From contig JALSLV010000118.1 in assembly GCA_026988115.1 (NCBI GenBank), positions 1 through 64,000 of the forward strand: a stretch of DNA of 64,000 nucleotides, given 5' to 3'. The position numbers and the translations under genes are program-made. The notes under the pieces were generated by a model, which saw only the letters and a program-made list of their open reading frames with translations, was not told the origin of the DNA and made no database searches. The DNA comes from Lysobacterales bacterium (lineage in GTDB: Bacteria; Pseudomonadota; Gammaproteobacteria; Xanthomonadales; Marinicellaceae). Positions 1-64,000 of this stretch are shown one piece after another. Within the stretch, counting starts at the first letter, position 1, and the number at the start of each line of letters is the position of its first letter.

Positions 1-75
1 AAATAGTCTAATAGTGACTCGCTTTAATTCTTTTCTAGCCTCTGGTGTTAGTGTTCTTAAGTCTATATTTTTCAT
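1..75 (-). CDS. Transposase N-terminus (IS630-like), partial
   Basis: Reading leftward from the ATG at 75, the frame stays open to the edge and gives 25 residues beginning MKNIDLRTLTPEARKEL. That pattern resembles the start of the helix-turn-helix region of IS630-family transposases, where an Asp-Leu-Arg-x-Leu stretch is followed by an Arg-rich helix. A TATAAT hexamer lies just upstream on the same strand at 82-87. The catalytic DDE domain would be outside the window, so whether the gene is intact is unknown. The family call rests on a short match read by eye and could be wrong; another HTH-bearing transposase is the main alternative. Confidence 0.5.
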   Translation of the reverse strand, partial: MKNIDLRTLTPEARKELKRVTIRLF

Positions 76-115
76 GCTACTATTATAACATAATAGAGCG
101 ATATTATCTAGCTAG
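1..115 (-). mobile_element. End of an insertion sequence, probably IS630-like, truncated by the window edge
   Basis: A transposase start (see the CDS at 1-75) points out of the window, and immediately to its right a riboflavin gene begins in mid-frame at 116. This is the picture expected where an insertion sequence has landed inside a gene. The junction lies near the TA-containing stretch at about 107-114, and IS630 elements target TA. Only one end is visible, so the terminal inverted repeat and the target duplication cannot be confirmed. Confidence 0.5.
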
Positions 116-322
116 GTTAATAACCAAGCAGTTGTCACCGAATTTGACGACCTTGGCAACAACAATAAGAGTCAATATGCTTATCACAATGTGGGCATTG
201 GCTCGCAAATACTTAAATCTTTGCAGGTTGGAAAAATGAAACTCATGAGCCCAGAACTCCGCTTTCCTGCTTTATCGGGATTTGGATTGGAAATTACAGA
301 ATTTATTGAGTATAAAAAATAG
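116..322 (+). pseudogene. 3' remnant of ribBA (DHBP synthase / GTP cyclohydrolase II-like)
   Basis: An open frame without a start runs from an in-frame stop at 113-115 to TAG at 320-322. It encodes about 68 residues containing VGIGSQIL, VGKMKLMS and LSGFGLEITEF. These match the C-terminal end of the GTP cyclohydrolase II-like domain of fused RibBA proteins, where a G-I-G-x-Q-I-L stretch and a final S-G-F-G-L-E-I are conserved. The frame is cut on its left side by the transposon end. Because ribH and ribA follow directly, this was probably the first gene of a ribBA-ribH-ribA operon. The N-terminal DHBP synthase half, if it survives beyond the element, could still work. Confidence 0.7.
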
Positions 323-348
323 ACACTTTACATAAATGAAAACAAGAA

Positions 349-409
349 TGAACCACAGAGGACACAGAGATATTGTAAAGTACATAAACTCTTTGTCCTT
401 TGTGGTTCA
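349..409. repeat. Long inverted repeat (REP/MITE-like) between ribBA remnant and ribH
   Basis: Two 21-base arms at 349-369 and 389-409 are inverted copies with two mismatches, separated by 19 bases. The left arm begins TGAACCACAGAGGACACAG. This AACCACAGAGGACACAGAG type of sequence is recognisable from dispersed intergenic repeats in many bacterial genomes. As RNA it would form a strong hairpin 25 bases before the ribH start, so it could act as an attenuator or processing site. No T-run follows it, so it is unlikely to be a classic terminator. Confidence 0.7.
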
Positions 410-433
410 ATAGTATCTTGCGGATATAAAATT

Positions 434-859
434 ATGAAAAACAAAAAGATTGCCATTATCACAGCACCTTTTTACCAGCACATCATTGATGGCTTGTACC
501 AAGGTGCAGAGAAATATTTAACCCAATACGGTTACCAAATCACACGCATTGATGTGCCAGGAGCATTAGAAATTCCTTTGGCTTGTCAGTTATTGGCACA
601 AGCGGGAAAACACCATGCCATTGTTTGTCTTGGTGCTGTTATTCGGGGTGAAACAGCCCATTTTGACCACGTGTGTGAACAATCAGCAGGAGGAATTATG
701 GATGTCTCGTTAAAATTTTCACTGCCTATTGGTAATGGCATAATTACCGTAGAAAATGAAGCCCAAGCTATCGCGCGCTCAAGTGATGATGGTAGAAACA
801 AGGGTTTTGAAGCGGCAGTTGCAGCCGTGAAATTATTGAAGTTAAAAAGTGAAATATGA
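434..859 (+). CDS. ribH: 6,7-dimethyl-8-ribityllumazine synthase
   Basis: This cytoplasmic enzyme condenses 3,4-dihydroxy-2-butanone 4-phosphate with 5-amino-6-ribitylaminouracil, the penultimate step of riboflavin synthesis. The 141 residues show the family landmarks in order: an N-terminal strand with APFY, PGALEIPL near residue 43, GAVIRGETAHFDHVC near 67-81 with the catalytic-region His, and NKGFEAAVAAVKL near the C-terminus. The protein is a little shorter than the usual 150-160 residues, mainly at the N-terminus. The ATG at 434 has only a weak ribosome-binding sequence, but no earlier in-frame start preserves the fold better. The gene overlaps ribA by four bases (ATGA), so the two are probably translationally coupled. 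Confidence 0.95.
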   Translation: MKNKKIAIITAPFYQHIIDGLYQGAEKYLTQYGYQITRIDVPGALEIPLACQLLAQAGKHHAIVCLGAVIRGETAHFDHVCEQSAGGIMDVSLKFSLPIGNGIITVENEAQAIARSSDDGRNKGFEAAVAAVKLLKLKSEI

Positions 860-1440
860 ACACAGAATTTATTGCAAAAGCCAAACTCCCTACTAAATAT
901 GCAAATTTTGAAGTGCATGTTTTTACGTATGATAATAAAGAACATTTGGTCTTGACTAAAGGCAAATTTTCCAAAAATGATACAGTACTTACCCGTGTGC
1001 ATTCGGAATGCTTAACTGGTGATGGTTTGTTTTCTTTGCGTTGTGACTGTGGTCCACAATTAGAATATGCCATGCAAGAAATTGGCAAGCAAGGCCAAGG
1101 AATGATTATCTACTTACGCCAAGAGGGGCGGGGAATTGGTTTGCTTGAAAAAATTAAAGCCTATGAATTACAAGATCAAGGCGTTGATACTTTTGATGCT
1201 AATATTCAACTTGGACATGCCGCAGATAACAGAAATTATGCTATGCTTGCGGGTATTTTTAACCACTTTAATGTTTCTAGAGTTGATATTATGACAAATA
1301 ACCCTGATAAAATAAACGCCATCAAGGAAGCTGGTGTCACTATAAATCAACGCATAGCGTTAAATGTTGGTCATACGAAACAAAATAAAGCCTACATCCG
1401 CACTAAAGTTGATAAATTTAATCATTTGACGAAATTATGA
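856..1440 (+). CDS. ribA: GTP cyclohydrolase II
   Basis: RibA opens GTP to 2,5-diamino-6-ribosylamino-4(3H)-pyrimidinone 5'-phosphate, the first step of riboflavin synthesis. The 194-residue length is close to the E. coli enzyme. The zinc site is visible as SECLTGDGLFSLRCDC (three Cys), followed by IYLRQEGRGIGLLEKIKAY, which carries the GTP-binding and catalytic Arg/Glu residues, then a C-terminal TNNPDKINAI segment. It starts inside the ribH stop codon. Having a stand-alone ribA explains how the cell could tolerate damage to the cyclohydrolase-like half of the neighbouring ribBA gene. The 3' end overlaps a possible small membrane ORF by four bases. Confidence 0.97.
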   Translation: MNTEFIAKAKLPTKYANFEVHVFTYDNKEHLVLTKGKFSKNDTVLTRVHSECLTGDGLFSLRCDCGPQLEYAMQEIGKQGQGMIIYLRQEGRGIGLLEKIKAYELQDQGVDTFDANIQLGHAADNRNYAMLAGIFNHFNVSRVDIMTNNPDKINAIKEAGVTINQRIALNVGHTKQNKAYIRTKVDKFNHLTKL

Positions 1441-1523
1441 TAATTGATGCAATTAAAGCCCTTCTCTTTGCAGGTATTCCTGTTGCTCTTTTCTCTTATA
1501 ATTTGGCCAATTTATTGGAGTAG
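1437..1523 (+). CDS. Possible 28-residue single-pass membrane microprotein, coupled to ribA
   Basis: An ATG overlapping the ribA stop (ATGA) opens a 28-codon frame ending in TAG at 1521-1523. The product, starting MIIDAIKALLFAGIPVALF, is almost entirely hydrophobic and would form one membrane helix. I do not recognise a family. The four-base overlap is the same coupling used between ribH and ribA, which supports translation. The same frame continues past the TAG into a second hydrophobic segment (1533-1613). The pair may therefore be a two-helix protein broken by an amber codon, or two separate peptides. Confidence 0.4.
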   Translation: MIIDAIKALLFAGIPVALFSYNLANLLE

Positions 1524-1532
1524 AAAATTGCA

Positions 1533-1613
1533 GTGAGATCTCTTTGGATTTTGCTGATTATTGTTTTATTGGCTCACTGGTTTGCGACGAAATATGCGCT
1601 AACTCGTGAATAA
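1533..1613 (+). CDS. Possible 26-residue hydrophobic ORF after an in-frame amber codon
   Basis: A GTG at 1533 opens 26 codons to TAA at 1611-1613, giving one predicted membrane helix (SLWILLIIVLLAHWF) and a short charged tail. The frame is the same as the preceding microprotein, separated only by TAG and three codons. A GGAG lies at 1516-1519, 13 bases before the GTG, which is long for a ribosome-binding site. The 3' end overlaps the end of the convergent TSUP permease gene by 15 bases. The function is unknown. It could be the second half of an interrupted two-helix protein. Confidence 0.3.
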   Translation: MRSLWILLIIVLLAHWFATKYALTRE

Positions 1614-2372
1614 ATCAAGTGCTTTTGGTGCTTCTTTGTACAAAATAAAAACCGCCATCAATAATAGAAAATAAGCAAAATAGCATTTTAATTTTACTTG
1701 CGCTACTTTGTGGCAGATAAATTTTCCAACAAAGGTTCCGATAATTCCAATAAAGGCAACCAAGGTGATGATTCTCCAGTCCAATAATAGGTTGTTTTGT
1801 TTAAGAGTAAAATAATATTTGATGAACCCTGTATAGGAATTAATGGCAATAATAAACAAGCTGGTAGCGATGGCGTTGCGCATGGATAAACCAGCCATTA
1901 ACACCAATGCAGGAACGATTAAAAAGCCACCGCCAACACCCACAATTCCAGTAATAACGCCAACCAAAAGACCACTAACAATAACTTTATTTGTTTGCAT
2001 TTTGTGTGGCTCAGCGCCAATGCTTCTCGAGTTAAACATGCTTAAGGCGGCAACGAACATGATGAAAGCAAAAATGACTAATTGAATAATGCCAGGAATG
2101 TAAGCAGCAAGCAGGGCGCCAAAATAGGTGGCAATCATGCTTGGAAAACCCAATAAAAAGAGGGTTTTCCAGTTCACTAAATTATTTTTTAAATAAGCCA
2201 ATCCACCAGCTAAGGCAATGGTGCCTACGATAGCAAGCGAGCCTGCAATGGCAACTTTTTCTTCTTGTCCAAACAGATACACCAAGACAGGAACGGTAAG
2301 AATTGAGCCCCCAGAACCCATCAACCCAAGAGATATTCCAATAAAAAGTGCACCTATCCAACCTAAAATCAT
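1599..2372 (-). CDS. TSUP (TauE/SafE) family membrane permease, probable sulfite/thiosulfate exporter
   Basis: This 257-residue protein has about eight hydrophobic segments arranged as two similar halves, each opening with a glycine-rich stretch (GISLGLMGSGGSILTVPVL near 12-30 and GVITGIVGVGGGFLIVPALV near 137-156). That duplicated GxGGG...P pattern is the signature of the TauE/SafE (TSUP) family. Members move sulfur-containing or organic anions across the inner membrane. It is divergent by 69 bases from a persulfide dioxygenase-like gene and close to a sulfide:quinone oxidoreductase. Export of sulfite or thiosulfate made during sulfide oxidation is therefore the most economical reading. The substrate itself cannot be read from the sequence. 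Confidence 0.85.
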   Translation of the reverse strand: MILGWIGALFIGISLGLMGSGGSILTVPVLVYLFGQEEKVAIAGSLAIVGTIALAGGLAYLKNNLVNWKTLFLLGFPSMIATYFGALLAAYIPGIIQLVIFAFIMFVAALSMFNSRSIGAEPHKMQTNKVIVSGLLVGVITGIVGVGGGFLIVPALVLMAGLSMRNAIATSLFIIAINSYTGFIKYYFTLKQNNLLLDWRIITLVAFIGIIGTFVGKFICHKVAQVKLKCYFAYFLLLMAVFILYKEAPKALDLFTS

Positions 2373-2441
2373 TTAATGACTCATTTGCTTAAATTAGCAC
2401 ATTCTAATATAATACCCTGATGCAAACAAAGGAATTTCAAT

Positions 2442-3314
2442 TTGAACCCAAAAGTTAAGAGTTTTTACCATAAAGAGACATTTACTTGGACACATGTTGT
2501 GATTTGCCCTGAAACAAAAAAGGCAGCAATCATTGATCCAGTATTGGACTACAACGCCAATAACGCCAATACTTCAACACAGTTTATTGATGAGGTTCTG
2601 TTGTATATTAAGCACAAAGGATTAATAGTGCAGCATGTGTTAGAAACTCACGCACATGCCGACCACCTCACTTCAGCAGCTTATGTCACGAGCAAAACCA
2701 AAGCGCCAGTGGCAATAGGAGAGGGCATCCAAAGAGTGCAAGAAATATTCAAAAGCATTTTCAACCTTGATGAAAGTTTTAGAACAGATGGCTCGCAATT
2801 TAATCTTTTACTTAAAGATGGTGATAAAATAACGTGTGGAAATCTTCAAATTAGAGTTTTGCACACACCGGGGCATACCAATGATAGCATGAGTTTTATT
2901 TGTGGAGATTGTGTTTTTATTGGGGATACGCTTTTTTCTCCTGATTATGGTTCTGCACGCTGTGATTTTCCTGACGGAAACGCACAAAAGCTATTTGATT
3001 CAGTGCAAAAAATATATGCTTTGGGTGAAGAAAAAAAATTGTATTTATGCCATGACTACCCTCCCAATCAACGCAAACCACTGGCGTGGTTTCTGTCTTC
3101 TGTTCAACAAACTGAAAACAAACACATAACTCGTACAACAAAAATAGAAGATTTCATAAGAATGCGTGAACAACGTGATGCACAATTAAATCAACCTAAA
3201 CTTATTATTCCATCCATACAAGTCAATATTCGGGCAGGCAATTTCCCAGAGCCTGAATCTAATGGATGCCGTTATTTGAAAATTCCTCTCAATAAACTTG
3301 GGAAAGGGTTTTAA
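2442..3314 (+). CDS. Persulfide dioxygenase-like metallo-beta-lactamase-fold hydrolase (ETHE1/Blh type)
   Basis: The iron-binding MBL motifs are all present: HAHADH at residues 70-75, His145 in HTPGHTNDS, Asp162 in GDTLF and His204 in LCHDYPP. The C-terminal stretch with NIRAGNFPEPE and YLKIPLN is typical of the ETHE1/Blh branch rather than glyoxalase II. Such enzymes oxidise glutathione persulfide to sulfite in the cytoplasm, downstream of sulfide:quinone oxidoreductase. The start is TTG at 2442, preceded by AAAGGA about eight bases upstream; the nearby ATG at 2420 is out of frame. It stands divergent from the TSUP exporter and 217 bases before sqr. In this setting persulfide oxidation is more likely than a regulatory or Blh-only role. 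Confidence 0.85.
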   Translation: MNPKVKSFYHKETFTWTHVVICPETKKAAIIDPVLDYNANNANTSTQFIDEVLLYIKHKGLIVQHVLETHAHADHLTSAAYVTSKTKAPVAIGEGIQRVQEIFKSIFNLDESFRTDGSQFNLLLKDGDKITCGNLQIRVLHTPGHTNDSMSFICGDCVFIGDTLFSPDYGSARCDFPDGNAQKLFDSVQKIYALGEEKKLYLCHDYPPNQRKPLAWFLSSVQQTENKHITRTTKIEDFIRMREQRDAQLNQPKLIIPSIQVNIRAGNFPEPESNGCRYLKIPLNKLGKGF

Positions 3315-3531
3315 TAGACTGTTAACGATAAAGTAACAATAGGAATTAGGGTTTAATTAACCTTTTTGCTGTGTTACAATCATTGCCACTATTGGTTAAG
3401 GAGGCCAATTATAATAAAAAAACTCCTAATTAATAAAAACTAGAAAGTTACTTAAAGGCGTGTTTGAGCACTGGGGAACAAGCACAAATTTAGTTTAAAA
3501 CAATCATATAAATTAAAATAGAGGAATAAAC

Positions 3532-4803
3532 ATGAGTCATATCGTCGTATTAGGTGCAGGCATTGGTGGCGTTCCAGCCGCTTATGATTTGCGCAAAGAA
3601 TTAAGTAAAGAACATCAAGTGACATTGGTCAATAAAGGTGAAAAATTTTGTTTCACTCCTTCCAATCCATGGGCTGCAGTCGGCTGGTCAAAATCAGAAA
3701 AAATTTCAGTTGATTTAACCAAATACATGAAAAAGAAAAAAATTGATTTTAAAACCAGTGGCGCTAAGAAAATTGATGCTGCAAATAACAAAATGATTTT
3801 AGATGACGGTGAAGTCGTAGAATACGATTATTTAGTTATTACCACGGGGCCAAAATTGGCCTTTCACGAAGTCGAAGGTTTGGGTCCAATTGATGGGCAC
3901 ACGCAATCTATTTGCACATTGGAACACTCCGAACAAGCGTGGGAAGAATACCAAAAGTTTTTAGAAAATCCTGGCCCGATTGTTATTGGAGCCGTCCAAG
4001 GGGCGAGTTGTTATGGTCCTGCATATGAATTTGCGATGATTGTTGATACAGACTTACGTAAACGCGGCATTCGTGATCAAGTGCCAATGACATTTGTTAC
4101 GGCAGAACCCTATATTGGACACTTGGGATTAGGCGGTGTAGGTGACTCAAAAGGGCTAATGGAATCGGTTATGCGTGATAGGCATATTAAATGGATTACC
4201 AATGCTAAAGTAGACAAAATTGAACAAGGAAAAATGTTTGTTACCGAAGTTGACGGTAAAGGTGAGGATTATAAGAAGCACGAACTTGATTTTAATTTTT
4301 CCATGATGCTTCCAGCCTTTTTAGGTGTGGATGCAGTGATGGATGTTGAGGGTTTGAATAACCCACGTGGATTTGTATTAATTGATGAACACCAAAGAAA
4401 TCCAAAGTTTAAAAACATCTATTCAGCAGGTGTTTGCGTTGCAATTCCACCAGTTGAGGCAACACCCGTACCAACAGGCGCACCCAAAACGGGATACATG
4501 ATAGAATCAATGGTAACGGCTGCTGCAAAAAACATTAAGGCAGAATTAGAAGGCAAAGAACCTTCTCATAAAGCAACGTGGAATGCCATTTGTTTAGCAG
4601 ATTTGGGGGATACGGGTGTGGCTTTTGTTGCATTACCTCAGATTCCTCCTCGTAACACAACATGGGCGAAAAAAGGCAAATGGGTGCATTTAGCTAAAAT
4701 CGCTTTTGAAAAATATTTTATGCGTAAGGTCAAAACTGGATCAACAGATTCTTTGTTTGAGCGATATATCTTGGGCATGATGAAAATTAAGAGACTAAAG
4801 TAA
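3532..4803 (+). CDS. sqr: Sulfide:quinone oxidoreductase
   Basis: SQR is a membrane-associated flavoprotein that oxidises sulfide to polysulfide or persulfide and passes electrons to the quinone pool. The 423 residues open with the FAD dinucleotide-binding motif VLGAGIGGVPAA, and a second nucleotide-binding region lies near YLVITTGP. Cysteines sit at 128, 160 and 354, the spacing of the three redox-active cysteines in characterised SQRs. The block around EPYIGHLGLGGVGDSKG and the C-terminal PTGAPKTGYMIESM are also characteristic. A good AGAGGAATAAAC leader precedes the ATG. The C-terminus is basic and amphipathic, consistent with membrane attachment. A strong hairpin follows the stop, so the gene is probably transcribed alone. 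Flavocytochrome c sulfide dehydrogenase is less likely because quinone-type features are retained. Confidence 0.93.
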   Translation: MSHIVVLGAGIGGVPAAYDLRKELSKEHQVTLVNKGEKFCFTPSNPWAAVGWSKSEKISVDLTKYMKKKKIDFKTSGAKKIDAANNKMILDDGEVVEYDYLVITTGPKLAFHEVEGLGPIDGHTQSICTLEHSEQAWEEYQKFLENPGPIVIGAVQGASCYGPAYEFAMIVDTDLRKRGIRDQVPMTFVTAEPYIGHLGLGGVGDSKGLMESVMRDRHIKWITNAKVDKIEQGKMFVTEVDGKGEDYKKHELDFNFSMMLPAFLGVDAVMDVEGLNNPRGFVLIDEHQRNPKFKNIYSAGVCVAIPPVEATPVPTGAPKTGYMIESMVTAAAKNIKAELEGKEPSHKATWNAICLADLGDTGVAFVALPQIPPRNTTWAKKGKWVHLAKIAFEKYFMRKVKTGSTDSLFERYILGMMKIKRLK

Positions 4804-4812
4804 GTTGCAAAA

Positions 4813-4852
4813 TTATGCCTAAGAAGGATTTGATTACCTTTCTTAGGCATAA
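4813..4852 (+). terminator. Hairpin terminator after sqr
   Basis: Inverted arms at 4813-4827 and 4837-4852 (TTATGCCTAAGAAGG and its near-perfect complement) form a stem of about 15 base pairs with a nine-base loop, starting ten bases after the sqr stop. The following sequence is A/T-rich but lacks a long T-run, so it may work as a weak intrinsic terminator or as a 3' stabilising structure. Confidence 0.7.
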
Positions 4853-4901
4853 ATATTTGACACTTCATAGCTATAATGGGAAATAATAAATAGGGTAATA
4901 T

Positions 4902-7103
4902 ATGAGAACATCATCTCGAATTGGACATAACAACCTCATAACCAGTAGTCTAGTTCCTTTTCAAAGTTGTTTGGAAAAATCGCTTTCAATAGCTTGTGAA
5001 AAGACTCTGGAGAACTTGTTTCTGCAAGCAGAAAATGCATCCTCGAATCAGCAAGAAACCCAATTGTTTGAGCAATATAATGCGTTAAAGAAGAACCAAA
5101 GCTATATTATAAATGTATTGGGTGATATTACCAAGAGTATGCCAGATAGCATAACTGAACAAATTAGTTTATCCAATGATGAAATTAGCTTGTCTTTAGT
5201 TGAAGATGAGGAGTTGGAAATTAGCTTGGCTTTTACACAGTTAGAATCGGTATTAGATATCAGATTCTCCAATTACCTCTATGCACTTGAGAAGAGACTA
5301 AAAATTCTTTTTGCTTCTCGAAATATAACTAAAGCCAATATGCCTTTCGGTGTTACTTCAATTTGCTGGATATACAGTCAGACCCTTGAAGTGCTAGAAG
5401 CAAATATATTGACTAAGGTATCAATAATAGAAATTTTGAAAAAGGAATTGAATAAAAATTTACACACATTGTATGATATTATTGATAAAAAGTTTGTTGA
5501 TGCTGGAATCTTACCCAACATTAAAAAGAAAGTGGCCAAACCGCATGCGGGCAAAAATAAGCGTGTTGGTCAGGCGCAAGGGGATTCTCATGGCTTAAAT
5601 CAACAACAAGACCAACCCAACACACAACAAACCAATTCACCTGCATTAGATACCAGCAATGTTTTTCATGGAACACAAGGAGAAACGGGAGGCTTAGGTG
5701 ACCCAGCAAATTCTTCTGAATTGGTTAAATCCATTTTTGATTTGATGAATCAAAGCAGAATGCAAAGCAGTCAAAGCAGTCAAGGAAACCAAGCATCAAA
5801 TATAGATAATACAACGATGGATCAAACTCTTAATAATTTATCAAAAGTAACCAGTGTAGCTGCTGGCGGAACTGAAATAGATAAATTAAAAGAAATGATT
5901 TTAGATGACGTTAAAAATGAAACGGGAATTTATTACCCAACTTTAACGCCTCAACAACAAAATTCCTTTGATGTGATGGGCATGTTTTATGAACAAGTCA
6001 AAGCAGATAACTCGATTGATGGAAATATTTTATCTTCTCTTAATGCCATAAATATACCATTAATTCGAACGTCTATCACAGACGAGCAATTTTTTAATAA
6101 CCCAAGCCACCCAGCTCGACAATACCTAGAAAAATTGATTTATGCCGCACAAAAATGGCATGGAACATCTGTAGTCAAAAAACTGCATCAGTTTAGTTCA
6201 AGTGTTGCCAGTGAGTATGATGGCACACCACAATCTTTTGACATGGCGAATGAAGATTTAGAAAGTTACTTGCGTTTAACAGAAAGACGAGCAAAAAAGG
6301 CAGAAGAAAAGTGGGTAAATGCAGCAAAGGGTAAAGAAAAATTAAATATATCACGCCACAAGGTTGAAGAAGTGGTTGAAAATGTTGCAAAAAATGCCGT
6401 GCCAGAATTTGTCCAAAATGTAATTAAATACGTCATTCAGGATTCTCTAACGTTATCCTTGCTAAGGCATGGAGAAGATTCAGAACAGTGGCATACCAAT
6501 ATAAATGCCTCAACAAATATTGCTAAAATGGCAAACCCTGAATTAATTAAAGAGTTAACACCAAAACAAAAAATTGAGTCACTGCATCACCTAGATCAAA
6601 CAATGGACGAGTTGGGTTTTTCAGAAAATGACAGATCTAGAACTTTAAACAACATTAAAGAATGTGCCAATGCAGCGACTGCAGGTACGTTAACTAAAGA
6701 CATAAAACTATCAGAAGTAGCGACAATCAATAAAAATAAAACCAATGCTAAAAAAGCGGGTTCTGTTAAGTTAGAAGAGTTAAGAGATCTTACTGAGGAA
6801 GAAAAGACGGAATTGACCAAAATTCGTTTAATGCCCTATGGAACATTGTTTGACTTTATTATTAATCAACAACGACAGAAAATAAGAAGAAAACTAAGTT
6901 GGTTTAGCCCTGTTAGTAATAAGGCACTGTTTGTAACGCTATTGGGCAGCAAACCTTATGAAAGATCCTTAAATGCAATAGCTATAGATATTGCAAGAAA
7001 GAACATTATTGTTGTCAAAAAAGAGAAGAAGAAATATTTTGATTCCGTATTGAAAACTATTTTTAAAAAATTACAAACAATAACATCTCCCTCTGCATCA
7101 TAA
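4902..7103 (+). CDS. DUF1631 family protein
   Basis: A cytoplasmic protein of 733 residues of the DUF1631 family, whose biochemical role is not established. The diagnostic block is near residues 380-425, where IPLIRTSITDEQFF and a following SHPARQYLEKL match the conserved core of the family. The N-terminal 200 residues are helical. A Gln/Asn/Ser-rich low-complexity linker follows (about 215-300, with KQQDQ-like and QSSQSS repeats), and the C-terminal part is highly basic. A PilZ-domain gene begins 22 bases downstream, and DUF1631 and PilZ genes are found together in other gammaproteobacteria. A link to c-di-GMP signalling can be inferred but not shown. No membrane segments are evident. Confidence 0.85.
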   Translation: MRTSSRIGHNNLITSSLVPFQSCLEKSLSIACEKTLENLFLQAENASSNQQETQLFEQYNALKKNQSYIINVLGDITKSMPDSITEQISLSNDEISLSLVEDEELEISLAFTQLESVLDIRFSNYLYALEKRLKILFASRNITKANMPFGVTSICWIYSQTLEVLEANILTKVSIIEILKKELNKNLHTLYDIIDKKFVDAGILPNIKKKVAKPHAGKNKRVGQAQGDSHGLNQQQDQPNTQQTNSPALDTSNVFHGTQGETGGLGDPANSSELVKSIFDLMNQSRMQSSQSSQGNQASNIDNTTMDQTLNNLSKVTSVAAGGTEIDKLKEMILDDVKNETGIYYPTLTPQQQNSFDVMGMFYEQVKADNSIDGNILSSLNAINIPLIRTSITDEQFFNNPSHPARQYLEKLIYAAQKWHGTSVVKKLHQFSSSVASEYDGTPQSFDMANEDLESYLRLTERRAKKAEEKWVNAAKGKEKLNISRHKVEEVVENVAKNAVPEFVQNVIKYVIQDSLTLSLLRHGEDSEQWHTNINASTNIAKMANPELIKELTPKQKIESLHHLDQTMDELGFSENDRSRTLNNIKECANAATAGTLTKDIKLSEVATINKNKTNAKKAGSVKLEELRDLTEEEKTELTKIRLMPYGTLFDFIINQQRQKIRRKLSWFSPVSNKALFVTLLGSKPYERSLNAIAIDIARKNIIVVKKEKKKYFDSVLKTIFKKLQTITSPSAS

Positions 7104-7124
7104 TCCACTATAATAAAAATAAAA

Positions 7125-7466
7125 ATGAGTAAAGAATACAGAAAATCAAAAAGAGTCAAGCCAACGATAAAGATAGAAATTGTTGACTTGATAATTGGTA
7201 CAGAATTTGGAGACATCTTAAATATATCCTCTGATGGATTGCTTGTTGCTTGTAAGTCTAGAGTTGAAGTAGGAGAGATGTTTCAGACAGAATGGAAGAT
7301 TTCAGCGAGAGGCTTGAAAAACATTAATATTGGGTTGGAATGTTTATGGGCTGAAGTTCAATACACCAACTTATGCCTGTGCGGGTTTTCAATTATTGAT
7401 ATATCGCAAGATGATCAGAACATTCTTGATCGCATTATTGCTCAATCAAAAGAAATAGAAAATTAA
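7125..7466 (+). CDS. PilZ domain protein (c-di-GMP binding)
   Basis: A single-domain protein of 113 residues. The two ligand-binding motifs of PilZ are both present: RKSKR at residues 6-10 (the RxxxR motif) and NISSDG near 34-39 (the D/NxSxxG motif). The remaining residues fit a six-stranded barrel. It should therefore bind c-di-GMP and relay it to a partner. It probably shares a transcript with the DUF1631 gene upstream, which is the obvious candidate partner. The gene ends a few bases before the convergent comM gene. Confidence 0.85.
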   Translation: MSKEYRKSKRVKPTIKIEIVDLIIGTEFGDILNISSDGLLVACKSRVEVGEMFQTEWKISARGLKNINIGLECLWAEVQYTNLCLCGFSIIDISQDDQNILDRIIAQSKEIEN

Positions 7467-7476
7467 TATTAACCCC

Positions 7477-7491
7477 GCGGTATAATACCGC
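7477..7491. terminator. Short GC-rich palindrome between convergent PilZ and comM genes
   Basis: GCGGTA at 7477-7482 and TACCGC at 7486-7491 form a six-base-pair stem with a three-base loop, exactly in the gap between the two convergent stops. There is no T-run on either side. A role as a weak bidirectional terminator is plausible but not certain. Confidence 0.35.
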
Positions 7492-9000
7492 TTAGATTAC
7501 TCTATCCAAACAGCGGTAGGTAATGGCTTCTAACACATGTTTTTTTTCTATACTTGAGCTTTTTTCTAAATCCGCAATAGTTCGAGCAACCTTCAAAATG
7601 CGGTGATACGCACGAGCTGAGAGTTTAAGTTTCTCCACTATGGATTCAAGCATAACTAAATTTTCTTCAGGAATATTCAAATACATGTCCATTTCTTGAT
7701 TAGATAAATCTGCATTAGTTTTTCTTTGGTTTCGATCTAATTGGATATTTCTTGCTAGTTCTACCCGTTTTTTTACGCACTGACTTGATTCACCATCAGA
7801 GCTTTTTGTTCGCAGTTCTTTATAGGCAATTCGAGATACTTCCACATGCATATCAATCCTATCCAACAAAGGACCTGATACTTTGGCTCGGTAACGTTCG
7901 ATTTGGGCTTGAGAACACGAGCATTCGCGCTCTTTATCACCCAAAAACCCACACGGACAAGGATTCATTGCCGCAATTAACTGAAACTTAGCAGGAAACT
8001 CGGCTTGTCGAGCGGCACGAGAAATGGTAATTTTCCCCGACTCCATCGGTTCACGCAAAACCTCCAAAACATGGCGAGAAAACTCTGGCAGTTCATCAAG
8101 AAATAAAACCCCTTGATGAGAAAGGCTAATTTCACCTGGTTTTGGGTTGGAACCACCGCCCACTAAAGCCACAGCCGAAGCGGTATGATGAGGCGCACGA
8201 AAAGGCGGAACAAACCAATTGTTAATATCAAAGCCTTGTCCTGAAATAGAGGCAATAGCCGCAGATTCAATGGCTTGATTTTCTGTTAATGCAGGCATTA
8301 TGCCAGATAAACGGCTGGCTAACATAGTTTTACCTGTGCCAGGAGGACCAATAAATAGCAAATTGTGTGAACCAGCAGCGGCAATTTCCAAAGCTCTTTT
8401 GGCTTGGAACTGACCCTTAACTTCGGACAAATCAGAACAAGTAATTTTGTTAGGTCTTACAATGGTTTTGGCTTGTGGCAAAGCAGATAGTTGATTTAAC
8501 CATGCACACACTTCGATTAAATTCAAAGCTGTTTTGCAAATGCCAGTGCTAATCAAAGCGGCTTCACAACCATTGTCAAATGGAACCACCAAAACTCGAT
8601 TAGATTGGAATGTTTCTATGGCAATAGGCAAAACACCCTTAATCGAGCGAAGTTCTCCGCCAAGAGAAAGCTCACCAACAAATTCTGATTCAGTTAACCT
8701 ATCACCAGAGACTTGTTCGGATGCTGCCAAGATGCCAATAGCAATAGGCAAGTCAAAACGACCGCCTTCTTTAGGCAAATCAGCAGGTGAAAGGTTTATA
8801 GTGATACGTTGTTGCGGAAAATCAAGATTGCTATTGATGATGGCAGCACGCACACGGTCTTTACTTTCTTTGACTGCAGTCTCTGGCAAGCCAACAATAT
8901 TTAGGCCTGGCAAGCCCTTTGATAAATGCACTTCGACGCGAACCAAAGGTGCTTTAATACCATCTTGCGCGCGCGAATAGACTATAGCTAATTTTGACAT
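7492..9000 (-). CDS. comM: YifB/ComM family magnesium chelatase-like AAA+ ATPase
   Basis: ComM is a hexameric helicase that promotes branch migration during natural transformation in several gammaproteobacteria. The 502 residues contain the N-terminal ChlI-like domain (SPADLPKEGGRFDLPIA near 71-87), Walker A GPPGTGKT at 218-225, a Walker B region around GVLFLDELPEF, and the C-terminal Mg-chelatase domain with LSARAYHRILKVARTIADL. A cysteine cluster in AMNPCPCGFLGD is also a family hallmark. The length is normal. ubiK lies 23 bases upstream on the same strand, an arrangement common in pseudomonads. No other competence gene is in the window, so a role in DNA uptake is inferred from family knowledge only. 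Confidence 0.93.
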   Translation of the reverse strand: MSKLAIVYSRAQDGIKAPLVRVEVHLSKGLPGLNIVGLPETAVKESKDRVRAAIINSNLDFPQQRITINLSPADLPKEGGRFDLPIAIGILAASEQVSGDRLTESEFVGELSLGGELRSIKGVLPIAIETFQSNRVLVVPFDNGCEAALISTGICKTALNLIEVCAWLNQLSALPQAKTIVRPNKITCSDLSEVKGQFQAKRALEIAAAGSHNLLFIGPPGTGKTMLASRLSGIMPALTENQAIESAAIASISGQGFDINNWFVPPFRAPHHTASAVALVGGGSNPKPGEISLSHQGVLFLDELPEFSRHVLEVLREPMESGKITISRAARQAEFPAKFQLIAAMNPCPCGFLGDKERECSCSQAQIERYRAKVSGPLLDRIDMHVEVSRIAYKELRTKSSDGESSQCVKKRVELARNIQLDRNQRKTNADLSNQEMDMYLNIPEENLVMLESIVEKLKLSARAYHRILKVARTIADLEKSSSIEKKHVLEAITYRCLDRVI

Positions 9001-9023
9001 CCTTGTTTCTCTATCCTTTTGTT

Positions 9024-9735
<712 letters not shown>

Positions 9736-9752
9736 CTAGACTTTATGCTTAT

Positions 9753-11114
9753 TTAGTGCATTAAAAACAAGGAACCCAAACCTAAAAAGGAGACATAACC
9801 AACAATATCGGTAACGGTTGTTAACACCACACCGCCTGCTATGGCTGGATCAATGGATAACCGTCTTAAAATCAAGGGCACAACAACACCTGCAATTGCC
9901 CCAGCGATAAGGTTGATGGTTAGTGCCATGGCGATAACTAAGCCGATATTCCAGTCTTTAAACCATAAAAATGTGATAACAGACAAGACAATTGCCCAGA
10001 TAAAACTGTTAAAGATGCTGATGAAAAATTCACGTGAGAGCAGGCTTTTGGCATTTCCTAAGCCAACTTGTCCAGTTGCCATGCCACGTATCATAAGGGT
10101 TAAGGTTTGTGAACCAGCAATTCCGCCCATAGAGGCAACAACGGGCATTAAGATTGCCAGTGCTACTATGTGTTCTAAGGTGTCGGCAAAAAAGCCAATG
10201 GCATAAGCCGCTGCTAACGCCGTTAATAAGTTGATACCAAGCCATACGGCTCGCCTTTTAGATGAAATAAGAACGGGTGCAAACATATCGTCTTCTTCAT
10301 CAAGACCTGCCATACGCATAACAGTCTGTTCGGATTCATCACGTATGACATCAACAATATCATCAACTGTAATGCGCCCAATGAGTGTATTTTGTTCATC
10401 AACCACTGGAGCAGAAATCCAATCGTGGTGCTCAAAATCTTGTGCCACTTCACTGGCAGGTGTGGTGGCTAAAATGGCAGGTGACTTTAAATCAAGAATG
10501 TCTGAGACTTTGGTGTTGGGGTCCTTGAGCAATAAATCATTAACATCAAGGCGTCCACGGTAATGGCCATCACGACCAACCGCAAATAAATCTCCCAAAG
10601 GATTGGGCAATTTCCCCCGCATGCGCAAATAGCGTAAAATAACATCAATGGTGACATCAGGGCGTATGGTAATGACATCGGGATTCATCAACCCACCTGC
10701 AGAATTTTCAGGATAAGATAAGGCGCGTTTAAGTAGTTCGCGGTTATTTTTATCCATAGAAAGAAGCAGTTCATCGGTAACTTCTTTGGGTAAATCTTCA
10801 ATAATATCGGCTAAATCGTCCAGTTCCAAGTCGGATGTGGCGTCCACCAACTCATGATTTTCCATTTGTGCGATAAAGTCATTACGGACTTCATCGTGCA
10901 GATGAACAAGAATTTCACCACTGTGTTCAGAATCAACCAAATCCCAAACCTTAAGGCGTTTGGTTTTGGGCAAAGACTCAAGAAAAAAAGCAATTTCAGA
11001 GGCTGGCAACGAGTTAATCATGCGCTCAACTTCGTGCAAGCGATTGTCATCGAGTGCAGCGTTGAGAACTTGAATCTCTTTTTCGGTTGCTTCGTTTGGA
11101 ATGGCTTGTGACAT
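9753..11114 (-). CDS. mgtE: Magnesium transporter MgtE
   Basis: MgtE is a gated Mg2+ channel of the inner membrane. The 453 residues follow the family plan: an acidic N-terminal superhelical domain (1-130), two CBS domains (about 135-255, with NSAGGLMNPDVITI and APVVDEQNTLIGRITVDDI), a connecting helix, and five transmembrane segments from about 285. PVVASMGGIAGSQTL and the pore-lining Asp in TVTDIVGYVSFLGLG are preserved. The acidic residues that sense cytosolic Mg2+ in the N and CBS domains are numerous. There is only a 65-base gap to the divergent rimI gene and no magnesium riboswitch is apparent there. It converges on the P-II gene. Confidence 0.95.
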   Translation of the reverse strand: MSQAIPNEATEKEIQVLNAALDDNRLHEVERMINSLPASEIAFFLESLPKTKRLKVWDLVDSEHSGEILVHLHDEVRNDFIAQMENHELVDATSDLELDDLADIIEDLPKEVTDELLLSMDKNNRELLKRALSYPENSAGGLMNPDVITIRPDVTIDVILRYLRMRGKLPNPLGDLFAVGRDGHYRGRLDVNDLLLKDPNTKVSDILDLKSPAILATTPASEVAQDFEHHDWISAPVVDEQNTLIGRITVDDIVDVIRDESEQTVMRMAGLDEEDDMFAPVLISSKRRAVWLGINLLTALAAAYAIGFFADTLEHIVALAILMPVVASMGGIAGSQTLTLMIRGMATGQVGLGNAKSLLSREFFISIFNSFIWAIVLSVITFLWFKDWNIGLVIAMALTINLIAGAIAGVVVPLILRRLSIDPAIAGGVVLTTVTDIVGYVSFLGLGSLFLMH

Positions 11115-11179
11115 AAGATTTATTTATTACTGTATTTCGGGTATTATAGGCTAGTTTTTAACAGAGATATAGCAAGGAA

Positions 11180-11626
11180 ATGACAAAACTGTCTTTTGAG
11201 CCCATGAGATTGTCGGATTTAGATGCGGTAATGCAAATTGAGAAGAAAAGCTATCCCATTGGTTGGTCAAAATCAGTTATGCGCGATTGCATTCAATCGG
11301 ATTATCACACCATTGTTTTAAAAAAAGACAAAAACATTATTGGTTTTGGTATTGTTATGACGGCTTTGGATGAGGCTCATTTGCTTAATATGTGCATTGA
11401 TTCGGATTGTCAGGGTAAGGGTTATGGTCGGAAGTTGTTGAAATATTTAGAAAATATTTGCATTTACAACCGCACTAAAGTGTTTTTGTTAGAAGTTAGA
11501 GAATCAAGTCCTGTGGCTCAAGCTTTATACCAATCTTTTGGTTTTATACAAATTGGTTTGCGCAAAAATTATTATAAAAAGCCCAAAGGAAGAGAACACG
11601 CCATTGTCATGCATAAAATTCTGTAA
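11180..11626 (+). CDS. rimI: Ribosomal protein S18 alanine N-acetyltransferase
   Basis: A GNAT-fold enzyme that transfers acetyl from acetyl-CoA to the N-terminal alanine of ribosomal protein S18. The 148 residues show the acetyl-CoA loop CQGKGYGRKLLKYLE (Q-x-x-G-x-G), the segment FLLEVRESSPVAQALYQSFGF typical of RimI, and the C-terminal KNYYKKPKGREHAIVM block. An AGCAAGGAA ribosome-binding site precedes the ATG. Many gammaproteobacteria pair rimI with tsaB; here a TPR lipoprotein and a YoaA-type helicase follow instead. Confidence 0.93.
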   Translation: MTKLSFEPMRLSDLDAVMQIEKKSYPIGWSKSVMRDCIQSDYHTIVLKKDKNIIGFGIVMTALDEAHLLNMCIDSDCQGKGYGRKLLKYLENICIYNRTKVFLLEVRESSPVAQALYQSFGFIQIGLRKNYYKKPKGREHAIVMHKIL

Positions 11627-11666
11627 TCAAAGGTGACATCTGTTAAAATTCGTCTTTTCTAAATCT

Positions 11667-12179
11667 TTGAGAGCTTTTTTGCGTTATTCTCTGTTTTTGT
11701 TAATTCTATTGTTGAGTTCTTGTCAGATATTCTCTGGACGTAAAGGACAACCTGCGCAGGTTAAAGACAGTTCAATCGACCAAAGAATTAACCCGCCCAA
11801 TCAAGAAAAATCCGTTATTGAAACGGTGCCGTTGATGAATGATGCGGTGAAGAGTTTGTTCGCATTGGCTCAACAAAATTTCGAACAAAATCACTTTCAA
11901 AAGGCCTTGTCGCAATTACAACGCGCTTACCGAATTCAACCAAATGCACCCGAAGTAACGCAATTAATGGCGGAAATCAACCTGCACCAAGGTGATGCCC
12001 AACATGCTTACTATTGGGCCACTATTTCCACTCAAAATTCACCTGCAAAAGGCAAAATTTGCGAAAAATCATGGAGAATACTGGCGCTAGCAGCTGATAT
12101 TTTAAGTGATGAGGCTAGCCAAGCGATGGCACTGGAAAATAAAGAACGCTGCGTTGTTAAAGCGCCCAATAGATTTTAA
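11667..12179 (+). CDS. Predicted lipoprotein with TPR-like repeats
   Basis: A small envelope protein with an N-terminal hydrophobic segment and the lipobox LSSC (…LLILLLSSCQIF), so it should be lipidated on Cys and held in a membrane on the periplasmic side. Residues about 62-135 form two TPR-like helix pairs (LFALAQQNFEQNHFQKALS and YRIQPNAPEVTQLMAEINL), suggesting protein binding. The start is uncertain. TTG at 11667 is the annotated choice, but the frame is open from 11637 and CTG at 11640 has an AAAGGTGA sequence just before it. It lies three bases before yoaA and is likely co-transcribed. I do not recognise a named family. Confidence 0.75.
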   Translation: MRAFLRYSLFLLILLLSSCQIFSGRKGQPAQVKDSSIDQRINPPNQEKSVIETVPLMNDAVKSLFALAQQNFEQNHFQKALSQLQRAYRIQPNAPEVTQLMAEINLHQGDAQHAYYWATISTQNSPAKGKICEKSWRILALAADILSDEASQAMALENKERCVVKAPNRF

Positions 12180-12182
12180 CCC

Positions 12183-14090
12183 ATGAGTGTAGTTGATGTC
12201 TTAGGTGAAGAAGGGATTTTCGCTAAAAAATTTAAAAACTTTAAAGCCCGCCAAATGCAAGTGGAATTGGCAGAAAAAATTGAGCAAACCATACAAGACA
12301 ATGGCACACTTATTGCAGAGGCTGGCACTGGCACTGGCAAGACCTTTGCTTATTTGGTTCCAGCTATTTTGAAGAATAAAAAAACCATTGTTTCTACTGG
12401 AACAAAAAACCTGCAAGAACAATTGTTTTACCGTGATTTACCAAAAGTGTTAGAAATCATGGAACTCAAGCCTAAAATTCGCTTACTTAAAGGGCGTTCA
12501 AATTATTTGTGCCATCACCGCATGTACAGCGCATTGCATTCACGCATTGCCCACAATCCAGACTTAGCAATTCCATTGCACATTATAGAAAAATGGTCAC
12601 ACAAAACCAAGGTTGGTGATAAAGCTGAGCTTGAAGACGTGGCAGAAAACGACTTAATTTGGCGACATGTCACCTCTAATGCTGATAATTGCCTAAGCAC
12701 AGAGTGTCCCAGTTATACCGAATGTTTGGTGATGAAAGCTCGACGTCGAGCCATGGAAGCTGATATTTTAGTGGTTAATCACCATTTGCTTTTTGCCGAC
12801 ATGGCGTTAAAGCAGGAAGGTTTTGGGGAATTGTTGCCCGATGCAGAAGTTATTATTTTGGATGAGGCTCATCAAGTTCCAGAAATAGCCTCGAAATTTT
12901 TTAGTCAATCTTTTTCATCCTATCAGTGCCAAGATTTACTCAATGACTGCGCCAAAGAAGCAGGAGAAGTTTCGGGCGCATTTGCCGCAATTACAGCAGA
13001 ACATAAGGGTGTTGAACAATCCTTACGGGATATTTACCTGCAATTTACAGAAGTCAAGGATACCAATACATTGGTTTCTTTATTGGAAAAAAAAGCCAAT
13101 GCCGAACACCTTGAATTGTTGCAAAATTCTTTGCAAGAATTGGCCGCAGTATTAAAGCCATTGGCCTCCTCATCCAAGGGGCTAGAGTCATGCTTTATGC
13201 GAGCAGAGGCGTTAGTTGTGTTTATGAGTGAAATTTTAGGCAAATTAAGTGCAGACTTTATTTATTGGTACGAAAACCGCAACAAATATTTTATTTTTCA
13301 CAAAACGCCGTTAGATATTTCGGATCCACTAACAAAGTTCCGCAACGAAAATAAGGCCGCATGGATACTTACTTCTGCGACATTGGCAGTCAATCAATCT
13401 TTTGGGCATTATAAAAAGGAAACAGGTTTTATCGACAGCGAAACCATGCTGGTTGATAGTCCTTTTGATTACGAAAACAACGCCCTGATTTACGTGCCAA
13501 AAGAAGTGCCAGATGCCAATGATTTTAACTTTACTCAAGCAATATGCGAACACCTATTGCCGATGATAAAGCAGACCAAAGGTGGTATCTTCTTTTTATT
13601 CACCAGTCACCGAGCGTTAAATAAAGCAGCCGAATTTTTTCAAGACAAATTGGATAAACCTTTGTTTGTTCAAGGGCAAGGCTCGCGCCATCAGTTATTG
13701 GCAGATTTTAGCGACTCAGGCAATGGTGTTTTATTAGGTGCTGCCAGTTTTTGGGAAGGGGTTGATGTGGCAGGTGATAACCTTTCATGCGTTATAATCG
13801 ACAAACTGCCCTTTGCTCACCCTGATGATCCAGTTTTACAAGCACGAGTTAATAAAATTGTCGAAAATGGTGGCAACGCTTTTTTTGATTACCAACTGCC
13901 CAAAGCAATCATAACCCTTAAGCAGGGTGTTGGCCGCCTCATTCGTTCCGAAACAGATAAGGGTATCTTAGTAATTTGCGACAAACGCATTATTTTTAAG
14001 TCTTACGGCAAACAATTCATCAACAGTTTGCCAAAAATGCGAAAAACCACACAGGTAGACAAAATCAAAATTTCCTTTTCAAAAATTTAA
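12183..14090 (+). CDS. yoaA: ATP-dependent DNA helicase of the DinG/YoaA family
   Basis: An XPD-like superfamily 2 helicase with an iron-sulfur cluster, involved in DNA repair. The 635 residues match E. coli YoaA in length. Motifs in order: Walker A EAGTGTGKT at 46-54, four cluster cysteines at 110, 170, 175 and 181, DEAH at 227-230, the SATLA block near 395, and motif VI QGVGRLIRSETDKG near the C-terminus. The conserved cysteine quartet argues for YoaA rather than a cluster-less DinG relative. It begins three bases after the lipoprotein gene. In other gammaproteobacteria yoaA is linked to tsaB, so its nearness to rimI here is consistent with a rearranged version of that neighbourhood. Confidence 0.9.
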   Translation: MSVVDVLGEEGIFAKKFKNFKARQMQVELAEKIEQTIQDNGTLIAEAGTGTGKTFAYLVPAILKNKKTIVSTGTKNLQEQLFYRDLPKVLEIMELKPKIRLLKGRSNYLCHHRMYSALHSRIAHNPDLAIPLHIIEKWSHKTKVGDKAELEDVAENDLIWRHVTSNADNCLSTECPSYTECLVMKARRRAMEADILVVNHHLLFADMALKQEGFGELLPDAEVIILDEAHQVPEIASKFFSQSFSSYQCQDLLNDCAKEAGEVSGAFAAITAEHKGVEQSLRDIYLQFTEVKDTNTLVSLLEKKANAEHLELLQNSLQELAAVLKPLASSSKGLESCFMRAEALVVFMSEILGKLSADFIYWYENRNKYFIFHKTPLDISDPLTKFRNENKAAWILTSATLAVNQSFGHYKKETGFIDSETMLVDSPFDYENNALIYVPKEVPDANDFNFTQAICEHLLPMIKQTKGGIFFLFTSHRALNKAAEFFQDKLDKPLFVQGQGSRHQLLADFSDSGNGVLLGAASFWEGVDVAGDNLSCVIIDKLPFAHPDDPVLQARVNKIVENGGNAFFDYQLPKAIITLKQGVGRLIRSETDKGILVICDKRIIFKSYGKQFINSLPKMRKTTQVDKIKISFSKI

Positions 14091-14350
14091 GTTGTATTTC
14101 GATTGTTTCTATAGTGGGATTTGGGGAAGTAGACAACCTTTAGCAAGAAACTATGGATTTCATTGTTTTTATAAAAAATGACTTTTTGAAAACTAGACAG
14201 GTAAACATACGAAAATCAGGGTTAATTGGGAATTAGGTTAAAAATTTGTTAAAAACATTAAAACTCTCTTTTTTTTACAGGTTTAAAATGTTATTATTGA
14301 GCCCAATAGACAGGAAATCTACTAAATTATAACTTATTAAGAGGAAACTC

Positions 14351-14380
14351 ATGGAAAAATTTTTGGAGAACAACAAATGA
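14351..14380 (+). CDS. Nine-codon leader ORF overlapping the TonB-dependent receptor start
   Basis: ATG at 14351 follows a strong AAGAGGAAACTC ribosome-binding site and encodes MEKFLENNK, ending in TGA at 14378-14380. The stop overlaps the receptor ATG at 14377 (ATGA). The receptor's own ribosome-binding sequence (GGAGAAC) lies within this leader. The layout is what translational coupling or leader-controlled initiation looks like. Whether the peptide is made is unknown. Confidence 0.45.
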   Translation: MEKFLENNK

Positions 14381-17097
14381 AAATAAAACGTAATCCGATT
14401 GCTTCGGCAATTAAAATAGCTTTATATTCTAGCTTAATAGCATCTGCATCTCTTGCGGGAGTTGCTATGGCACAAGAAGAAAACGAAGGAGAAAAGACTG
14501 AACTTGATAAAGTAGTTGTAACAGGCTCAAGAATTTCTCGTGCTCAAGTTGAAGGAGTTGAGCCTATATTAACAATAACGCGTGAAGACCTTGAGGACTC
14601 TGGTTTTGCATCGGTTGCTGATGTGTTGCGTTCAAATGCATACAATAGTTTTGGTTCATTACGTGAAGCATCTGGTAGTTCTGCACAGGGTCAAGCAACA
14701 TTGAGCTTGCGTGGAGTTGGATCAGGAAGAACATTAATTTTAGTTAATGGTCGTCGTATGCCTGGTTCTCCGGTGCTAAATGGACAAATTCAAAACTTGA
14801 ACACCATACCCTTTGCAGCGGTTGAGAGAATTGATATTTTATCTGATGGTGCTTCGGCTATTTATGGATCTGATGCGATTGGAGGTGTAGTAAATATCAT
14901 TTTAAGAAATGATTATGAAGGCGCATCTTTTACTGTTCGTTATGATGACCCAACCGAGCCAGGTGCGCAGCAACAAGGTTATTCCGCTATTTTTGGTGGC
15001 AGCAGTGATAGAGCTCGTTTTACCCTTTCTATAGAAACAGACTCTAAAGATATTATCTTTTCAAGAGACCGTGACTATTTAAGAAATAGCTTTTTAGGTG
15101 GCGATGCTAATGACATAAATAACTATACGGCAGTTTCAATCAACTCACGTACAATTTGGGACGACGGTTTCAATCTAACTCCAATGGTACAAGGTGCGGT
15201 TGGAAGTGATGTTTGTTCTGTATATGGAGCGGGTTTTTTGCCAAATGTTTTGTTTGATTCAACATTCCCTACAGATAGTATGTGTGCTTACGATTACACC
15301 AAAATTTCTGCTGAAACTGCATCAGTTGATAGGTTGTCTTTCTTTGCTAATGCAGAATATGATGTAAATGACACAACTACTGCTTTTGCACAGATTATAT
15401 CTTCACGAGTAGAGACGTTTGGTCGTTATGCACCTGTTGCATCTGGTTTAGTTAGATGGACCGGTCCAGATTTGCCAGAAACAAATATTAATTATGGTGG
15501 ACAAAATTACACATTAAATCCATTGATGAATGGCTGGTTCTATACTTATCGTTTTGACTTTACAGGTGCTGGTCGTGATACAACACAAGTTGACTATCAA
15601 ATGGATGCTCAAGTTGGCATGAGAGGTTACAACTATGGTGTTGAATGGGAGTTTAATTACCAATATGATTTGTACGATCTTCAAGAATGGGGTGATGGAT
15701 ATGTTAATGAACTGGGTTTGCGTGATGCAGCTCAAAATGGTTGGGATCCAAGACATCCAGATCAATTAGGGTTATACAGTGATTTTGTAGCACAAATGCG
15801 TGAAAATTCAAACAGACGTGCTCAGATGAAAATGCAGCGTTTTGAGTTCGGTGGGCAATTTGATGTGGCGACAGCTTCTGTTTTTGTCGGCGGAGAATTT
15901 CGTACTGAAGACTATTTTGATCAGGCACAAGCACAAAATGAGGCAGGTTTAATTAGAGGAACAGCAGGCGGATCATCAGCTGGTTCAAGAATTGCACGAG
16001 CTATCTTTGTTGAGGCGATGCAACCAGTTGGGGAACAAGTAGAAATTACTGGTGCTCTAAGGTATGATAATTATAGTGATTTCGGTAGCAATGTTTCAGG
16101 TAAACTTGGTTTGAGATACGCGCCAACCGACAACTTATTATTTAGAGCTACTTACGGCACAGGCTTTAGAGCGCCTTCTTTAGATGAGCTAAATCAATCA
16201 CCATCATTCAGCGCAACTAGTGGTAGAGATGTTGTTGCATGTCAAGCTGCTGGCATTGAATTTGCAGATTGTAGAGCCAGACAATGGGATACATTTATAG
16301 CAGCAAATAAAAATTTAGACCCAGAAACTTCTAACCAATTTTTAATTGGTGGTGTAGTGGATTTATCTGACTGGGCTGGGTTTGACATGTCAGTTTCTTT
16401 AGATTATTATTATACTGAAGTTGAAGACTTAGTGACTACTATAGCTGGTACTACATTGTATTTTGCAGAGTTAGCAGGTCAATTAAATGAATTGAATGCA
16501 GCAACAAATGGTGGTTGTACTTATAACATTGAAAGATCTAGTTCGGGTAGACTGGTAAGGTCTGATGTTTGTGCAATTAACTACGGTAGTTTTGACACAT
16601 CAGGGCTAGACTTTAGGTTGACAATGAATTTTGATTTAGGAAATGCTGGTATGCTAGGTTTCCGTCATCAAACGAACTATGTTCTGGATTATAATACACA
16701 GGATTATATTGGCGGGCCACATGTTGATAACACAAATCGCAGGGGTTTACCAACGTTTAGATCAAATTTTGATTTGGATTGGACATATGGTGATCATAAA
16801 GTTGCTTTAAGCTCATATTATATCCCTTCGCAAAATTTTGGTTCTCAACCTCAGCCTGATTTTGATTTAGGTAATCCAGACACGTATTTTAATGTTGGTA
16901 TTGGACCGGATGTTGATAGTTACTGGAATCATAACTTGGCTTATACGTACAGCAGTCCTTGGAACTCTAGAATTCAAGTTGGTGTGAGTAATTTGACAAA
17001 TGAATCACCAGTTCTTGATGCTAATCTAGACACTGATACTTCATTATATCCACTTAAGTCCAGAGCTTACTATATTCAATTTACACAAGATTTCTAA
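14377..17097 (+). CDS. TonB-dependent outer-membrane receptor
   Basis: A 906-residue TonB-gated importer. A cleavable signal peptide ends at about residue 32 (AMA before QEE). A TonB-box-like segment with LDKVVVTGSRI follows, then the plug domain (about 50-175, with LRGVGSGRTLILVNGRRMPG and YGSDAIGGVVNIILR). The rest is a 22-strand-type beta barrel ending in an aromatic residue (…QFTQDF). The substrate is unknown. The sequence resembles the large oxidoreductase-neighbour or carbohydrate/peptide-type receptors of marine gammaproteobacteria more than siderophore receptors. A nine-codon leader is coupled to its start and a terminator follows its stop. A 2OG-Fe(II) oxygenase and a methyltransferase lie downstream. 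No Fur box was recognised upstream. Confidence 0.92.
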   Translation: MKIKRNPIASAIKIALYSSLIASASLAGVAMAQEENEGEKTELDKVVVTGSRISRAQVEGVEPILTITREDLEDSGFASVADVLRSNAYNSFGSLREASGSSAQGQATLSLRGVGSGRTLILVNGRRMPGSPVLNGQIQNLNTIPFAAVERIDILSDGASAIYGSDAIGGVVNIILRNDYEGASFTVRYDDPTEPGAQQQGYSAIFGGSSDRARFTLSIETDSKDIIFSRDRDYLRNSFLGGDANDINNYTAVSINSRTIWDDGFNLTPMVQGAVGSDVCSVYGAGFLPNVLFDSTFPTDSMCAYDYTKISAETASVDRLSFFANAEYDVNDTTTAFAQIISSRVETFGRYAPVASGLVRWTGPDLPETNINYGGQNYTLNPLMNGWFYTYRFDFTGAGRDTTQVDYQMDAQVGMRGYNYGVEWEFNYQYDLYDLQEWGDGYVNELGLRDAAQNGWDPRHPDQLGLYSDFVAQMRENSNRRAQMKMQRFEFGGQFDVATASVFVGGEFRTEDYFDQAQAQNEAGLIRGTAGGSSAGSRIARAIFVEAMQPVGEQVEITGALRYDNYSDFGSNVSGKLGLRYAPTDNLLFRATYGTGFRAPSLDELNQSPSFSATSGRDVVACQAAGIEFADCRARQWDTFIAANKNLDPETSNQFLIGGVVDLSDWAGFDMSVSLDYYYTEVEDLVTTIAGTTLYFAELAGQLNELNAATNGGCTYNIERSSSGRLVRSDVCAINYGSFDTSGLDFRLTMNFDLGNAGMLGFRHQTNYVLDYNTQDYIGGPHVDNTNRRGLPTFRSNFDLDWTYGDHKVALSSYYIPSQNFGSQPQPDFDLGNPDTYFNVGIGPDVDSYWNHNLAYTYSSPWNSRIQVGVSNLTNESPVLDANLDTDTSLYPLKSRAYYIQFTQDF

Positions 17098-17123
17098 ATA
17101 AGAATTTATTAAGCTACAAATAA

Positions 17124-17150
17124 AAAGAGTCTCAATTGAGGCTCTTTTTT
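17124..17150 (+). terminator. Rho-independent terminator after the TonB-dependent receptor
   Basis: AAAGAGTCTCAATTGAGGCTCTTTTTT forms a near-perfect stem with a single mismatch, followed by six T residues, 27 bases after the receptor stop. It separates the receptor transcript from the downstream oxygenase and methyltransferase genes. Confidence 0.85.
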
Positions 17151-17222
17151 ATGCTATAGATTTGAGATCTAATAAAGAGATATATGATAAAATAAATTCA
17201 ACATTACTAATAAGAAATAAAC

Positions 17223-17870
17223 ATGACAAATAAAACTGAATATCTAAGAGCTTTTTATACTCCCATTATAGCCAATAGAATTAACCTTAAGCAATCTGAG
17301 TACGATGCTATAAATAATCTTTTGTTGAAGCTTGAAATGGAAAAGTGGGAAAATCAACAACCATCTCAAATAATTGAAAAAGACGTTTACGAAAGCCCTC
17401 ATAGATTGTTTCAAAGAGAAGAGTATGAGATAAAGAATATAGCAACTAAAATTACTAACCAAGTTTTAGATGTGGTCTGTAAACTAAATAATTATACTGG
17501 CATACAAAAAAGCAACTTACTAACATACGCGGCTTCATGGTTTCATATAACTAGAAAGGGTGGCTTTGTACAACCACATAATCATCCAAATGCATCTTGG
17601 AGTGCAGTGTATTGTACGGATAGTGGAGAAGATGAGAATACTAAAACAGAAACTGAGCTTGTTTTAATGAACCCAGCTATAATACCTATGTATATAGATG
17701 CTGGAAATGCTAATATTAATTTACCAGCAGCTTCGGATACAATAAGGTTTAAATTAAAGGCAGGAGATTTACTTATATTTCCATCCAATCTAATGCACTT
17801 TGTTACACCTCATTTATCATCAAGGGAGCGTATTACAATTGCAGTAAATTTTTGGTTTAGTTTGAAATAA
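17223..17870 (+). CDS. Putative 2OG-Fe(II) oxygenase (TIGR02466-like)
   Basis: A 215-residue protein that looks like a non-haem iron dioxygenase of the small TIGR02466-type group. Metal-ligand candidates are in PHNHPNASWSAVYC (His119 or His121) and FPSNLMHFVTPH (His192 or His197). RERITIAVNFWF near the C-terminus supplies the arginine expected to bind the 2-oxoglutarate carboxylate. GDLLIFPS before the second His is typical of the fold. The substrate is unknown. An 11-base gap to the following methyltransferase gene implies a two-gene unit. Base composition is visibly more AT-rich than the flanking housekeeping genes, a hint of transfer. Confidence 0.75.
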   Translation: MTNKTEYLRAFYTPIIANRINLKQSEYDAINNLLLKLEMEKWENQQPSQIIEKDVYESPHRLFQREEYEIKNIATKITNQVLDVVCKLNNYTGIQKSNLLTYAASWFHITRKGGFVQPHNHPNASWSAVYCTDSGEDENTKTETELVLMNPAIIPMYIDAGNANINLPAASDTIRFKLKAGDLLIFPSNLMHFVTPHLSSRERITIAVNFWFSLK

Positions 17871-17881
17871 TAGAGAGTTTT

Positions 17882-18820
17882 ATGAATAAGAATAAAAAAC
17901 ATTGGCAAAACTACTGGGATTCAGGAGCTCTGACTTCATTACCTCAAGATTTTAAAGCAAATTATGACGGTGAAATATATGATTTTTGGTACAAGCATGT
18001 ATTAACCTTCAAGGAGAACTCAACAGTTGTTGATATCTGTACTGGCAATGGGGCAATTGCTTTAATGATAAAAAATATTGCAAACGTTCTAAATAAAAAC
18101 ATAACAGTTATTGGAATTGATGCCGCGAAGATAAATCCAGTTAACGTTGCAGAAATACAACATCAGTTTAAAGAGTTAGTTAATAATGTTAAATTTTATG
18201 GGAATACACTTATTGAGGAAATTGATACAGTTATAACCTCTAAAGTTGATTATGTGGTTAGTCAATACGGTATCGAGTATTGTAAAGTAAATAAGGTCGC
18301 ATTAAAAATAAATAAAATTTTAAAAAAAAATGGAAAGCTAATATTTATATCACACTCTCCAGATTCTGATATATATAAATACATGAAATCAGAACAGAGT
18401 GATTTTAAAAAAATAAAAGAGCTTGGGATTTTTAAGTTGTTTAATAAATTTGTTGAAAATAAAGAAAAACCGCTTAATTTTAAATTTAAACTAGAAAACA
18501 AACTAGATGAAATAGAAAAAGTTTTTGGCAATAAGTTGAATAGCTTTGTTTATGAGTGGGTTCAAATAATTCAGATGTTGATTAGAATGCCAAAACATAC
18601 ACTGCTTGCAAATAAAAAACAGATTAAAGAATTTTCCTTGATGCACATATACGGAAGAAAAAGGGCTGATGATTTAATTGCTGTCTCAAAAAAAATAATT
18701 AAAAATCCTAAGTGGTATAAAAAATTCTCAAAAAATGGGTTGAAATTAATAGCTACTGATGAATTGCTTTATAAAGATCATCATAAAATAGGCAATTACT
18801 TTGAATTTAAAAAAAAATAA
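17882..18820 (+). CDS. Class I SAM-dependent methyltransferase
   Basis: A 312-residue cytoplasmic enzyme. Motif I is VVDICTGNGAIALMI (residues about 50-64), followed by an acidic residue in VIGIDAAK that would bind the SAM ribose, and a motif around VDYVVSQYGIEY. The C-terminal 150 residues are Lys-rich and helical and probably define the substrate pocket; they match no family I can name. A TAGAGAG sequence lies before the ATG. It probably shares a transcript with the oxygenase upstream, so a joint hydroxylation and methylation pathway is possible. The gene is strongly AT-rich with many poly-A runs. Confidence 0.75.
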   Translation: MNKNKKHWQNYWDSGALTSLPQDFKANYDGEIYDFWYKHVLTFKENSTVVDICTGNGAIALMIKNIANVLNKNITVIGIDAAKINPVNVAEIQHQFKELVNNVKFYGNTLIEEIDTVITSKVDYVVSQYGIEYCKVNKVALKINKILKKNGKLIFISHSPDSDIYKYMKSEQSDFKKIKELGIFKLFNKFVENKEKPLNFKFKLENKLDEIEKVFGNKLNSFVYEWVQIIQMLIRMPKHTLLANKKQIKEFSLMHIYGRKRADDLIAVSKKIIKNPKWYKKFSKNGLKLIATDELLYKDHHKIGNYFEFKKK

Positions 18821-18855
18821 TGAGAGTTTAGAATTAAACTATAAAAAGCAACTTA

Positions 18856-21492
18856 TTAATCAGTGCAGTCATTATCTAGTCCTTTAACGTTTGTTAATCT
18901 GGACATTTGAACAAAGTTTCTTCCAAAATAATTAAAATCTGAATTTGGACTCCATGATAGGGTTATGTTGTTATTGTCTTGCTTTACTATTTTTATTTCC
19001 CCCCAATTTAATAAATTGTTTTGATTTGTATCAAAGTTTGGTGGGAAATTATTATTAGAAATAGAAATAGCCTCTAGTGTCGCCTGATTTCCTGTTATGT
19101 TACCTGTGCTAAGTAGCCAAAATTGATTTCCTTGAGTGTCATATGTAAACCATGTCACTAAAAGCCTTTCAGCTAAATCACCAAGAACTTCAACAATGAT
19201 TCCGTGTCCAGATTGGTCAGTATTATAAAAGGATCCATTTAAACATGAATCAATATCACTTGTATTAGTTACATAAGATGAAGGTTTAGTAATTTTAATT
19301 AGGTCAATTTCTCCATTAGTAAATCCATCATATTGAGTTTCCCAACTAGCGTGGGCAGATTCAAGAGAATCAAAGTTCAAGTGAAGTTTACCCCAAATAT
19401 TGAGAGAAACATCAGAAGGATCAAAATTCGGTGGAAATGAGGCATTATCGGTGATGTATAAATCAACTGAAGAAGTACCTTTGTTGAGTGCCCCTGTGCC
19501 TGTTAGCCAAATGGGGTTTCCGTCATGGTTTGCATACCATGTAGCATAAATTGTAGGAGAAGAATTTTGATAAGATTGTATCACTTGAATTTGAATTCCG
19601 TGACCTGACTGATTTGCATTGTGCCAAATCCCATTAAGATTTGGGTAGTAGTATTGAGTAGAGGTTAAAACAAAATCAATTCCAGAAATGTTTTGATTAG
19701 AAAGTCCTATTAAATTTGCAGTTGAGGGAGAACAATCAGAGATTCCGCAACTATGATCTGGATAAACTTGATTGATGTAATTTGGGTGCTTTGTTACAAT
19801 GTGGTAATTATTTGGTTTAAGGTTGTTTAAATAGTATTTCCCTGTCACATCACTGTAAGTGCTGGCTAGAATTATATTGTCATCAGAGTAAGCTAAAACC
19901 TGAATGTTATTTAATGGGTCTGATGTAATACTATCAATAATTTTACCTGTTATTGTGTATGGTTTATTTACAATCAAGTGTTGGTTTACTGCAACATTGT
20001 CGAGAATCTGAATAGTGTCATCTGGCCAAGTAATTGTGATATGATCAATAATAGTATTGTTAGCAAGTCCAAAATGTTGGGTGGTTGGGATTCCTGAAAA
20101 GGTTCCGCCCGATAGAATTTGCCTTGTTTGTGTAGTTGAACCAGTTGTAACTTGAATTTTAGCACCGATAGAATCAATATTTTTATTGTGTTGCTTAAGT
20201 TTAATACTAAGAAAATTATTGTCATTATCTAGGTTGTTCTGGAAAAACTTTGAAGGTTGTTGACTGTTGTTTATAAAAATGTCAATATCTCCGTCATGGT
20301 CATTATCAAAGCAAGCAATGGCTCTTCCCATACCAGTATCAATTAAGTTCACTGAGTCACTAATTTCTGTAAAAGTTCCATCTTTATTATTTAAAAACAA
20401 CCTGGATGGATCGCTAATGAAATCAAGAGCATTTTGAAATCCATTAACTTGGAAAATGTCTAAATACATATCATTATTAAAGTCTGCAAAACATGTTCCC
20501 CATCCCCAAAACCCATTCTCTACATTAGATTGAAACGTAACGTCTTGAAAGTTGCCATTACCATCATTTTTAAACAACCTATTTCCCGTCTCTCCCCAGT
20601 GTTGAGGTTCTACGGTTCCATCCTCATCGTAGATAGCAGTAACAAACCAATCAAGGTCTCCATCATTATCATAATCGCCCACAGCAGCGCCCATTCCGTT
20701 TTCATCTGTGATTGAATCTGTTTGAACCTTAAGGAGATTGCCAGAAGTGTCGTTTATGAAATATTGAGAGCTTGAAAAATCACTTGTTAGTAGTAAGTCG
20801 ACCCAGTTGTCATTATTAATATCAGCAAAAATTGGTGTAAAAGAGTTAATATAAGAATCAGAGTTAATCATATTACCTGTGGCATCAGTGAAATTTCCCG
20901 CTCCGTCATTCAACCAAAAAGCCTTAAAAGAATTAAGAATCCAATGAGATGTAAACAAATCTAAATCACCATCTTTATCCGTATCGGCAACAGCAAGACC
21001 AAAGGTAGGTATATTAGGGAACTGTGTATTTTTTTTCACAAAAGAATTGTTTCCATTATTAAGGTAGATAGCAATAGTGGAGGAGTCACCAACACCTCCA
21101 AAAATAAGATCTCTTTTTCCATCATTATTAATGTCAACTATAAGAGGAGTTGAGGACTGAAGGTGTTCAGAACTAATGTTAAATTGAGTTGCTTGTTCTA
21201 GAAAAGTCCCATTTTTTTGAGAGATGAAAAGTTTGTTTGGGTTTATGTTGGTTCCATCAATATCTTTTGTTTCGCCAGTAACGACGAAAATATCATCCCA
21301 ACCGTCGCCATTTATATCGCCAATTGCAATCCCTCCAGCAATTATTTGAGGGGCGTTGATTTCTACACTTGAATCATATCCATGAAGGTAGTTAATACCA
21401 ATCTCTGAAGATTTTTCAATAAAATCCCAAGAATAAGAATGAGTAGAAAAAGCTAGTATTAAAGCGACAAGATAGTAATGGTTAATTTTCAT
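18856..21492 (-). CDS. Secreted FG-GAP/VCBS and ASPIC/UnbV repeat protein with two C-terminal repeat domains
   Basis: An 878-residue exported protein with a signal peptide ending near residue 22. Residues about 30-430 contain repeated calcium-binding-type FG-GAP units (for example DINGDGWDDIFVV, DINNDGKRDLIFGG, DTDKDGDLDLFTS, DYDNDGDLDWFVT). An ASPIC/UnbV domain follows (about 435-515, with IGAKIQVTTGSTTQTRQILSGG), then a carboxypeptidase-regulatory-like beta sandwich (about 517-590). The C-terminus has two related units of about 125 residues (about 620-745 and 755-875) sharing SGHGI, TGxxxW-type aromatic strands and FPPNFD. No catalytic motif is seen. Surface adhesion or a scaffold role is plausible. 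It converges on the methyltransferase gene. Confidence 0.85.
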   Translation of the reverse strand: MKINHYYLVALILAFSTHSYSWDFIEKSSEIGINYLHGYDSSVEINAPQIIAGGIAIGDINGDGWDDIFVVTGETKDIDGTNINPNKLFISQKNGTFLEQATQFNISSEHLQSSTPLIVDINNDGKRDLIFGGVGDSSTIAIYLNNGNNSFVKKNTQFPNIPTFGLAVADTDKDGDLDLFTSHWILNSFKAFWLNDGAGNFTDATGNMINSDSYINSFTPIFADINNDNWVDLLLTSDFSSSQYFINDTSGNLLKVQTDSITDENGMGAAVGDYDNDGDLDWFVTAIYDEDGTVEPQHWGETGNRLFKNDGNGNFQDVTFQSNVENGFWGWGTCFADFNNDMYLDIFQVNGFQNALDFISDPSRLFLNNKDGTFTEISDSVNLIDTGMGRAIACFDNDHDGDIDIFINNSQQPSKFFQNNLDNDNNFLSIKLKQHNKNIDSIGAKIQVTTGSTTQTRQILSGGTFSGIPTTQHFGLANNTIIDHITITWPDDTIQILDNVAVNQHLIVNKPYTITGKIIDSITSDPLNNIQVLAYSDDNIILASTYSDVTGKYYLNNLKPNNYHIVTKHPNYINQVYPDHSCGISDCSPSTANLIGLSNQNISGIDFVLTSTQYYYPNLNGIWHNANQSGHGIQIQVIQSYQNSSPTIYATWYANHDGNPIWLTGTGALNKGTSSVDLYITDNASFPPNFDPSDVSLNIWGKLHLNFDSLESAHASWETQYDGFTNGEIDLIKITKPSSYVTNTSDIDSCLNGSFYNTDQSGHGIIVEVLGDLAERLLVTWFTYDTQGNQFWLLSTGNITGNQATLEAISISNNNFPPNFDTNQNNLLNWGEIKIVKQDNNNITLSWSPNSDFNYFGRNFVQMSRLTNVKGLDNDCTD

Positions 21493-21587
21493 TTTTAAAA
21501 GGAATTTAATTTAAGTAATTATATTATACATAAAATAACTGAAGAGTGGATAAAATAGTTAAAGCGTAAAATCTTTCTATGAGATTT

Positions 21588-22757
21588 TTAAAAATTTTCT
21601 AGATACATAACAAAAGAACTTAAAAACATATTGCATTGATGTGCATCCAAAACTCGATGGTCAATTGTTAATGAAACGTAACACATGGGTTTGATGCTCA
21701 TCATGTCTTGCCCATTAATTTCAGTTACTACCACTCGCTTTTCCATTTTCCCAATGCCTAAAATAGCCGATTGGGGTTGATTGATGATAATGGGTGTAGC
21801 AATTAATGAACCGCTAACTCCATGATTGGAGATGGTAAATGTTCCATTTTGGACATCTTGTGCTGTTAAGGTTTTACTTCGTGCTTTATTGGTGAGGCGA
21901 GTGAGGTCTTTAGCAATACTAAGCAAGTCGCGATTTTCACAATTTTTTAACACAGGCACAATTAAGCCTTCATCATTTAAGGATGTACCAATGCCGATAT
22001 TTATGGAGTTAAACAGTTCAATACTATCTTGGTGTAACTGCGAATTGATTAATGGCACTTCTTTAATGGCAATTGTTGATGCCGCAATAAAATAGGCAGT
22101 GAAAGTTAAGTTGGCTTTTTGTAGTAAGAATTTTTCTTTATTGGTGTTTCGGTGAGCAATAATAGTGGATAAATCTAAATTAAATACCGAAGTAACGTGG
22201 GGTGCTGTATGCAACAAGCTTTTTACCATGTGCTTGGCAATACTTTTACGCATGGCATTTAATGCTATAAGTTTACTGTTTTTGTTGGCATTTAAGCAGG
22301 GTTTGTTTTTAAGGTAGGAATGTATATCACGACTGGTTACTCGATGGTCTTTACCTGTACCGTGAATGTCTTTTATGTTGAGATTATGTTGCGTTAATAA
22401 TCGACGAACGGCAGGAGAGCTTGCCTTGTTTTGTGCTGTTTTATTTTGTGTGTTAACTTCATGGGAGATAGCTTGGCTTGGGGTGGTTTGTTTAACAGTT
22501 GAATCTTTGTTGTGAATGCTGGAATCAATAACCCCTAAAACCATGTCGCCTTGTATTTCATCACCTGTTGTTAAGTTGATTTTTGTTAATACACCAGATG
22601 TGGGGGCGACTATTTCCATCATGACTTTGTCGGTCTCTAGTTCTACCAGTGGTTCATTTATTTCAATAAAATCACCTTCTTTAATCAGCCATTGGGCAAC
22701 TGTAGCGGTAGTTCCTTCTCGCTGTTCTTCATCTAAGACAATATTTACTAAACTCAT
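21588..22757 (-). CDS. Dihydrolipoamide acyltransferase (E2) of a 2-oxoacid dehydrogenase complex
   Basis: The E2 core transfers acyl groups from E1 through a swinging lipoyl arm to CoA. The 389 residues are ordered as a lipoyl domain (1-75, lipoyl Lys in ETDKVMME), a Ser/Thr-rich linker, a peripheral subunit-binding domain (about 115-150, SPAVRRLLTQHNLNI) and a catalytic domain from about 165. The catalytic histidine is in TIDHRVLDAHQCNM near the C-terminus; the usual DG after it reads DA here. One base overlaps the E1 stop (TAATG), so E1 and E2 are translationally coupled. No linked E3 gene is present. Substrate could be branched-chain 2-oxoacids or pyruvate. The Lrp-type regulator nearby favours the branched-chain reading. 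Confidence 0.85.
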   Translation of the reverse strand: MSLVNIVLDEEQREGTTATVAQWLIKEGDFIEINEPLVELETDKVMMEIVAPTSGVLTKINLTTGDEIQGDMVLGVIDSSIHNKDSTVKQTTPSQAISHEVNTQNKTAQNKASSPAVRRLLTQHNLNIKDIHGTGKDHRVTSRDIHSYLKNKPCLNANKNSKLIALNAMRKSIAKHMVKSLLHTAPHVTSVFNLDLSTIIAHRNTNKEKFLLQKANLTFTAYFIAASTIAIKEVPLINSQLHQDSIELFNSINIGIGTSLNDEGLIVPVLKNCENRDLLSIAKDLTRLTNKARSKTLTAQDVQNGTFTISNHGVSGSLIATPIIINQPQSAILGIGKMEKRVVVTEINGQDMMSIKPMCYVSLTIDHRVLDAHQCNMFLSSFVMYLENF

Positions 22758-24847
22758 TAGGCTTTATCCAATTCAAGAATAGCAAGCAGTATCTTTTCAG
22801 TAGTCGGCACAACCGCATTCATGAGGTTTGGTTCATGTGGGTTGCCAATATCTGGCATAGCAAGGCGTTCAATGGGTGCATCTAAATCATAGAAGGCCTC
22901 TTTTGCGAGAGTGGCAGCGATTTCGGCTCCAAACCCTGCAGAAATATTGTCTTCATGAACAATAAGGCAGCGGTTGGTTTTTTTAACAGAGTCCAATACC
23001 ATGTCTTTGTCCCACGGGCGTAAAGTTCGCAAATCAATTAAATCAATGGGCAGTCCGGATTGTTCAACGGCCTTATGGCAGCGATGAACCATTCCACCCC
23101 ATGTTACAACCGTTAAGTGGTTTCCTTGAGTGATTTTGTTGGCTTGACCAAAAGGGATAATGTATTGATCGCCAGGGTATTCGCGACGAGCCCAAACATG
23201 ATCAAGCATTTTGCGGTGCTCAAAAAAAATGGTTGGGTTGTTATCTCTCAGTGCATAACGCAATAACCCAACAGCATCTTGTGCATTGGATGGCATGGCA
23301 ACTTGCCAACCAATAGCATGCACCCATTTAACTTCGGCTGTTTGCGAATGCCACGGATCACCGCAGCCAAAATAACCACCAGCCATACGCACCACCATGG
23401 GCGCGGCAAATCGGTTGTTGGTGCGCCAACGCATCGAACCAATGTCATTGAGTTGTTCTTCTGCTGGATCGGCATATTTTCGAAATTGAATTTCTGGCAC
23501 TGGCAACAATCCAGCAAGAGAGATACCAAGAGCACGCCCAATAATGCCTTCTTCCGACAAGCTGGTGTCAAAAACACGTTGTTTGCCGTGTTTTTCTTGC
23601 AAACCTAAAGTAACGGCGTGGACACCGCCTTTTGCACCAATATCTTCGCCAAAAACAAGCATTTTTTTATTGTTTTGCAGTTCGAAGTCTAGGGTTTTAC
23701 GAATGGCTGTAACCATGTTGATGCGACCAGGGTGTGCTATGATTTCTTCAGATGAAGGGGGGAAAGCAGGTTTGCTTAAGTGAATTCCGCCTTGTTGTTG
23801 TAGTTGCATAACGCCACCATTATCGTATTCGCAAAAGGTATTGGTGGTAATGTCATCTGGGTTAGCAAAGGGTTTGTTGTCGGCTTTGATAAAAGCTTGA
23901 TTAACAATTTTGTTGGCAGATTTTTCCAGCTCATTCCACTTATCTTCTGTCATTAAATCCTGTGAGAAAAGGTACTTCTTTAATTTTGGCAGTGGGTCAT
24001 GGCGTTGTTCAAATGAAATGCGTTCAGCCGACTTGTAGCCTTGGGTATCTTGAGCAGAATGTCCGTTAAGACGAGGGACAGTTAACCGCAATAATACCGG
24101 TTTTCTATCAAATCGAACCACTTTGTGAGCTTGTGCAACCAAATCAACAACTTGTTCAGGGTTTGTGCCATCACCACTAAAAATAGTCAGTCCTTTAAAG
24201 CTTGCTAAATTTTTTGCAATATCTCCGCCAGGTGTTTGGAAATCTGAGGGCACAGAAATACCATAGCCATTGTCTTCGATATAAAACAATTGGGGCAACT
24301 GTTGTGTGGTAGCAATGGTTAAAGCAGACCAAAACCCATTGGTGGCAACTGAACCATCTCCACCTAAAACCAAACCAATGGCATCTTTCCATTTGTGGTT
24401 ATTAAGCACTTTATAGTGGTATTCTGATGCTTGTGCCCAGCCAGAAACAGGAGTGTATTGTGCGCCCACACCGCCACTCATGGGTAAGATGCAAGCGCCA
24501 TCATGTTTGGGGTTATTAAAAACAACACCAATGTCACGCCCATCAGAAAAGCCACCTTGTTTCATCATGGATGCTTCCAGTGCCATCTCTGGAGGCAAAC
24601 CCATTGCCAATAATAAGGGGCGAGAACGGTAATAACCAGAAACAGCATCTTTTTGACCAATTAAACACTGACCTAAAATGATTTGTGCCATATCGTGACC
24701 GCGTGCAGAAAATTGATACAATACTTTTTTGTTCTTAACTAAGGTAAACTCCTCTAAGTCATCAAGAGTGCGTGAAATGAGTAGTTTGAGTGTTATTTCA
24801 TTCCAATCAAAAGACAATGAAGTATCAAAATTTTCGGCGGTATTCAT
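22757..24847 (-). CDS. Fused alpha-beta E1 component of a 2-oxoacid dehydrogenase (thiamine-diphosphate dependent)
   Basis: A single 696-residue chain contains both halves of an alpha2beta2-type E1. The alpha half (1 to about 335) carries the ThDP/Mg motif GDGSVATNGFWSAL...N and a conserved GHSAQDTQGYKS loop region. The beta half (about 375-696) begins NMVTAIRKTLDFEL and includes VFGEDIGAKGG, FRKYADPA and HEDNISAGFGAEI. Separate E1 alpha and beta genes are more usual in proteobacteria; fused forms are known from other groups. The start is placed at the ATG at 24847, as a 14-codon upstream extension is not conserved-looking. It is divergent from an Lrp-family gene. The substrate is probably branched-chain 2-oxoacids but is not proven. 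Confidence 0.85.
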   Translation of the reverse strand: MNTAENFDTSLSFDWNEITLKLLISRTLDDLEEFTLVKNKKVLYQFSARGHDMAQIILGQCLIGQKDAVSGYYRSRPLLLAMGLPPEMALEASMMKQGGFSDGRDIGVVFNNPKHDGACILPMSGGVGAQYTPVSGWAQASEYHYKVLNNHKWKDAIGLVLGGDGSVATNGFWSALTIATTQQLPQLFYIEDNGYGISVPSDFQTPGGDIAKNLASFKGLTIFSGDGTNPEQVVDLVAQAHKVVRFDRKPVLLRLTVPRLNGHSAQDTQGYKSAERISFEQRHDPLPKLKKYLFSQDLMTEDKWNELEKSANKIVNQAFIKADNKPFANPDDITTNTFCEYDNGGVMQLQQQGGIHLSKPAFPPSSEEIIAHPGRINMVTAIRKTLDFELQNNKKMLVFGEDIGAKGGVHAVTLGLQEKHGKQRVFDTSLSEEGIIGRALGISLAGLLPVPEIQFRKYADPAEEQLNDIGSMRWRTNNRFAAPMVVRMAGGYFGCGDPWHSQTAEVKWVHAIGWQVAMPSNAQDAVGLLRYALRDNNPTIFFEHRKMLDHVWARREYPGDQYIIPFGQANKITQGNHLTVVTWGGMVHRCHKAVEQSGLPIDLIDLRTLRPWDKDMVLDSVKKTNRCLIVHEDNISAGFGAEIAATLAKEAFYDLDAPIERLAMPDIGNPHEPNLMNAVVPTTEKILLAILELDKA

Positions 24848-24986
24848 AGTTATTATTGTTAGATTTATTAATAAAACATTATGTAACAATCTAATAGAAA
24901 TGTGCTTGCTAAATATGCTTTAAAATAACGTAAAATAGCAATAAAATTATGATATACTGCCAAACAATAAAAGATAATTGCTTAAT

Positions 24987-25451
24987 ATGGATAAATACGA
25001 CATTAAACTACTCGAAGAAATACAGCGTAATGGGCGCATCAGTAATAAAGAACTTGCTCAAAAGGTTAATCTGTCCTCCGCACCGTGTTGGCGAAGAATG
25101 AATGCCTTAGAAGAACAAGGCTATATAAAAAGTTACACAGCACTTTTGAATAAGGAAAAAGTTGGGTTAACCATTACCGCATTTGCACACGTGAGCTTAA
25201 ATGATCACCACGAAGACACGGTAGCAGAGTTTGATAATTCCATTGCGAAATGGCAAGAGGTACAAGAATGCCATGCAACCTCAGGTGGCTATGATTATTT
25301 ATTAAAAATCACAACAGTTGATATGCTGGCTTATAACACATTTATGTACAATAAATTGCTAAAACTAAAAGGCATCCGTTCGGTTAATACCAGTTTCTCG
25401 ATGGTGCAGAAAAAGGTATCCACACAGCTTCCACTGTCTCACTTGAGTTGA
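24987..25451 (+). CDS. Lrp/AsnC family transcriptional regulator
   Basis: A 154-residue regulator with an N-terminal winged helix-turn-helix (DIKLLEEIQRNGRISNKELAQKVNLS, recognition helix around SAPCWRRMNAL) and a C-terminal RAM/AsnC ligand domain (about 65-145, with ECHATSGGYDYLLKI, the usual amino-acid-binding region). The ATG at 24987 gives the family-like start; the frame is open three codons earlier from a TTG. It is divergent from the E1-E2 operon, with a 139-base gap. By analogy with BkdR of pseudomonads, it may activate the operon in response to branched-chain amino acids. That is inference from position. Confidence 0.9.
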   Translation: MDKYDIKLLEEIQRNGRISNKELAQKVNLSSAPCWRRMNALEEQGYIKSYTALLNKEKVGLTITAFAHVSLNDHHEDTVAEFDNSIAKWQEVQECHATSGGYDYLLKITTVDMLAYNTFMYNKLLKLKGIRSVNTSFSMVQKKVSTQLPLSHLS

Positions 25452-25515
25452 ATTATTTAGACTTATTATGCGATAATAGCCAGATTATAACAAATTTAAG
25501 TTTTTTTAAAATCAC

Positions 25516-26949
25516 ATGCAATCTTTAAAGTTAATACAAGAACAAATGCTGAGTGTTGTCTCAGGCTCTGATGAATTTTACTCACTGGTAAGACAATTAG
25601 AACAAATGAGTGATGCAGGTGATATTGAAGCTGCCCTGTATTTGTCATGGGTTTATTCCCATCAAGGTGCATTGAAAGATTTTTCCCGAAAGTCTTTTTT
25701 GCTTTGTGAAAGTATAGCGCAAAAGACAGGGCATCCAGTGGCTCTTGAAAGAATGGCAGATTTATTATTATGGGGAGTTGGTTTAGAACAAGATAAAACA
25801 CAAAGTTTTAAAATTTATGAAATGTTAGCACATAGGGGCATGTTGCCTCTAACAACTTTGGCTTATTTGCACTCTCAAGGCATTGGTACCCGAGTTGATG
25901 AATTTAAAGCATCGACTCAAATTATTTTATCAGCGGCTCAGGGAGATACACTTGCTTTTATGTTGTTATCTTATCGATATAAGGTTGGATTGGGCGTTCC
26001 AGTAAGTGGAGTGTTATCGTGTGCTTTTGCTGAGTTGGCATGTTTAAGAAAGTTTCCAGGAGCGTCTCAAAATAAAGAAATGCTAAAAGAATATTTCTCC
26101 TCAATACAGGAAGAAGAAATTCAAACCATGTCCAAAGCACTCAGAGAAAACATTGAATCACTTGCAAACAAGGTGGACTTACTTGCCCAAAGAGTATCAC
26201 CACAGTCTCAAGAATTTTCACAAAAATATATGCAAACGGTCGTAGAAAATATAAGCAGTTTGGGCTTAAAAGAGCTTTCAGTCAATGCAGAGCTGCGTAG
26301 TGCTAACATCGAAACCAAAAGCAATAATGCCAGTGATGTAAGAGTGATTAGTCAATCACCGCATATACTAAAAGTTAATAATTTTGCTAGTTTTGAGGAA
26401 TGCCAGTATTTAATTGCACAAGCTCAACCCATATTGGAAACCACCTTAACCCAGATTAAAAAACACATAGGTGTAGAAGTGGATGCATTTTCAGGAGAAA
26501 GTGCCATACTTTCAAACCGACAGACATCCCCTGTCAATAGAATAATTCAGCAACGTTTTGCAGATTTGTTAGATACCACGGTTGATAAATTTGAACCTAT
26601 ATCCGTTTTAAAATACTCTGTGGGTCATGAGTATGGATTGCATACGGATGCTTTTGATGAAAAACGCATTCAAGACCACAAGAGTAAAGGCGATTTTGGT
26701 GGACAGAGAATAACAACCAACCTTATTTATCTCTTACCAGCTATTGAAGGTGGACACACGTGTTATGAGTCAATAAATAAAAAAATTGCAGGGGAAACAG
26801 GAATGGCAATCATCCATTATAATGTTACAAGTGATAACAAGCCAGATCCAAAATCTTTGCATTTGGGTAAAGAAATTAAAAAAGGTGAAAAGTGGTTGTT
26901 GAGAACAGCCACTCGTCAATTTCCTTTATATGCGACAAATAAAATTTAA
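25516..26949 (+). CDS. Sel1-like repeat protein fused to a prolyl 4-hydroxylase-type 2OG-Fe(II) oxygenase
   Basis: A 477-residue cytoplasmic protein in two parts. Residues 1-180 are helical Sel1/TPR-like repeats (AALYLSWVYSHQG, ALERMADLLLWGVGLEQD, LTTLAYLHSQGIGTRVDE, LAFMLLSYRYKVGLGV). Residues about 275-470 are a P4H-type domain with iron ligands His376 and Asp378 in GLHTD, distal His449 in SLHLG, and a 2OG-binding Lys in KKGEKWLLRTATRQF. A coiled segment joins them. The natural target is unknown; the repeats could recruit it. The gene ends four bases inside the convergent DUF481 gene. A weak hydrophobic start without a signal peptide suggests the cytoplasm. Confidence 0.85.
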   Translation: MQSLKLIQEQMLSVVSGSDEFYSLVRQLEQMSDAGDIEAALYLSWVYSHQGALKDFSRKSFLLCESIAQKTGHPVALERMADLLLWGVGLEQDKTQSFKIYEMLAHRGMLPLTTLAYLHSQGIGTRVDEFKASTQIILSAAQGDTLAFMLLSYRYKVGLGVPVSGVLSCAFAELACLRKFPGASQNKEMLKEYFSSIQEEEIQTMSKALRENIESLANKVDLLAQRVSPQSQEFSQKYMQTVVENISSLGLKELSVNAELRSANIETKSNNASDVRVISQSPHILKVNNFASFEECQYLIAQAQPILETTLTQIKKHIGVEVDAFSGESAILSNRQTSPVNRIIQQRFADLLDTTVDKFEPISVLKYSVGHEYGLHTDAFDEKRIQDHKSKGDFGGQRITTNLIYLLPAIEGGHTCYESINKKIAGETGMAIIHYNVTSDNKPDPKSLHLGKEIKKGEKWLLRTATRQFPLYATNKI

Positions 26950-27659
26950 AAAGTATAAGCTAAATTTAACGAGAATAGAGTGTCGGTATTATTAAAGTTG
27001 CTGGGCACGGTTGAGTTATATTTTGTTTGGTGGACTAGGTTTAAATTCAACTGAGCACTGACCTTAACTGAAATACCAATGTCATTTTGGATGTAGGTGT
27101 TGTCGCTTGTGGCTTCAAAAAACAAGGTGTTGACAAACTTTGTTGTTTGCGAAATTTTACGCAAATAGTCCAGTTTTCCAGTTAATGCGAGGCCTGTATT
27201 TTTTCTGCGGTCAATATCAAAAGCTTCGGTTTTATAGCCAATCCCAAGTTCTGTAATCAATTTGTTATCTTCCTTATCGTAAAACTTATGGCCCCAACCC
27301 ACATTTGAAGTCATGGTGTAGTCAAAAGCTGAAAACTTATCTTGTTCATAACGAGAACCATAAAACAAGTAGTCATTGTCATCAAGTTTGTAACCTGTAG
27401 TACTGGCTAAAACATAACGTTCAGCTGTATCAATATCATCAGAAGTTGCAAATATAATATCCAAACTCATGGTGCTTAACCATTTCTTGGATTCCATCTT
27501 TAGTTTTAATCCCGCAGTAATGTTATCCGTATTGCTGTTGCCACGAGTGGATGAAAACCCAAAATAGCCTTTTGAGCCACTCCATTTGTTTTTTTCAGGA
27601 TTGTTATCTTGAGCAAATAGGGTGTTTGAAATTAGTAGCAGTATTATTAGTTTATACAT
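26946..27659 (-). CDS. DUF481 family outer-membrane protein (copy A)
   Basis: A 237-residue exported protein with a signal peptide (…LLLISNTLFAQ) and a series of amphipathic beta strands ending in a terminal aromatic residue (NLAYTF), as in a small outer-membrane barrel of the DUF481/YdiY family. WSGSKGYFGFSSTRGNSNTDNITAGL near the N-terminus and VGWGHKFYDKEDNKLITELGIGYK near the middle are the family landmarks. The function of the family is not established. It is a close paralogue of the gene starting at 28478, sharing most landmark strands. It ends overlapping the convergent Sel1-P4H gene by four bases. Confidence 0.85.
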   Translation of the reverse strand: MYKLIILLLISNTLFAQDNNPEKNKWSGSKGYFGFSSTRGNSNTDNITAGLKLKMESKKWLSTMSLDIIFATSDDIDTAERYVLASTTGYKLDDNDYLFYGSRYEQDKFSAFDYTMTSNVGWGHKFYDKEDNKLITELGIGYKTEAFDIDRRKNTGLALTGKLDYLRKISQTTKFVNTLFFEATSDNTYIQNDIGISVKVSAQLNLNLVHQTKYNSTVPSNFNNTDTLFSLNLAYTF

Positions 27660-27722
27660 GTAACAGAGATTTTGTTAAAAGCCTATAATAATCTTATTGC
27701 ATGACAAATTCAATGGATGAAA

Positions 27723-27750
27723 AAAAAGACTGCCAAAGGACAGTCTTTTT
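27723..27750 (-). terminator. Intrinsic terminator after DUF481 copy B
   Basis: AAAAAGACTG and CAGTCTTTTT form a perfect ten-base-pair stem around an eight-base loop. Runs of A and T on both sides allow use in either direction. It lies 24 bases after the copy B stop and before the copy A start, so the two paralogues are probably separate transcripts. Confidence 0.85.
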
Positions 27751-27773
27751 TGTCTTTTTAATTGTGAAAATAA

Positions 27774-28478
27774 TTAAAAATCATAAACCAAGCTAGCAGC
27801 AACTAATGTATCTGTGTTGTTTGTGCCAACAGGTACATCCGTGTTATGTCTCCATTGATGAGAGAGTTTAACACCCATTTTGTCGCTTACTTTGAAAGTA
27901 AAGCCGGCATCATTTTGAATAAAGGTATTATCACTGGTCGCTTCAACTCTTAATACGTCATCAAATGACATGTTGTCAGAAATTTTGCGCATATAATCCA
28001 TTTTTCCCGTGACAACAAGACCTGAGTTTTCATTTCTATCAATATCAAATGCGGCTATTTTATGCCCGATACCAACTTCAGTAATGAGTTTTTTATCATC
28101 GTTGTCATAAAACTTATGACCCCAACCCACAGCGTTTGTCCAAGTATAGTCAAATGCAGTGAAGCTGTCTCTTTCATATCGAGTATTAAAAAATACATAA
28201 TCTTTATCGCTAAATTTATAACCCGATTTGCCTTCTAAAATATATCTCTTAGCCGTATCTATTCCATTCGCATCAGCGCGTAAAACATCTAAACTGACCG
28301 TGTGAATCCACTGATCAACTTCGTATTTTCCAGCTATTCCTGCAGTTAAGGTTGTTGTGTCACTGTTTCCCGAAGTGCTAGAAAAACCCAGTTGTCCTTT
28401 TCCTGACCAAGGGCTATCGCCCGCAACAGCTGTTCCTATTGTGCTTAAAATTAAGCCTGTTACTAAAATCTTTTTCAT
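27774..28478 (-). CDS. DUF481 family outer-membrane protein (copy B)
   Basis: A 234-residue exported barrel protein of the same family as the next gene downstream. The signal peptide runs to about residue 20 (ILSTIGTAVAGD). The mature part repeats the same landmarks: SGKGQLGFSSTSGNSDTTTLTAG, RYERDSFTAFDYTWTNAVGWGHKFYD, ATSDNTFIQNDAGF, and the C-terminal ASLVYDF aromatic end. MKKILVTG at 28478 is chosen; an ATG four codons earlier (28490) is also possible. The two copies probably arose by tandem duplication. The function is unknown; family members are often induced by envelope or salt stress. Confidence 0.85.
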   Translation of the reverse strand: MKKILVTGLILSTIGTAVAGDSPWSGKGQLGFSSTSGNSDTTTLTAGIAGKYEVDQWIHTVSLDVLRADANGIDTAKRYILEGKSGYKFSDKDYVFFNTRYERDSFTAFDYTWTNAVGWGHKFYDNDDKKLITEVGIGHKIAAFDIDRNENSGLVVTGKMDYMRKISDNMSFDDVLRVEATSDNTFIQNDAGFTFKVSDKMGVKLSHQWRHNTDVPVGTNNTDTLVAASLVYDF

Positions 28479-28664
28479 TGTTTTTCTCATTTACGTTTGT
28501 TTGAGAGCGCATAATAAGGGCAAGGAGTGCAAAAGACAACTGCCAAAAGGGCTAAAAATGCCAGGATTGTGTTAAAAATTGTGAAATTAACGTTTTTTTA
28601 AGGAAAGCATTAAACTTTCAGGTTAATTTTAAGCAATTAGTAATTCCGAAATAGAAAGATTAAA

Positions 28665-28707
28665 TAGCTTATCAATAATTATCACTACAAACGGCATTGA
28701 TAAGCTA
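28665..28707. terminator. Inverted repeat downstream of valS
   Basis: TAGCTTATCAAT at 28665-28676 and ATTGATAAGCTA at 28696-28707 are perfect 12-base inverted arms with a 19-base loop. It lies 36 bases after the valS stop, on the valS side of a 250-base gene-free gap. The A/T-rich flank fits a valS terminator, although the loop is long. A regulatory site for the divergently placed gene is the alternative. Confidence 0.6.
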
Positions 28708-28742
28708 TAAAATATTCCTTAGCATTGATGATGCGATAAAAT

Positions 28743-31508
28743 CTATATATTTGTCAATTTTTCCAGTTGTCCTATTAGCTCTTCTAACTTATGTTGATTC
28801 GCTGCTAGAGTATTGCGCTCTTTATTAACCACTGCCTCAGGTGCAGAACTTACAAAGCGTTCGTTTTTGAGTTTTCCAGCACTTCGGGCGATTTCTTTGT
28901 TGGCGGTTTCAATGAGTTTATTGATACGTGCGATTTCGGCATCGACGTCAATGAGCCCAGCCAGTGGAATATTGACTTTCATTTCGCCAATAAGTGCGAC
29001 AGCTGATTCTGGTGCTTGTTCGCCTTCTTTTAATACGGTGATGTCATCCAGTTGTGCCATGGTTTTGAGTAAGGCTTCATTGTTGGCTAAAACGTTTAAA
29101 TCATTTTCTGATGTGTTTTCTAAAATGATGCTCAAAGGTTTGCGTGGTGAGATGTTCATTTCGCCACGAATTTGACGGATACCCAAAACTGCTGCTTGTA
29201 ACCATTGCATGTCTTTGAATGATTTTTCATCGACTAGATTGGCATCAAATTCAGGAAATTGTGCAATCATGATGCTTTCGCTATCCAGTTTCAGTTTGAC
29301 TTTAAGTTCTTGCCAAATTTCTTCGGTGATAAACGGCATAATGGGGTGCAATAAGCGCAAGGCTTGGTCTAACACATACAATAAGGTGTGTTGTACATTG
29401 TATTTGGTGTCTTCGTCTTGCTTGAGTAGAGGTTTGGCAAGTTCCACAAACCAATCGCAATAATTGTTCCAGATAAAATCATAAATACACTGTGAAGCCA
29501 AATCCAGACGGAAGTTGTCCAAGTGTTTGCGGTAATCAGCAATGCTGTTTTGCAATTGCGATAAAATCCAGAGTTCGGCGGTTGAATTGGAGTTCCACTT
29601 TTGCGCATCGAGTTTAAAGTCTTCTGTGTTCATGAAAACAAAGCGTGAAGCATTGAAGATTTTGTTACAGAAATTACGGTAACTTTCCAAACGTTTCATA
29701 TCAAAACGCAGGTGTCGACCATTGGTAGCAAGAGCTGCAAAAGTAAATCTTAGTGCATCACAACCATTGGAGTTTATACCATCAGGAAATTCCTTGCGCG
29801 TGGCTTTTTCAATTTTAGCAGCCATTTTGGGTTGCATTAAGCCGCTGGTGCGTTTGTTCACCAAGTCCTCTAATTCTATGCCATCAATGATGTCAATGGG
29901 GTCTAACACATTGCCTTTGGATTTGGACATTTTCTGTCCTTGTGAATCGTTTATAAGTCCATGAATATAAACGGTTTCAAATGGAATCTGACCCATGAAC
30001 TTACAGCCCGCCATAATCATGCGTGCGACCCAGAAGAAAATAATATCAAAACCTGTGACTAAAACTTGGGTTGGGTAAAACTCTTTTAAACGGTCGGTTT
30101 GTTCTGGCCATCCTAAAGTGGAAAAAGGCCATAAATTGGATGAAAACCAGGTATCAAACACATCTTCATCTTGGGTCAGTTTGAAGTCTGCTGCCAGCTT
30201 GTATTTTTCACGCACCTTTTGTTCATTTTCAGCCACATAAATTTTACCGTTTTCATCATACCAAGCAGGCACACGGTGTCCCCACCACAATTGGCGAGAG
30301 ATACACCAATCTTCGAGATTTTCCATCCATTGGTAATAAGTTTTGTCCCAATTTTCGGGTACAAAGCTCACTTCGCCATCTTTAACAACATCCAATGCTT
30401 TTTGTGCCATGCTCTCGACTTTTACGTACCATTGGTCGGTGCGATAAGGTTCAACAATGGAGTGTGAACGATCACCACGAGGAACCATTAATTTATGCGG
30501 TTCAATTTTTTCAAGCAAGCCCAATTCATCAAAATCAGCAACAATTTGTTTGCGCGCATCAAATCTATCCATACCAATGTATTTTTCAGGCATATCATCA
30601 TTGATTTTGGCATCATCGGTTAAGACATTAATGATGTCTAAACCGTGGCGTTTGCCCATTTCGGCATCGTTAAAATCATGAGCTGGGGTGATTTTGACAC
30701 AACCTGTGCCAAATTCCATGTCGACATAATCATCGGCTATAACGGGAATTTGACGACCCGTTAAAGGCAATTCTACGGTGTTACCGACTAAGTCTTTATA
30801 GCGTTCGTCATCGGGATGCACGGCAATGGCGGTATCACCCAGCATGGTTTCAGGGCGAGTGGTGGCAACAATAACATGACCTTTACCATCACTACGAGGG
30901 TATTTTAAGTGCCACAAAAAACCGTCTTCTTCAACCGATTCTACTTCCAAATCAGACAAGGCGGTTTGCAAAACAGGATCCCAATTGACCAGTCTTTTGC
31001 CGCGATAGATTAAGCCTTCTTCGTATAAATCAATAAATTGTTTTTGTACCGCTTTAGACAAACCTTCATCCATGGTAAAGCGTTCGGTTTGCCAATCAAC
31101 CGATGCGCCCAAACGACGAATTTGCGATTGAATATGCCCAGCGGATTTTTCTTTCCATTCCCAAACCTTTTCTAAGAATTTTTCGCGTCCTAAATCGGTG
31201 CGTTTAATGCCATCAGCAAGCAATTGGCGTTCAACCACCATTTGCGTGGCAATGCCTGCATGATCTGTTCCACATTGCCACAGGGTTTTTTTGCCCTGCA
31301 TGCGGTTATAGCGGATAAGCACATCCATAATCGTGTCTTGGAAGGCATGACCCATGTGCAATGAGCCGGTGACATTAGGCGGAGGCAACATAATGCAAAA
31401 AGTTTCATCGGCTTTTGCGCCTTTATCACTAGGCGAGAAATATCCCGCCTCTTCCCATTGCTTGTACCAACGGCTTTCTATGTCTTTTGGATTGTATTTT
31501 TCTATCAT
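28743..31508 (-). CDS. valS: Valyl-tRNA synthetase
   Basis: Class I aminoacyl-tRNA synthetase that charges tRNA-Val and edits misactivated threonine. The 921 residues contain the HIGH-type motif PPPNVTGSLHMGHAF near 42-56, the CP1 editing domain (ATTRPETMLGDTA near 215), KMSKSKGN near 527, an anticodon-binding helical domain (about 640-800) and a C-terminal coiled coil (LAGLIDVDAEIARINKLIETANKEIARS…) typical of bacterial ValRS. Length and order are normal. A 57-base stretch at the start of this gene recurs, decayed, 426 bases upstream. In many gammaproteobacteria pepA and valS are neighbours via holC; here they are about 18 kb apart. Confidence 0.97.
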   Translation of the reverse strand: MIEKYNPKDIESRWYKQWEEAGYFSPSDKGAKADETFCIMLPPPNVTGSLHMGHAFQDTIMDVLIRYNRMQGKKTLWQCGTDHAGIATQMVVERQLLADGIKRTDLGREKFLEKVWEWKEKSAGHIQSQIRRLGASVDWQTERFTMDEGLSKAVQKQFIDLYEEGLIYRGKRLVNWDPVLQTALSDLEVESVEEDGFLWHLKYPRSDGKGHVIVATTRPETMLGDTAIAVHPDDERYKDLVGNTVELPLTGRQIPVIADDYVDMEFGTGCVKITPAHDFNDAEMGKRHGLDIINVLTDDAKINDDMPEKYIGMDRFDARKQIVADFDELGLLEKIEPHKLMVPRGDRSHSIVEPYRTDQWYVKVESMAQKALDVVKDGEVSFVPENWDKTYYQWMENLEDWCISRQLWWGHRVPAWYDENGKIYVAENEQKVREKYKLAADFKLTQDEDVFDTWFSSNLWPFSTLGWPEQTDRLKEFYPTQVLVTGFDIIFFWVARMIMAGCKFMGQIPFETVYIHGLINDSQGQKMSKSKGNVLDPIDIIDGIELEDLVNKRTSGLMQPKMAAKIEKATRKEFPDGINSNGCDALRFTFAALATNGRHLRFDMKRLESYRNFCNKIFNASRFVFMNTEDFKLDAQKWNSNSTAELWILSQLQNSIADYRKHLDNFRLDLASQCIYDFIWNNYCDWFVELAKPLLKQDEDTKYNVQHTLLYVLDQALRLLHPIMPFITEEIWQELKVKLKLDSESIMIAQFPEFDANLVDEKSFKDMQWLQAAVLGIRQIRGEMNISPRKPLSIILENTSENDLNVLANNEALLKTMAQLDDITVLKEGEQAPESAVALIGEMKVNIPLAGLIDVDAEIARINKLIETANKEIARSAGKLKNERFVSSAPEAVVNKERNTLAANQHKLEELIGQLEKLTNI

Positions 31509-31635
31509 TTATTTGAACTTTTCATTTATATCGTGCGAATCAAGTATTATCCAATATTTGAATTGGCTTTAATACTGTTTTTATTAGATTCTGAAAAAAT
31601 ATTTAGGTGAGGTTGTTGTATCATTGTTAATTCAT

Positions 31636-31859
31636 TTAATGCTTTTTTATGTTGATTAACAAATCTTTATCTGACCAGTTATCGCCTGATTTTTGTTTGG
31701 CTTGCATTATAAAGTTATAGGCTTCATCGTAGTTTTGTTTTTTATACTCTAGTTCAGCTTTGGCAATTAAATAAAATATAAGAAGCTGTCTTTATAATTA
31801 TCAGGGACTAATTGTAAATGATGCTCTGCTTTAATAAGGTCATTTGAAATAAAAACCCA
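31636..31859 (-). pseudogene. Frameshifted remnant of a TPR-like protein gene
   Basis: Reading leftward, one frame gives NDLIKAEHHLQLVPDNYKDSF. The adjoining frame then continues with LIAKAELEYKKQNYDEAY and ends in a tail finishing LLINIKKH before TAA at 31636-31638. The two join at about 31768-31775, where one frame hits TAA, so a single-base indel is the likely break. The Ala/Tyr/Leu spacing is that of TPR helices. No start codon or ribosome-binding site is seen, and the length is too short for a whole gene. Confidence 0.55.
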
Positions 31860-31885
31860 TCAGCAAAAATAAGAATACCATTTTT

Positions 31886-31942
31886 GCTTTTACCAAAGGC
31901 TTTCTATGTTTTCTGGATTGTATTTTTCTATATTTTATTTGA
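31886..31942 (-). repeat. Decayed duplicate of the valS start region
   Basis: These 57 bases match 31460-31516, the first codons of valS and the bases just before its ATG, at 51 of 57 positions by direct comparison. The copy lost the start codon (ATG to a run reading ATA/TAG) and gained a stop after IESLW. Distance between copies is 426 bases in direct orientation. It is a recombination scar rather than a gene. Confidence 0.8.
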
Positions 31943-32036
31943 GAGACCTTTGTATAACTCATGGCACGTGTTAAAAAGTTGTAAAAAACACCACTCTGCG
32001 TTAAAAAATTCGCAAAAAACTAATCGTTTAAGCTAA

Positions 32037-32070
32037 AAAATACGAACCATAGTTAAATGGCTCGTATTTT
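32037..32070 (-). terminator. Terminator of the hupSLC operon
   Basis: AAAATACGAACCAT at 32037-32050 and ATGGCTCGTATTTT at 32057-32070 form a 14-base stem with one mismatch and a six-base loop. It lies 28 bases after the hupC stop on the leftward strand, and a T-run follows on that strand. This fits the end of hupSLC transcription. Confidence 0.8.
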
Positions 32071-32097
32071 AATAAGTAAAAAGTATTGTTTTATTGG

Positions 32098-32790
32098 TTA
32101 ATCTTTTCGATTATCTTTAAAGGTTCTCCAGCCACTAATCATTGTGCTAATTAGTGTTTGTCTTGACATAATGTCCTCGCGAAAAGCGACATAAACATGC
32201 ATCATAACAAAGATGAGTATTACCCACATGCCCAAATGATGAAAGGTATGAACGTCTTGTGATTGCCCGAACAGTGGAATTATCCAAGAACTAAACCATG
32301 AATATTGCCAACTGTCAAAGCCAGCACCTTCACCATACAACGCTAATCCAGTGAAAATCATAAAGAATGTTCCCCATACTAACATAACATGCATGAAGAT
32401 AATTGCCATAGGATTATGACCGACATATTTTTTAGGTTCTTTGGCAATAAACAGGTACCATTTCATTTCGTGCCAAACTTCAGACCAAAACTTGCCACTG
32501 AATATTGGCGGTAAAAAGATTTGTTTAGCATGGGAGTTACCAACAAAAGCCCAATATATTCTGCCAATGAAGCCAATAACGAATACATAACCTGCAGCAA
32601 AATGAGCAAAGCGTATATAGCCCATGAGGAAATGTTCGTAGGCTTCGCCTGATAAGCTCGACAATGGAGAGCCAATTAAATAACCTGTGATAGCAAGTAC
32701 AGTAATTGCTAATGCATTAATCCAGTGCCATAATCGAATTGGAACTTCATACACATAGACCGATTGTTCGTTTTTTGTCTTAGTAGACAT
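32098..32790 (-). CDS. hupC: Ni/Fe-hydrogenase b-type cytochrome subunit
   Basis: A 230-residue di-haem cytochrome b of the inner membrane that takes electrons from the hydrogenase small subunit and passes them to quinone. Four hydrophobic helices are visible. Haem-ligand histidines are in RLWHWINALAI near the N-terminus, FAHFAAGYVFVIG in helix 2 and FHHLGMWVILIFVMMHVY in helix 4, as in HyaC/HupC. It is the third gene of hupSLC, 13 bases after hupL, and a terminator follows. Its presence shows that the enzyme is membrane-bound and respiratory rather than soluble. Confidence 0.93.
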   Translation of the reverse strand: MSTKTKNEQSVYVYEVPIRLWHWINALAITVLAITGYLIGSPLSSLSGEAYEHFLMGYIRFAHFAAGYVFVIGFIGRIYWAFVGNSHAKQIFLPPIFSGKFWSEVWHEMKWYLFIAKEPKKYVGHNPMAIIFMHVMLVWGTFFMIFTGLALYGEGAGFDSWQYSWFSSWIIPLFGQSQDVHTFHHLGMWVILIFVMMHVYVAFREDIMSRQTLISTMISGWRTFKDNRKD

Positions 32791-32803
32791 AACTACACCT
32801 CCA

Positions 32804-34609
32804 TTATGATCCTATTGGGCCAGTTGTGACTTTGACCAATTCTTTACCTTCTTCTGACATAACATGTGTTGAACACGCTAAACATGGATCAAAGCTGTGA
32901 ATGTTGCGCAGGATTTCAACGGGTTCTTCAGGAACTTCAACCTTGGTATTCATCATGGATGCTTCAAATGCACCAATATTACCTGCCTCATCACGTGGCG
33001 AGCCATTCCATGTGGTTGGCACGACACATTGATAGTTCTCAATTTTTTGGTCTTTAATCTTAATCCAGTGACCTAGAGCTCCACGAGGTGCTTCAGAAAA
33101 ACCAACGCCTTTAGCCTCAGCCGGCCAGTCGTTTGGATCCCACATCTCTCCACCATGGGTTGTTGAATCACCGTTTTTAATGTTTTTCATGAGTTTTTCA
33201 AAGAAATACAATTGTTGGTCAGCGGCCCACTGTGCTTCTAGGGCGCGTGCAGCTGTTCTTCCCAAGGTGGAAAACAATGCCTCAAGAGGGACATCTAATG
33301 TTTTAAGAGTGTAATTAATTTGCTCGGTAAAATATTCATGCCCTTGTGCATAACCTACAATGTATCGAGCCAAAGGCCCAACTTCCATCGCGTGGCCTTT
33401 CCAGCGCGGTGCTTTAATCCATGAATATTTAGCAGCTTCATCAAGTTCTTCAATATTGTGTTTTGTGCCTTTTGCGGAACTGACATCAAAGTTAGGATCG
33501 GTAATACCTTCCCAAGGGTGAAGGCCTTTGACACCATTTGGATATTTATACCAAGAATGTGGTACAAATTCTTGAATTTCATTAGGGTCGCGTAAATTTA
33601 TAGGGTGGACTTCACTAAGCTTACCGTTAATGATTGCTCCCTGTGGCATCATCAAGTTGCCTGCAGAATAATCATTGGCTCTATCAGGAATATCGCCATA
33701 AGCCAAAACATTTGAACCAGATATTCCACCACCGTACAGCCAGCCTTTATAAAATTGTCCAATAGCTAAAATATCTGGGATATAGACATTATCTACAAAT
33801 GTTTTGGTGTCTTTAATGATTTGGTGAACTTGATTTAAGCTCGCCATGTTTAATGCACCAACTGCTCCGGTATCATCCATGTTAATAGGACAAGGAACAC
33901 CACCAACAGTCCAGTTCGGATGAGTGTCTTTACCGCCGAAAATAGTACGGGTCTTCATGATTTCTTTTTGGAAGTCTAAAGCCTCTAAATAATGTGTAAC
34001 TGCCATCAAATCGGCTTCTGGTGGAAGCAAGTAAGCAGGATTGGTCCAATATCCATTTTTAAACGGTCCAAGTTGTCCCGATGCGATAAATTTCTTTAAA
34101 CGATTTTGCACATCGCGAAAATAACCAGGCGATGATTTTGGGTGGTGAGGAGAGACTTGTTGTTGCAAAGCAGAGGTTGCTTTTGGATCGGCTTTTAAAG
34201 CATTCACTGGATTAACCCAGTCTAGCGCATGCAAGTGATAAAAATGCACCAAGTGATCATGAATTTGTAAAGACAACTGCATTATGTTACGTATACTATT
34301 GGCATTTTCTGGAATATTAATCCCCAAGGCATCTTCAACCGAACGAACGGATGTTAAAGCATGTGTACCTGTGCAAACGCCACAAATACGCTGTACAAAT
34401 GCCCACGCATCACGTGGGTCGCGGCCTTTAAGTATAACCTCTAATCCTCGCCAAATTGTTCCAGAAGAAACGGCATTGGTAATAATATTGTCAGAATTAA
34501 TATTGACTTCGGCTCGCATGTGCCCTTCAATGCGGGTAACTGGATCAACAACGTGTCGTGTTCCTGATGAATCGAGTGTGTAACCGTTTGGTGTTTGGAT
34601 AATGCTCAT
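32804..34609 (-). CDS. hupL: [NiFe]-hydrogenase large subunit, uptake type
   Basis: The 601-residue catalytic subunit holds the NiFe(CN)2CO centre. The two nickel-binding motifs are present: [11 protein letters not shown] near 89-99 and [10 protein letters not shown] near the C-terminus. After the final His come about 16-20 residues ending in TTGPIGS, the maturation tail cut by Hup[13 protein letters not shown] near residue 26 is also conserved. One base overlaps the hupS stop (TAATG). The mature protein is exported together with the Tat-bearing small subunit. Length and motifs match group 1 membrane-bound uptake enzymes; the small subunit indicates the oxygen-tolerant subgroup. Confidence 0.97.
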
Positions 34610-35694
34610 TATGCTTGGTCTCCTTTGTTTTGTGATCGTTTTAGGGCGGATATGGCAGCGTGTGCAGCAATTGCACCACCGACAACTGTGGCGGCACCTA
34701 TGCCAACTTTATCGGCATTTTCTTCAACACCAAATTGATTAATGCCTGATAAGCGGTTATAAAAACCACCTTTGTCCCAAAAACCATCTTCTGAACAGCC
34801 AATGCAAGGGTGACCTGCTTGAATTGGAAATGATAACCCTCCATTCCAGCGAATAGTTGAACAAGCGTTATAAGTAGTTGGTCCTTTGCAACCCATCTTG
34901 TACAAGCAATACCCCTTTCTTGCTCCTTCATCATCCCATTTTTCAACAAACTGACCTGCGTCAAAATGACCACGACGGTAGCATTTGTCATGAATGCGTT
35001 GTGAATAAAACATTTTAGGGCGACCTTGGCGATCCAAAGAAGGTAAGCGTTCAAAGGTGAGCATATACGTAATTACCGCAGTCATAACCTCAGCAATAGG
35101 TGGACAACCAGGAACTTTAATAATAGGTGCATTGCCCAAATCGGGCACTTTATGTATCGGTGTCGCTCCCGTTGGATTGGGTGAAGCAGCTTGCACACAA
35201 CCCCAAGAAGCACAAGAGCCCCAGGATATTATGGCTTTAGCATGTTTGGCAGCATAACGTAACTGTTCAGTGTAGGGTTTGCCTGCAATAATACAAGACA
35301 TACCACCGGTATTTTCTTGTTCTAACCCAGGGTTGCCTTCACAGGCAAGAATAAAGTTACCATCGTATTTCTCAATGGTTTCTTCAATAATTGCCTCAGC
35401 TTGGTGCCCTGCTGCTGCCATAATTGTGTCATCATAATCCAGAGAAATCATAGATAAAATAACGTCTTTAGCCAGAGGGTGGGCAGAACGAATAAAAGAT
35501 TCAGAACAACATGTGCACTCAAGTCCGTGCAGCCAAAGCACAGGTATTCGCGGTTTGTTTTCCATCGCATCAGCAATTTTTGCTGCATAAGCTGGACTTA
35601 AACCCATTGCTGCTGCAGTTAGACTACAAAATTTTAAAAAACTTCGACGGGTAATCCCCTGTCTCCGCATGACATCATAAAAAGTCTCTGTCAT
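34609..35694 (-). CDS. hupS: [NiFe]-hydrogenase small subunit with six-cysteine proximal cluster
   Basis: The 361-residue iron-sulfur subunit carries electrons from the active site to HupC. A Tat signal with RRSFLK is at 16-21. The proximal-cluster region has Cys at 60, 62 and 63 (ECTCCSES), 161 and 166 (GSCASWGC) and 197 (GCPPI): six cysteines, including the two extra ones that give a [4Fe-3S] cluster in oxygen-tolerant enzymes such as E. coli Hyd-1. The distal and medial clusters are in [11 protein letters not shown] and the later [10 protein letters not shown] / HPCIGC region. A C-terminal membrane helix follows. GAGGAG seven bases before the ATG at 35694 decides this start over an upstream one at 35793. 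Confidence 0.96.
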
Positions 35695-35851
35695 TATTCT
35701 ACTCCTCAATTTAGTATAGTTAATATTTTCTTGTTGGGATCCTGATGCATCAAAATCGAATTCCACCCAGTTCATTGGTGAATACGTTAACATTTTTTTT
35801 TAAAAACAACATGGGATATTTTTTAGTTTAAATTTACAAGGAGAAAACCGA

Positions 35852-35871
35852 GGTTTGTAACACCACAAACC
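35852..35871. promoter_or_regulatory. Perfect dyad GGTTTGT-N6-ACAAACC, candidate operator
   Basis: Seven-base arms at 35852-35858 and 35865-35871 are perfectly inverted around six bases. The dyad sits about 160 bases upstream of hupS and downstream of its proposed promoter, a position suited to a regulator site. HupR of Rhodobacter capsulatus is reported to bind a TTG-N5-CAA site; here the half-sites are TTG and CAA but the spacer is eight. Confidence 0.45.
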
Positions 35872-35888
35872 ATTTGTTTTGAATAGCT

Positions 35889-35916
35889 AGTATGCTTTTA
35901 TAAATTAAATTGACAA
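35889..35916 (-). promoter_or_regulatory. Candidate sigma-70-type promoter for hupSLC
   Basis: On the minus strand, TTGTCA (35916-35911) and CATACT (35894-35889) are separated by 16 bases. The matches are five of six to the -35 and four of six to the -10 consensus. The -35 hexamer is one arm of the dyad at 35911-35927. The resulting leader would be about 190 bases. It is a prediction from consensus only. Confidence 0.35.
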
Positions 35917-35927
35917 CTTGGTTGACA
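35911..35927. promoter_or_regulatory. Dyad TGACAAC-TTG-GTTGACA overlapping both divergent -35 regions
   Basis: Seven-base arms with one mismatch surround TTG. The right arm contains TTGACA on the plus strand, and the left arm reads TTGTCA on the minus strand, so a protein bound here would touch both divergent promoters. It lies 57 bases before the hupD ATG. It is a candidate operator for the HupR-like regulator. Confidence 0.45.
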
Positions 35928-35983
35928 TTTTAATGGTGGGGGGGGTAAGCTTAAAATTCAATTTTCACTCAATGAAATACACA

Positions 35984-36676
35984 ATGAAACAAACACTCAT
36001 TCTCGGCATAGGAAATATTTTATGGGCAGACGAAGGCTTTGGTGTTCGAGCTGTTGAAAAACTCAATCAATATTATCAGTTTGATGACAACGTCAAGGTA
36101 ATGGATGGTGGCACTCAAGGCATTTACTTGGTTCAATTTGTTGAAGAGGCAGAAATATTGGTGGTTTTTGATGCCATTGATTATGGTTTGGAGCCTGGTG
36201 AAATGAAGCTTATTGAAGGCGAGGATGTACCTAAATTTATGGGTGTAAAAAAAATGAGTTTACACCAAACAGGCTTTCAAGAGGTATTAATGATGGCAGA
36301 AATGCTCGGCAGATACCCTGAACATTTACTATTGGTTGGAGTTCAACCTGTTGAATTAGAAGATTTTGGTGGAAGCTTGAGAGAAAAAACCCGACAACAG
36401 ATTGACCCTGCAATTGAAGCCGCTTTAGACTGGTTAAAACAATTTGACATTCACGCAACAAAAAGAGTCAAGCCATTATCTAAAGAACACGCTTTAGCTG
36501 GAAAAGAAATGGATATCAAGACCTACGAAGAACAAAGACCATCGGCAGAAGCCGCTAGTAGGGTTGGCGACAACCGTGTATTGCACTCAAAAGAGTTTCA
36601 TATCCAATACAAGCCACACAAATTAGATGAGGAAAAGGTCATTGCTTGTGACGTTGATCATCGAGGCAAGTATTAA
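35984..36676 (+). CDS. hupD: Hydrogenase maturation endopeptidase
   Basis: A 230-residue protease that removes the C-terminal tail of HupL after nickel insertion. The family residues that sense bound nickel are present: Glu in GIGNILWADEGFGV, Asp in VVFDAIDYG and His in SLHQTGFQEVL. The ATG at 35984 gives the canonical MKQTLILGIGN start; the frame is open to 35918, but that extension starts in the promoter region. Compared with the usual 195-210 residues it has a C-terminal extension of roughly 50 mostly charged residues (from about KRVKPLSKEHA) of unknown purpose. One base overlaps hupF. Confidence 0.93.
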   Translation: MKQTLILGIGNILWADEGFGVRAVEKLNQYYQFDDNVKVMDGGTQGIYLVQFVEEAEILVVFDAIDYGLEPGEMKLIEGEDVPKFMGVKKMSLHQTGFQEVLMMAEMLGRYPEHLLLVGVQPVELEDFGGSLREKTRQQIDPAIEAALDWLKQFDIHATKRVKPLSKEHALAGKEMDIKTYEEQRPSAEAASRVGDNRVLHSKEFHIQYKPHKLDEEKVIACDVDHRGKY

Positions 36677-37038
36677 TGTGTATCGGTTTGCCAATGCAAA
36701 TAAAAGAAACGGGTTTTGGTTATGCCAAATGTGAAGGCATGGGAATCAAACGTGATGTTGATACCTTGCTGGTTGGTGATTTGCCCATTGGTACATGGGT
36801 TTTGGTTTTTCTCAACAGTGCCAGAGAAGTATTAACCCCAGAAAATGCCGATAAAATAACCAAAGCAGTCACTGCGGTCAATATGGTAATGGAGAATGAT
36901 GGGCAGATTTCACAAAACGGCATGGACAACAATGCCATCGATGCTTTATTTGCCGACCTAATTGACCGTGAACCGCAAAAACCAGCCTCACTTATTGCTT
37001 TTGAAGAAAGCCAAAAAAAACTATCGGAGAAAAACTAA
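36676..37038 (+). CDS. hupF: HypC/HupF family hydrogenase chaperone
   Basis: A 120-residue chaperone beginning MCIGLPMQI, with the essential N-terminal Cys2 that contacts the large-subunit precursor and HypD. HupF members are paralogues of HypC with a C-terminal extension, seen here as about 45 extra residues after the OB-like barrel. It is believed to protect the large subunit under oxygen, which fits the oxygen-tolerant enzyme. It overlaps hupD by one base and is followed immediately by hupG. A second, shorter paralogue, hypC, lies further down the operon. Confidence 0.92.
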   Translation: MCIGLPMQIKETGFGYAKCEGMGIKRDVDTLLVGDLPIGTWVLVFLNSAREVLTPENADKITKAVTAVNMVMENDGQISQNGMDNNAIDALFADLIDREPQKPASLIAFEESQKKLSEKN

Positions 37039-37452
37039 ATGCCATCAGTCCTTATTAAGAACATGATTGAGAAGTACAATTATCCAGTTTTGGATGAAGA
37101 AAATATAGATGAATTTATTAAATCACAAGACGAATGTGTCCTGTTTTTTGCCAGCGATCCAACGCGTTACCCTGAGAGTGATGATGTTGCCATGATTTTA
37201 CCTGAACTGGTTAAGGAATACGGCAACCGTTTCAGTGCTGCATTTGTCGAACAAAAGTCGGAACGCAGTTTACAAAGACGATTTGGGTTTGCCCGTTGGC
37301 CAACCCTGGTTTTCTTAAAAAAAGGACAAAAACTGGGACACATCAGCAAGGTACAAGATTGGAACGACTATATTCTTAAAATAAATGAGTTGTTAACTTC
37401 AGAACCAAAACCTGTATTTGATATTCCATTAACCCTAAAACCAAACAACTAA
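37039..37452 (+). CDS. hupG: Hydrogenase expression protein HupG/HyaE (thioredoxin-like)
   Basis: A 137-residue thioredoxin-fold protein of the HyaE/HupG family that assists the small subunit, probably as a chaperone acting on the Tat precursor. The fold is recognisable from CVLFFASDP, FSAAFVEQKSERSLQRRFGFARWPTLVFLKKGQ with the cis-proline-type WP, and GHISKVQDWNDYI. The redox CxxC of true thioredoxins is absent, as in the family. It starts directly after the hupF stop and precedes hupH by 19 bases. Confidence 0.88.
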   Translation: MPSVLIKNMIEKYNYPVLDEENIDEFIKSQDECVLFFASDPTRYPESDDVAMILPELVKEYGNRFSAAFVEQKSERSLQRRFGFARWPTLVFLKKGQKLGHISKVQDWNDYILKINELLTSEPKPVFDIPLTLKPNN

Positions 37453-37471
37453 GCTCCAGGAGCCATAAAAT

Positions 37472-38341
37472 ATGAAAAAATGTGATATACCATTGAAAGT
37501 CGTCGGCCCTGGTTCGCAACCAGCCGATAGCGATGGTGCTGAAATTTCCTTTATGAATTTACCAGCAGGCATGACAACCTTTGAAGCACCTATTGTGCCC
37601 GAGCCAGAAGAAGTTGTAGGCATGGAGCAAGCATTGGCCTTGGCTCATGAAATACAAAGTTGTTTAACCCAATACAAAGTTGGTAAAAAGGCGGTCATTT
37701 TTGATTTGAATAAATTAGATGACAAAAACAGCTTGTTTATGGATCAATTGCTAGGCGATGGCGAGGTCAGTATCCAATACAATGGCGAAGTCCAAATCGA
37801 AATTCAAGAATCGGTACTGGCAGGATTATGGCGTGTGCGTTACCTTGATGCCAACCAAAACATTGTACAAGACACCATGGAAGTAGCAGATATTCCTAGT
37901 GTGGTTACCGAATTAACATTCAAAAATGCACAAGAAAATTTTGATATGTCTCGCATTGAAATTCCAGAGTCAATTTATAATGCACCACCCTTGTTGGTTG
38001 AAGTTAGTGATAAGCTTCCGGAATTAAAAAAAGGCGATGAGCCGCATATTATCAATTTATCCTTATTACCACATACTGATGATGATATATCCTTTATGTC
38101 TCATGTGTTGGGCATTGGTCCAACGATAATTCTTTCACGCGGTTATGGTAATTGTCGAATTAGCAGTACGGCGACTAAAAATGCTTGGTGGGTGCAATTT
38201 TTTAATTCACAAGATACCCTGATATTAAATACTTTAGAACTAGTTGATATACCCAGTGTCGCAAAAGCCTCCAAGGAAGACCTTGAAGACAGTGCTGAAC
38301 GCTTGCAAGAAATTTTAAGCATCTATCATGAAGAGGTTTAG
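37472..38341 (+). CDS. hupH: Hydrogenase expression/formation protein HupH/HyaF
   Basis: A 289-residue protein of the HupH/HyaF family, needed for maturation of the small subunit iron-sulfur clusters in several bacteria. Two similar halves are visible (EISFMNLPAGMTTFEAP and later LSLLPHTDDDISFMSHVLGIGPTIILSRGYGNCRI), with the family-typical VWWVQFFNSQDTLILNTLELVDIP stretch near the C-terminus. AGGAGCC about 12 bases before the ATG is the ribosome-binding site. The rubredoxin gene follows after two bases. The detailed biochemical mechanism of the family is not settled. Confidence 0.9.
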   Translation: MKKCDIPLKVVGPGSQPADSDGAEISFMNLPAGMTTFEAPIVPEPEEVVGMEQALALAHEIQSCLTQYKVGKKAVIFDLNKLDDKNSLFMDQLLGDGEVSIQYNGEVQIEIQESVLAGLWRVRYLDANQNIVQDTMEVADIPSVVTELTFKNAQENFDMSRIEIPESIYNAPPLLVEVSDKLPELKKGDEPHIINLSLLPHTDDDISFMSHVLGIGPTIILSRGYGNCRISSTATKNAWWVQFFNSQDTLILNTLELVDIPSVAKASKEDLEDSAERLQEILSIYHEEV

Positions 38342-38343
38342 TA

Positions 38344-38565
38344 ATGGATGATGCAATATTACCGGGCTCTTTTGGTGGTGACAAAAGCAAGCTAAAAGAT
38401 GACTCAAAACTTGAGTGCAAAATCTGCTGGCACGTTTACAATCCTGATGAAGGTGATGATTATTGGCAAATAGCCCCAGGCACACCCTTTTCCGAATTGC
38501 CTGAAGATTGGTCTTGCCCAGAATGTGACGGCAATAAAAATGACTTTATGTTAATTGATAAATGA
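38344..38565 (+). CDS. hupI: Rubredoxin-type protein HupI
   Basis: A 73-residue rubredoxin. The iron ligands are in CKICWHVYNP and CPECDGNK (two CxxC motifs), with FSELPEDWSCPEC typical of the family. HupI-type rubredoxins occur in uptake-hydrogenase operons and support maturation of the small subunit under oxygen. A 20-residue N-terminal extension precedes the first Cys. It is tightly packed between hupH and hupJ, with a four-base overlap at the 3' end (ATGA). Confidence 0.95.
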   Translation: MDDAILPGSFGGDKSKLKDDSKLECKICWHVYNPDEGDDYWQIAPGTPFSELPEDWSCPECDGNKNDFMLIDK

Positions 38566-39275
38566 TGAAAACCCAACAATCACAAGAACCGCAAGAAATT
38601 GAAACTATTGTCATAACTGAGGATGAAATAAAAGACAAAAAGAATTTAATTGAATCTGTTTTCACTAGAATTTATCAAGAAAACATGAAAGATGTGCCAG
38701 TAATTAACGAAAAATTAGAGGTAAGCGTCATAGGCTTGCAGCAATGGCAAGAACTCTATCTTGGTGTGCTTATAACGCCTTGGTTTATGAATATTATCCT
38801 ACTACCCTATGAAACTGATACGTGGAATGATTTGTCAGAACTGAGCAAGGAAACCCATATCTTTCCCTCAGGACGTTATTCTTTTATAATCGGTCGAGAT
38901 AAAGAATTGGGCACTTATCAAATGTGTTCGTTATTTTCACCGATGTTTGAATTTGCAGACAATGAGGCGGCATTGGACACTGCCACGGTAGTCATTAAAG
39001 AATTGATGAACGTCGAAAATATCGAACAAACCGATATAGATTCGGAACAAATAGAACGCATTTGGAAAGGTGAAGAAGAGCACCCTGGTTATGGTGATGA
39101 AGGTGATGAAATACCTGAAGATGAATCAAAAGGCGATTGTGAAGATGGAAAATCTCAAGATAAAACAGAGCCAACACCGATTAAAGACCTAAAAGAAAAC
39201 ATACAAACGCCCATGAGCAGACGTGATATGTTGCGTGGTGCTTTTTTAAGAAAAAGTGATAACAAGAATGATTGA
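38562..39275 (+). CDS. hupJ: [NiFe]-hydrogenase assembly chaperone HupJ/HybE-like
   Basis: A 237-residue protein with a HybE-like domain (about 25-150, including LYLGVLITPWFMNIILLP and GRYSFIIGRDKELGTYQMCSLFSPM). HybE-like chaperones hold the small or large subunit before Tat export. Beyond the domain come an acidic low-complexity region (about 160-200) and a basic end with SRRDMLRGAFLRK, which resembles a Tat-like twin Arg; a similar tail is seen in HupJ relatives. Two ATGs occur (38562 and 38565). It overlaps hupI by four bases and hupK by eight. Confidence 0.85.
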   Translation: MMKTQQSQEPQEIETIVITEDEIKDKKNLIESVFTRIYQENMKDVPVINEKLEVSVIGLQQWQELYLGVLITPWFMNIILLPYETDTWNDLSELSKETHIFPSGRYSFIIGRDKELGTYQMCSLFSPMFEFADNEAALDTATVVIKELMNVENIEQTDIDSEQIERIWKGEEEHPGYGDEGDEIPEDESKGDCEDGKSQDKTEPTPIKDLKENIQTPMSRRDMLRGAFLRKSDNKND

Positions 39276-40395
39276 AGGACAGCTCATCATTGATGTTAAA
39301 AGAAGCTCAAGTGATACAACCGTCACTATAACTTCAAGTCGGCCCTTGCACGCTTCACAAATATTGGTGGGTAAAAGTCCAGAACAAGCCTTAAAAATCG
39401 TGCCTTTATTGTTTAATATTTGCGGTATTGCTCAATCCTATAATGCCTTTAGGGTCTTAATCCACCAGAAAAATTACAAAAATAGTGCTCAACAAATTTT
39501 GGTATTAACTGAAACATTAAAAGAGCACTTGTTGCGAATATTCTTAGATGCACCTCAATTGCTCAACATTAAAGCAAGTGATGTTAATTTATCTTTTGTT
39601 GCTCAATTGGTCAAGCAAATGCAGACGAGCATATTAGGTGGTCAACCCATATTTGACTTTGAAAATAATGCAACAATTCAGCAAGCTGAAACACAGGCTT
39701 TGATTGAAGAAATTGAAACCTTTCTTGAAAAACACTTATTTGGAATGCCAATAAATCAATGGCAACAAATTAACACATACCTCGCTTTAATTGAGTGGTC
39801 AACAAAGCAGCAAAGTATTGCCACAAAGGCAATAAATACAATTATTAAAAATGATTGGTCTTCACAAGCGGCTATTTCTTTGCAGCCTTTGCCTGTTTTA
39901 CCTGTAAAAGAATTGGAATTTGAGTTGGGCAATGGCAATGCTAAAAACTTTATTGCTCAACCACGGTGGCAACAAAAAACCTACGAGACCACACCATTAA
40001 CACGACATCGTAATAATAGTTTAATCATAGATTTACAAGAAAAGCATGGGAATGGCTTGTTAACCCGTTGGCTTGCACGCCTCGTTGAAGTTTCATTACT
40101 GCCTTTGCAAATACGGACTTTACTGGCAAATAAATCTGCAACAACTGAATCATCACAAATAGCACAAATAGAAGCCGCACGCGGACGTTTAATTCACCGT
40201 GCTGTCGTTGAGAACAACAAAGTAAAAACTTATCAAATTGTGGCTCCAACCGAGTGGAACTTTCACCCAAATGGCGTTGTGGTGGAATCATTGAAAAATA
40301 TAAAAACAAAGACCAATTCAGAATACCAAAAAATAGCCCATTGCGTCATTAATGCCATTGACCCATGTGTGGGCTATGAGTTGAGGGTCAGTTAA
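39268..40395 (+). CDS. hupK: Hydrogenase expression protein HupK
   Basis: A 375-residue maturation factor related to the hydrogenase large subunit, proposed to act as a scaffold for iron-ligand assembly. Two traces of the large-subunit motifs are visible: ICGIAQSYNAF near 55-65 in place of the first CxxC, and IDPCVGYELRV near the C-terminus in place of DPCxxC, with the second Cys missing. ATG at 39268 is chosen; a GTG four codons earlier (39256) is also open. It overlaps hupJ and runs directly into hypA (one-base overlap). Confidence 0.85.
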   Translation: MIEGQLIIDVKRSSSDTTVTITSSRPLHASQILVGKSPEQALKIVPLLFNICGIAQSYNAFRVLIHQKNYKNSAQQILVLTETLKEHLLRIFLDAPQLLNIKASDVNLSFVAQLVKQMQTSILGGQPIFDFENNATIQQAETQALIEEIETFLEKHLFGMPINQWQQINTYLALIEWSTKQQSIATKAINTIIKNDWSSQAAISLQPLPVLPVKELEFELGNGNAKNFIAQPRWQQKTYETTPLTRHRNNSLIIDLQEKHGNGLLTRWLARLVEVSLLPLQIRTLLANKSATTESSQIAQIEAARGRLIHRAVVENNKVKTYQIVAPTEWNFHPNGVVVESLKNIKTKTNSEYQKIAHCVINAIDPCVGYELRVS

Positions 40396-40736
40396 TGCAC
40401 GAGATGTCATTGTGCGAAGGCATACTGCAAGTGCTTGAAACAGAAGCAAGCACTCAAAAATTTAAAAAAGTAAAAACCGTCTGGTTAGAAATAGGCGAGT
40501 TATCAAGTGTTGAGATTGAGGCGTTGAAATTTAGTTTTGATGTGGTTATGAAAAACAGCATTGCAAAGGATGCAAAACTTGAAATAATCAGAGTAGCGGG
40601 TTCGGCATGGTGTATGCAATGCAGTGAACCAGTCAAGATAAAAAAGCGATTTGATGAATGCCCACAATGTGGCAGTTCACAATTGCAAGTTACAGGTGGA
40701 ACAGAAATGAAAATTAAAGAACTAGAGGTAGAATAA
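40395..40736 (+). CDS. hypA: Hydrogenase nickel incorporation protein HypA
   Basis: A 113-residue metallochaperone that delivers nickel to HupL with HypB. The nickel-binding N-terminus MHEMSL with His2 is intact. The zinc site is formed by [20 protein letters not shown] (two CxxC). Family length and order are normal. It overlaps hupK by one base and hypB by one base, so the maturation genes form one tight transcript. Confidence 0.95.
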
Positions 40737-41590
40737 TGTGTACAGTATGCGGATGCAGTGAAGGCGAAAGTAGGGTAGAAGGTGTAGCGGTCCATGACCA
40801 TAAGCACGAACATGACCACAAGCATGAACACAGTCATGCACATGAGCATAATGGTGATGATCATCATTACGGACATGGTCCTGCTCACGCCCATGCGCCA
40901 GGCATGAGCCAATCAAGAATGGTGCAAATTGAACAAGATATTTTAGGAAAGAATAACGAATATGCACAAAACAATAAAAGCATGTTAGCAGCCAAAGGAA
41001 TTTTGTCTTTAAATCTAGTTTCATCTCCAGGGTCTGGAAAAACAACTTTATTAACTCGAACATTAACCGATTTAAAAGATGATTTGCCGATGGTGGTAAT
41101 TGAGGGCGATCAAGAAACTTCTAACGATGCTGATAAAATACGGGCTACAGGTGCCAAAGCAATTCAAATTAATACAGGCAAAGGATGCCACTTGGATGCA
41201 CACCAAGTTGGTCATGCGATTGAACATTTAGACCCAGATGATACTTCGGTATTATTTATTGAAAATGTTGGCAACCTTGTCTGTCCCGCGGCATTTGATT
41301 TAGGCGAAGCACACAAAGTGGCAATATTGTCCGTTACAGAGGGCGAAGATAAACCGATTAAATATCCTGATATGTTTTATGCCGCAGATTTATTGTTATT
41401 AAATAAAATTGATTTATTGCCATATTTGGATTTTGATATTCAAAAGTGTATAGCGTATGCCAAAAAGGTCAACCCAAGTATTCAAATCTTAAAAGTTTCG
41501 GCAACAACAGGCGAAGGCATGGATGATTGGTACCAATGGATAAAACTATCTCGTCAAAGCAAGCTAATTGGTTTTAAAAAACAGGCATAA
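40736..41590 (+). CDS. hypB: Hydrogenase nickel incorporation GTPase HypB
   Basis: A 284-residue SIMIBI GTPase that loads nickel. The N-terminus begins [12 protein letters not shown], with the CxxCGC high-affinity nickel site, and continues with a His-rich stretch (about residues 20-60, 20 or so His) that can store nickel. The GTPase motifs follow: G1 [10 protein letters not shown] near 99, [25 protein letters not shown] and NKID near the C-terminal part. The antisense strand also has long open frames here, explained by the His-codon repeats. It precedes the hupR-like gene by 12 bases. Confidence 0.96.
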
Positions 41591-41602
41591 AGAGAAATTT
41601 TT

Positions 41603-43096
41603 ATGAAAAAGACACTGCCAAGTATTTTGATTGTGATGGATGATAAAGATGCTATTGCGGCATTTGAAGCGATTCTATCTAAACAATTTGAAGTCTTTAG
41701 TGCTTTAGATGTTGAAAACGCACATGAGATTTTACAACAACAATGGATACAAGTTTTACTCAGCGCACAACGAATGCCAGAGGTCAGAGGGCTGGATTTT
41801 TGCCAACAAGTGCGCGCACAACATCCAGATGTTATACGCATCATGATAACAGATTATGCTGCCAGTGATATTGTAACCAATGCCATAAAAAACAAAGATA
41901 TATTTCAATACATCTGCAAGCCATGGCATAAAAATGAAATCATAGGCAAATTAAACAATGCCATTGAGTTTTTTGAGTTACAGCGAAAAAATGAACAGTT
42001 AAAAATAGAATTACAACTCAAGCCCGATAATATTGAACAAACCATGTTGGCAAAACGGCAAATATTACAAACACGCCTGGATTGGGACATGGGAATAATT
42101 CGCAGTCCAGAAAGTCCAGTAAATCGAATTTGTAATTTAATTCGTAATATTGCCGCCTTTGATGTGCATGTCTTACTCATTGGTGAGTCAGGCACCGACA
42201 AAGGTTCTTATGCCCGTGCTATTCATGATAATTCTTTGCGACAAAAGGAGCCATTTGTGACCCAAAATTGTGCTGGCTTAGATGATGAAATGCTAGAGCG
42301 ACAATTATTTGGTTATAAAAACGGTGCGTTTATTGGTGCAAAAAAAGACAAGGCTGGCTTGTTGGCAAAAGCCAATGGTGGCACAATTTATTTGAATGAA
42401 ATTGATGAAACCTCCACTGCTTTTCAGTTAAAGTTATTACAAGTTTTGCTTGATGGAGAGGTTTATCAAATAGGCTCAAGTCGCCCAACCAAAATAAATA
42501 TTCGAGTAGTAGCAGCAACCGACCATGACTTGGATGAAAAATTGGGCAATGGAACATTTAGGCGTGATTTGTTTTATCGCATAGCAACCTTTGATATTCA
42601 TATCCCGCCACTAAGAAAACGTCAGCAGGATATCGTGCCAATTGCTATTACTTTATTAAATCAAAATATGGAACTGTTAGGAAAAAAAGTTAATGGTATC
42701 GGCGATGAAGCCCTAAAGATTTTTGAACAATATGAATGGCCTGGCAATATTGTCGAAATGAACAATGAAGTGAAACGAATGCTGGTTTTGGGTCAAGAAG
42801 ATTATTTGGGTTCCGACTTAATTTCGCGGCATATTTTACACGCAACTCCGCAAGAATCTAAAAATGACATGGATTATGTCGTTAATGCCGAAGGTACGCT
42901 AAAACAACGCTTGGAGTCACTGGAAGCTGTAGTGGTCAAAGAAACCTTAATTAAATGCCGCTGGAATCAAACCAAAGCAGCCCAAGAGCTGGGCTTGTCA
43001 CGGGTTGGTTTGCGCAATAAAATTGAGCGTTATGGTTTAGAAAAAAATACCAAAATCATAGATATGCAAGAAGCCACTAAAGAGCAAAAACTATGA
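41603..43096 (+). CDS. hupR: HupR/HoxA-like NtrC-family regulator with degenerate receiver and AAA+ motifs
   Basis: A 497-residue protein with receiver (5-120), AAA+ (165-400) and Fis-type HTH (445-485, WNQTKAAQELGLSRVGLRNKI) domains, in the position of hupR in other hydrogenase loci. Many key residues are altered: the phospho-acceptor Asp is Ala55 (LLSAQRMP); Walker A reads GESGTDK (Asp199 for Gly); the sigma-54 contact loop is GAFIGA (Ile244 for Thr); Walker B reads IYLNEI (Asn265 for Asp). Receiver Thr83 and Lys106 and the RRDLFYR arginine region are kept. It should bind DNA but is unlikely to be phosphorylated or to drive sigma-54 in the normal way. No partner kinase lies in the window. 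It overlaps hypF by four bases. Confidence 0.92.
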   Translation: MKKTLPSILIVMDDKDAIAAFEAILSKQFEVFSALDVENAHEILQQQWIQVLLSAQRMPEVRGLDFCQQVRAQHPDVIRIMITDYAASDIVTNAIKNKDIFQYICKPWHKNEIIGKLNNAIEFFELQRKNEQLKIELQLKPDNIEQTMLAKRQILQTRLDWDMGIIRSPESPVNRICNLIRNIAAFDVHVLLIGESGTDKGSYARAIHDNSLRQKEPFVTQNCAGLDDEMLERQLFGYKNGAFIGAKKDKAGLLAKANGGTIYLNEIDETSTAFQLKLLQVLLDGEVYQIGSSRPTKINIRVVAATDHDLDEKLGNGTFRRDLFYRIATFDIHIPPLRKRQQDIVPIAITLLNQNMELLGKKVNGIGDEALKIFEQYEWPGNIVEMNNEVKRMLVLGQEDYLGSDLISRHILHATPQESKNDMDYVVNAEGTLKQRLESLEAVVVKETLIKCRWNQTKAAQELGLSRVGLRNKIERYGLEKNTKIIDMQEATKEQKL

Positions 43097-45432
43097 CAAC
43101 AGGTAGGCAAACAGGACAAAGAATACGTGTCAAAGGCTTGGTGCAAGGTGTTGGTTTTCGCCCTACAGTTTGGATAATTGCTAACAAACAAAAACTCAAA
43201 GGAGCTGTCTTGAATGACGGGCAAGGGGTTTTGATTGAATTGTTTGGTAAGGACAATGAAATCGCAACCTTTATTCAATCACTCAAAGATCAATGTCCGC
43301 CATTGGCACGAATTGATAGCATTGAATCCGAAGGTTTTCACTCAAAACCACCAAATGATTTTACCATTGTTGCCAGCCATGCCACGGCTGCACAAACGGG
43401 TATTGTGCCAGATGCCGCGACTTGTGAAGTGTGTGCAAAAGAAACCTTTGATAAAAACAATCGTCGTTATCGCTATCCTTTTACCAATTGCACGCATTGT
43501 GGCCCTAGATTAACCATCATAAAAGCCATCCCTTATGACCGCAAGAATACTTCAATGGCTCCTTTCATCTTATGTGACAAATGCCAAAGTGAATACGACT
43601 ATCCTGCCGATAGAAGATTTCACGCCCAACCCAATGCTTGTCCAAAATGCGGTCCAGAAATTTGGTTAGAGCCTGCTATTGAACAAACAAATACAATAAA
43701 AGCGACCGTTGAACTACTAAAACAAGGCAAAATCATTGCCATCAAAGGCATCGGTGGTTTTCATTTGGCGTGCGATGCCAGCAATCAACAAGCCGTAAAA
43801 GCATTAAGGCAAAGAAAAAAACGCAACGCCAAGCCATTTGCATTGATGGCACGAGATATAACAGTCATCGAAAAATACGCAGATATTAATAAACAAGAAA
43901 AACAACTGCTGCAATCATCGATTGCCCCGATTGTTTTGTTGAGTAAAAGTAAAAATGATTTACCAAATGAGCTTGCACCTAGACAAAACACCTTGGGATT
44001 TATGTTGCCTTATACGCCATTGCATCATTTGCTTTTGCAAAAAATGGACTTTCCTTTAGTTATGACCTCGGGCAATTCTAGCGATATTCCGCAATGTATA
44101 GACAATGAAGATGCTAAACAATCACTAAAAGATATAGCTGATTATTGGTTGTTAAACAATCGTGATATTGTCAATCGAGTAGATGATTCCGTAGTCAGAG
44201 TGGTGGGTGATAATACTCAAGTTCTACGACGAGCACGGGGCTATGCACCCACTTCGATGGCATTACCCAAAGGATTTGAGCAAAGCACAGATGTTTTGGC
44301 ATGTGGTGGCGAGTTAAAAAATACATTTTGCTTGGTCAAAGATGGTTTAGCCATATTATCGCAACATATCGGCGACTTAAAAAATGCCGACACATACAAT
44401 GATTATGAAAAAACCTTAAAACTTTTTCAAAATCTATACCAACACCAGCCCAATATAATTGCCATTGACGCACACCCTGATTATTTATCCAGTAAATACG
44501 GAAAATCTTTAGCCTTAAAAAACAATCTTTTGTTATCTACAGTTCAGCATCATCACGCTCATGTTGCTTCGTGTTTAGCAGAAAATAACTGGGCACTCAA
44601 TCAAGGTAAAGTCTTGGGTGTGGCACTCGATGGCATAGGTTATGGTGATGATGATAGCATTTGGGGTGGTGAATTTTTGCTAGCGGATTATAGTCAATGC
44701 AAACGTGTTGGACGACTTAAACCGATGGCACTTTTGGGTGGATCTCAAGCGATGCAACAACCGTGGAGAAACACCTATGCACAACTAAGTTCACATTTTG
44801 ATTGGAAAACAATATCTAAAAAATACGGGCACTTAGCCATTATTCAATATTTACAACAAAACCCAGTGGCAACCTTAGATGCCATGTTAGAAAAAAACAT
44901 CAATTCGCCCATGGCATCCTCAGCTGGCAGGTTATTTGATGCGGTTGCAGCCGCAGTTGGAATTTGTGTTGAACAAGTACAGTACGAAGGACAGGCGGCT
45001 ATCGAGCTTGAAGCACTGGTGACAGAATCATTAATTGAGCAACAAAAAAACCATGCCTATACTTTAGAAATTCAAAAAGAAGACAATGGTTTAATGCAAC
45101 TAAATACCTTTGCACTGTGGCAAGCACTACTCAAAGATTTAGACAAAGACCTTACACCTGCCGTAATTGCCACACGCTTTCATTTGGGTTTAGCCACTAG
45201 CATCGTTGCCATGATTGAGGCAATTTTAAAAACCCAAAAATTAGAGACCATTGCCCTAAGCGGCGGTGTTTTTCAAAATAAAATATTATTACAACAAGCG
45301 GTTGCACAGTTAGAAAGTAAAAAATACAAGGTGTTAATTCACCAACAAATTCCTGCCAACGATGGTGGTATTGCATTAGGGCAAGCCATGATTGCATTGG
45401 CACAACAATTGGAGAAACAAGCATGTGTTTAG
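43093..45432 (+). CDS. hypF: Carbamoyltransferase HypF
   Basis: HypF makes the thiocarbamate on HypE from carbamoyl phosphate and ATP, the source of the cyanide ligands of the NiFe centre. The 779 residues show an acylphosphatase domain (GLVQGVGFRPTVW near 15-27), two C4 zinc fingers (CEVC...CTHC and CDKC...CPKC), a YrdC-like domain (KGIGGFHLACDA), and a Kae1-like C-terminal domain (HHHAHVASC, VALDGIGYGDD, LSGGVFQNKILL). All domains are in the usual order and length. It overlaps hupR and hypC. Confidence 0.96.
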   Translation: MTTGRQTGQRIRVKGLVQGVGFRPTVWIIANKQKLKGAVLNDGQGVLIELFGKDNEIATFIQSLKDQCPPLARIDSIESEGFHSKPPNDFTIVASHATAAQTGIVPDAATCEVCAKETFDKNNRRYRYPFTNCTHCGPRLTIIKAIPYDRKNTSMAPFILCDKCQSEYDYPADRRFHAQPNACPKCGPEIWLEPAIEQTNTIKATVELLKQGKIIAIKGIGGFHLACDASNQQAVKALRQRKKRNAKPFALMARDITVIEKYADINKQEKQLLQSSIAPIVLLSKSKNDLPNELAPRQNTLGFMLPYTPLHHLLLQKMDFPLVMTSGNSSDIPQCIDNEDAKQSLKDIADYWLLNNRDIVNRVDDSVVRVVGDNTQVLRRARGYAPTSMALPKGFEQSTDVLACGGELKNTFCLVKDGLAILSQHIGDLKNADTYNDYEKTLKLFQNLYQHQPNIIAIDAHPDYLSSKYGKSLALKNNLLLSTVQHHHAHVASCLAENNWALNQGKVLGVALDGIGYGDDDSIWGGEFLLADYSQCKRVGRLKPMALLGGSQAMQQPWRNTYAQLSSHFDWKTISKKYGHLAIIQYLQQNPVATLDAMLEKNINSPMASSAGRLFDAVAAAVGICVEQVQYEGQAAIELEALVTESLIEQQKNHAYTLEIQKEDNGLMQLNTFALWQALLKDLDKDLTPAVIATRFHLGLATSIVAMIEAILKTQKLETIALSGGVFQNKILLQQAVAQLESKKYKVLIHQQIPANDGGIALGQAMIALAQQLEKQACV

Positions 45433-45713
45433 GCATTCCTGGACAAATTATTGAAATCATTGACGAAAAGTTGATGCAAGCAAAAGTCGATGTGGCAGGC
45501 ATAAAACGCCCAGTTAATATTGAATGCATTGTCGATGAACAACATCCACCACAAAAATGTATCGGTGATTGGGTGTTGGTGCATGTGGGTTTTGCCATGA
45601 GCCGAATTGATGCAGATGAAGCACAAAGAACTTTGGATTTATTGCAAGAACTAGAAGAGTACCAAGAAGAAGTCGAAGCAATCAAATCCAGCCAAAAAGA
45701 ATTGGAGACTTGA
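45423..45713 (+). CDS. hypC: Hydrogenase assembly chaperone HypC
   Basis: A 96-residue chaperone beginning MCLGIPGQII, with the essential Cys2. HypC shuttles the Fe(CN)2CO moiety between HypD and the large-subunit precursor. It is shorter than the HupF paralogue upstream, and the C-terminus is a charged helix (LLQELEEYQEEVEAI). Ten bases overlap hypF. The SIS-domain gene begins two bases after it. Confidence 0.94.
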   Translation: MCLGIPGQIIEIIDEKLMQAKVDVAGIKRPVNIECIVDEQHPPQKCIGDWVLVHVGFAMSRIDADEAQRTLDLLQELEEYQEEVEAIKSSQKELET

Positions 45714-45714
45714 T

Positions 45715-46422
45715 ATGTCAAATGACTCAAATGACAATAGGGAACACTTAAAATCTTTGTATCCTTTTTTACATGGCGATAAGAAAAACACAGTCACTGA
45801 AAACTCTGCGTTACTGGATTCTATCAAACAAAAAGCACAACATTCCATTGATGAAAAACAACGCTTTTTTGATAAAAATTCTCAAGCTTTGATAGAAGCT
45901 GCCAAGGCCATTGCACAGGTTTACCAGAACCAAGGGCGTTTATTTACTATGGGCAATGGCGGTTCAAGTTGTGATGCGGCACATTTGGCTGTTGAGTTTC
46001 AACATCCTGTGACCACTGGTCGTCCTGCGTTACCAGCAATGAACTTGTGCATTGATACCGCCATGATTTCAGCCATTAGCAATGACTTAGGCGTTAAGCA
46101 TGTTTTTGTACGACAAATTAATGCCCATGCTCGCCAAGGCGATTGTTTGGTGGGATTTTCTACCAGTGGTAATTCAGAAAATTTAATGCAAGGCTTTAAA
46201 AAAGCCAAAGACTTAGGATTAATAACCATAGGCTTTGCAGGAGACAAAGGCGGAGCAATGTTAAATAGTGGCTTGTTAGATCATTGTTTGGTGGTTGAAA
46301 CCGACTCGATACACCGCGTCCAAGAGGTGCATGTGGCTTGTTATCATATCTTATGGGATTTGGTGCATACATTATTAGCGGATAATCGTGGTTTACTTGG
46401 CAAAAATATGGAGCAAACATGA
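45715..46422 (+). CDS. SIS-domain protein, GmhA-like, embedded in the hyp operon
   Basis: A 235-residue sugar-isomerase-fold protein similar to sedoheptulose-7-phosphate isomerase GmhA. The phosphosugar-binding segments are LFTMGNGGSSCDAAHLAVEF near 78-97 and LVGFSTSGNSENLMQGF near 140-156, and GmhA-like residues for zinc (Glu/His in EVHVACYHILWD near 210) are present. A charged N-terminal extension of about 30 residues precedes the fold. It is locked between hypC and hypD, with a four-base overlap into hypD, so it is co-expressed with the maturation genes. Such an insertion is known from a few other hyp operons. Whether it makes a sugar or has a separate maturation role is not known. Confidence 0.8.
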   Translation: MSNDSNDNREHLKSLYPFLHGDKKNTVTENSALLDSIKQKAQHSIDEKQRFFDKNSQALIEAAKAIAQVYQNQGRLFTMGNGGSSCDAAHLAVEFQHPVTTGRPALPAMNLCIDTAMISAISNDLGVKHVFVRQINAHARQGDCLVGFSTSGNSENLMQGFKKAKDLGLITIGFAGDKGGAMLNSGLLDHCLVVETDSIHRVQEVHVACYHILWDLVHTLLADNRGLLGKNMEQT

Positions 46423-47591
46423 AATACGTCGATGAATTTAGAGACCCTGCCAAAGCCAAGGCATTAATCAGTCAAATAAATGGTTTAAAAGAAAAACTAG
46501 GCATAAAAGATGGTGCAATGCCGATACAATTGATGGAATTTTGTGGAGGTCACACGCACACCATTTTCCGTTATGGCATCGAACCAATGTTGCCTGATTG
46601 GGTGGAAATGATTCATGGACCAGGTTGTCCAGTTTGTGTCTTACCCATGGGTCGAGTGGATAACTGTGTGGAACTTGCCGAACGTCCAGAAGTGATATTT
46701 ACCACCTTTGGCGATGCCATGCGAGTGCCTGGTTCTAAAAAAAGTTTGTTGCAAGCCAAGGCCGATGGTGCTGATGTGCGCATGACTTATTCACCCATGG
46801 ATGCCTTAGAACTGGCAAAAAGAAATCCGATGCGTGAAGTGATATTTTTTGGGCTAGGTTTTGAAACCACCATGCCGAGTACCGCATTGACAGTGATACA
46901 AGCAAAAAACCAAGGCATCAAAAATTTTTCATTGTTTTGTAATCACATAACTACGGTTCCAACCATAAAAGCCGTGCTTGATTCACCCGATATGCGCATT
47001 GACGGATTTTTAGCACCCGGTCATGTCAGCATGGTGGTTGGAGAGCGTCCTTTTGATTTTATTGCCGATGTGTATCATAAACCGATAGTTATAACAGGCT
47101 TTGAGCCATTAGATATTTTACAGTCAATTTGGATGGTGTTATCGCAACTGGCAGAAAAACGTTGCACGGTAGAAAACCAATACGCCCGTATTGTACCACC
47201 AAACGGCAACCCTGCAGCACTCAATGCCATGGCAAAAGTTTTTGAATTACGTGAATTTTTTGAGTGGCGTGGATTAGGTTCAATTGATCATTCAGGTGTT
47301 AAAATGCGTGAAGAATACCAAGACTTTGATGCTGAAGTAAAATTTGCCGTACCCTTATTAAAAATTGCCGACCCAAAGTCTTGCCAATGTGGCGAAGTAG
47401 TTAAAGGCGTATTGCGTCCGTGGGAATGTAAAATATTTGGTGGTGCGTGTACTCCAGAAACGCCAATGGGGGCACTAATGGTGTCATCCGAAGGGGCTTG
47501 TGCAGCTTATTACAGCTTTGGCGATATTCCACAATTGCTTGCCAAGCGAGAACAACAAATTAAAATAAATATTAAGGATAAGTCAGCATGA
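46419..47591 (+). CDS. hypD: Hydrogenase formation protein HypD
   Basis: A 390-residue [4Fe-4S] protein at the centre of Fe(CN)2CO assembly. The conserved cysteine motifs are visible: EFCGGHTH near 42-49, GPGCPVCVLP near 68-77, and the four-Cys cluster near the C-terminus around CQCGEVVKGVLRPWECKIFGGACTPE. The GFETTMPSTALT segment is also characteristic. The start overlaps the SIS gene, and the end overlaps hypE by four bases. Confidence 0.96.
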   Translation: MKYVDEFRDPAKAKALISQINGLKEKLGIKDGAMPIQLMEFCGGHTHTIFRYGIEPMLPDWVEMIHGPGCPVCVLPMGRVDNCVELAERPEVIFTTFGDAMRVPGSKKSLLQAKADGADVRMTYSPMDALELAKRNPMREVIFFGLGFETTMPSTALTVIQAKNQGIKNFSLFCNHITTVPTIKAVLDSPDMRIDGFLAPGHVSMVVGERPFDFIADVYHKPIVITGFEPLDILQSIWMVLSQLAEKRCTVENQYARIVPPNGNPAALNAMAKVFELREFFEWRGLGSIDHSGVKMREEYQDFDAEVKFAVPLLKIADPKSCQCGEVVKGVLRPWECKIFGGACTPETPMGALMVSSEGACAAYYSFGDIPQLLAKREQQIKINIKDKSA

Positions 47592-48634
47592 GCCGTATCA
47601 AAAGAAAACTAAACGCTGAAATAATTACCTTAGCTCATGGCAGTGGCGGCAAAGCCATGCGAGATTTAATTGATGATGTTTTTGTTAGTGGTTTTGACAA
47701 TTCGCATTTGGATGAACTCGAAGACCAAGCAAAATTTAACCTCAGCGACCTTGCAAAACATGGTAACAGGCTGGCAATGACCACCGATTCTTATGTAGTT
47801 GACCCATTATTCTTTCCTGGAGGAGATATTGGTAAATTAGCCATTACTGGTACGGTTAATGATTTAGCCGTAGGCGGAGCAAAGCCTTTGTACTTGACTT
47901 GCAGCATGATAATTGAAGAAGGTTTTAAGGTTGAAACGCTGCGTAAAATTGTAAAATCCATGAAAAAAACCGCCGATGATGCCGGTGTTAAAATTGTCAC
48001 AGGCGATACCAAAGTGGTCAATAAGGGCGAGTGCGACAAGTTATTTATTAACACCACAGGCATTGGTGTTATTGCAGAAAATATAAATATTGCTGCCAGT
48101 CGTGCTCAAGTGGGTGATGTGGTTATAATCAATGGTTTTGTTGGCGATCATGGTGCGGCTATTGTTGATGCTCGTGGTGAAATGTCGCTAGAAAATACCA
48201 TCAAATCGGATTGCCAAGTACTCAATAGTTTAATTCAAAAGATGTTAGAAGTTTGTCCTGCTATACATTGCATGAGAGATGCCACTCGTGGAGGACTTGC
48301 TACCGTGTTAAACGAATTTGCCCAAAGCAGTCAAGTCAATATCACCATTAATGAAACACAAATTCCAATACGCCCAGAAGTACGCGGTATGTGTGAAATA
48401 CTCGGGCTTGACCCTTTGTATTTAGCCAATGAAGGCAAGCTGATTGCTGTTGTTCCAGCAGATAGTGCAAATAAAGTTTTGCAAGTTATGCAAAAACACC
48501 CTGCCGGCATAGACAGTGCTATTATTGGTAAGGTTGAAAAACAGCCCGCATCACGAGTCATTCTCGCTACCAGCTTTGGTGGCAACCGTATAGTTGATAT
48601 GTTAGTAGGCGAACAATTACCGAGGATATGTTGA
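47588..48634 (+). CDS. hypE: Hydrogenase maturation protein HypE (carbamoyl dehydratase)
   Basis: A 348-residue PurM-like ATPase that dehydrates the thiocarbamate on its C-terminal Cys to thiocyanate. The C-terminus is PRIC, with the invariant Cys last. N-terminal LAHGSGGKAMRDLI and the ATP-binding segment TTDSYVVDPLFFPGGDIGKLA are intact. It overlaps hypD by four bases and is four bases before the nickel permease gene. Normal length, no odd features. Confidence 0.96.
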   Translation: MSRIKRKLNAEIITLAHGSGGKAMRDLIDDVFVSGFDNSHLDELEDQAKFNLSDLAKHGNRLAMTTDSYVVDPLFFPGGDIGKLAITGTVNDLAVGGAKPLYLTCSMIIEEGFKVETLRKIVKSMKKTADDAGVKIVTGDTKVVNKGECDKLFINTTGIGVIAENINIAASRAQVGDVVIINGFVGDHGAAIVDARGEMSLENTIKSDCQVLNSLIQKMLEVCPAIHCMRDATRGGLATVLNEFAQSSQVNITINETQIPIRPEVRGMCEILGLDPLYLANEGKLIAVVPADSANKVLQVMQKHPAGIDSAIIGKVEKQPASRVILATSFGGNRIVDMLVGEQLPRIC

Positions 48635-48638
48635 AACG

Positions 48639-49337
48639 ATGGATTTAAGTCTTTTATTATTGGGGTTTTTAATTGGCATGCGTCACGCCTTGGAAGCTGA
48701 TCATGTGGCGGCTGTAGCGAGCTTGGTAACGGGCAATACAAGCTTTAAAAGTACCGTTCTACACGGAGCGGTTTGGGGTGTAGGGCATACCATTACTTTA
48801 TTGGTGTTTGGTTCAGTTGCCTTAATTGTCGATGGCATAATTCCGAACGATTTTGCCAGAACTCTAGAGTTTGCAGTGGGAATCATGTTAATACTATTGG
48901 GTATTGATGTTTTGTATCGACTCAACAAAAAACGCATACACTTTCATGCACATAAGCATGGTGAAGAAGTTAAGCACTTCCATGCCCATTCGCATGATGA
49001 AAACAAGCCCCATGACCAAGATAAACATGAGCACAAACATAAAGAACCATTTCCAAAGCGTGCTTTGTATATTGGCTTGATGCACGGCATGGCAGGCTCG
49101 GCAGCGTTGATAATTTTAACCTTAAATACCGTTGAAACACCATTAATGGCACTTAGCTATATCGCCTTTTTTGGAATTGGTTCAATTTTGGGTATGGCAT
49201 TGTTGTCCATGGTTATTGCTGTACCACTAAAATATTCAGCCACGAAAATAAACTGGCTATATAACGCCATGCATATTTCTGTGGCATTTGTAACAGTTGG
49301 CATAGGTAGCATGATTGTATTTGACTATTTTTCTTAA
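48639..49337 (+). CDS. NiCoT/UreH-like nickel permease with His-rich loop
   Basis: A 232-residue inner-membrane protein with about six hydrophobic helices. GMRHALEADHVAAV near residue 12-25 carries the HX4DH metal motif of nickel/cobalt transporters. A loop of about 35 residues (about 105-143) is packed with His (for example HFHAHSHDENKPHDQ), suited to metal capture. Placed four bases after hypE, it most likely imports nickel for HupL. A TauE-like permease is less likely because of the HX4DH motif. The operon probably ends here, as the next gene is convergent. Confidence 0.85.
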   Translation: MDLSLLLLGFLIGMRHALEADHVAAVASLVTGNTSFKSTVLHGAVWGVGHTITLLVFGSVALIVDGIIPNDFARTLEFAVGIMLILLGIDVLYRLNKKRIHFHAHKHGEEVKHFHAHSHDENKPHDQDKHEHKHKEPFPKRALYIGLMHGMAGSAALIILTLNTVETPLMALSYIAFFGIGSILGMALLSMVIAVPLKYSATKINWLYNAMHISVAFVTVGIGSMIVFDYFS

Positions 49338-49344
49338 TAGCCTT

Positions 49345-49782
49345 TTATATTTTCACGACCAAAATATCACACGGAGTGCCATGAACGACACTTGAAGCAG
49401 TTGAACCAAGCAACAGTGCAATTCCGTGACGACCGTGTGAACCAATAACGATACAATCGGCATCATTTTGTTTGGCAAAATTTCTTATTTCTTTAGGAGC
49501 GCTGCCTGTCAAAACATGAGTGTTTACAGTTGGAATGTCGTATTTATTTGCAATCTTTCCAATTAAGTTTTTTACTTTATTTTCTTGCTCATGAACGATT
49601 GCATCATCATCATTCAAATCGACAAGAGATGAATCGCTTACCAAACTAACAGGCGTTTCGTCCCACACATATATCATTTCAATTATTCCATCTTGTGCAA
49701 CGATGTTCTTGGCCTTTTGGACAACACTTTTATATTCGCCTAAAGGATCAATTGCTAAAACAATTTTTTCATACACTGACAT
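49345..49782 (-). CDS. Universal stress protein (UspA family)
   Basis: A 145-residue single-domain UspA-like protein. The ATP-type motif near the C-terminus reads GSHGRHGIALLLGSTASSVV (the family G-x2-G-x9-G-[S/T] pattern), and the start is KIVLAIDPLG. The role is general stress response; the exact target is unknown. It faces the nickel permease gene, with only seven bases between stops. The next gene upstream, about 70 bases away on the same strand, is pepA. Confidence 0.9.
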   Translation of the reverse strand: MSVYEKIVLAIDPLGEYKSVVQKAKNIVAQDGIIEMIYVWDETPVSLVSDSSLVDLNDDDAIVHEQENKVKNLIGKIANKYDIPTVNTHVLTGSAPKEIRNFAKQNDADCIVIGSHGRHGIALLLGSTASSVVHGTPCDILVVKI

Positions 49783-49852
49783 ATTTATTTCCCTAGTTGG
49801 ATTTTGTAACTCGTATTATATTAAAATACTGTTATGTTTGTGTTACAAAAAA

Positions 49853-51319
49853 TTATTTTACGCTTTCATTTATTAAATATTGCACCATCATGGCGACAGG
49901 ACGTCCTGTTGCGCCTTCTTTTTTGTTGTTCCACGCGGTTCCAGCTATATCAATGTGTGCCCAATTGACGTCATCGCAAAAGCGACTTAAAAAACATCCA
50001 GCAGTTATTGAACCACCAGCAAAGCCACCAACGTTTTGCATATCGGCAAAGGTAGTATCGATTTGTTTTTGGTATTCATCCCACAATGGTAATTGCCATG
50101 CTTTGTCATTAACTTGGATGCCAGCATTTAATATATCTTGTGGTAGTTGCTCTTGTTTTGACATCACTGCTGAGGCAACATGCCCCAATGCAACAACGCA
50201 TGCGCCAGTTAATGTCGCCAAATCAATCAGCACTTGAGGCTTGTATTCTTGTGCGTAAGTTAAGGCATCACATAAAATCATGCGTCCTTCGGCATCGGTG
50301 TTGAGTACTTCAATTGTTTTGCCCGAATAACTGGTGACCACATCACCTGGTCGGTAAGCATCGCCATCAGGCATGTTTTCAACAGCAGGGACAATCATGA
50401 TTAAGTTAATTGGCAGTTGCATTTCGGCTACGGCGACGAATGTTCCAAACACGGTGGCAGCGCCACACATATCGTATTTCATTTCATCCATGTTGGCACC
50501 AGGTTTTAAGGAAATACCTCCTGTATCAAAGGTTATGCCTTTTCCGACTAGGACGTGAGGTTTTTGGGTTTTCTTCGCGCCCGTGTATTTCAAAACTATC
50601 ATTTTTGATTCATTGCGAGAGCCACGACCCACGGCTAATAATGAATTCATCTTTAATTTGGTCATTTTCTTTTCATCTAAAATGGTAAGCGAACAATTGT
50701 CGTATTTTTTAGCAATGCTTCGCGCTTGTTTGGCAAGATAATCAGGGTTGCAAATATTGGGTGGTAGGTTACCTAACGCACGAGTGGTTTCAACGCCTGT
50801 TGCAATGGCAGCAGCTTGTTTAATGTTATTTGCCGCTTTTTTATCAGCGTACATCGCCATTGAAGTTAAGCCATACTTGTCGTCTTTTTTGAAGTTTTTG
50901 GTGACTTCATAGCGATAAGCGGCATGTGATGCAGCAATGGCACTGATTTTGGCAACCGTTGCTGAATCAAAGTCCATAAAAGCCAATGAAGGAATATAAT
51001 TGCTGACGGTTTTGACTGGAGTGCTTGCTACGGCTTTAACGGCTTTTGTTGTGGCATCTTGAATGGTGCCAAGAGTGCACTTGTTATTATCACCAAGTCC
51101 AATAAGGATAATTCTTTGACCTGAATCGGCAAATAAGGTTAATGTTTCTGCTGTTTTTCCAGAAAAGTCTTTTGCCTTAATGCGGACAGTAATTTGTTTG
51201 TTGAGTAGTTGATCGGCTTCTTTGGCAATGGTATTTAATTTACCATCAGAAAATACTCCAATGAACAAAGCATTTGCTTTTGATTTATTTGGGGTTAATA
51301 ATGATGAGGTGATTTTCAT
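49853..51319 (-). CDS. pepA: Leucyl aminopeptidase (M17)
   Basis: A cytosolic dizinc exopeptidase of 488 residues. The M17 signature NTDAEGRMIL is present near residue 340. Metal-binding GKGITFDTGGISLKPGANMDEMKYDM near 255-280 and the active-site Lys/Arg region are intact. Start chosen at the ATG at 51319, preceded by GGAGA six bases upstream; an ATG four codons earlier is also open. Its divergent placement from lptF is a well-conserved gammaproteobacterial arrangement. In E. coli PepA also acts as an architectural DNA protein in Xer recombination, and xerD lies about 8 kb away. Confidence 0.95.
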   Translation of the reverse strand: MKITSSLLTPNKSKANALFIGVFSDGKLNTIAKEADQLLNKQITVRIKAKDFSGKTAETLTLFADSGQRIILIGLGDNNKCTLGTIQDATTKAVKAVASTPVKTVSNYIPSLAFMDFDSATVAKISAIAASHAAYRYEVTKNFKKDDKYGLTSMAMYADKKAANNIKQAAAIATGVETTRALGNLPPNICNPDYLAKQARSIAKKYDNCSLTILDEKKMTKLKMNSLLAVGRGSRNESKMIVLKYTGAKKTQKPHVLVGKGITFDTGGISLKPGANMDEMKYDMCGAATVFGTFVAVAEMQLPINLIMIVPAVENMPDGDAYRPGDVVTSYSGKTIEVLNTDAEGRMILCDALTYAQEYKPQVLIDLATLTGACVVALGHVASAVMSKQEQLPQDILNAGIQVNDKAWQLPLWDEYQKQIDTTFADMQNVGGFAGGSITAGCFLSRFCDDVNWAHIDIAGTAWNNKKEGATGRPVAMMVQYLINESVK

Positions 51320-51459
51320 GCGTTTCTCCATAAAATTTTTAGTTTATGTTAAGATTCGCATTTTTGAGAATAGTTAGTGCTATTTCTTAACTGGTCAAGC
51401 ATTTTAAACAAGATTTTTGTTTTCTGCTAGGAATAAATTAATCCTTTTGAGATTTTTTG

Positions 51460-52527
51460 ATGCAAATTTTAGGTAAATATCTTCGTAAAGAAACGCTGAT
51501 TGCATTTTTTGCAATCTTATTGGTTCTGATGGTGTTCACTATTGGCAACTCGTTTGCAGGAACTTTGCGCGCCATAGCCCGAGGAGTTTTGCCAGCTTCA
51601 ATGGTTTATGTGGAATTAGGTTTGCGCAGCATAGATGCTTTGACTATCCTATTGCCTTTGTCTTTGTATTTGGCAATCCTTTTTAAGTTGGCACAGTTAT
51701 ACCGCAATCAGGAAGCTGTTATTTTTCATACCTCGGGTGTTAGCAGCATGAAAATGTTGAAGATGTATGTGCCTATGATGGGATTCTTTTTTGTCTTTTT
51801 ACTGTTGTTATCGGTTTTTATTTTGCCAGTTGTTTCTCGCACATCTGAAAAATTAACTTTGGCTGCCAGTAAAAATGTGTCGCTTATGGGTTTAAAGGAA
51901 GGGGTTTTTCAAGAAATTTCAGGCAGTAATTCGGTTATTTATGTCCGCAAACTTAATGTTGAAGAAAACAAGCTGGAGAATATTTTTCTCAATATTCGGC
52001 ACGAGGATAGGGTTGATACTTTGACTGCAGAATACGGCTATCAATATGAAGATGAACAAACCAAGGAGCGGTACATTTCATTGTACAATGGATTTCGGAA
52101 CGAAGGGGTGCCTGGAAGTAAAAAGTATAACTTAATGAAATTTGAACGAAATGACATAAAACTGCCTCGATTAAAAGGCAAATCAGTTGATGTTGACGAA
52201 AAGGGAAAAACAATACTGGAGTTATTGGATTCTGATAGGATGGTAGATAAAGCAGAGATTCATCGGCGCTTATCTCCAGCTTTTAATATACTTGTGCTAA
52301 TTATATTGGCATTGTCAATTTCAAAGACCTCTCCTCGTGATGGTAAATACGGCAGTTTGATACTTGGGTTATTAATTTTTACCGCCTATATTAATCTTTT
52401 ATTTATCGCGATATCTATGGTTGAACAAGGGAAAATCCCATTCTGGTTAGGTAGCTGGTGGGTGCATGCGTTGTTTCTTGCCTATGGGTTTTACCGAATT
52501 TATAAAGCCGACAGTGCTAATAGGTAA
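51460..52527 (+). CDS. lptF: LPS export ABC transporter permease LptF
   Basis: A 355-residue inner-membrane subunit of the LptB2FG complex that extracts lipopolysaccharide for transport to the outer membrane. The six-helix plan with a periplasmic beta-jellyroll between helices 3 and 4 is visible: N-terminal LGKYLRKETLIAFFAILLVL, a periplasmic stretch about 130-260, and C-terminal helices such as FNILVLIILALSISKT. ATG at 51460 is preferred to the in-frame TTG one codon earlier. lptG follows after five bases. Confidence 0.95.
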   Translation: MQILGKYLRKETLIAFFAILLVLMVFTIGNSFAGTLRAIARGVLPASMVYVELGLRSIDALTILLPLSLYLAILFKLAQLYRNQEAVIFHTSGVSSMKMLKMYVPMMGFFFVFLLLLSVFILPVVSRTSEKLTLAASKNVSLMGLKEGVFQEISGSNSVIYVRKLNVEENKLENIFLNIRHEDRVDTLTAEYGYQYEDEQTKERYISLYNGFRNEGVPGSKKYNLMKFERNDIKLPRLKGKSVDVDEKGKTILELLDSDRMVDKAEIHRRLSPAFNILVLIILALSISKTSPRDGKYGSLILGLLIFTAYINLLFIAISMVEQGKIPFWLGSWWVHALFLAYGFYRIYKADSANR

Positions 52528-52532
52528 AGCGT

Positions 52533-53624
52533 ATGTTTACTGTATTAAACCGTTATATTATCAAGTCAATAAGCATGGGATTGATTTTGTCTGTTAGCAT
52601 GTTTTTGACATTGACCATTTTATTGGATTTTATTAAGCAAGTTAACTGGATTGGAACAGGCGATTTTACCGTTGGCAGTGCTGTTTTCTATATTATTTTG
52701 ACCATACCCAGTTTAATATTTGATTATTTCCCTGTTAGCGGTGTTGTGGGGTTGATGTTGGGTTTGGGAGCATTAGCTGCTAATTCCGAGTTAGTTGTCA
52801 TCCAGTCTTACGGCGTTAGTCGACTAAAATTAGCAGGTGTTGTTGTCTTAACTTTTATCGTTTGGTTAGTACCACTCATGTTAGTAGGGGAATACGTCGT
52901 ACCTCCAGCTAAACTCATGGCGGAGTCTTACCGCAGTACAAAAATGAGTAACGATGTTGGGCTTGGGCTTATTTCAGGTGTTTGGTTGCGCGATGGCAAT
53001 ATAATTTTTAATGCCACGCCGATTGGCAACTCTTATGATATAAAGAATGATAATATTGAAATGAACAACGTCACTGTGTATGAACTCGATGATAAACTGC
53101 AAGTCGTTAAAGTTTCTAAAGCACAAAAGGCACAACACAAAAACGGTAACTGGGAACTTTCAGGCTTAGAAGTAACAGACTTTACAGAATTTGGGGTCAA
53201 AACTCAGACTATAGACAAACAGGTGTGGCCATCGCGAATAAAACCAGAGATATTAAGTATTACCCATTCGCGTCCAAAGTATTTGAGTATCCGAGATATT
53301 TTAAAATACAAAAAATTTAAAAATAACAATGAACATGTGCCTGCAAAATACGACATTGCCCTGTGGTCTAAAATATCTTTTCCTTTGTTGGTGTTAGCCA
53401 TTGCTCTATCAGGATTGCCCTTTGTGTTTGGGTTATTGCGCTCTGGTGGTTTTGGGCAACGGCTGTTGATTGGAATCATGTTGGGAGTGATTTTATACCT
53501 AATGAATCGAATGTTTTTAAACGTGGGCGAGGTTTTTCATATTCACCCACTTGTTGTTTCCGTTTTGCCATCATTAACCATTCTTACTTTTGTTCTATTG
53601 CTGTTAAGGAGGCAAAAGAAATAA
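52533..53624 (+). CDS. lptG: LPS export ABC transporter permease LptG
   Basis: The second permease of LptB2FG, 363 residues. It shares the layout of LptF: N-terminal LNRYIIKSISMGLILSVSMF, three helices, a periplasmic domain (about 140-275), then three helices including IALSGLPFVFGLLRSGGFGQRLLIG, which is typical of LptG. Its job is LPS extraction driven by LptB, which is not in the window. It is co-transcribed with lptF. An RDD protein is convergent seven bases after the stop. Confidence 0.95.
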   Translation: MFTVLNRYIIKSISMGLILSVSMFLTLTILLDFIKQVNWIGTGDFTVGSAVFYIILTIPSLIFDYFPVSGVVGLMLGLGALAANSELVVIQSYGVSRLKLAGVVVLTFIVWLVPLMLVGEYVVPPAKLMAESYRSTKMSNDVGLGLISGVWLRDGNIIFNATPIGNSYDIKNDNIEMNNVTVYELDDKLQVVKVSKAQKAQHKNGNWELSGLEVTDFTEFGVKTQTIDKQVWPSRIKPEILSITHSRPKYLSIRDILKYKKFKNNNEHVPAKYDIALWSKISFPLLVLAIALSGLPFVFGLLRSGGFGQRLLIGIMLGVILYLMNRMFLNVGEVFHIHPLVVSVLPSLTILTFVLLLLRRQKK

Positions 53625-53630
53625 AACGTC

Positions 53631-54053
53631 TTATTTTCCAGGTTCATTATAAGAAGTGTGAGAGTCGCTCACTAAATCCATCCAAGATTTACCCTCTTTT
53701 GAGTAAAACTTCCAAAACAGCCCTAATCCTAAAAGAGCTGTGGATAAAATTCCAACAACAAATCGCATAATGGCTTGTTTCCAAGACAGGTGGTTTTGAG
53801 TTTGGTTATTTGGGTGTATGTGAATTTTCCATGCCTTCATGCCAATGGTTTGACCACCAACTTTCCAAAAATAAATATAATACAGTGCGATTTCACAGAA
53901 AACAAAGCCCTGAAACCACCAAGTATGGGCTTTTACAGCATCACCTGAGCGCAAAATTAAAGTTATTCCCGAGGTGACAATCAAAATTCCGACCACAGGA
54001 AATACATCATACACAAAAGCAGCTATGTGCTTAAATACGTTGGTTTTAGACAT
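53631..54053 (-). CDS. RDD family membrane protein
   Basis: A 140-residue inner-membrane protein of the RDD family. Three hydrophobic helices are seen (about 15-32, 48-62 and 87-108), with the family Asp and Arg in the helices (AAFVYDVFPVVG and LSWKQAIMRFVV) and the GGQTIGMKAWKI segment that links helices 2 and 3. The function of the family is largely unknown; some act in ion or stress transport. RDD genes sit beside lptG in pseudomonads, so the neighbourhood is conserved. It is convergent with lptG. Confidence 0.88.
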   Translation of the reverse strand: MSKTNVFKHIAAFVYDVFPVVGILIVTSGITLILRSGDAVKAHTWWFQGFVFCEIALYYIYFWKVGGQTIGMKAWKIHIHPNNQTQNHLSWKQAIMRFVVGILSTALLGLGLFWKFYSKEGKSWMDLVSDSHTSYNEPGK

Positions 54054-54191
54054 AAAATTTAAATATTAAAAGATTAGTATATTATAACTTTCTAATAAAT
54101 ATAAATCTTTAAATTCAAATATAAAAAAATAAAAATCATTGAATAAATACTTTTCTTTTTGTTTAAAGAAATGTATTCTAGACAGACTAAA

Positions 54192-54247
54192 AGTTGAGTG
54201 CAGCTGTAAAAGTGGTTATTTTTATAAAATATCCACTCAATACAACT
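54192..54247 (+). promoter_or_regulatory. Large imperfect hairpin in the leader of the TonB2-type operon
   Basis: AGTTG...GAGTG on the left pairs with CACTC...CAACT on the right, with an inner GTGG...CCAC stem and an A/T-rich loop. It lies 37 bases before the DUF3450 start. It could stabilise the mRNA or act as a control element. No Fur-box-like sequence was seen in the same gap (54054-54283). Confidence 0.4.
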
Positions 54248-54283
54248 GATTTTCCTTAATCAAAAAAAGAGTGAAAACACGGT

Positions 54284-55063
54284 ATGTTTAATCGTAAAAA
54301 TCAAAAGAGAACCGTTAACAAAATAACAGCAGTTATGTTATTGTTAACAATGGGATGCATCAATGCACAACCCCTAAATACAGCTGTTCAAGTGGCAGTA
54401 AACACGAATAAAGCTGCGGCACAAGCGCAGGTTAGAATAGATAAACTCAGTACGCAGACCGATAATTTGGTTGGACAGTACAGACAAGTCTTGAATGAAA
54501 TTGAAAGCTTAAGAGCTTACAATAAACAATTGGAAGCCGTTGTTAGTGATCAAAGAACTGCTGTTGAATCAATGAATAAGCAAATGACAACATTAGAGCA
54601 AACCAACCGAGGTATAGTTCCAATGATTATTGAAATGGTTGATGCTTTGGGTCAATTAGTTGAAGCAGATTTACCATTCAAAAAACAAAAAAGACTTGAA
54701 AGAGTCGCAAAACTTGAAGGTTTATTAGGGAAGTCTGATTTAACAACGGCTGAGTTGTACAGAAAAGTAACAGAAGCCTATGGGATTGAGCTTGATTACG
54801 GTTCAACAGCAGAATCTTATCAAGGTGAACTGCCAGATGGTAAAAAAGTAGACTTCTTAAGAGTGGGCAGAAATATTCTTGTTTACCAAACATTTAACCA
54901 AGAAGTTTCAGGTTGGTGGAATCCCAATACACAAAAATTTGAAGAAATGGATAGACGCTACAACGATGAAATTAAGGAAGCGATAAGAATTGCAAGTAAA
55001 AAAGCATCACCAAACCTCGTTGGCTTGCCTGTTTTAGGTGCACAACAAGCAGGAGGTCAATAA
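54284..55063 (+). CDS. DUF3450 family periplasmic coiled-coil protein of a TonB2-type system
   Basis: A 259-residue exported protein of the DUF3450 family. A signal sequence (VMLLLTMGCINAQ) is followed by a long coiled coil (about 45-115, with QVRIDKLSTQTDNLVGQYRQ-like heptads) and a C-terminal domain (VDFLRVGRNILVYQTFNQE near 185-203). Genes of this family occur first in TonB2 operons before TtpC, where they assist energy transfer from the TtpC/ExbB/ExbD motor. The coupling function itself is only inferred. It precedes the TtpC-like gene by one base. Confidence 0.85.
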   Translation: MFNRKNQKRTVNKITAVMLLLTMGCINAQPLNTAVQVAVNTNKAAAQAQVRIDKLSTQTDNLVGQYRQVLNEIESLRAYNKQLEAVVSDQRTAVESMNKQMTTLEQTNRGIVPMIIEMVDALGQLVEADLPFKKQKRLERVAKLEGLLGKSDLTTAELYRKVTEAYGIELDYGSTAESYQGELPDGKKVDFLRVGRNILVYQTFNQEVSGWWNPNTQKFEEMDRRYNDEIKEAIRIASKKASPNLVGLPVLGAQQAGGQ

Positions 55064-55064
55064 C

Positions 55065-56414
55065 ATGAAGAACTTTAAAATGAAAAAAATACTATCATTA
55101 GCACTGGTTGCCTTATTTGTAACCAACCAAGCCTCAGCGATGACTTTAAATGAATTGGTAGAGGTTGTTAGAAAGTCTGCAACCCAAAGCTCGGCAGAAA
55201 ACAGAAAGCGTGTTAATGAATTTAAAAATCAGAGAAATCAACAACAGGCACTGCTAACAAAAGCAAAAGCAACATTAAAAGCATTGGAAGCAAAAACCGA
55301 TGCGTTAAAGTCTGAATTTGATGCCAATGAAGAAACATTGGCGAGTTTGGAAACTGTTTTGCATGAAAGATCTGGTAACCTAGGAGAAATGCACGGTACC
55401 GTTAAAATTTTAGCAGGAGATTTACGTAGCCGCTTAGAGAATTCATTTACCAGTGCTCAATTTAGTGGGCGTTCTGAGTTTTTGAAAAATTTAGCAGCCA
55501 ACAAGGAACTTCCAAATATTGAAGACCTGAAAAAACTGTGGTTAGAGTTCACAAAAGAAATTGCAGAGCAGGCAAAAATAGTGAAATTTACTGCACCAGT
55601 TTTGAATGGTAATGGAGAAATCGAAGAAAATGTCAACGTCGTTCGTTTAGGTGTTTTTAATGCTTTTGACATGAAAGGTAATTTTTTAACTTGGAATGAA
55701 GAAGGTGCGGTTTTGTATAGAAACAATAAGCAGCCTACTGGAAAGTATAAAGACATGGCAGTCAAATTTGTTAATGCAGCACCTGGTGCTGTGGTTCATG
55801 CCCCTATTGATTATTCAAAAGGTCAAATTCTTGAGTTAGTAACGGCTTCTCCAAGTTTAAAAGAGAAAGTTAAGCAAGGTGGCTTGGTTGGTTATGTTAT
55901 TATTGGATTAGGAATAATTGGTTTGTTGCTCGCCTTAATTAAATTCTTAAGCTTGTTAGCATCGGGATCAAAAATTAAGAGCCAATTAAAGAATAAAACG
56001 CCAAAATCCAACAATGCACTGGGTCGTATTATGTCAGTTTACACTGAAAATCCAGATGCAGATATTGAGACAATGGAATTGAAAATGGATGAAGCAATTC
56101 TTCGCGAAACAGCTCCGCTTGAAAGTGGCTTGTCATTCATCAAAGTGATGTACGTTATTGCGCCCCTAATGGGTCTTCTTGGAACGGTTGTTGGTATGAT
56201 CGCGACATTCCAAATGATTACGCTGTTTGGTACGGGCGATCCAAAATCAATGGCTGGTGGTATTTCACAAGCCTTGGTGACAACGGTACTTGGTTTGGTT
56301 GTTGCTATTCCTTTAACCATTCTTCACTCAGTTTTACAGTCAATGGCACGAAAGCAAACGCAAATACTAGAAGAGCAAAGTGCTGGTATCATTGCACGTA
56401 TAGCGGAGAAATAA
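55065..56414 (+). CDS. TtpC-like MotA/TolQ/ExbB proton-channel protein
   Basis: A 449-residue inner-membrane protein: signal peptide (about 1-25, LFVTNQASA), a periplasmic coiled coil (about 45-120), a mixed domain (to about 280), and a C-terminal ExbB-like unit with three helices (GLVGYVIIGLGIIGLLLALIK and later VIAPLMGLLGTVVGMIATFQ and TTVLGLVVAIPLTIL). This extended ExbB plan is TtpC, required by Vibrio TonB2 systems. The ATG at 55065 is chosen because AGGAGGT lies seven bases upstream, inside the end of the DUF3450 gene; the frame opens earlier at 55038. exbB follows after one base. Confidence 0.87.
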   Translation: MKNFKMKKILSLALVALFVTNQASAMTLNELVEVVRKSATQSSAENRKRVNEFKNQRNQQQALLTKAKATLKALEAKTDALKSEFDANEETLASLETVLHERSGNLGEMHGTVKILAGDLRSRLENSFTSAQFSGRSEFLKNLAANKELPNIEDLKKLWLEFTKEIAEQAKIVKFTAPVLNGNGEIEENVNVVRLGVFNAFDMKGNFLTWNEEGAVLYRNNKQPTGKYKDMAVKFVNAAPGAVVHAPIDYSKGQILELVTASPSLKEKVKQGGLVGYVIIGLGIIGLLLALIKFLSLLASGSKIKSQLKNKTPKSNNALGRIMSVYTENPDADIETMELKMDEAILRETAPLESGLSFIKVMYVIAPLMGLLGTVVGMIATFQMITLFGTGDPKSMAGGISQALVTTVLGLVVAIPLTILHSVLQSMARKQTQILEEQSAGIIARIAEK

Positions 56415-56415
56415 G

Positions 56416-56943
56416 ATGTTATTCCAGCTAAAAGAATACTGGTTTAAAATTCTTAGTTTTATTGATATGGGTGGTCCAGTTCTCTGGGCCATCATGGCTG
56501 TTTTGTTTTTTATGTGGCTTATGGTCATTGAGCGCTTATGGTATTATTTGGTGACTTTCCCAAAGAAAAGAAGTGCCATACTTTCACTTTGGGATAACCG
56601 AGTTGATACCACGAGTTGGTACGCTAAAAGAATAAGAGAACAGTATATATCAGAGGCAAATATAGACTTAAAAGCAGGCTTGGGTTTTCTCGATTCGTTA
56701 GTTGCTATTAGCCCGTTATTGGGGTTATTTGGTACGGTATACGGAATGTTGGGTGTGTTTGAAATCATGGCAACCGAAGGAACTTCAAATGCTCGAGCAA
56801 TGGCAGGAGGTGTTGCAAAAGCAACAGTGCCAACCATGGCGGGTATGATTGCAGCCTTATCAGGAATCTTTTTTACAACCTATTTTAAACAAAAAGCACA
56901 GGTTGAAACTCAGAAACTTGAAGATTCCATGGTTCAACACTAG
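56416..56943 (+). CDS. exbB: ExbB family proton channel (TonB2-type)
   Basis: A 175-residue ExbB/TolQ-family protein, the second ExbB-like subunit of this cluster. Three membrane helices are visible (about 18-38, and the pair SLVAISPLLGLFGTVYGMLGVFEIM near 96-120 and VPTMAGMIAALSGIFFTTYF near 140-159). The GTVxG and the Thr-Pro loop of the proton path are preserved. It is shorter than E. coli ExbB (244) but normal for the ExbB2 group. GGAGAAATAAG precedes the ATG. exbD follows after 77 bases. Confidence 0.9.
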   Translation: MLFQLKEYWFKILSFIDMGGPVLWAIMAVLFFMWLMVIERLWYYLVTFPKKRSAILSLWDNRVDTTSWYAKRIREQYISEANIDLKAGLGFLDSLVAISPLLGLFGTVYGMLGVFEIMATEGTSNARAMAGGVAKATVPTMAGMIAALSGIFFTTYFKQKAQVETQKLEDSMVQH

Positions 56944-57020
56944 TAAAAGCTGAACCTTATAAGAGTGAAAACAAATTATTATCACTTACAACAAACAAAA
57001 AATTATATAGAGGTCTAGAA

Positions 57021-57422
57021 ATGAGACGTAGACATTTTCAAGAAGATGAAGCAGAGATAAATATTACACCAATGTTGGATGTTGTGTTCATTATGTTAAT
57101 ATTTTTTATCGTAACAACTTCATTTGTTAAAGAGACAGGTGTGACCATTAGTCGTCCATCAGCATCATCTGCCAAGCAGGTGAAAAAAGGTAATATCTTG
57201 GTGGCGATTAAAGACACAGGCAAGATTTGGATTAATAAGCGTGAGATTGATATTCGAGCGGTGCGTGCGGTTGTTGAAAAAATGCATGCAGAAAATCCAG
57301 AAGGATCGGCTGTGATTATTGCTGATAGAGGTTCACGAACAGGTGATTTAGTGACAGTAATGGATCAAATCAAAGCCGCAAAGGTTGAGAAAATTTCAAT
57401 TGCAGCAACAAAAGCTGAATAA
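57021..57422 (+). CDS. exbD: ExbD family proton channel (TonB2-type)
   Basis: A 133-residue ExbD/TolR protein with one N-terminal membrane helix and a periplasmic domain. The proton-path Asp is in NITPMLDVVFIMLIFFIVT near residue 25 (the MLDV motif). The periplasmic part includes VEKMHAENPEGSAVIIADR, typical of ExbD. A clear AGAGGT ribosome-binding site precedes the ATG. It lies between exbB and tonB with no rearrangement. Confidence 0.92.
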   Translation: MRRRHFQEDEAEINITPMLDVVFIMLIFFIVTTSFVKETGVTISRPSASSAKQVKKGNILVAIKDTGKIWINKREIDIRAVRAVVEKMHAENPEGSAVIIADRGSRTGDLVTVMDQIKAAKVEKISIAATKAE

Positions 57423-57434
57423 TGAGGAGTTCTT

Positions 57435-58073
57435 ATGAGTAGTATAACAAGAGGTGGTATATCGGTTATACCAGCTGCAATCATTACCTTCTTTTTATTT
57501 ATAGGTATGTATTGGTTGGTAAATTTGTCAAACCATGAGAAGCCCAATGACGATGATAATATTTCCATTGACTTTTCTCCGGTTAAAATAGACGAAGACA
57601 TTAATCAAAAACAGAGGCGTATTCCAAAAAAGCCACCACCACCTAAAGAGCCGCCACCACCTCCCAAGATGAATATTCAACAGAATCAAACGGTTGCGAA
57701 CAACATGCCTACGCCTAATGTTCCCGCATTAGATTTGGGAGTGGGCGGAGGAGGACCATTTATTGGTGCCATGGGCGCAGGTGTTGATATGGGTAAAGAT
57801 GGCGGTATTATTCCTATTGTAACTATAGCACCTAACTACCCAAGAAAAGCAGCAGTTGCAAAAATTGAAGGCTGGGTCGAAATGGAATTTACTATTACTG
57901 AAGTAGGAACAGTTGTAAGCCCTAAAGTTATAGCTTCAAAACCCAAAAGAATTTTCGATAGAGAAGCACTAAGGGCGATATTGAAATATAAATTTAAACC
58001 TAAAGTAGTTGATGGCGTGGCGATGACACAGGTTGCGACTCAACGAATTGACTTTAAATTAGCTAAGGATTAA
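57435..58073 (+). CDS. tonB: TonB family energy-transducing protein (TonB2-type)
   Basis: A 212-residue TonB: N-terminal anchor helix (VIPAAIITFFLFIGMYWLVN), a proline-rich spanning region (RRIPKKPPPPKEPPPPPK near 58-75), a glycine-rich linker, and the C-terminal domain that binds receptor TonB boxes (IAPNYPRKAAVAKIEGWVEMEFTI near 135-158, with the YP motif and a C-terminal RIDFKLAKD). The proline stretch is short, as in TonB2. Likely partners include the receptor at 14377. Upstream exbD is 12 bases away. Confidence 0.92.
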   Translation: MSSITRGGISVIPAAIITFFLFIGMYWLVNLSNHEKPNDDDNISIDFSPVKIDEDINQKQRRIPKKPPPPKEPPPPPKMNIQQNQTVANNMPTPNVPALDLGVGGGGPFIGAMGAGVDMGKDGGIIPIVTIAPNYPRKAAVAKIEGWVEMEFTITEVGTVVSPKVIASKPKRIFDREALRAILKYKFKPKVVDGVAMTQVATQRIDFKLAKD

Positions 58074-58077
58074 TATA

Positions 58078-59388
58078 ATGAAAAAGTATTTAAACTATAC
58101 ACTATTGTTTTTTGGTTTCCTAAGTTTTACTTTGGTTTTTGCTGGAGAGGTCAAAACAGGAAATCCTGAGCGTAAAAGATCGAGCAATGAAGCGATGACA
58201 GAATCAGTCTATAAAAAGTTTGTTAAATTGCAAGAAATGATTGCTGATGAGCGTTATACGGAAGCAAGAGCTGGATTAAACGCGTTAAGTGAAAAGAGAC
58301 TTAATAGTTTTGAGAAAGCCAATATTAACCAATATCTTGGTTGGATAGATTCTGCGCAGGGTAAGTATATTGCTGCAGCAAATAAATTTAAAATCGCCAT
58401 TGATTCTGATTCGTTACCAAATCAGGCGCATTTTGCAATGATGTTGCAAATGGCACAAATATTAATAGGTGGAGGTAAGTATGAACTTGGTCTAAAAGCT
58501 TTACATGATTACTACAAGGTGACGGATACAATTAAAGATTCGACATTTGTCCTTGAAGCGAATGCATATGCTCAGTTGGAACAATTTAGCAAAGCGATTC
58601 CAATTCTTAAAAAAGGGATTTCGTTGTCTGAAAAACCAAAAGAGAACTGGTATTATTTGCTTTATTCATTATATATGCAAACATCACAATTTCAGCAAGC
58701 TGCAAAAACATTAGAAAAACTTATTCAGATAAATCCAAACAAGGAAGACTATTGGAAAAGGTTGTCAGGGGTTTACTTCAACCTGAAAAAAGATGATAAA
58801 GCATTGGCAACTTTGGTTGTGGCAGATAAAAATGGCATGATACAAGATGAAAAAGAGAGATTGCGTCTTTTTAGGATGTATGCTTTTTTGGGAGTGCCAT
58901 ACAAAGCAGGCAAAGTATTAGAAAAAGGATTAAAAGACGGTGTTATCAAGCCAGAATATAAACACTGGAAATCTCTTGGAGAGATTTGGTATACGGCTGC
59001 TGAAATGGATAAGGCGTTAGCTGCTTTTGATGAAGCCAGTAAAACCGCGCAAGATGGTCAAATTGACTTTAGGAGAGCTTATATTTATTTTGATAGAGAA
59101 GATTGGCCAAATGTAATAAATGCATTGAACTCTGCTTTAGAAAAAGGTGGATTAAAAGAGAAAAAAATTGGTCAAGCATGGTTACTATTGGGAATGGCCA
59201 ATAGTGAGTTGGGGAAAATGTCCAAGGCCGTTGATGCCTTAAAAAAAGCAGCCAAGTATAAAAGTTCTCGAAATAACGCAGTGCAATGGTTGGAGCATAT
59301 CGCCAGTCAACAAAGACGAGCTAGGGCAGAAGCGGAACAACGCAAAATGTTAGAAGAAAAAGCTTCTGATAGGGTTGATGAAACTTAA
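58078..59388 (+). CDS. TPR-repeat periplasmic protein of the TonB2-type operon
   Basis: A 436-residue exported protein with a signal peptide (GFLSFTLVFAG) and at least eight TPR-like helix pairs (for example KFVKLQEMIADERYTEARAG, LLYSLYMQTSQFQQAAKTLE and LLLGMANSELGKMSKAVDALK). A basic, Arg/Glu-rich C-terminus follows. TPR genes at this position are known from other TonB2 operons; the role is thought to be in complex assembly or stability. Four bases separate it from tonB, and xerD starts 12 bases downstream. Confidence 0.85.
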   Translation: MKKYLNYTLLFFGFLSFTLVFAGEVKTGNPERKRSSNEAMTESVYKKFVKLQEMIADERYTEARAGLNALSEKRLNSFEKANINQYLGWIDSAQGKYIAAANKFKIAIDSDSLPNQAHFAMMLQMAQILIGGGKYELGLKALHDYYKVTDTIKDSTFVLEANAYAQLEQFSKAIPILKKGISLSEKPKENWYYLLYSLYMQTSQFQQAAKTLEKLIQINPNKEDYWKRLSGVYFNLKKDDKALATLVVADKNGMIQDEKERLRLFRMYAFLGVPYKAGKVLEKGLKDGVIKPEYKHWKSLGEIWYTAAEMDKALAAFDEASKTAQDGQIDFRRAYIYFDREDWPNVINALNSALEKGGLKEKKIGQAWLLLGMANSELGKMSKAVDALKKAAKYKSSRNNAVQWLEHIASQQRRARAEAEQRKMLEEKASDRVDET

Positions 59389-59400
59389 TCAGCAATCAGT

Positions 59401-60306
59401 GTGACTGAAAAAATAAAAAGCAGTAATGAGGCTATCATTGCTGCTTTTTTTAATTTCCTAAAACTTGAAAAAGGCTTGTCATCCAATACCATTGCAAGTT
59501 ATTCCTCAGATATTAACCAGTTTTTAAATTTCATCAAAAATTCTGTTATTATTACGCAGGTTAGATCTCATTTAGTTAACAATTATTTAGGCACTTTAAA
59601 TAAGCAAAAACTAAGTCCAAAAAGTGTCTCTCGTAAAATTTCATCACTTAAACAACTGTATTCTTATTTATTAAAAATAAAATTAATTCAGGAAAACCCC
59701 TTTAGTGCTATTGTCATGCCAAAGACAGGCAGTTCGGTTCCAAAACCCTTATCTGAAATTCAGATTAATAAATTATTAAATGCACCAGATTTAACAACGG
59801 CAATTGGCTTTAGAGATAAAACAATGATTGAGTTGATGTATTCTTGTGGATTACGTGTGTCAGAATTGATTAATGTAAAGTTAATGGAAGTCAATCTGAA
59901 CCAAGGGACTATACTCATAACAGGTAAAGGGCAGAAACAACGTTTAATTCCGATGGGTGAATACGCCACTGACTATTTATCTACCTATTTAATTCAATTT
60001 AGGAAACTATTGTTAAAGACAAAGACGTCGAATTATGTATTTTTAAGTAATCGTAGTAAAAACATGACACGCCAAACCTTTTGGCACAGCATTAAAAAAT
60101 ACGCTCAAATGGCTGAAATATATCCTTTACCATCGCCTCACATGTTACGTCACTCTTTTGCGACACATTTGCTTAATCACGGAGCAGACTTGAGGGTGGT
60201 ACAGATGTTGTTAGGGCATTCAAATGTATCAACAACTCAGATATATACCTTGGTTGCAAAAGAAAAATTGAAAGAAATTCATCAAAAACACCACCCAAGA
60301 GGGTAA
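59401..60306 (+). CDS. xerD: Site-specific tyrosine recombinase XerD
   Basis: XerD, with XerC, resolves chromosome dimers at dif. The 301 residues have the N-terminal SAM-like core-binding domain (about 10-95) and the catalytic domain with Arg in YSCGLRVSEL, HxxR in SPHMLRHSFATHLL, a second His in LLGHSNVSTTQIYT and the nucleophilic Tyr in IYTLV. The start is GTG at 59401, in the tail of the TPR gene region. It is nearly fused to the TonB2 operon, a rare neighbour, but dsbC follows, the usual partner in gammaproteobacteria. XerC would be a close alternative; the xerD-dsbC neighbourhood favours XerD. Confidence 0.93.
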   Translation: MTEKIKSSNEAIIAAFFNFLKLEKGLSSNTIASYSSDINQFLNFIKNSVIITQVRSHLVNNYLGTLNKQKLSPKSVSRKISSLKQLYSYLLKIKLIQENPFSAIVMPKTGSSVPKPLSEIQINKLLNAPDLTTAIGFRDKTMIELMYSCGLRVSELINVKLMEVNLNQGTILITGKGQKQRLIPMGEYATDYLSTYLIQFRKLLLKTKTSNYVFLSNRSKNMTRQTFWHSIKKYAQMAEIYPLPSPHMLRHSFATHLLNHGADLRVVQMLLGHSNVSTTQIYTLVAKEKLKEIHQKHHPRG

Positions 60307-60407
60307 GTTGGCAGGTTTTTACTGGTAATTATTTGCTTATAAATATAATTGGAACTAAAATTCATTGCTTCTTGTCAAAGTAAAATATTAAATTTGGAAT
60401 CTAAAGT

Positions 60408-61136
60408 ATGTATAAAACAATTACAACAACAGCATTGCTGTTAGCAGTGACAGCCATTAGTGCTAAGGAGCCTTCTAAAGCGATTAAAGATGGCATTAAA
60501 AACTTAGCACCAACAGCATCCGTTTCATCCATGGAAAAAACCCCGATAAAAGGAATTAAGGAGATTGTTATTAATTCAGGTCGAGGAGGAGAGGTCTATT
60601 ATATATCCGAAGATGGAAAATACTTGTTAAATGGAAATATGATTGATACAACCAGTCGCGAAGATTTAACTGAAAATAAAAAGTCAGGTATTCGAAAAGA
60701 GTTAGTAGCTCAGTTTGGGAAAGATCAACGCATTGATTTTTTCCCAAAAGACATGAAACACCACATAATGGTATTTACGGATATTGATTGTGGTTATTGC
60801 CGTAAATTACACAACCAAATTGATGAATACAATAAATTAGGTATTGGAATCTCATATCTTTTTTACCCAAGAGCAGGCTTGAAGTCTCCTGCTTACGATA
60901 AAGCGGTATCGGTTTGGTGTTCAGAAGACAGGCAAGAAGCCATGACTAATGCAAAATCAGGCATAGCTCTGGAAAATAAAACCTGTGATAATCCTGTTGA
61001 AGCACAATACAAGGCAGGTCAATCAGCAGGAGTAACAGGAACCCCTGCTATTGTTTTAGAAAATGGTAAATTAATGCCAGGGTATTTACCACCTGAGAAG
61101 CTGTTGCAAAGGTTGAACATTATGATGGCAAAGTAA
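60408..61136 (+). CDS. dsbC: Thiol:disulfide interchange protein DsbC
   Basis: A periplasmic disulfide isomerase. The 242 residues include a signal peptide (to about 18-19, AVTAISA), the N-terminal dimerisation domain (about 20-80) and the thioredoxin-like domain with active-site CGYC at 128-131 and cis-proline GTPA near 215. A second cysteine pair in WCSEDRQEAM and NKTCDNP is also typical of DsbC. It lies 102 bases after xerD. A clear terminator follows, so purL is a new unit. Confidence 0.95.
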   Translation: MYKTITTTALLLAVTAISAKEPSKAIKDGIKNLAPTASVSSMEKTPIKGIKEIVINSGRGGEVYYISEDGKYLLNGNMIDTTSREDLTENKKSGIRKELVAQFGKDQRIDFFPKDMKHHIMVFTDIDCGYCRKLHNQIDEYNKLGIGISYLFYPRAGLKSPAYDKAVSVWCSEDRQEAMTNAKSGIALENKTCDNPVEAQYKAGQSAGVTGTPAIVLENGKLMPGYLPPEKLLQRLNIMMAK

Positions 61137-61180
61137 AAAGTAAAAACCGAATCAAGAATTATCTAACAGGGTTAATATAT

Positions 61181-61206
61181 AAAACCGGCATCTGCCGGTT
61201 TTTTTA
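61181..61206 (+). terminator. Rho-independent terminator after dsbC
   Basis: AAAACCGGCA (61181-61190) and TGCCGGTTTT (61193-61202) form a perfect ten-base stem with a very tight loop, and a run of T residues follows. It begins 45 bases after the dsbC stop. Confidence 0.9.
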
Positions 61207-61291
61207 GTTTAAACAAAGGTTAATAGTAATACACATTGATTGGATTAATGGTATTATTCACATCTGAACTAGTTAGCGTCCCTTAAATAAA

Positions 61292-64000
61292 ATGAATAGT
61301 GAAATCTGTGTGTTACAATCAGCTATAAAGCTGAGTCAATTTCAACTCAATAAGCTTAATAAAGAAATCAATAATACCAATAAAATTATTGGTATTAGCG
61401 ATGTCTTTTTAGTCTCAGCCCCAGTGGTTTCAGATTCGAGCAAAAGTAAATTAAAGCGTTTGTTAAATGCAAGAGATTATACAAAAAGGAATTGTGAAAT
61501 ATTTGTTGCACCACGTCAGGGGACTATTTCTCCGTGGTCAAGTAAAGCAACAGATATATTGCATAATTGCGGTCTCAAAGACATAAAACGCATAGAGTTA
61601 TCGCGCTGTTATGAGTTTGAAAAAGAGGTAACTGTTAGTGCTGTTAGAGAAACACATATTTTTGACAGAATGATAGAAGATATTTATCAGAACGTTAGCG
61701 ATTTAACGGTATTATTTGAGGAACTAAAGCCGCAAAAAGATGATGAAATAAAAATACTAAACTCGCCTGAAAGAATAGATGAAATCAACCTGGAATTAGG
61801 CCTAGCACTGTCTCAAAGTGAAAAGGAATATCTGCTTAAAAGTTATGCAGAGATACAAAAAGAACCAACAGCAGCAGAATTGATGATGTTTGCTCAGGCA
61901 AATTCTGAGCATTGCCGACATAAAATATTTAATGCAAGTTGGAAAATTGACAACCAACAGCAACAAAAATCACTGTTTTCAATGATTCGAAATACAGAAG
62001 CCAAAACCCCAAGTCCAGCTATTTCTGCTTATAAAGATAATTCTGCCGTTTTTAGTGGTGGACAAAGCATTCGTTGGATTAAGGGTGCTGACAATAAATA
62101 CACAGAAGAAACCTTAGTTGCCGATATTCTTATCAAGGTAGAAACACACAACCACCCAACGGCAATCTCTCCTTTTCCAGGAGCAGCAACTGGTTCAGGT
62201 GGAGAAATTAGAGATGAGGCGGCAACAGGTCAGGGCAGCCGTCCTAAGGCGGGATTGACAGGATATTCCGTAAGTCACTTGAAGGTTCCAAACAACAGAC
62301 ACCCGTGGGAAGAAGATACTATTGGTAAACCAGAAAGAATTGCATCAGCATTGGATATCATGCTTGAAGCGCCGCTTGGAGCAGCGGCATTTAATGACGA
62401 ATTTGGTCGTCCAAATATCTGTGGCTATTTTCGATCAATGGAAATCAATACCGAAGACTTTGGTTGGCGAGGATACCATAAGCCCATCATGTTGGCAGGT
62501 GGATTGGGAACCATCAACCGCGATTTAGCAATCAAACAAGACACGCAAGCAGAAGATGTTTTGGTTGTTCTTGGAGGGCCTGCGATGTTGATTGGTTTGG
62601 GAGGAGGAGCGGCCTCATCAATGACCAGTGGCAGCAGAAAAGAAGACTTGGATTTTGCTTCAGTTCAAAGAGGTAATCCTGAGATGGAGCGGCGATGCCA
62701 AGAAGTAATCGATTCTTGTTGGACTTTGGGTCATGACAGCCCAATACGTTCAATTCATGATGTAGGTGCTGGAGGTTTGTCCAATGCGATGCCAGAATTA
62801 CTCGATGATGCGGGTTTGGGAGGCGTATTAGAGTTGCGAGAATTACAGATTGATACAACATCAATGACACCAATGGAAGTGTGGTGTAACGAATCACAAG
62901 AGCGTTATGTTATATCCATTAAGCCAGACAAGTTAAAGCAATTTACAGACATGTGTGAGCGCGAGCGTTGTCCAGTAGCCGTGCTTGGTAAAGCCACTAA
63001 AGAGCCAAATTTGTCTGTTAATGATGCTTATTTCAGTGAAAAAATAGTGGATATTCCAATGAGCCTGCTTTTTGGAAATACCCCGAAAACAGAAAAAAAC
63101 ATCAAAAGGGTTAAACCAAAGCTGAGCAAATTCGATAGCAGCTCTATTGAAGTAGAAGATGCCATAAATAAAATACTTGTTTTCCCGACGGTTGCAAGTA
63201 AAAAGTATTTAATTACTATTGGTGATAGAACTGTTTCGGGGCTGGTTCATCGGGATCAAATGGTTGGGCCTTGGCAAATCCCTGTCGCTGATTGCGGTGT
63301 CACTTTAAGAGATTTTCATTCTTATGCTGGAGAAGTGATGTCTATTGGTGAAAAAGCACCATTGGCATTAATTGATGGAAAAGCCTCTGCACAAATGGCA
63401 GTTTGTGAAGCATTATTAAATTGTGCTGGAAATTCTATTGGTTCGTTGGATAAAATAAAATTATCGGCTAACTGGATGGCGGCATCAGGACTAGGACGAG
63501 AAGATGAAGTGCTTTTTGACGCAGTCAAAGCCATTGGAGAAGAGTTGTGTCCCCAATTAGGGATTGGGATACCTGTGGGCAAAGATTCGTTGTCGATGAA
63601 CTCGCAGTGGGATAATGGACAGAAAACAGTCACCTCACCCGTCTCATTATTAATCTCAGCTTTTGCCAATGTTAAAGACGTCCGCAAAAGTGTAACGCCT
63701 TATTTTGATGCTAAACAAACCCATAAGTTTTATTACATTGATTTAGCCCAGGGTAAAAAACGATTAGGGGCATCATCCTTGGCACAAGTTTACAGTCAAA
63801 TTGGCGATGAGTGCCCACAAGTGGAGAGCATTGAAAAAATAAAGTCATTCTGGCAATTGATGCAATCATCAATCGAAAAAGAACTTATTGCTGCGTACCA
63901 TGATGTTTCTGATGGTGGTTTATTTGTGACGATTCTTGAGTTGTGCATGGCAAGCCACTGTGGAGCGAAAATAAATATAAACTTTAGTAGTCAAGCACCT
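61292..64000 (+). CDS. purL: Phosphoribosylformylglycinamidine synthase (FGAM synthase), 5' part
   Basis: The large single-chain PurL converts FGAR to FGAM with glutamine and ATP in purine synthesis. The ATG at 61292 opens 903 codons to the window edge; the full protein is usually about 1290 residues, so the C-terminal glutaminase domain is missing only because of the window edge. Landmarks are FAQANSEHCRHKIFNA near 205-220 and the glycine-rich ATP sites KVETHNHPTAISPFPGAATGSGGEIRDE near 285 and LGGPAMLIGLGGGAASSM near 425. The second synthase half carries HDVSDGGLFVTILELC near the end. The terminator upstream shows it has its own promoter. Confidence 0.95.
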   Translation, partial: MNSEICVLQSAIKLSQFQLNKLNKEINNTNKIIGISDVFLVSAPVVSDSSKSKLKRLLNARDYTKRNCEIFVAPRQGTISPWSSKATDILHNCGLKDIKRIELSRCYEFEKEVTVSAVRETHIFDRMIEDIYQNVSDLTVLFEELKPQKDDEIKILNSPERIDEINLELGLALSQSEKEYLLKSYAEIQKEPTAAELMMFAQANSEHCRHKIFNASWKIDNQQQQKSLFSMIRNTEAKTPSPAISAYKDNSAVFSGGQSIRWIKGADNKYTEETLVADILIKVETHNHPTAISPFPGAATGSGGEIRDEAATGQGSRPKAGLTGYSVSHLKVPNNRHPWEEDTIGKPERIASALDIMLEAPLGAAAFNDEFGRPNICGYFRSMEINTEDFGWRGYHKPIMLAGGLGTINRDLAIKQDTQAEDVLVVLGGPAMLIGLGGGAASSMTSGSRKEDLDFASVQRGNPEMERRCQEVIDSCWTLGHDSPIRSIHDVGAGGLSNAMPELLDDAGLGGVLELRELQIDTTSMTPMEVWCNESQERYVISIKPDKLKQFTDMCERERCPVAVLGKATKEPNLSVNDAYFSEKIVDIPMSLLFGNTPKTEKNIKRVKPKLSKFDSSSIEVEDAINKILVFPTVASKKYLITIGDRTVSGLVHRDQMVGPWQIPVADCGVTLRDFHSYAGEVMSIGEKAPLALIDGKASAQMAVCEALLNCAGNSIGSLDKIKLSANWMAASGLGREDEVLFDAVKAIGEELCPQLGIGIPVGKDSLSMNSQWDNGQKTVTSPVSLLISAFANVKDVRKSVTPYFDAKQTHKFYYIDLAQGKKRLGASSLAQVYSQIGDECPQVESIEKIKSFWQLMQSSIEKELIAAYHDVSDGGLFVTILELCMASHCGAKININFSSQAP

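Follow-up and report, generated by a model that had tools for sequence, protein, structure and literature searches.

The 64,000-nucleotide stretch of DNA analyzed here (the window) carries a hup/hyp gene cluster, which includes hupR, the gene for an altered regulator of the NtrC family:

32098..35793, minus strand: hupC, hupL and hupS, the structural genes of an uptake [NiFe] hydrogenase and the presumed target operon
35694..35990, no strand assigned: divergent hupS/hupD control region, with no sigma-54 (-24/-12) match on either strand
35918..41590, plus strand: hupD, hupF, hupG, hupH, hupJ, hupK, hypA and hypB, upstream of hupR
41603..43096, plus strand: hupR, intact, encoding a degenerate HupR/HoxA-type NtrC-family regulator (497 aa; 57% identity to its nearest named relative, L028)
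43093..48634, plus strand: hypF, hypC, a SIS-domain gene, hypD and hypE, downstream of hupR

The initial annotation described hupR as an intact gene coupled to hypF, and the DNA bears this out: the open reading frame has no internal stop and overlaps hypF by 4 bases (ATGA). Within the genus, hupR is confined to the three members that possess the hydrogenase, and the copies in the other two (genomes G003 and G004) are likewise intact. The R. capsulatus gene presumably occupies a similar hypAB-hupR neighborhood.

HupR has the receiver, AAA+ and Fis-type helix-turn-helix (HTH) domains of its class, its nearest homologues are HupR proteins, and its gene lies within a hup/hyp cluster. Pfam models place the receiver at residues 8-117, Sigma54_activat at 172-333, the lid at 338-421 and the Fis HTH at 437-477. 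The three-domain fold is intact in an AlphaFold2 model (mean pLDDT, 81), with NtrC1, NtrX, LuxO, FleQ and VpsR as structural matches. The changes within this framework are distributed as follows, all on the plus strand:

41624..41953: receiver domain (residues 8-117), with the phospho-acceptor gone (A55) and one member of the acidic pair replaced (M12, beside an unchanged D13) (Pfam, alignment)
41636..41638: codon 12 (ATG), D12M, an acidic residue of the receiver lost (alignment)
41765..41767: codon 55 (GCA), phospho-acceptor change D55A (alignment)
42116..42601: AAA+ (Sigma54_activat) core, residues 172-333, which keeps its fold but has lost catalytic residues (Pfam, alignment, AlphaFold2)
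42197..42205: Walker A, GESGTDKG, with G199D, K200 kept and E201G (alignment)
42323..42340: L1 loop, GAFIGA, with T244I (V in G003 and G004) (alignment)
42395..42406: Walker B, with D265N, E266 kept and G268D (alignment)
42521..42523: sensor I, N307D (alignment)
42752..42754: sensor II, R384V (PGNVRE to PGNIVE) (alignment)
42911..43033: Fis-type HTH (residues 437-477), conserved, with residues 440-480 80% identical to L028 (Pfam, per-domain comparison)

The four altered sites singled out in the initial annotation are real, being encoded in the DNA (A55 by GCA, D199 by GAC, I244 by ATT and N265 by AAT) and common to G003 and G004. Further losses at conserved functional positions (D12M, E201G, N307D and R384V) accompany them, as does G268D beside Walker B. 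Its statement that structural residues are kept holds for Lys106 and the Fis HTH and is half right for the arginine region, because the protein has the trans Arg fingers R320 and R326 but not the sensor II arginine, R384. Walker A Lys200 and Walker B Glu266 are also retained, and position 83 is Thr, which is mostly Ser among relatives.

Searches across 84,980 species genomes and at the level of the order recovered 31 HupR/HoxA relatives with 37 to 57% identity to the window protein. When the four columns are aligned, D55, G199, T244 and D265 are unchanged in all 31, in which both Walker motifs are intact and the loop reads GAFTGA (GAYTGA in one and GGFTGA in another); R384 is present in every relative in which that region is covered. 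The copies from G004 and G003, which are 98% and 96% identical to the window HupR, share its changes, with Val at residue 244. In the tree, the genus copies group together as a clade of three whose sister is L028 (100/100), and the stem branch of the genus amounts to 0.96 changes per column, versus 0.07 for L028. The match from Cupriavidus necator H16, located beside a regulatory hydrogenase gene, is 41% identical to the window HupR.

A class-wide sample of 369 genomes yielded 26 HupR copies, some of which may also be in the named panel, and every one of the 26 has canonical Walker motifs, GAFTGA or GAYTGA, and R384. Loss of the phospho-acceptor is not unique by itself, because three distant copies in this sample (L176, L184 and L186) carry a degenerate receiver that lacks the Asp, their Walker motifs and GAFTGA being intact; residues for ATPase activity and sigma-54 contact were seen to be lost in the genus only. 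The genomes of these three copies contain rpoN, and their HupR-like proteins are possibly constitutive sigma-54 activators.

Despite these changes, hupR evolves under purifying selection. Its dN/dS is 0.08 between the window and G003, 0.08 between the window and G004, and 0.07 between G003 and G004, with a dS of about 0.27 among the genus copies, and the neighboring hypF gives similar values (0.08 to 0.09). (A dN/dS for hypB against G003 was discarded because an alignment offset had inflated it.) The receiver and AAA+ domains, at 0.05 to 0.12, are also under purifying selection, indicating that more than the HTH is being preserved. The window and L028 share 40% identity in the receiver and 57% in the AAA domain, compared with 57% and 77% between L028 and L030, whereas the linker, lid and HTH are 63%, 66% and 80% identical between the window and L028, versus 55%, 52% and 76% between L028 and L030. 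It was from the receiver and AAA core that constraint disappeared along the stem, and the linker, lid and DNA-binding domain evolved normally. Of 19 functional sites, 8 have changed, versus 17 of 76 other invariant columns, a somewhat higher share that is not significant (Fisher P = 0.09), so part of the loss may reflect constraint easing generally across the receiver and AAA core. Changes to invariant columns also fell less often in the HTH and lid (2 of 23) than in the receiver and AAA domains (22 of 71), a contrast that is weak by itself (P = 0.05).

The genus that harbors this regulator has no recognizable sigma-54. Neither of two rpoN domain models (one of them PF04552) found a match in any of its 11 genomes, some of which are 98 to 100% complete; the window's own genome is a draft of 121 contigs with 100% completeness. 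The same two models both match in 4 of 14 control genomes, E. coli among them, and 68 of 101 relatives, drawn from families throughout the order, have a PF04552 match. A Caulobacter genome has an rpoN match in this search, and R. capsulatus possesses sigma-54. Canonical HupR and rpoN occur together in all 14 named relatives tested, and rpoN is present in 23 of 24 class-level genomes with HupR. The exception, G202 (a draft of 93% completeness), encodes a canonical HupR (L182) with GAFTGA and has no rpoN match, owing either to a missing contig or to an early stage after the loss of rpoN. The one rpoN match in the sampled family (G011:C1:951956-952438) is in three pieces with the middle one frame shifted, which could represent a true frameshift, an assembly error or an intermediate in rpoN loss.

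Other members of the NtrC family in the genus have changed as well. Among 28 additional loci examined in the 11 genomes (L002-L004 and L110-L134; TyrR-, PilR- and NtrX-like by sequence reading), the GAFTGA loop is lost outright, which is weaker evidence in the TyrR-like proteins because TyrR-type proteins are sigma-70 dependent elsewhere too. The phospho-acceptor persists in the PilR- and NtrX-like proteins of the genus, which would be sigma-54-independent two-component regulators. The window HupR is a HupR/HoxA orthologue inherited in a lineage without sigma-54, and the absence of sigma-54 from the entire host genus is the main cause of its change.

The upstream signaling cascade is also missing. 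At many canonical loci, hupR is followed by genes for a PAS histidine kinase (HupT) and for HupU and HupV homologues, and a HupV-type large subunit was present in all nine genomes tested, in some of them away from hupR. The window's own genome has only HupL and HupK, with no HupV, and its best match to HupT (29% identity) covers the ATPase part of another kinase. Neither the phospho-acceptor Asp nor the HupT/HoxJ kinase with its HupUV/HoxBC sensor, which otherwise characterize the class, is to be found.

The presumed target promoter differs as well. A -24/-12 element matching 10 or 11 of 11 consensus positions lies upstream of hupS in all seven sigma-54-bearing relatives checked, 73 to 132 nt before the hupS match, and 0 to 18 of 500 shuffles per promoter scored equally well. 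(Three relatives were left out: L028, in which the linked hupS belongs to a more divergent type [46%] and lacks a -24/-12 site, and L159 and L160, which have no hupS match.) No such element precedes hupS in the window, G003 or G004. The hallmarks of a sigma-54-dependent enhancer-binding protein are all missing, namely, GAFTGA, the ATPase sites (G199D, D265N and R384V), sigma-54 in the host and a -24/-12 promoter, and what is left, an NtrC-type architecture without a working GAFTGA, is that of the sigma-70-acting regulators of the family.

The control region offers one weak candidate operator, a 20-bp palindrome GGTTTGTAACACCACAAACC (GGTTTGT-N6-ACAAACC) at 35852-35871, which we do not claim as the operator: one arm is lost in G003, there is a mismatch in G004, and the sequence is also terminator-like. 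No operator conserved across the three genus genomes was found. The motif TTG-N5-CAA, which we take to be the R. capsulatus HupR site, matches 46 times in the window, against 50 expected, and not once in the hupS/hupD control region. A run of eight G residues at 35938-35945, upstream of hupD (seven in G004), is a possible slippage tract within this region.

Ordinary HupR systems operate through HupUV, which senses H2, and HupT, which phosphorylates HupR and thereby turns it off, with the unphosphorylated form activating hupS; in the sigma-54-dependent versions, activation proceeds through an ATP-driven ring whose GAFTGA loop contacts sigma-54. Where it has been studied, unphosphorylated HupR or HoxA activates, and the kinase switches it off (PMC5133592, PMC10073562); a D55A variant of HoxA is always active (PMC10073562); and R. 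capsulatus HupR, with an altered GAFTGA, is sigma-70 dependent (PMC3162934). The residues that serve each lost partner have changed in the window protein, and the HTH, linker, lid and fold are retained by purifying selection. Given its natural D55A and the lack of a kinase, HupR is expected to be locked on, permanently in an "unphosphorylated, active" state equivalent to that of HoxA D55A. Because the sigma-54 loop, the catalytic residues, sigma-54 itself and the -24/-12 promoter have all been lost, a sigma-70-type RNA polymerase would be its only remaining partner.

We infer from these sequence comparisons that HupR is probably a constitutive DNA-binding regulator, independent of phosphorylation and of ATPase activity, that works with sigma-70 RNA polymerase. 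It almost certainly acts without sigma-54 and, we are confident, without phosphorylation at residue 55; useful ATP hydrolysis is very improbable, continued binding to DNA is likely, and activation is somewhat favored over repression as its role. In this view, HupR oligomers would bind DNA with no cycle of ATP hydrolysis and control the hup/hyp operons, most likely by activating a sigma-70-type promoter, such that control would then rest on the expression of HupR itself and on the promoter. The fullest form of this account, for which the balance is about even, is that the fold and DNA-binding domain were kept, the phospho-switch and AAA+ motor became a dead scaffold, activation through sigma-70 became constitutive, and the sensor, kinase, sigma factor and promoter were lost together, amounting to a completed natural conversion of an ATP-driven enhancer-binding protein to a passive activator. 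The initial annotation had likewise proposed a constitutive DNA-binding regulator without phospho-switch and ATPase, which fits the missing sigma-54, HupT, HupUV and -24/-12 hupS promoter, the conserved HTH and the purifying selection. Counting against our reading are the failure to find an operator conserved across the three genomes, the nonsignificant excess of change at functional sites, the retention of Lys200, Glu266 and both trans Arg fingers, and the canonical HupR of G202, a genome without an rpoN match.

HupR might instead bind the hup control region as a repressor or architectural protein, its capacity to activate RNA polymerase having gone with sigma-54; NtrC-type proteins that lack GAFTGA are able to act as repressors at sigma-70 promoters. 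The conserved HTH and the loss of the only known activation surface would suit such a role, and Caulobacter NtrC, which lacks GAFTGA, both activates and represses (PMC10274813). We consider it unlikely: wherever they have been studied, HupR/HoxA proteins activate, and permanent, signal-less repression of its own operon would bring little benefit, yet the gene is strongly constrained. That constraint extends to the receiver and AAA+ domains, as expected if a remodeled AAA+ pocket or receiver bound nucleotide or c-di-GMP, as in VpsR and FleQ, and so set the oligomeric state. Lys200 is kept, VpsR is among the structural matches, and R. capsulatus NtrC requires the binding of ATP but not its hydrolysis (PMC10274813). 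The nearest homologues of the protein, however, are ordinary HupR and not VpsR (21% identity), Asp199 and Val384 would disfavor phosphate binding, and a ligand motif was not found in HupR. The initial annotation had raised ligand sensing as an alternative, but nothing was found that specifically supports it, and it is quite improbable.

The absence of all partners, the loss of conserved residues and the long stem branch could also mark a decaying relic, functionless since sigma-54, HupT and HupUV disappeared. Such decay is very hard to reconcile with a 497-codon frame intact in three genomes, a dN/dS of 0.08 over this dS, the same as for hypF, a linker, lid and HTH that evolved at a normal pace, and the presence of hupR in exactly those genus genomes with the hydrogenase; a pseudogene was rejected on the basis of the intact frames and purifying dN/dS. 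Finally, draft assemblies could contain errors at the altered sites, which the initial annotation had named as what would overturn it, or merely be missing rpoN. The residue changes are not sequencing errors, because two other genus genomes carry them, making three independent assemblies with the same residues, and rpoN is absent from all 11 genomes, the nearly complete ones included; artifact is barely credible as an explanation.

HupR of R. capsulatus, a member of the same family, resembles the window protein in being active when unphosphorylated and sigma-70 dependent with an altered GAFTGA (PMC5133592, PMC3162934). Its receiver (PDB 2jk1, aligned here) keeps the phospho-acceptor Asp, and HupT and HupUV are kept there too, whereas the window's genus lacks the sensor and the kinase as well as the Asp and sigma-54. 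HoxA of C. necator, also of this family and always active as D55A (PMC10073562), uses sigma-54 and an intact ATPase, whereas the window HupR combines a natural D55A with loss of both the ATPase and GAFTGA. The NtrC proteins of R. capsulatus and Caulobacter are NtrC-family regulators that act on sigma-70 promoters without a working GAFTGA (PMC10274813) but differ in that the loop is deleted, the Asp phospho-switch is kept and the hosts keep sigma-54; R. capsulatus NtrC, moreover, needs nucleotide binding. TyrR, DhaR, VpsR and putative enhancer-binding proteins of Jannaschia and Fusobacterium have similarly been released from sigma-54, the latter two in genomes without sigma-54 and with Glu in place of the GAFTGA Thr, and a survey of 842 genomes found such activators without sigma-54 to be rare exceptions (PMC3162934). 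TyrR, DhaR and VpsR are not HupR, and none of these proteins is described in that survey as losing the phospho-acceptor, Walker motifs, kinase and target promoter together.

With HupR and NtrC of R. capsulatus, TyrR and VpsR as precedents, the window HupR is a more extreme form of a known kind. Release of NtrC-family regulators from sigma-54 is known; what is new, within the literature searched, is its extent: a single lineage with close canonical relatives has lost the phospho-switch, the ATPase and the sigma contact along with the sensor, the kinase, the promoter and the sigma factor. No earlier description of such a combined loss was found in the searchable literature, which holds few subscription papers. 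How cells cope with the loss of sigma-54, whose activators are ATP-driven machines, is poorly documented, and the genus provides a clean natural experiment in which input, switch, motor, output surface, sigma factor and promoter are gone but the gene persists with its DNA-binding part. It affords a natural view of an ATP-driven activator turning into an ordinary one, with close sigma-54-bearing relatives available for domain swaps and reverse mutations. Hydrogenase expression in the genus is predicted to be unregulated and independent of H2.

Downstream of hupR, the SIS-domain (GmhA-like) gene at 45715-46422 has hypC on one side and hypD on the other. L036 (Marinobacterium) and L049 (Piscirickettsiaceae) share this hypC-SIS-hypD arrangement, which suggests a link to hydrogenase maturation.
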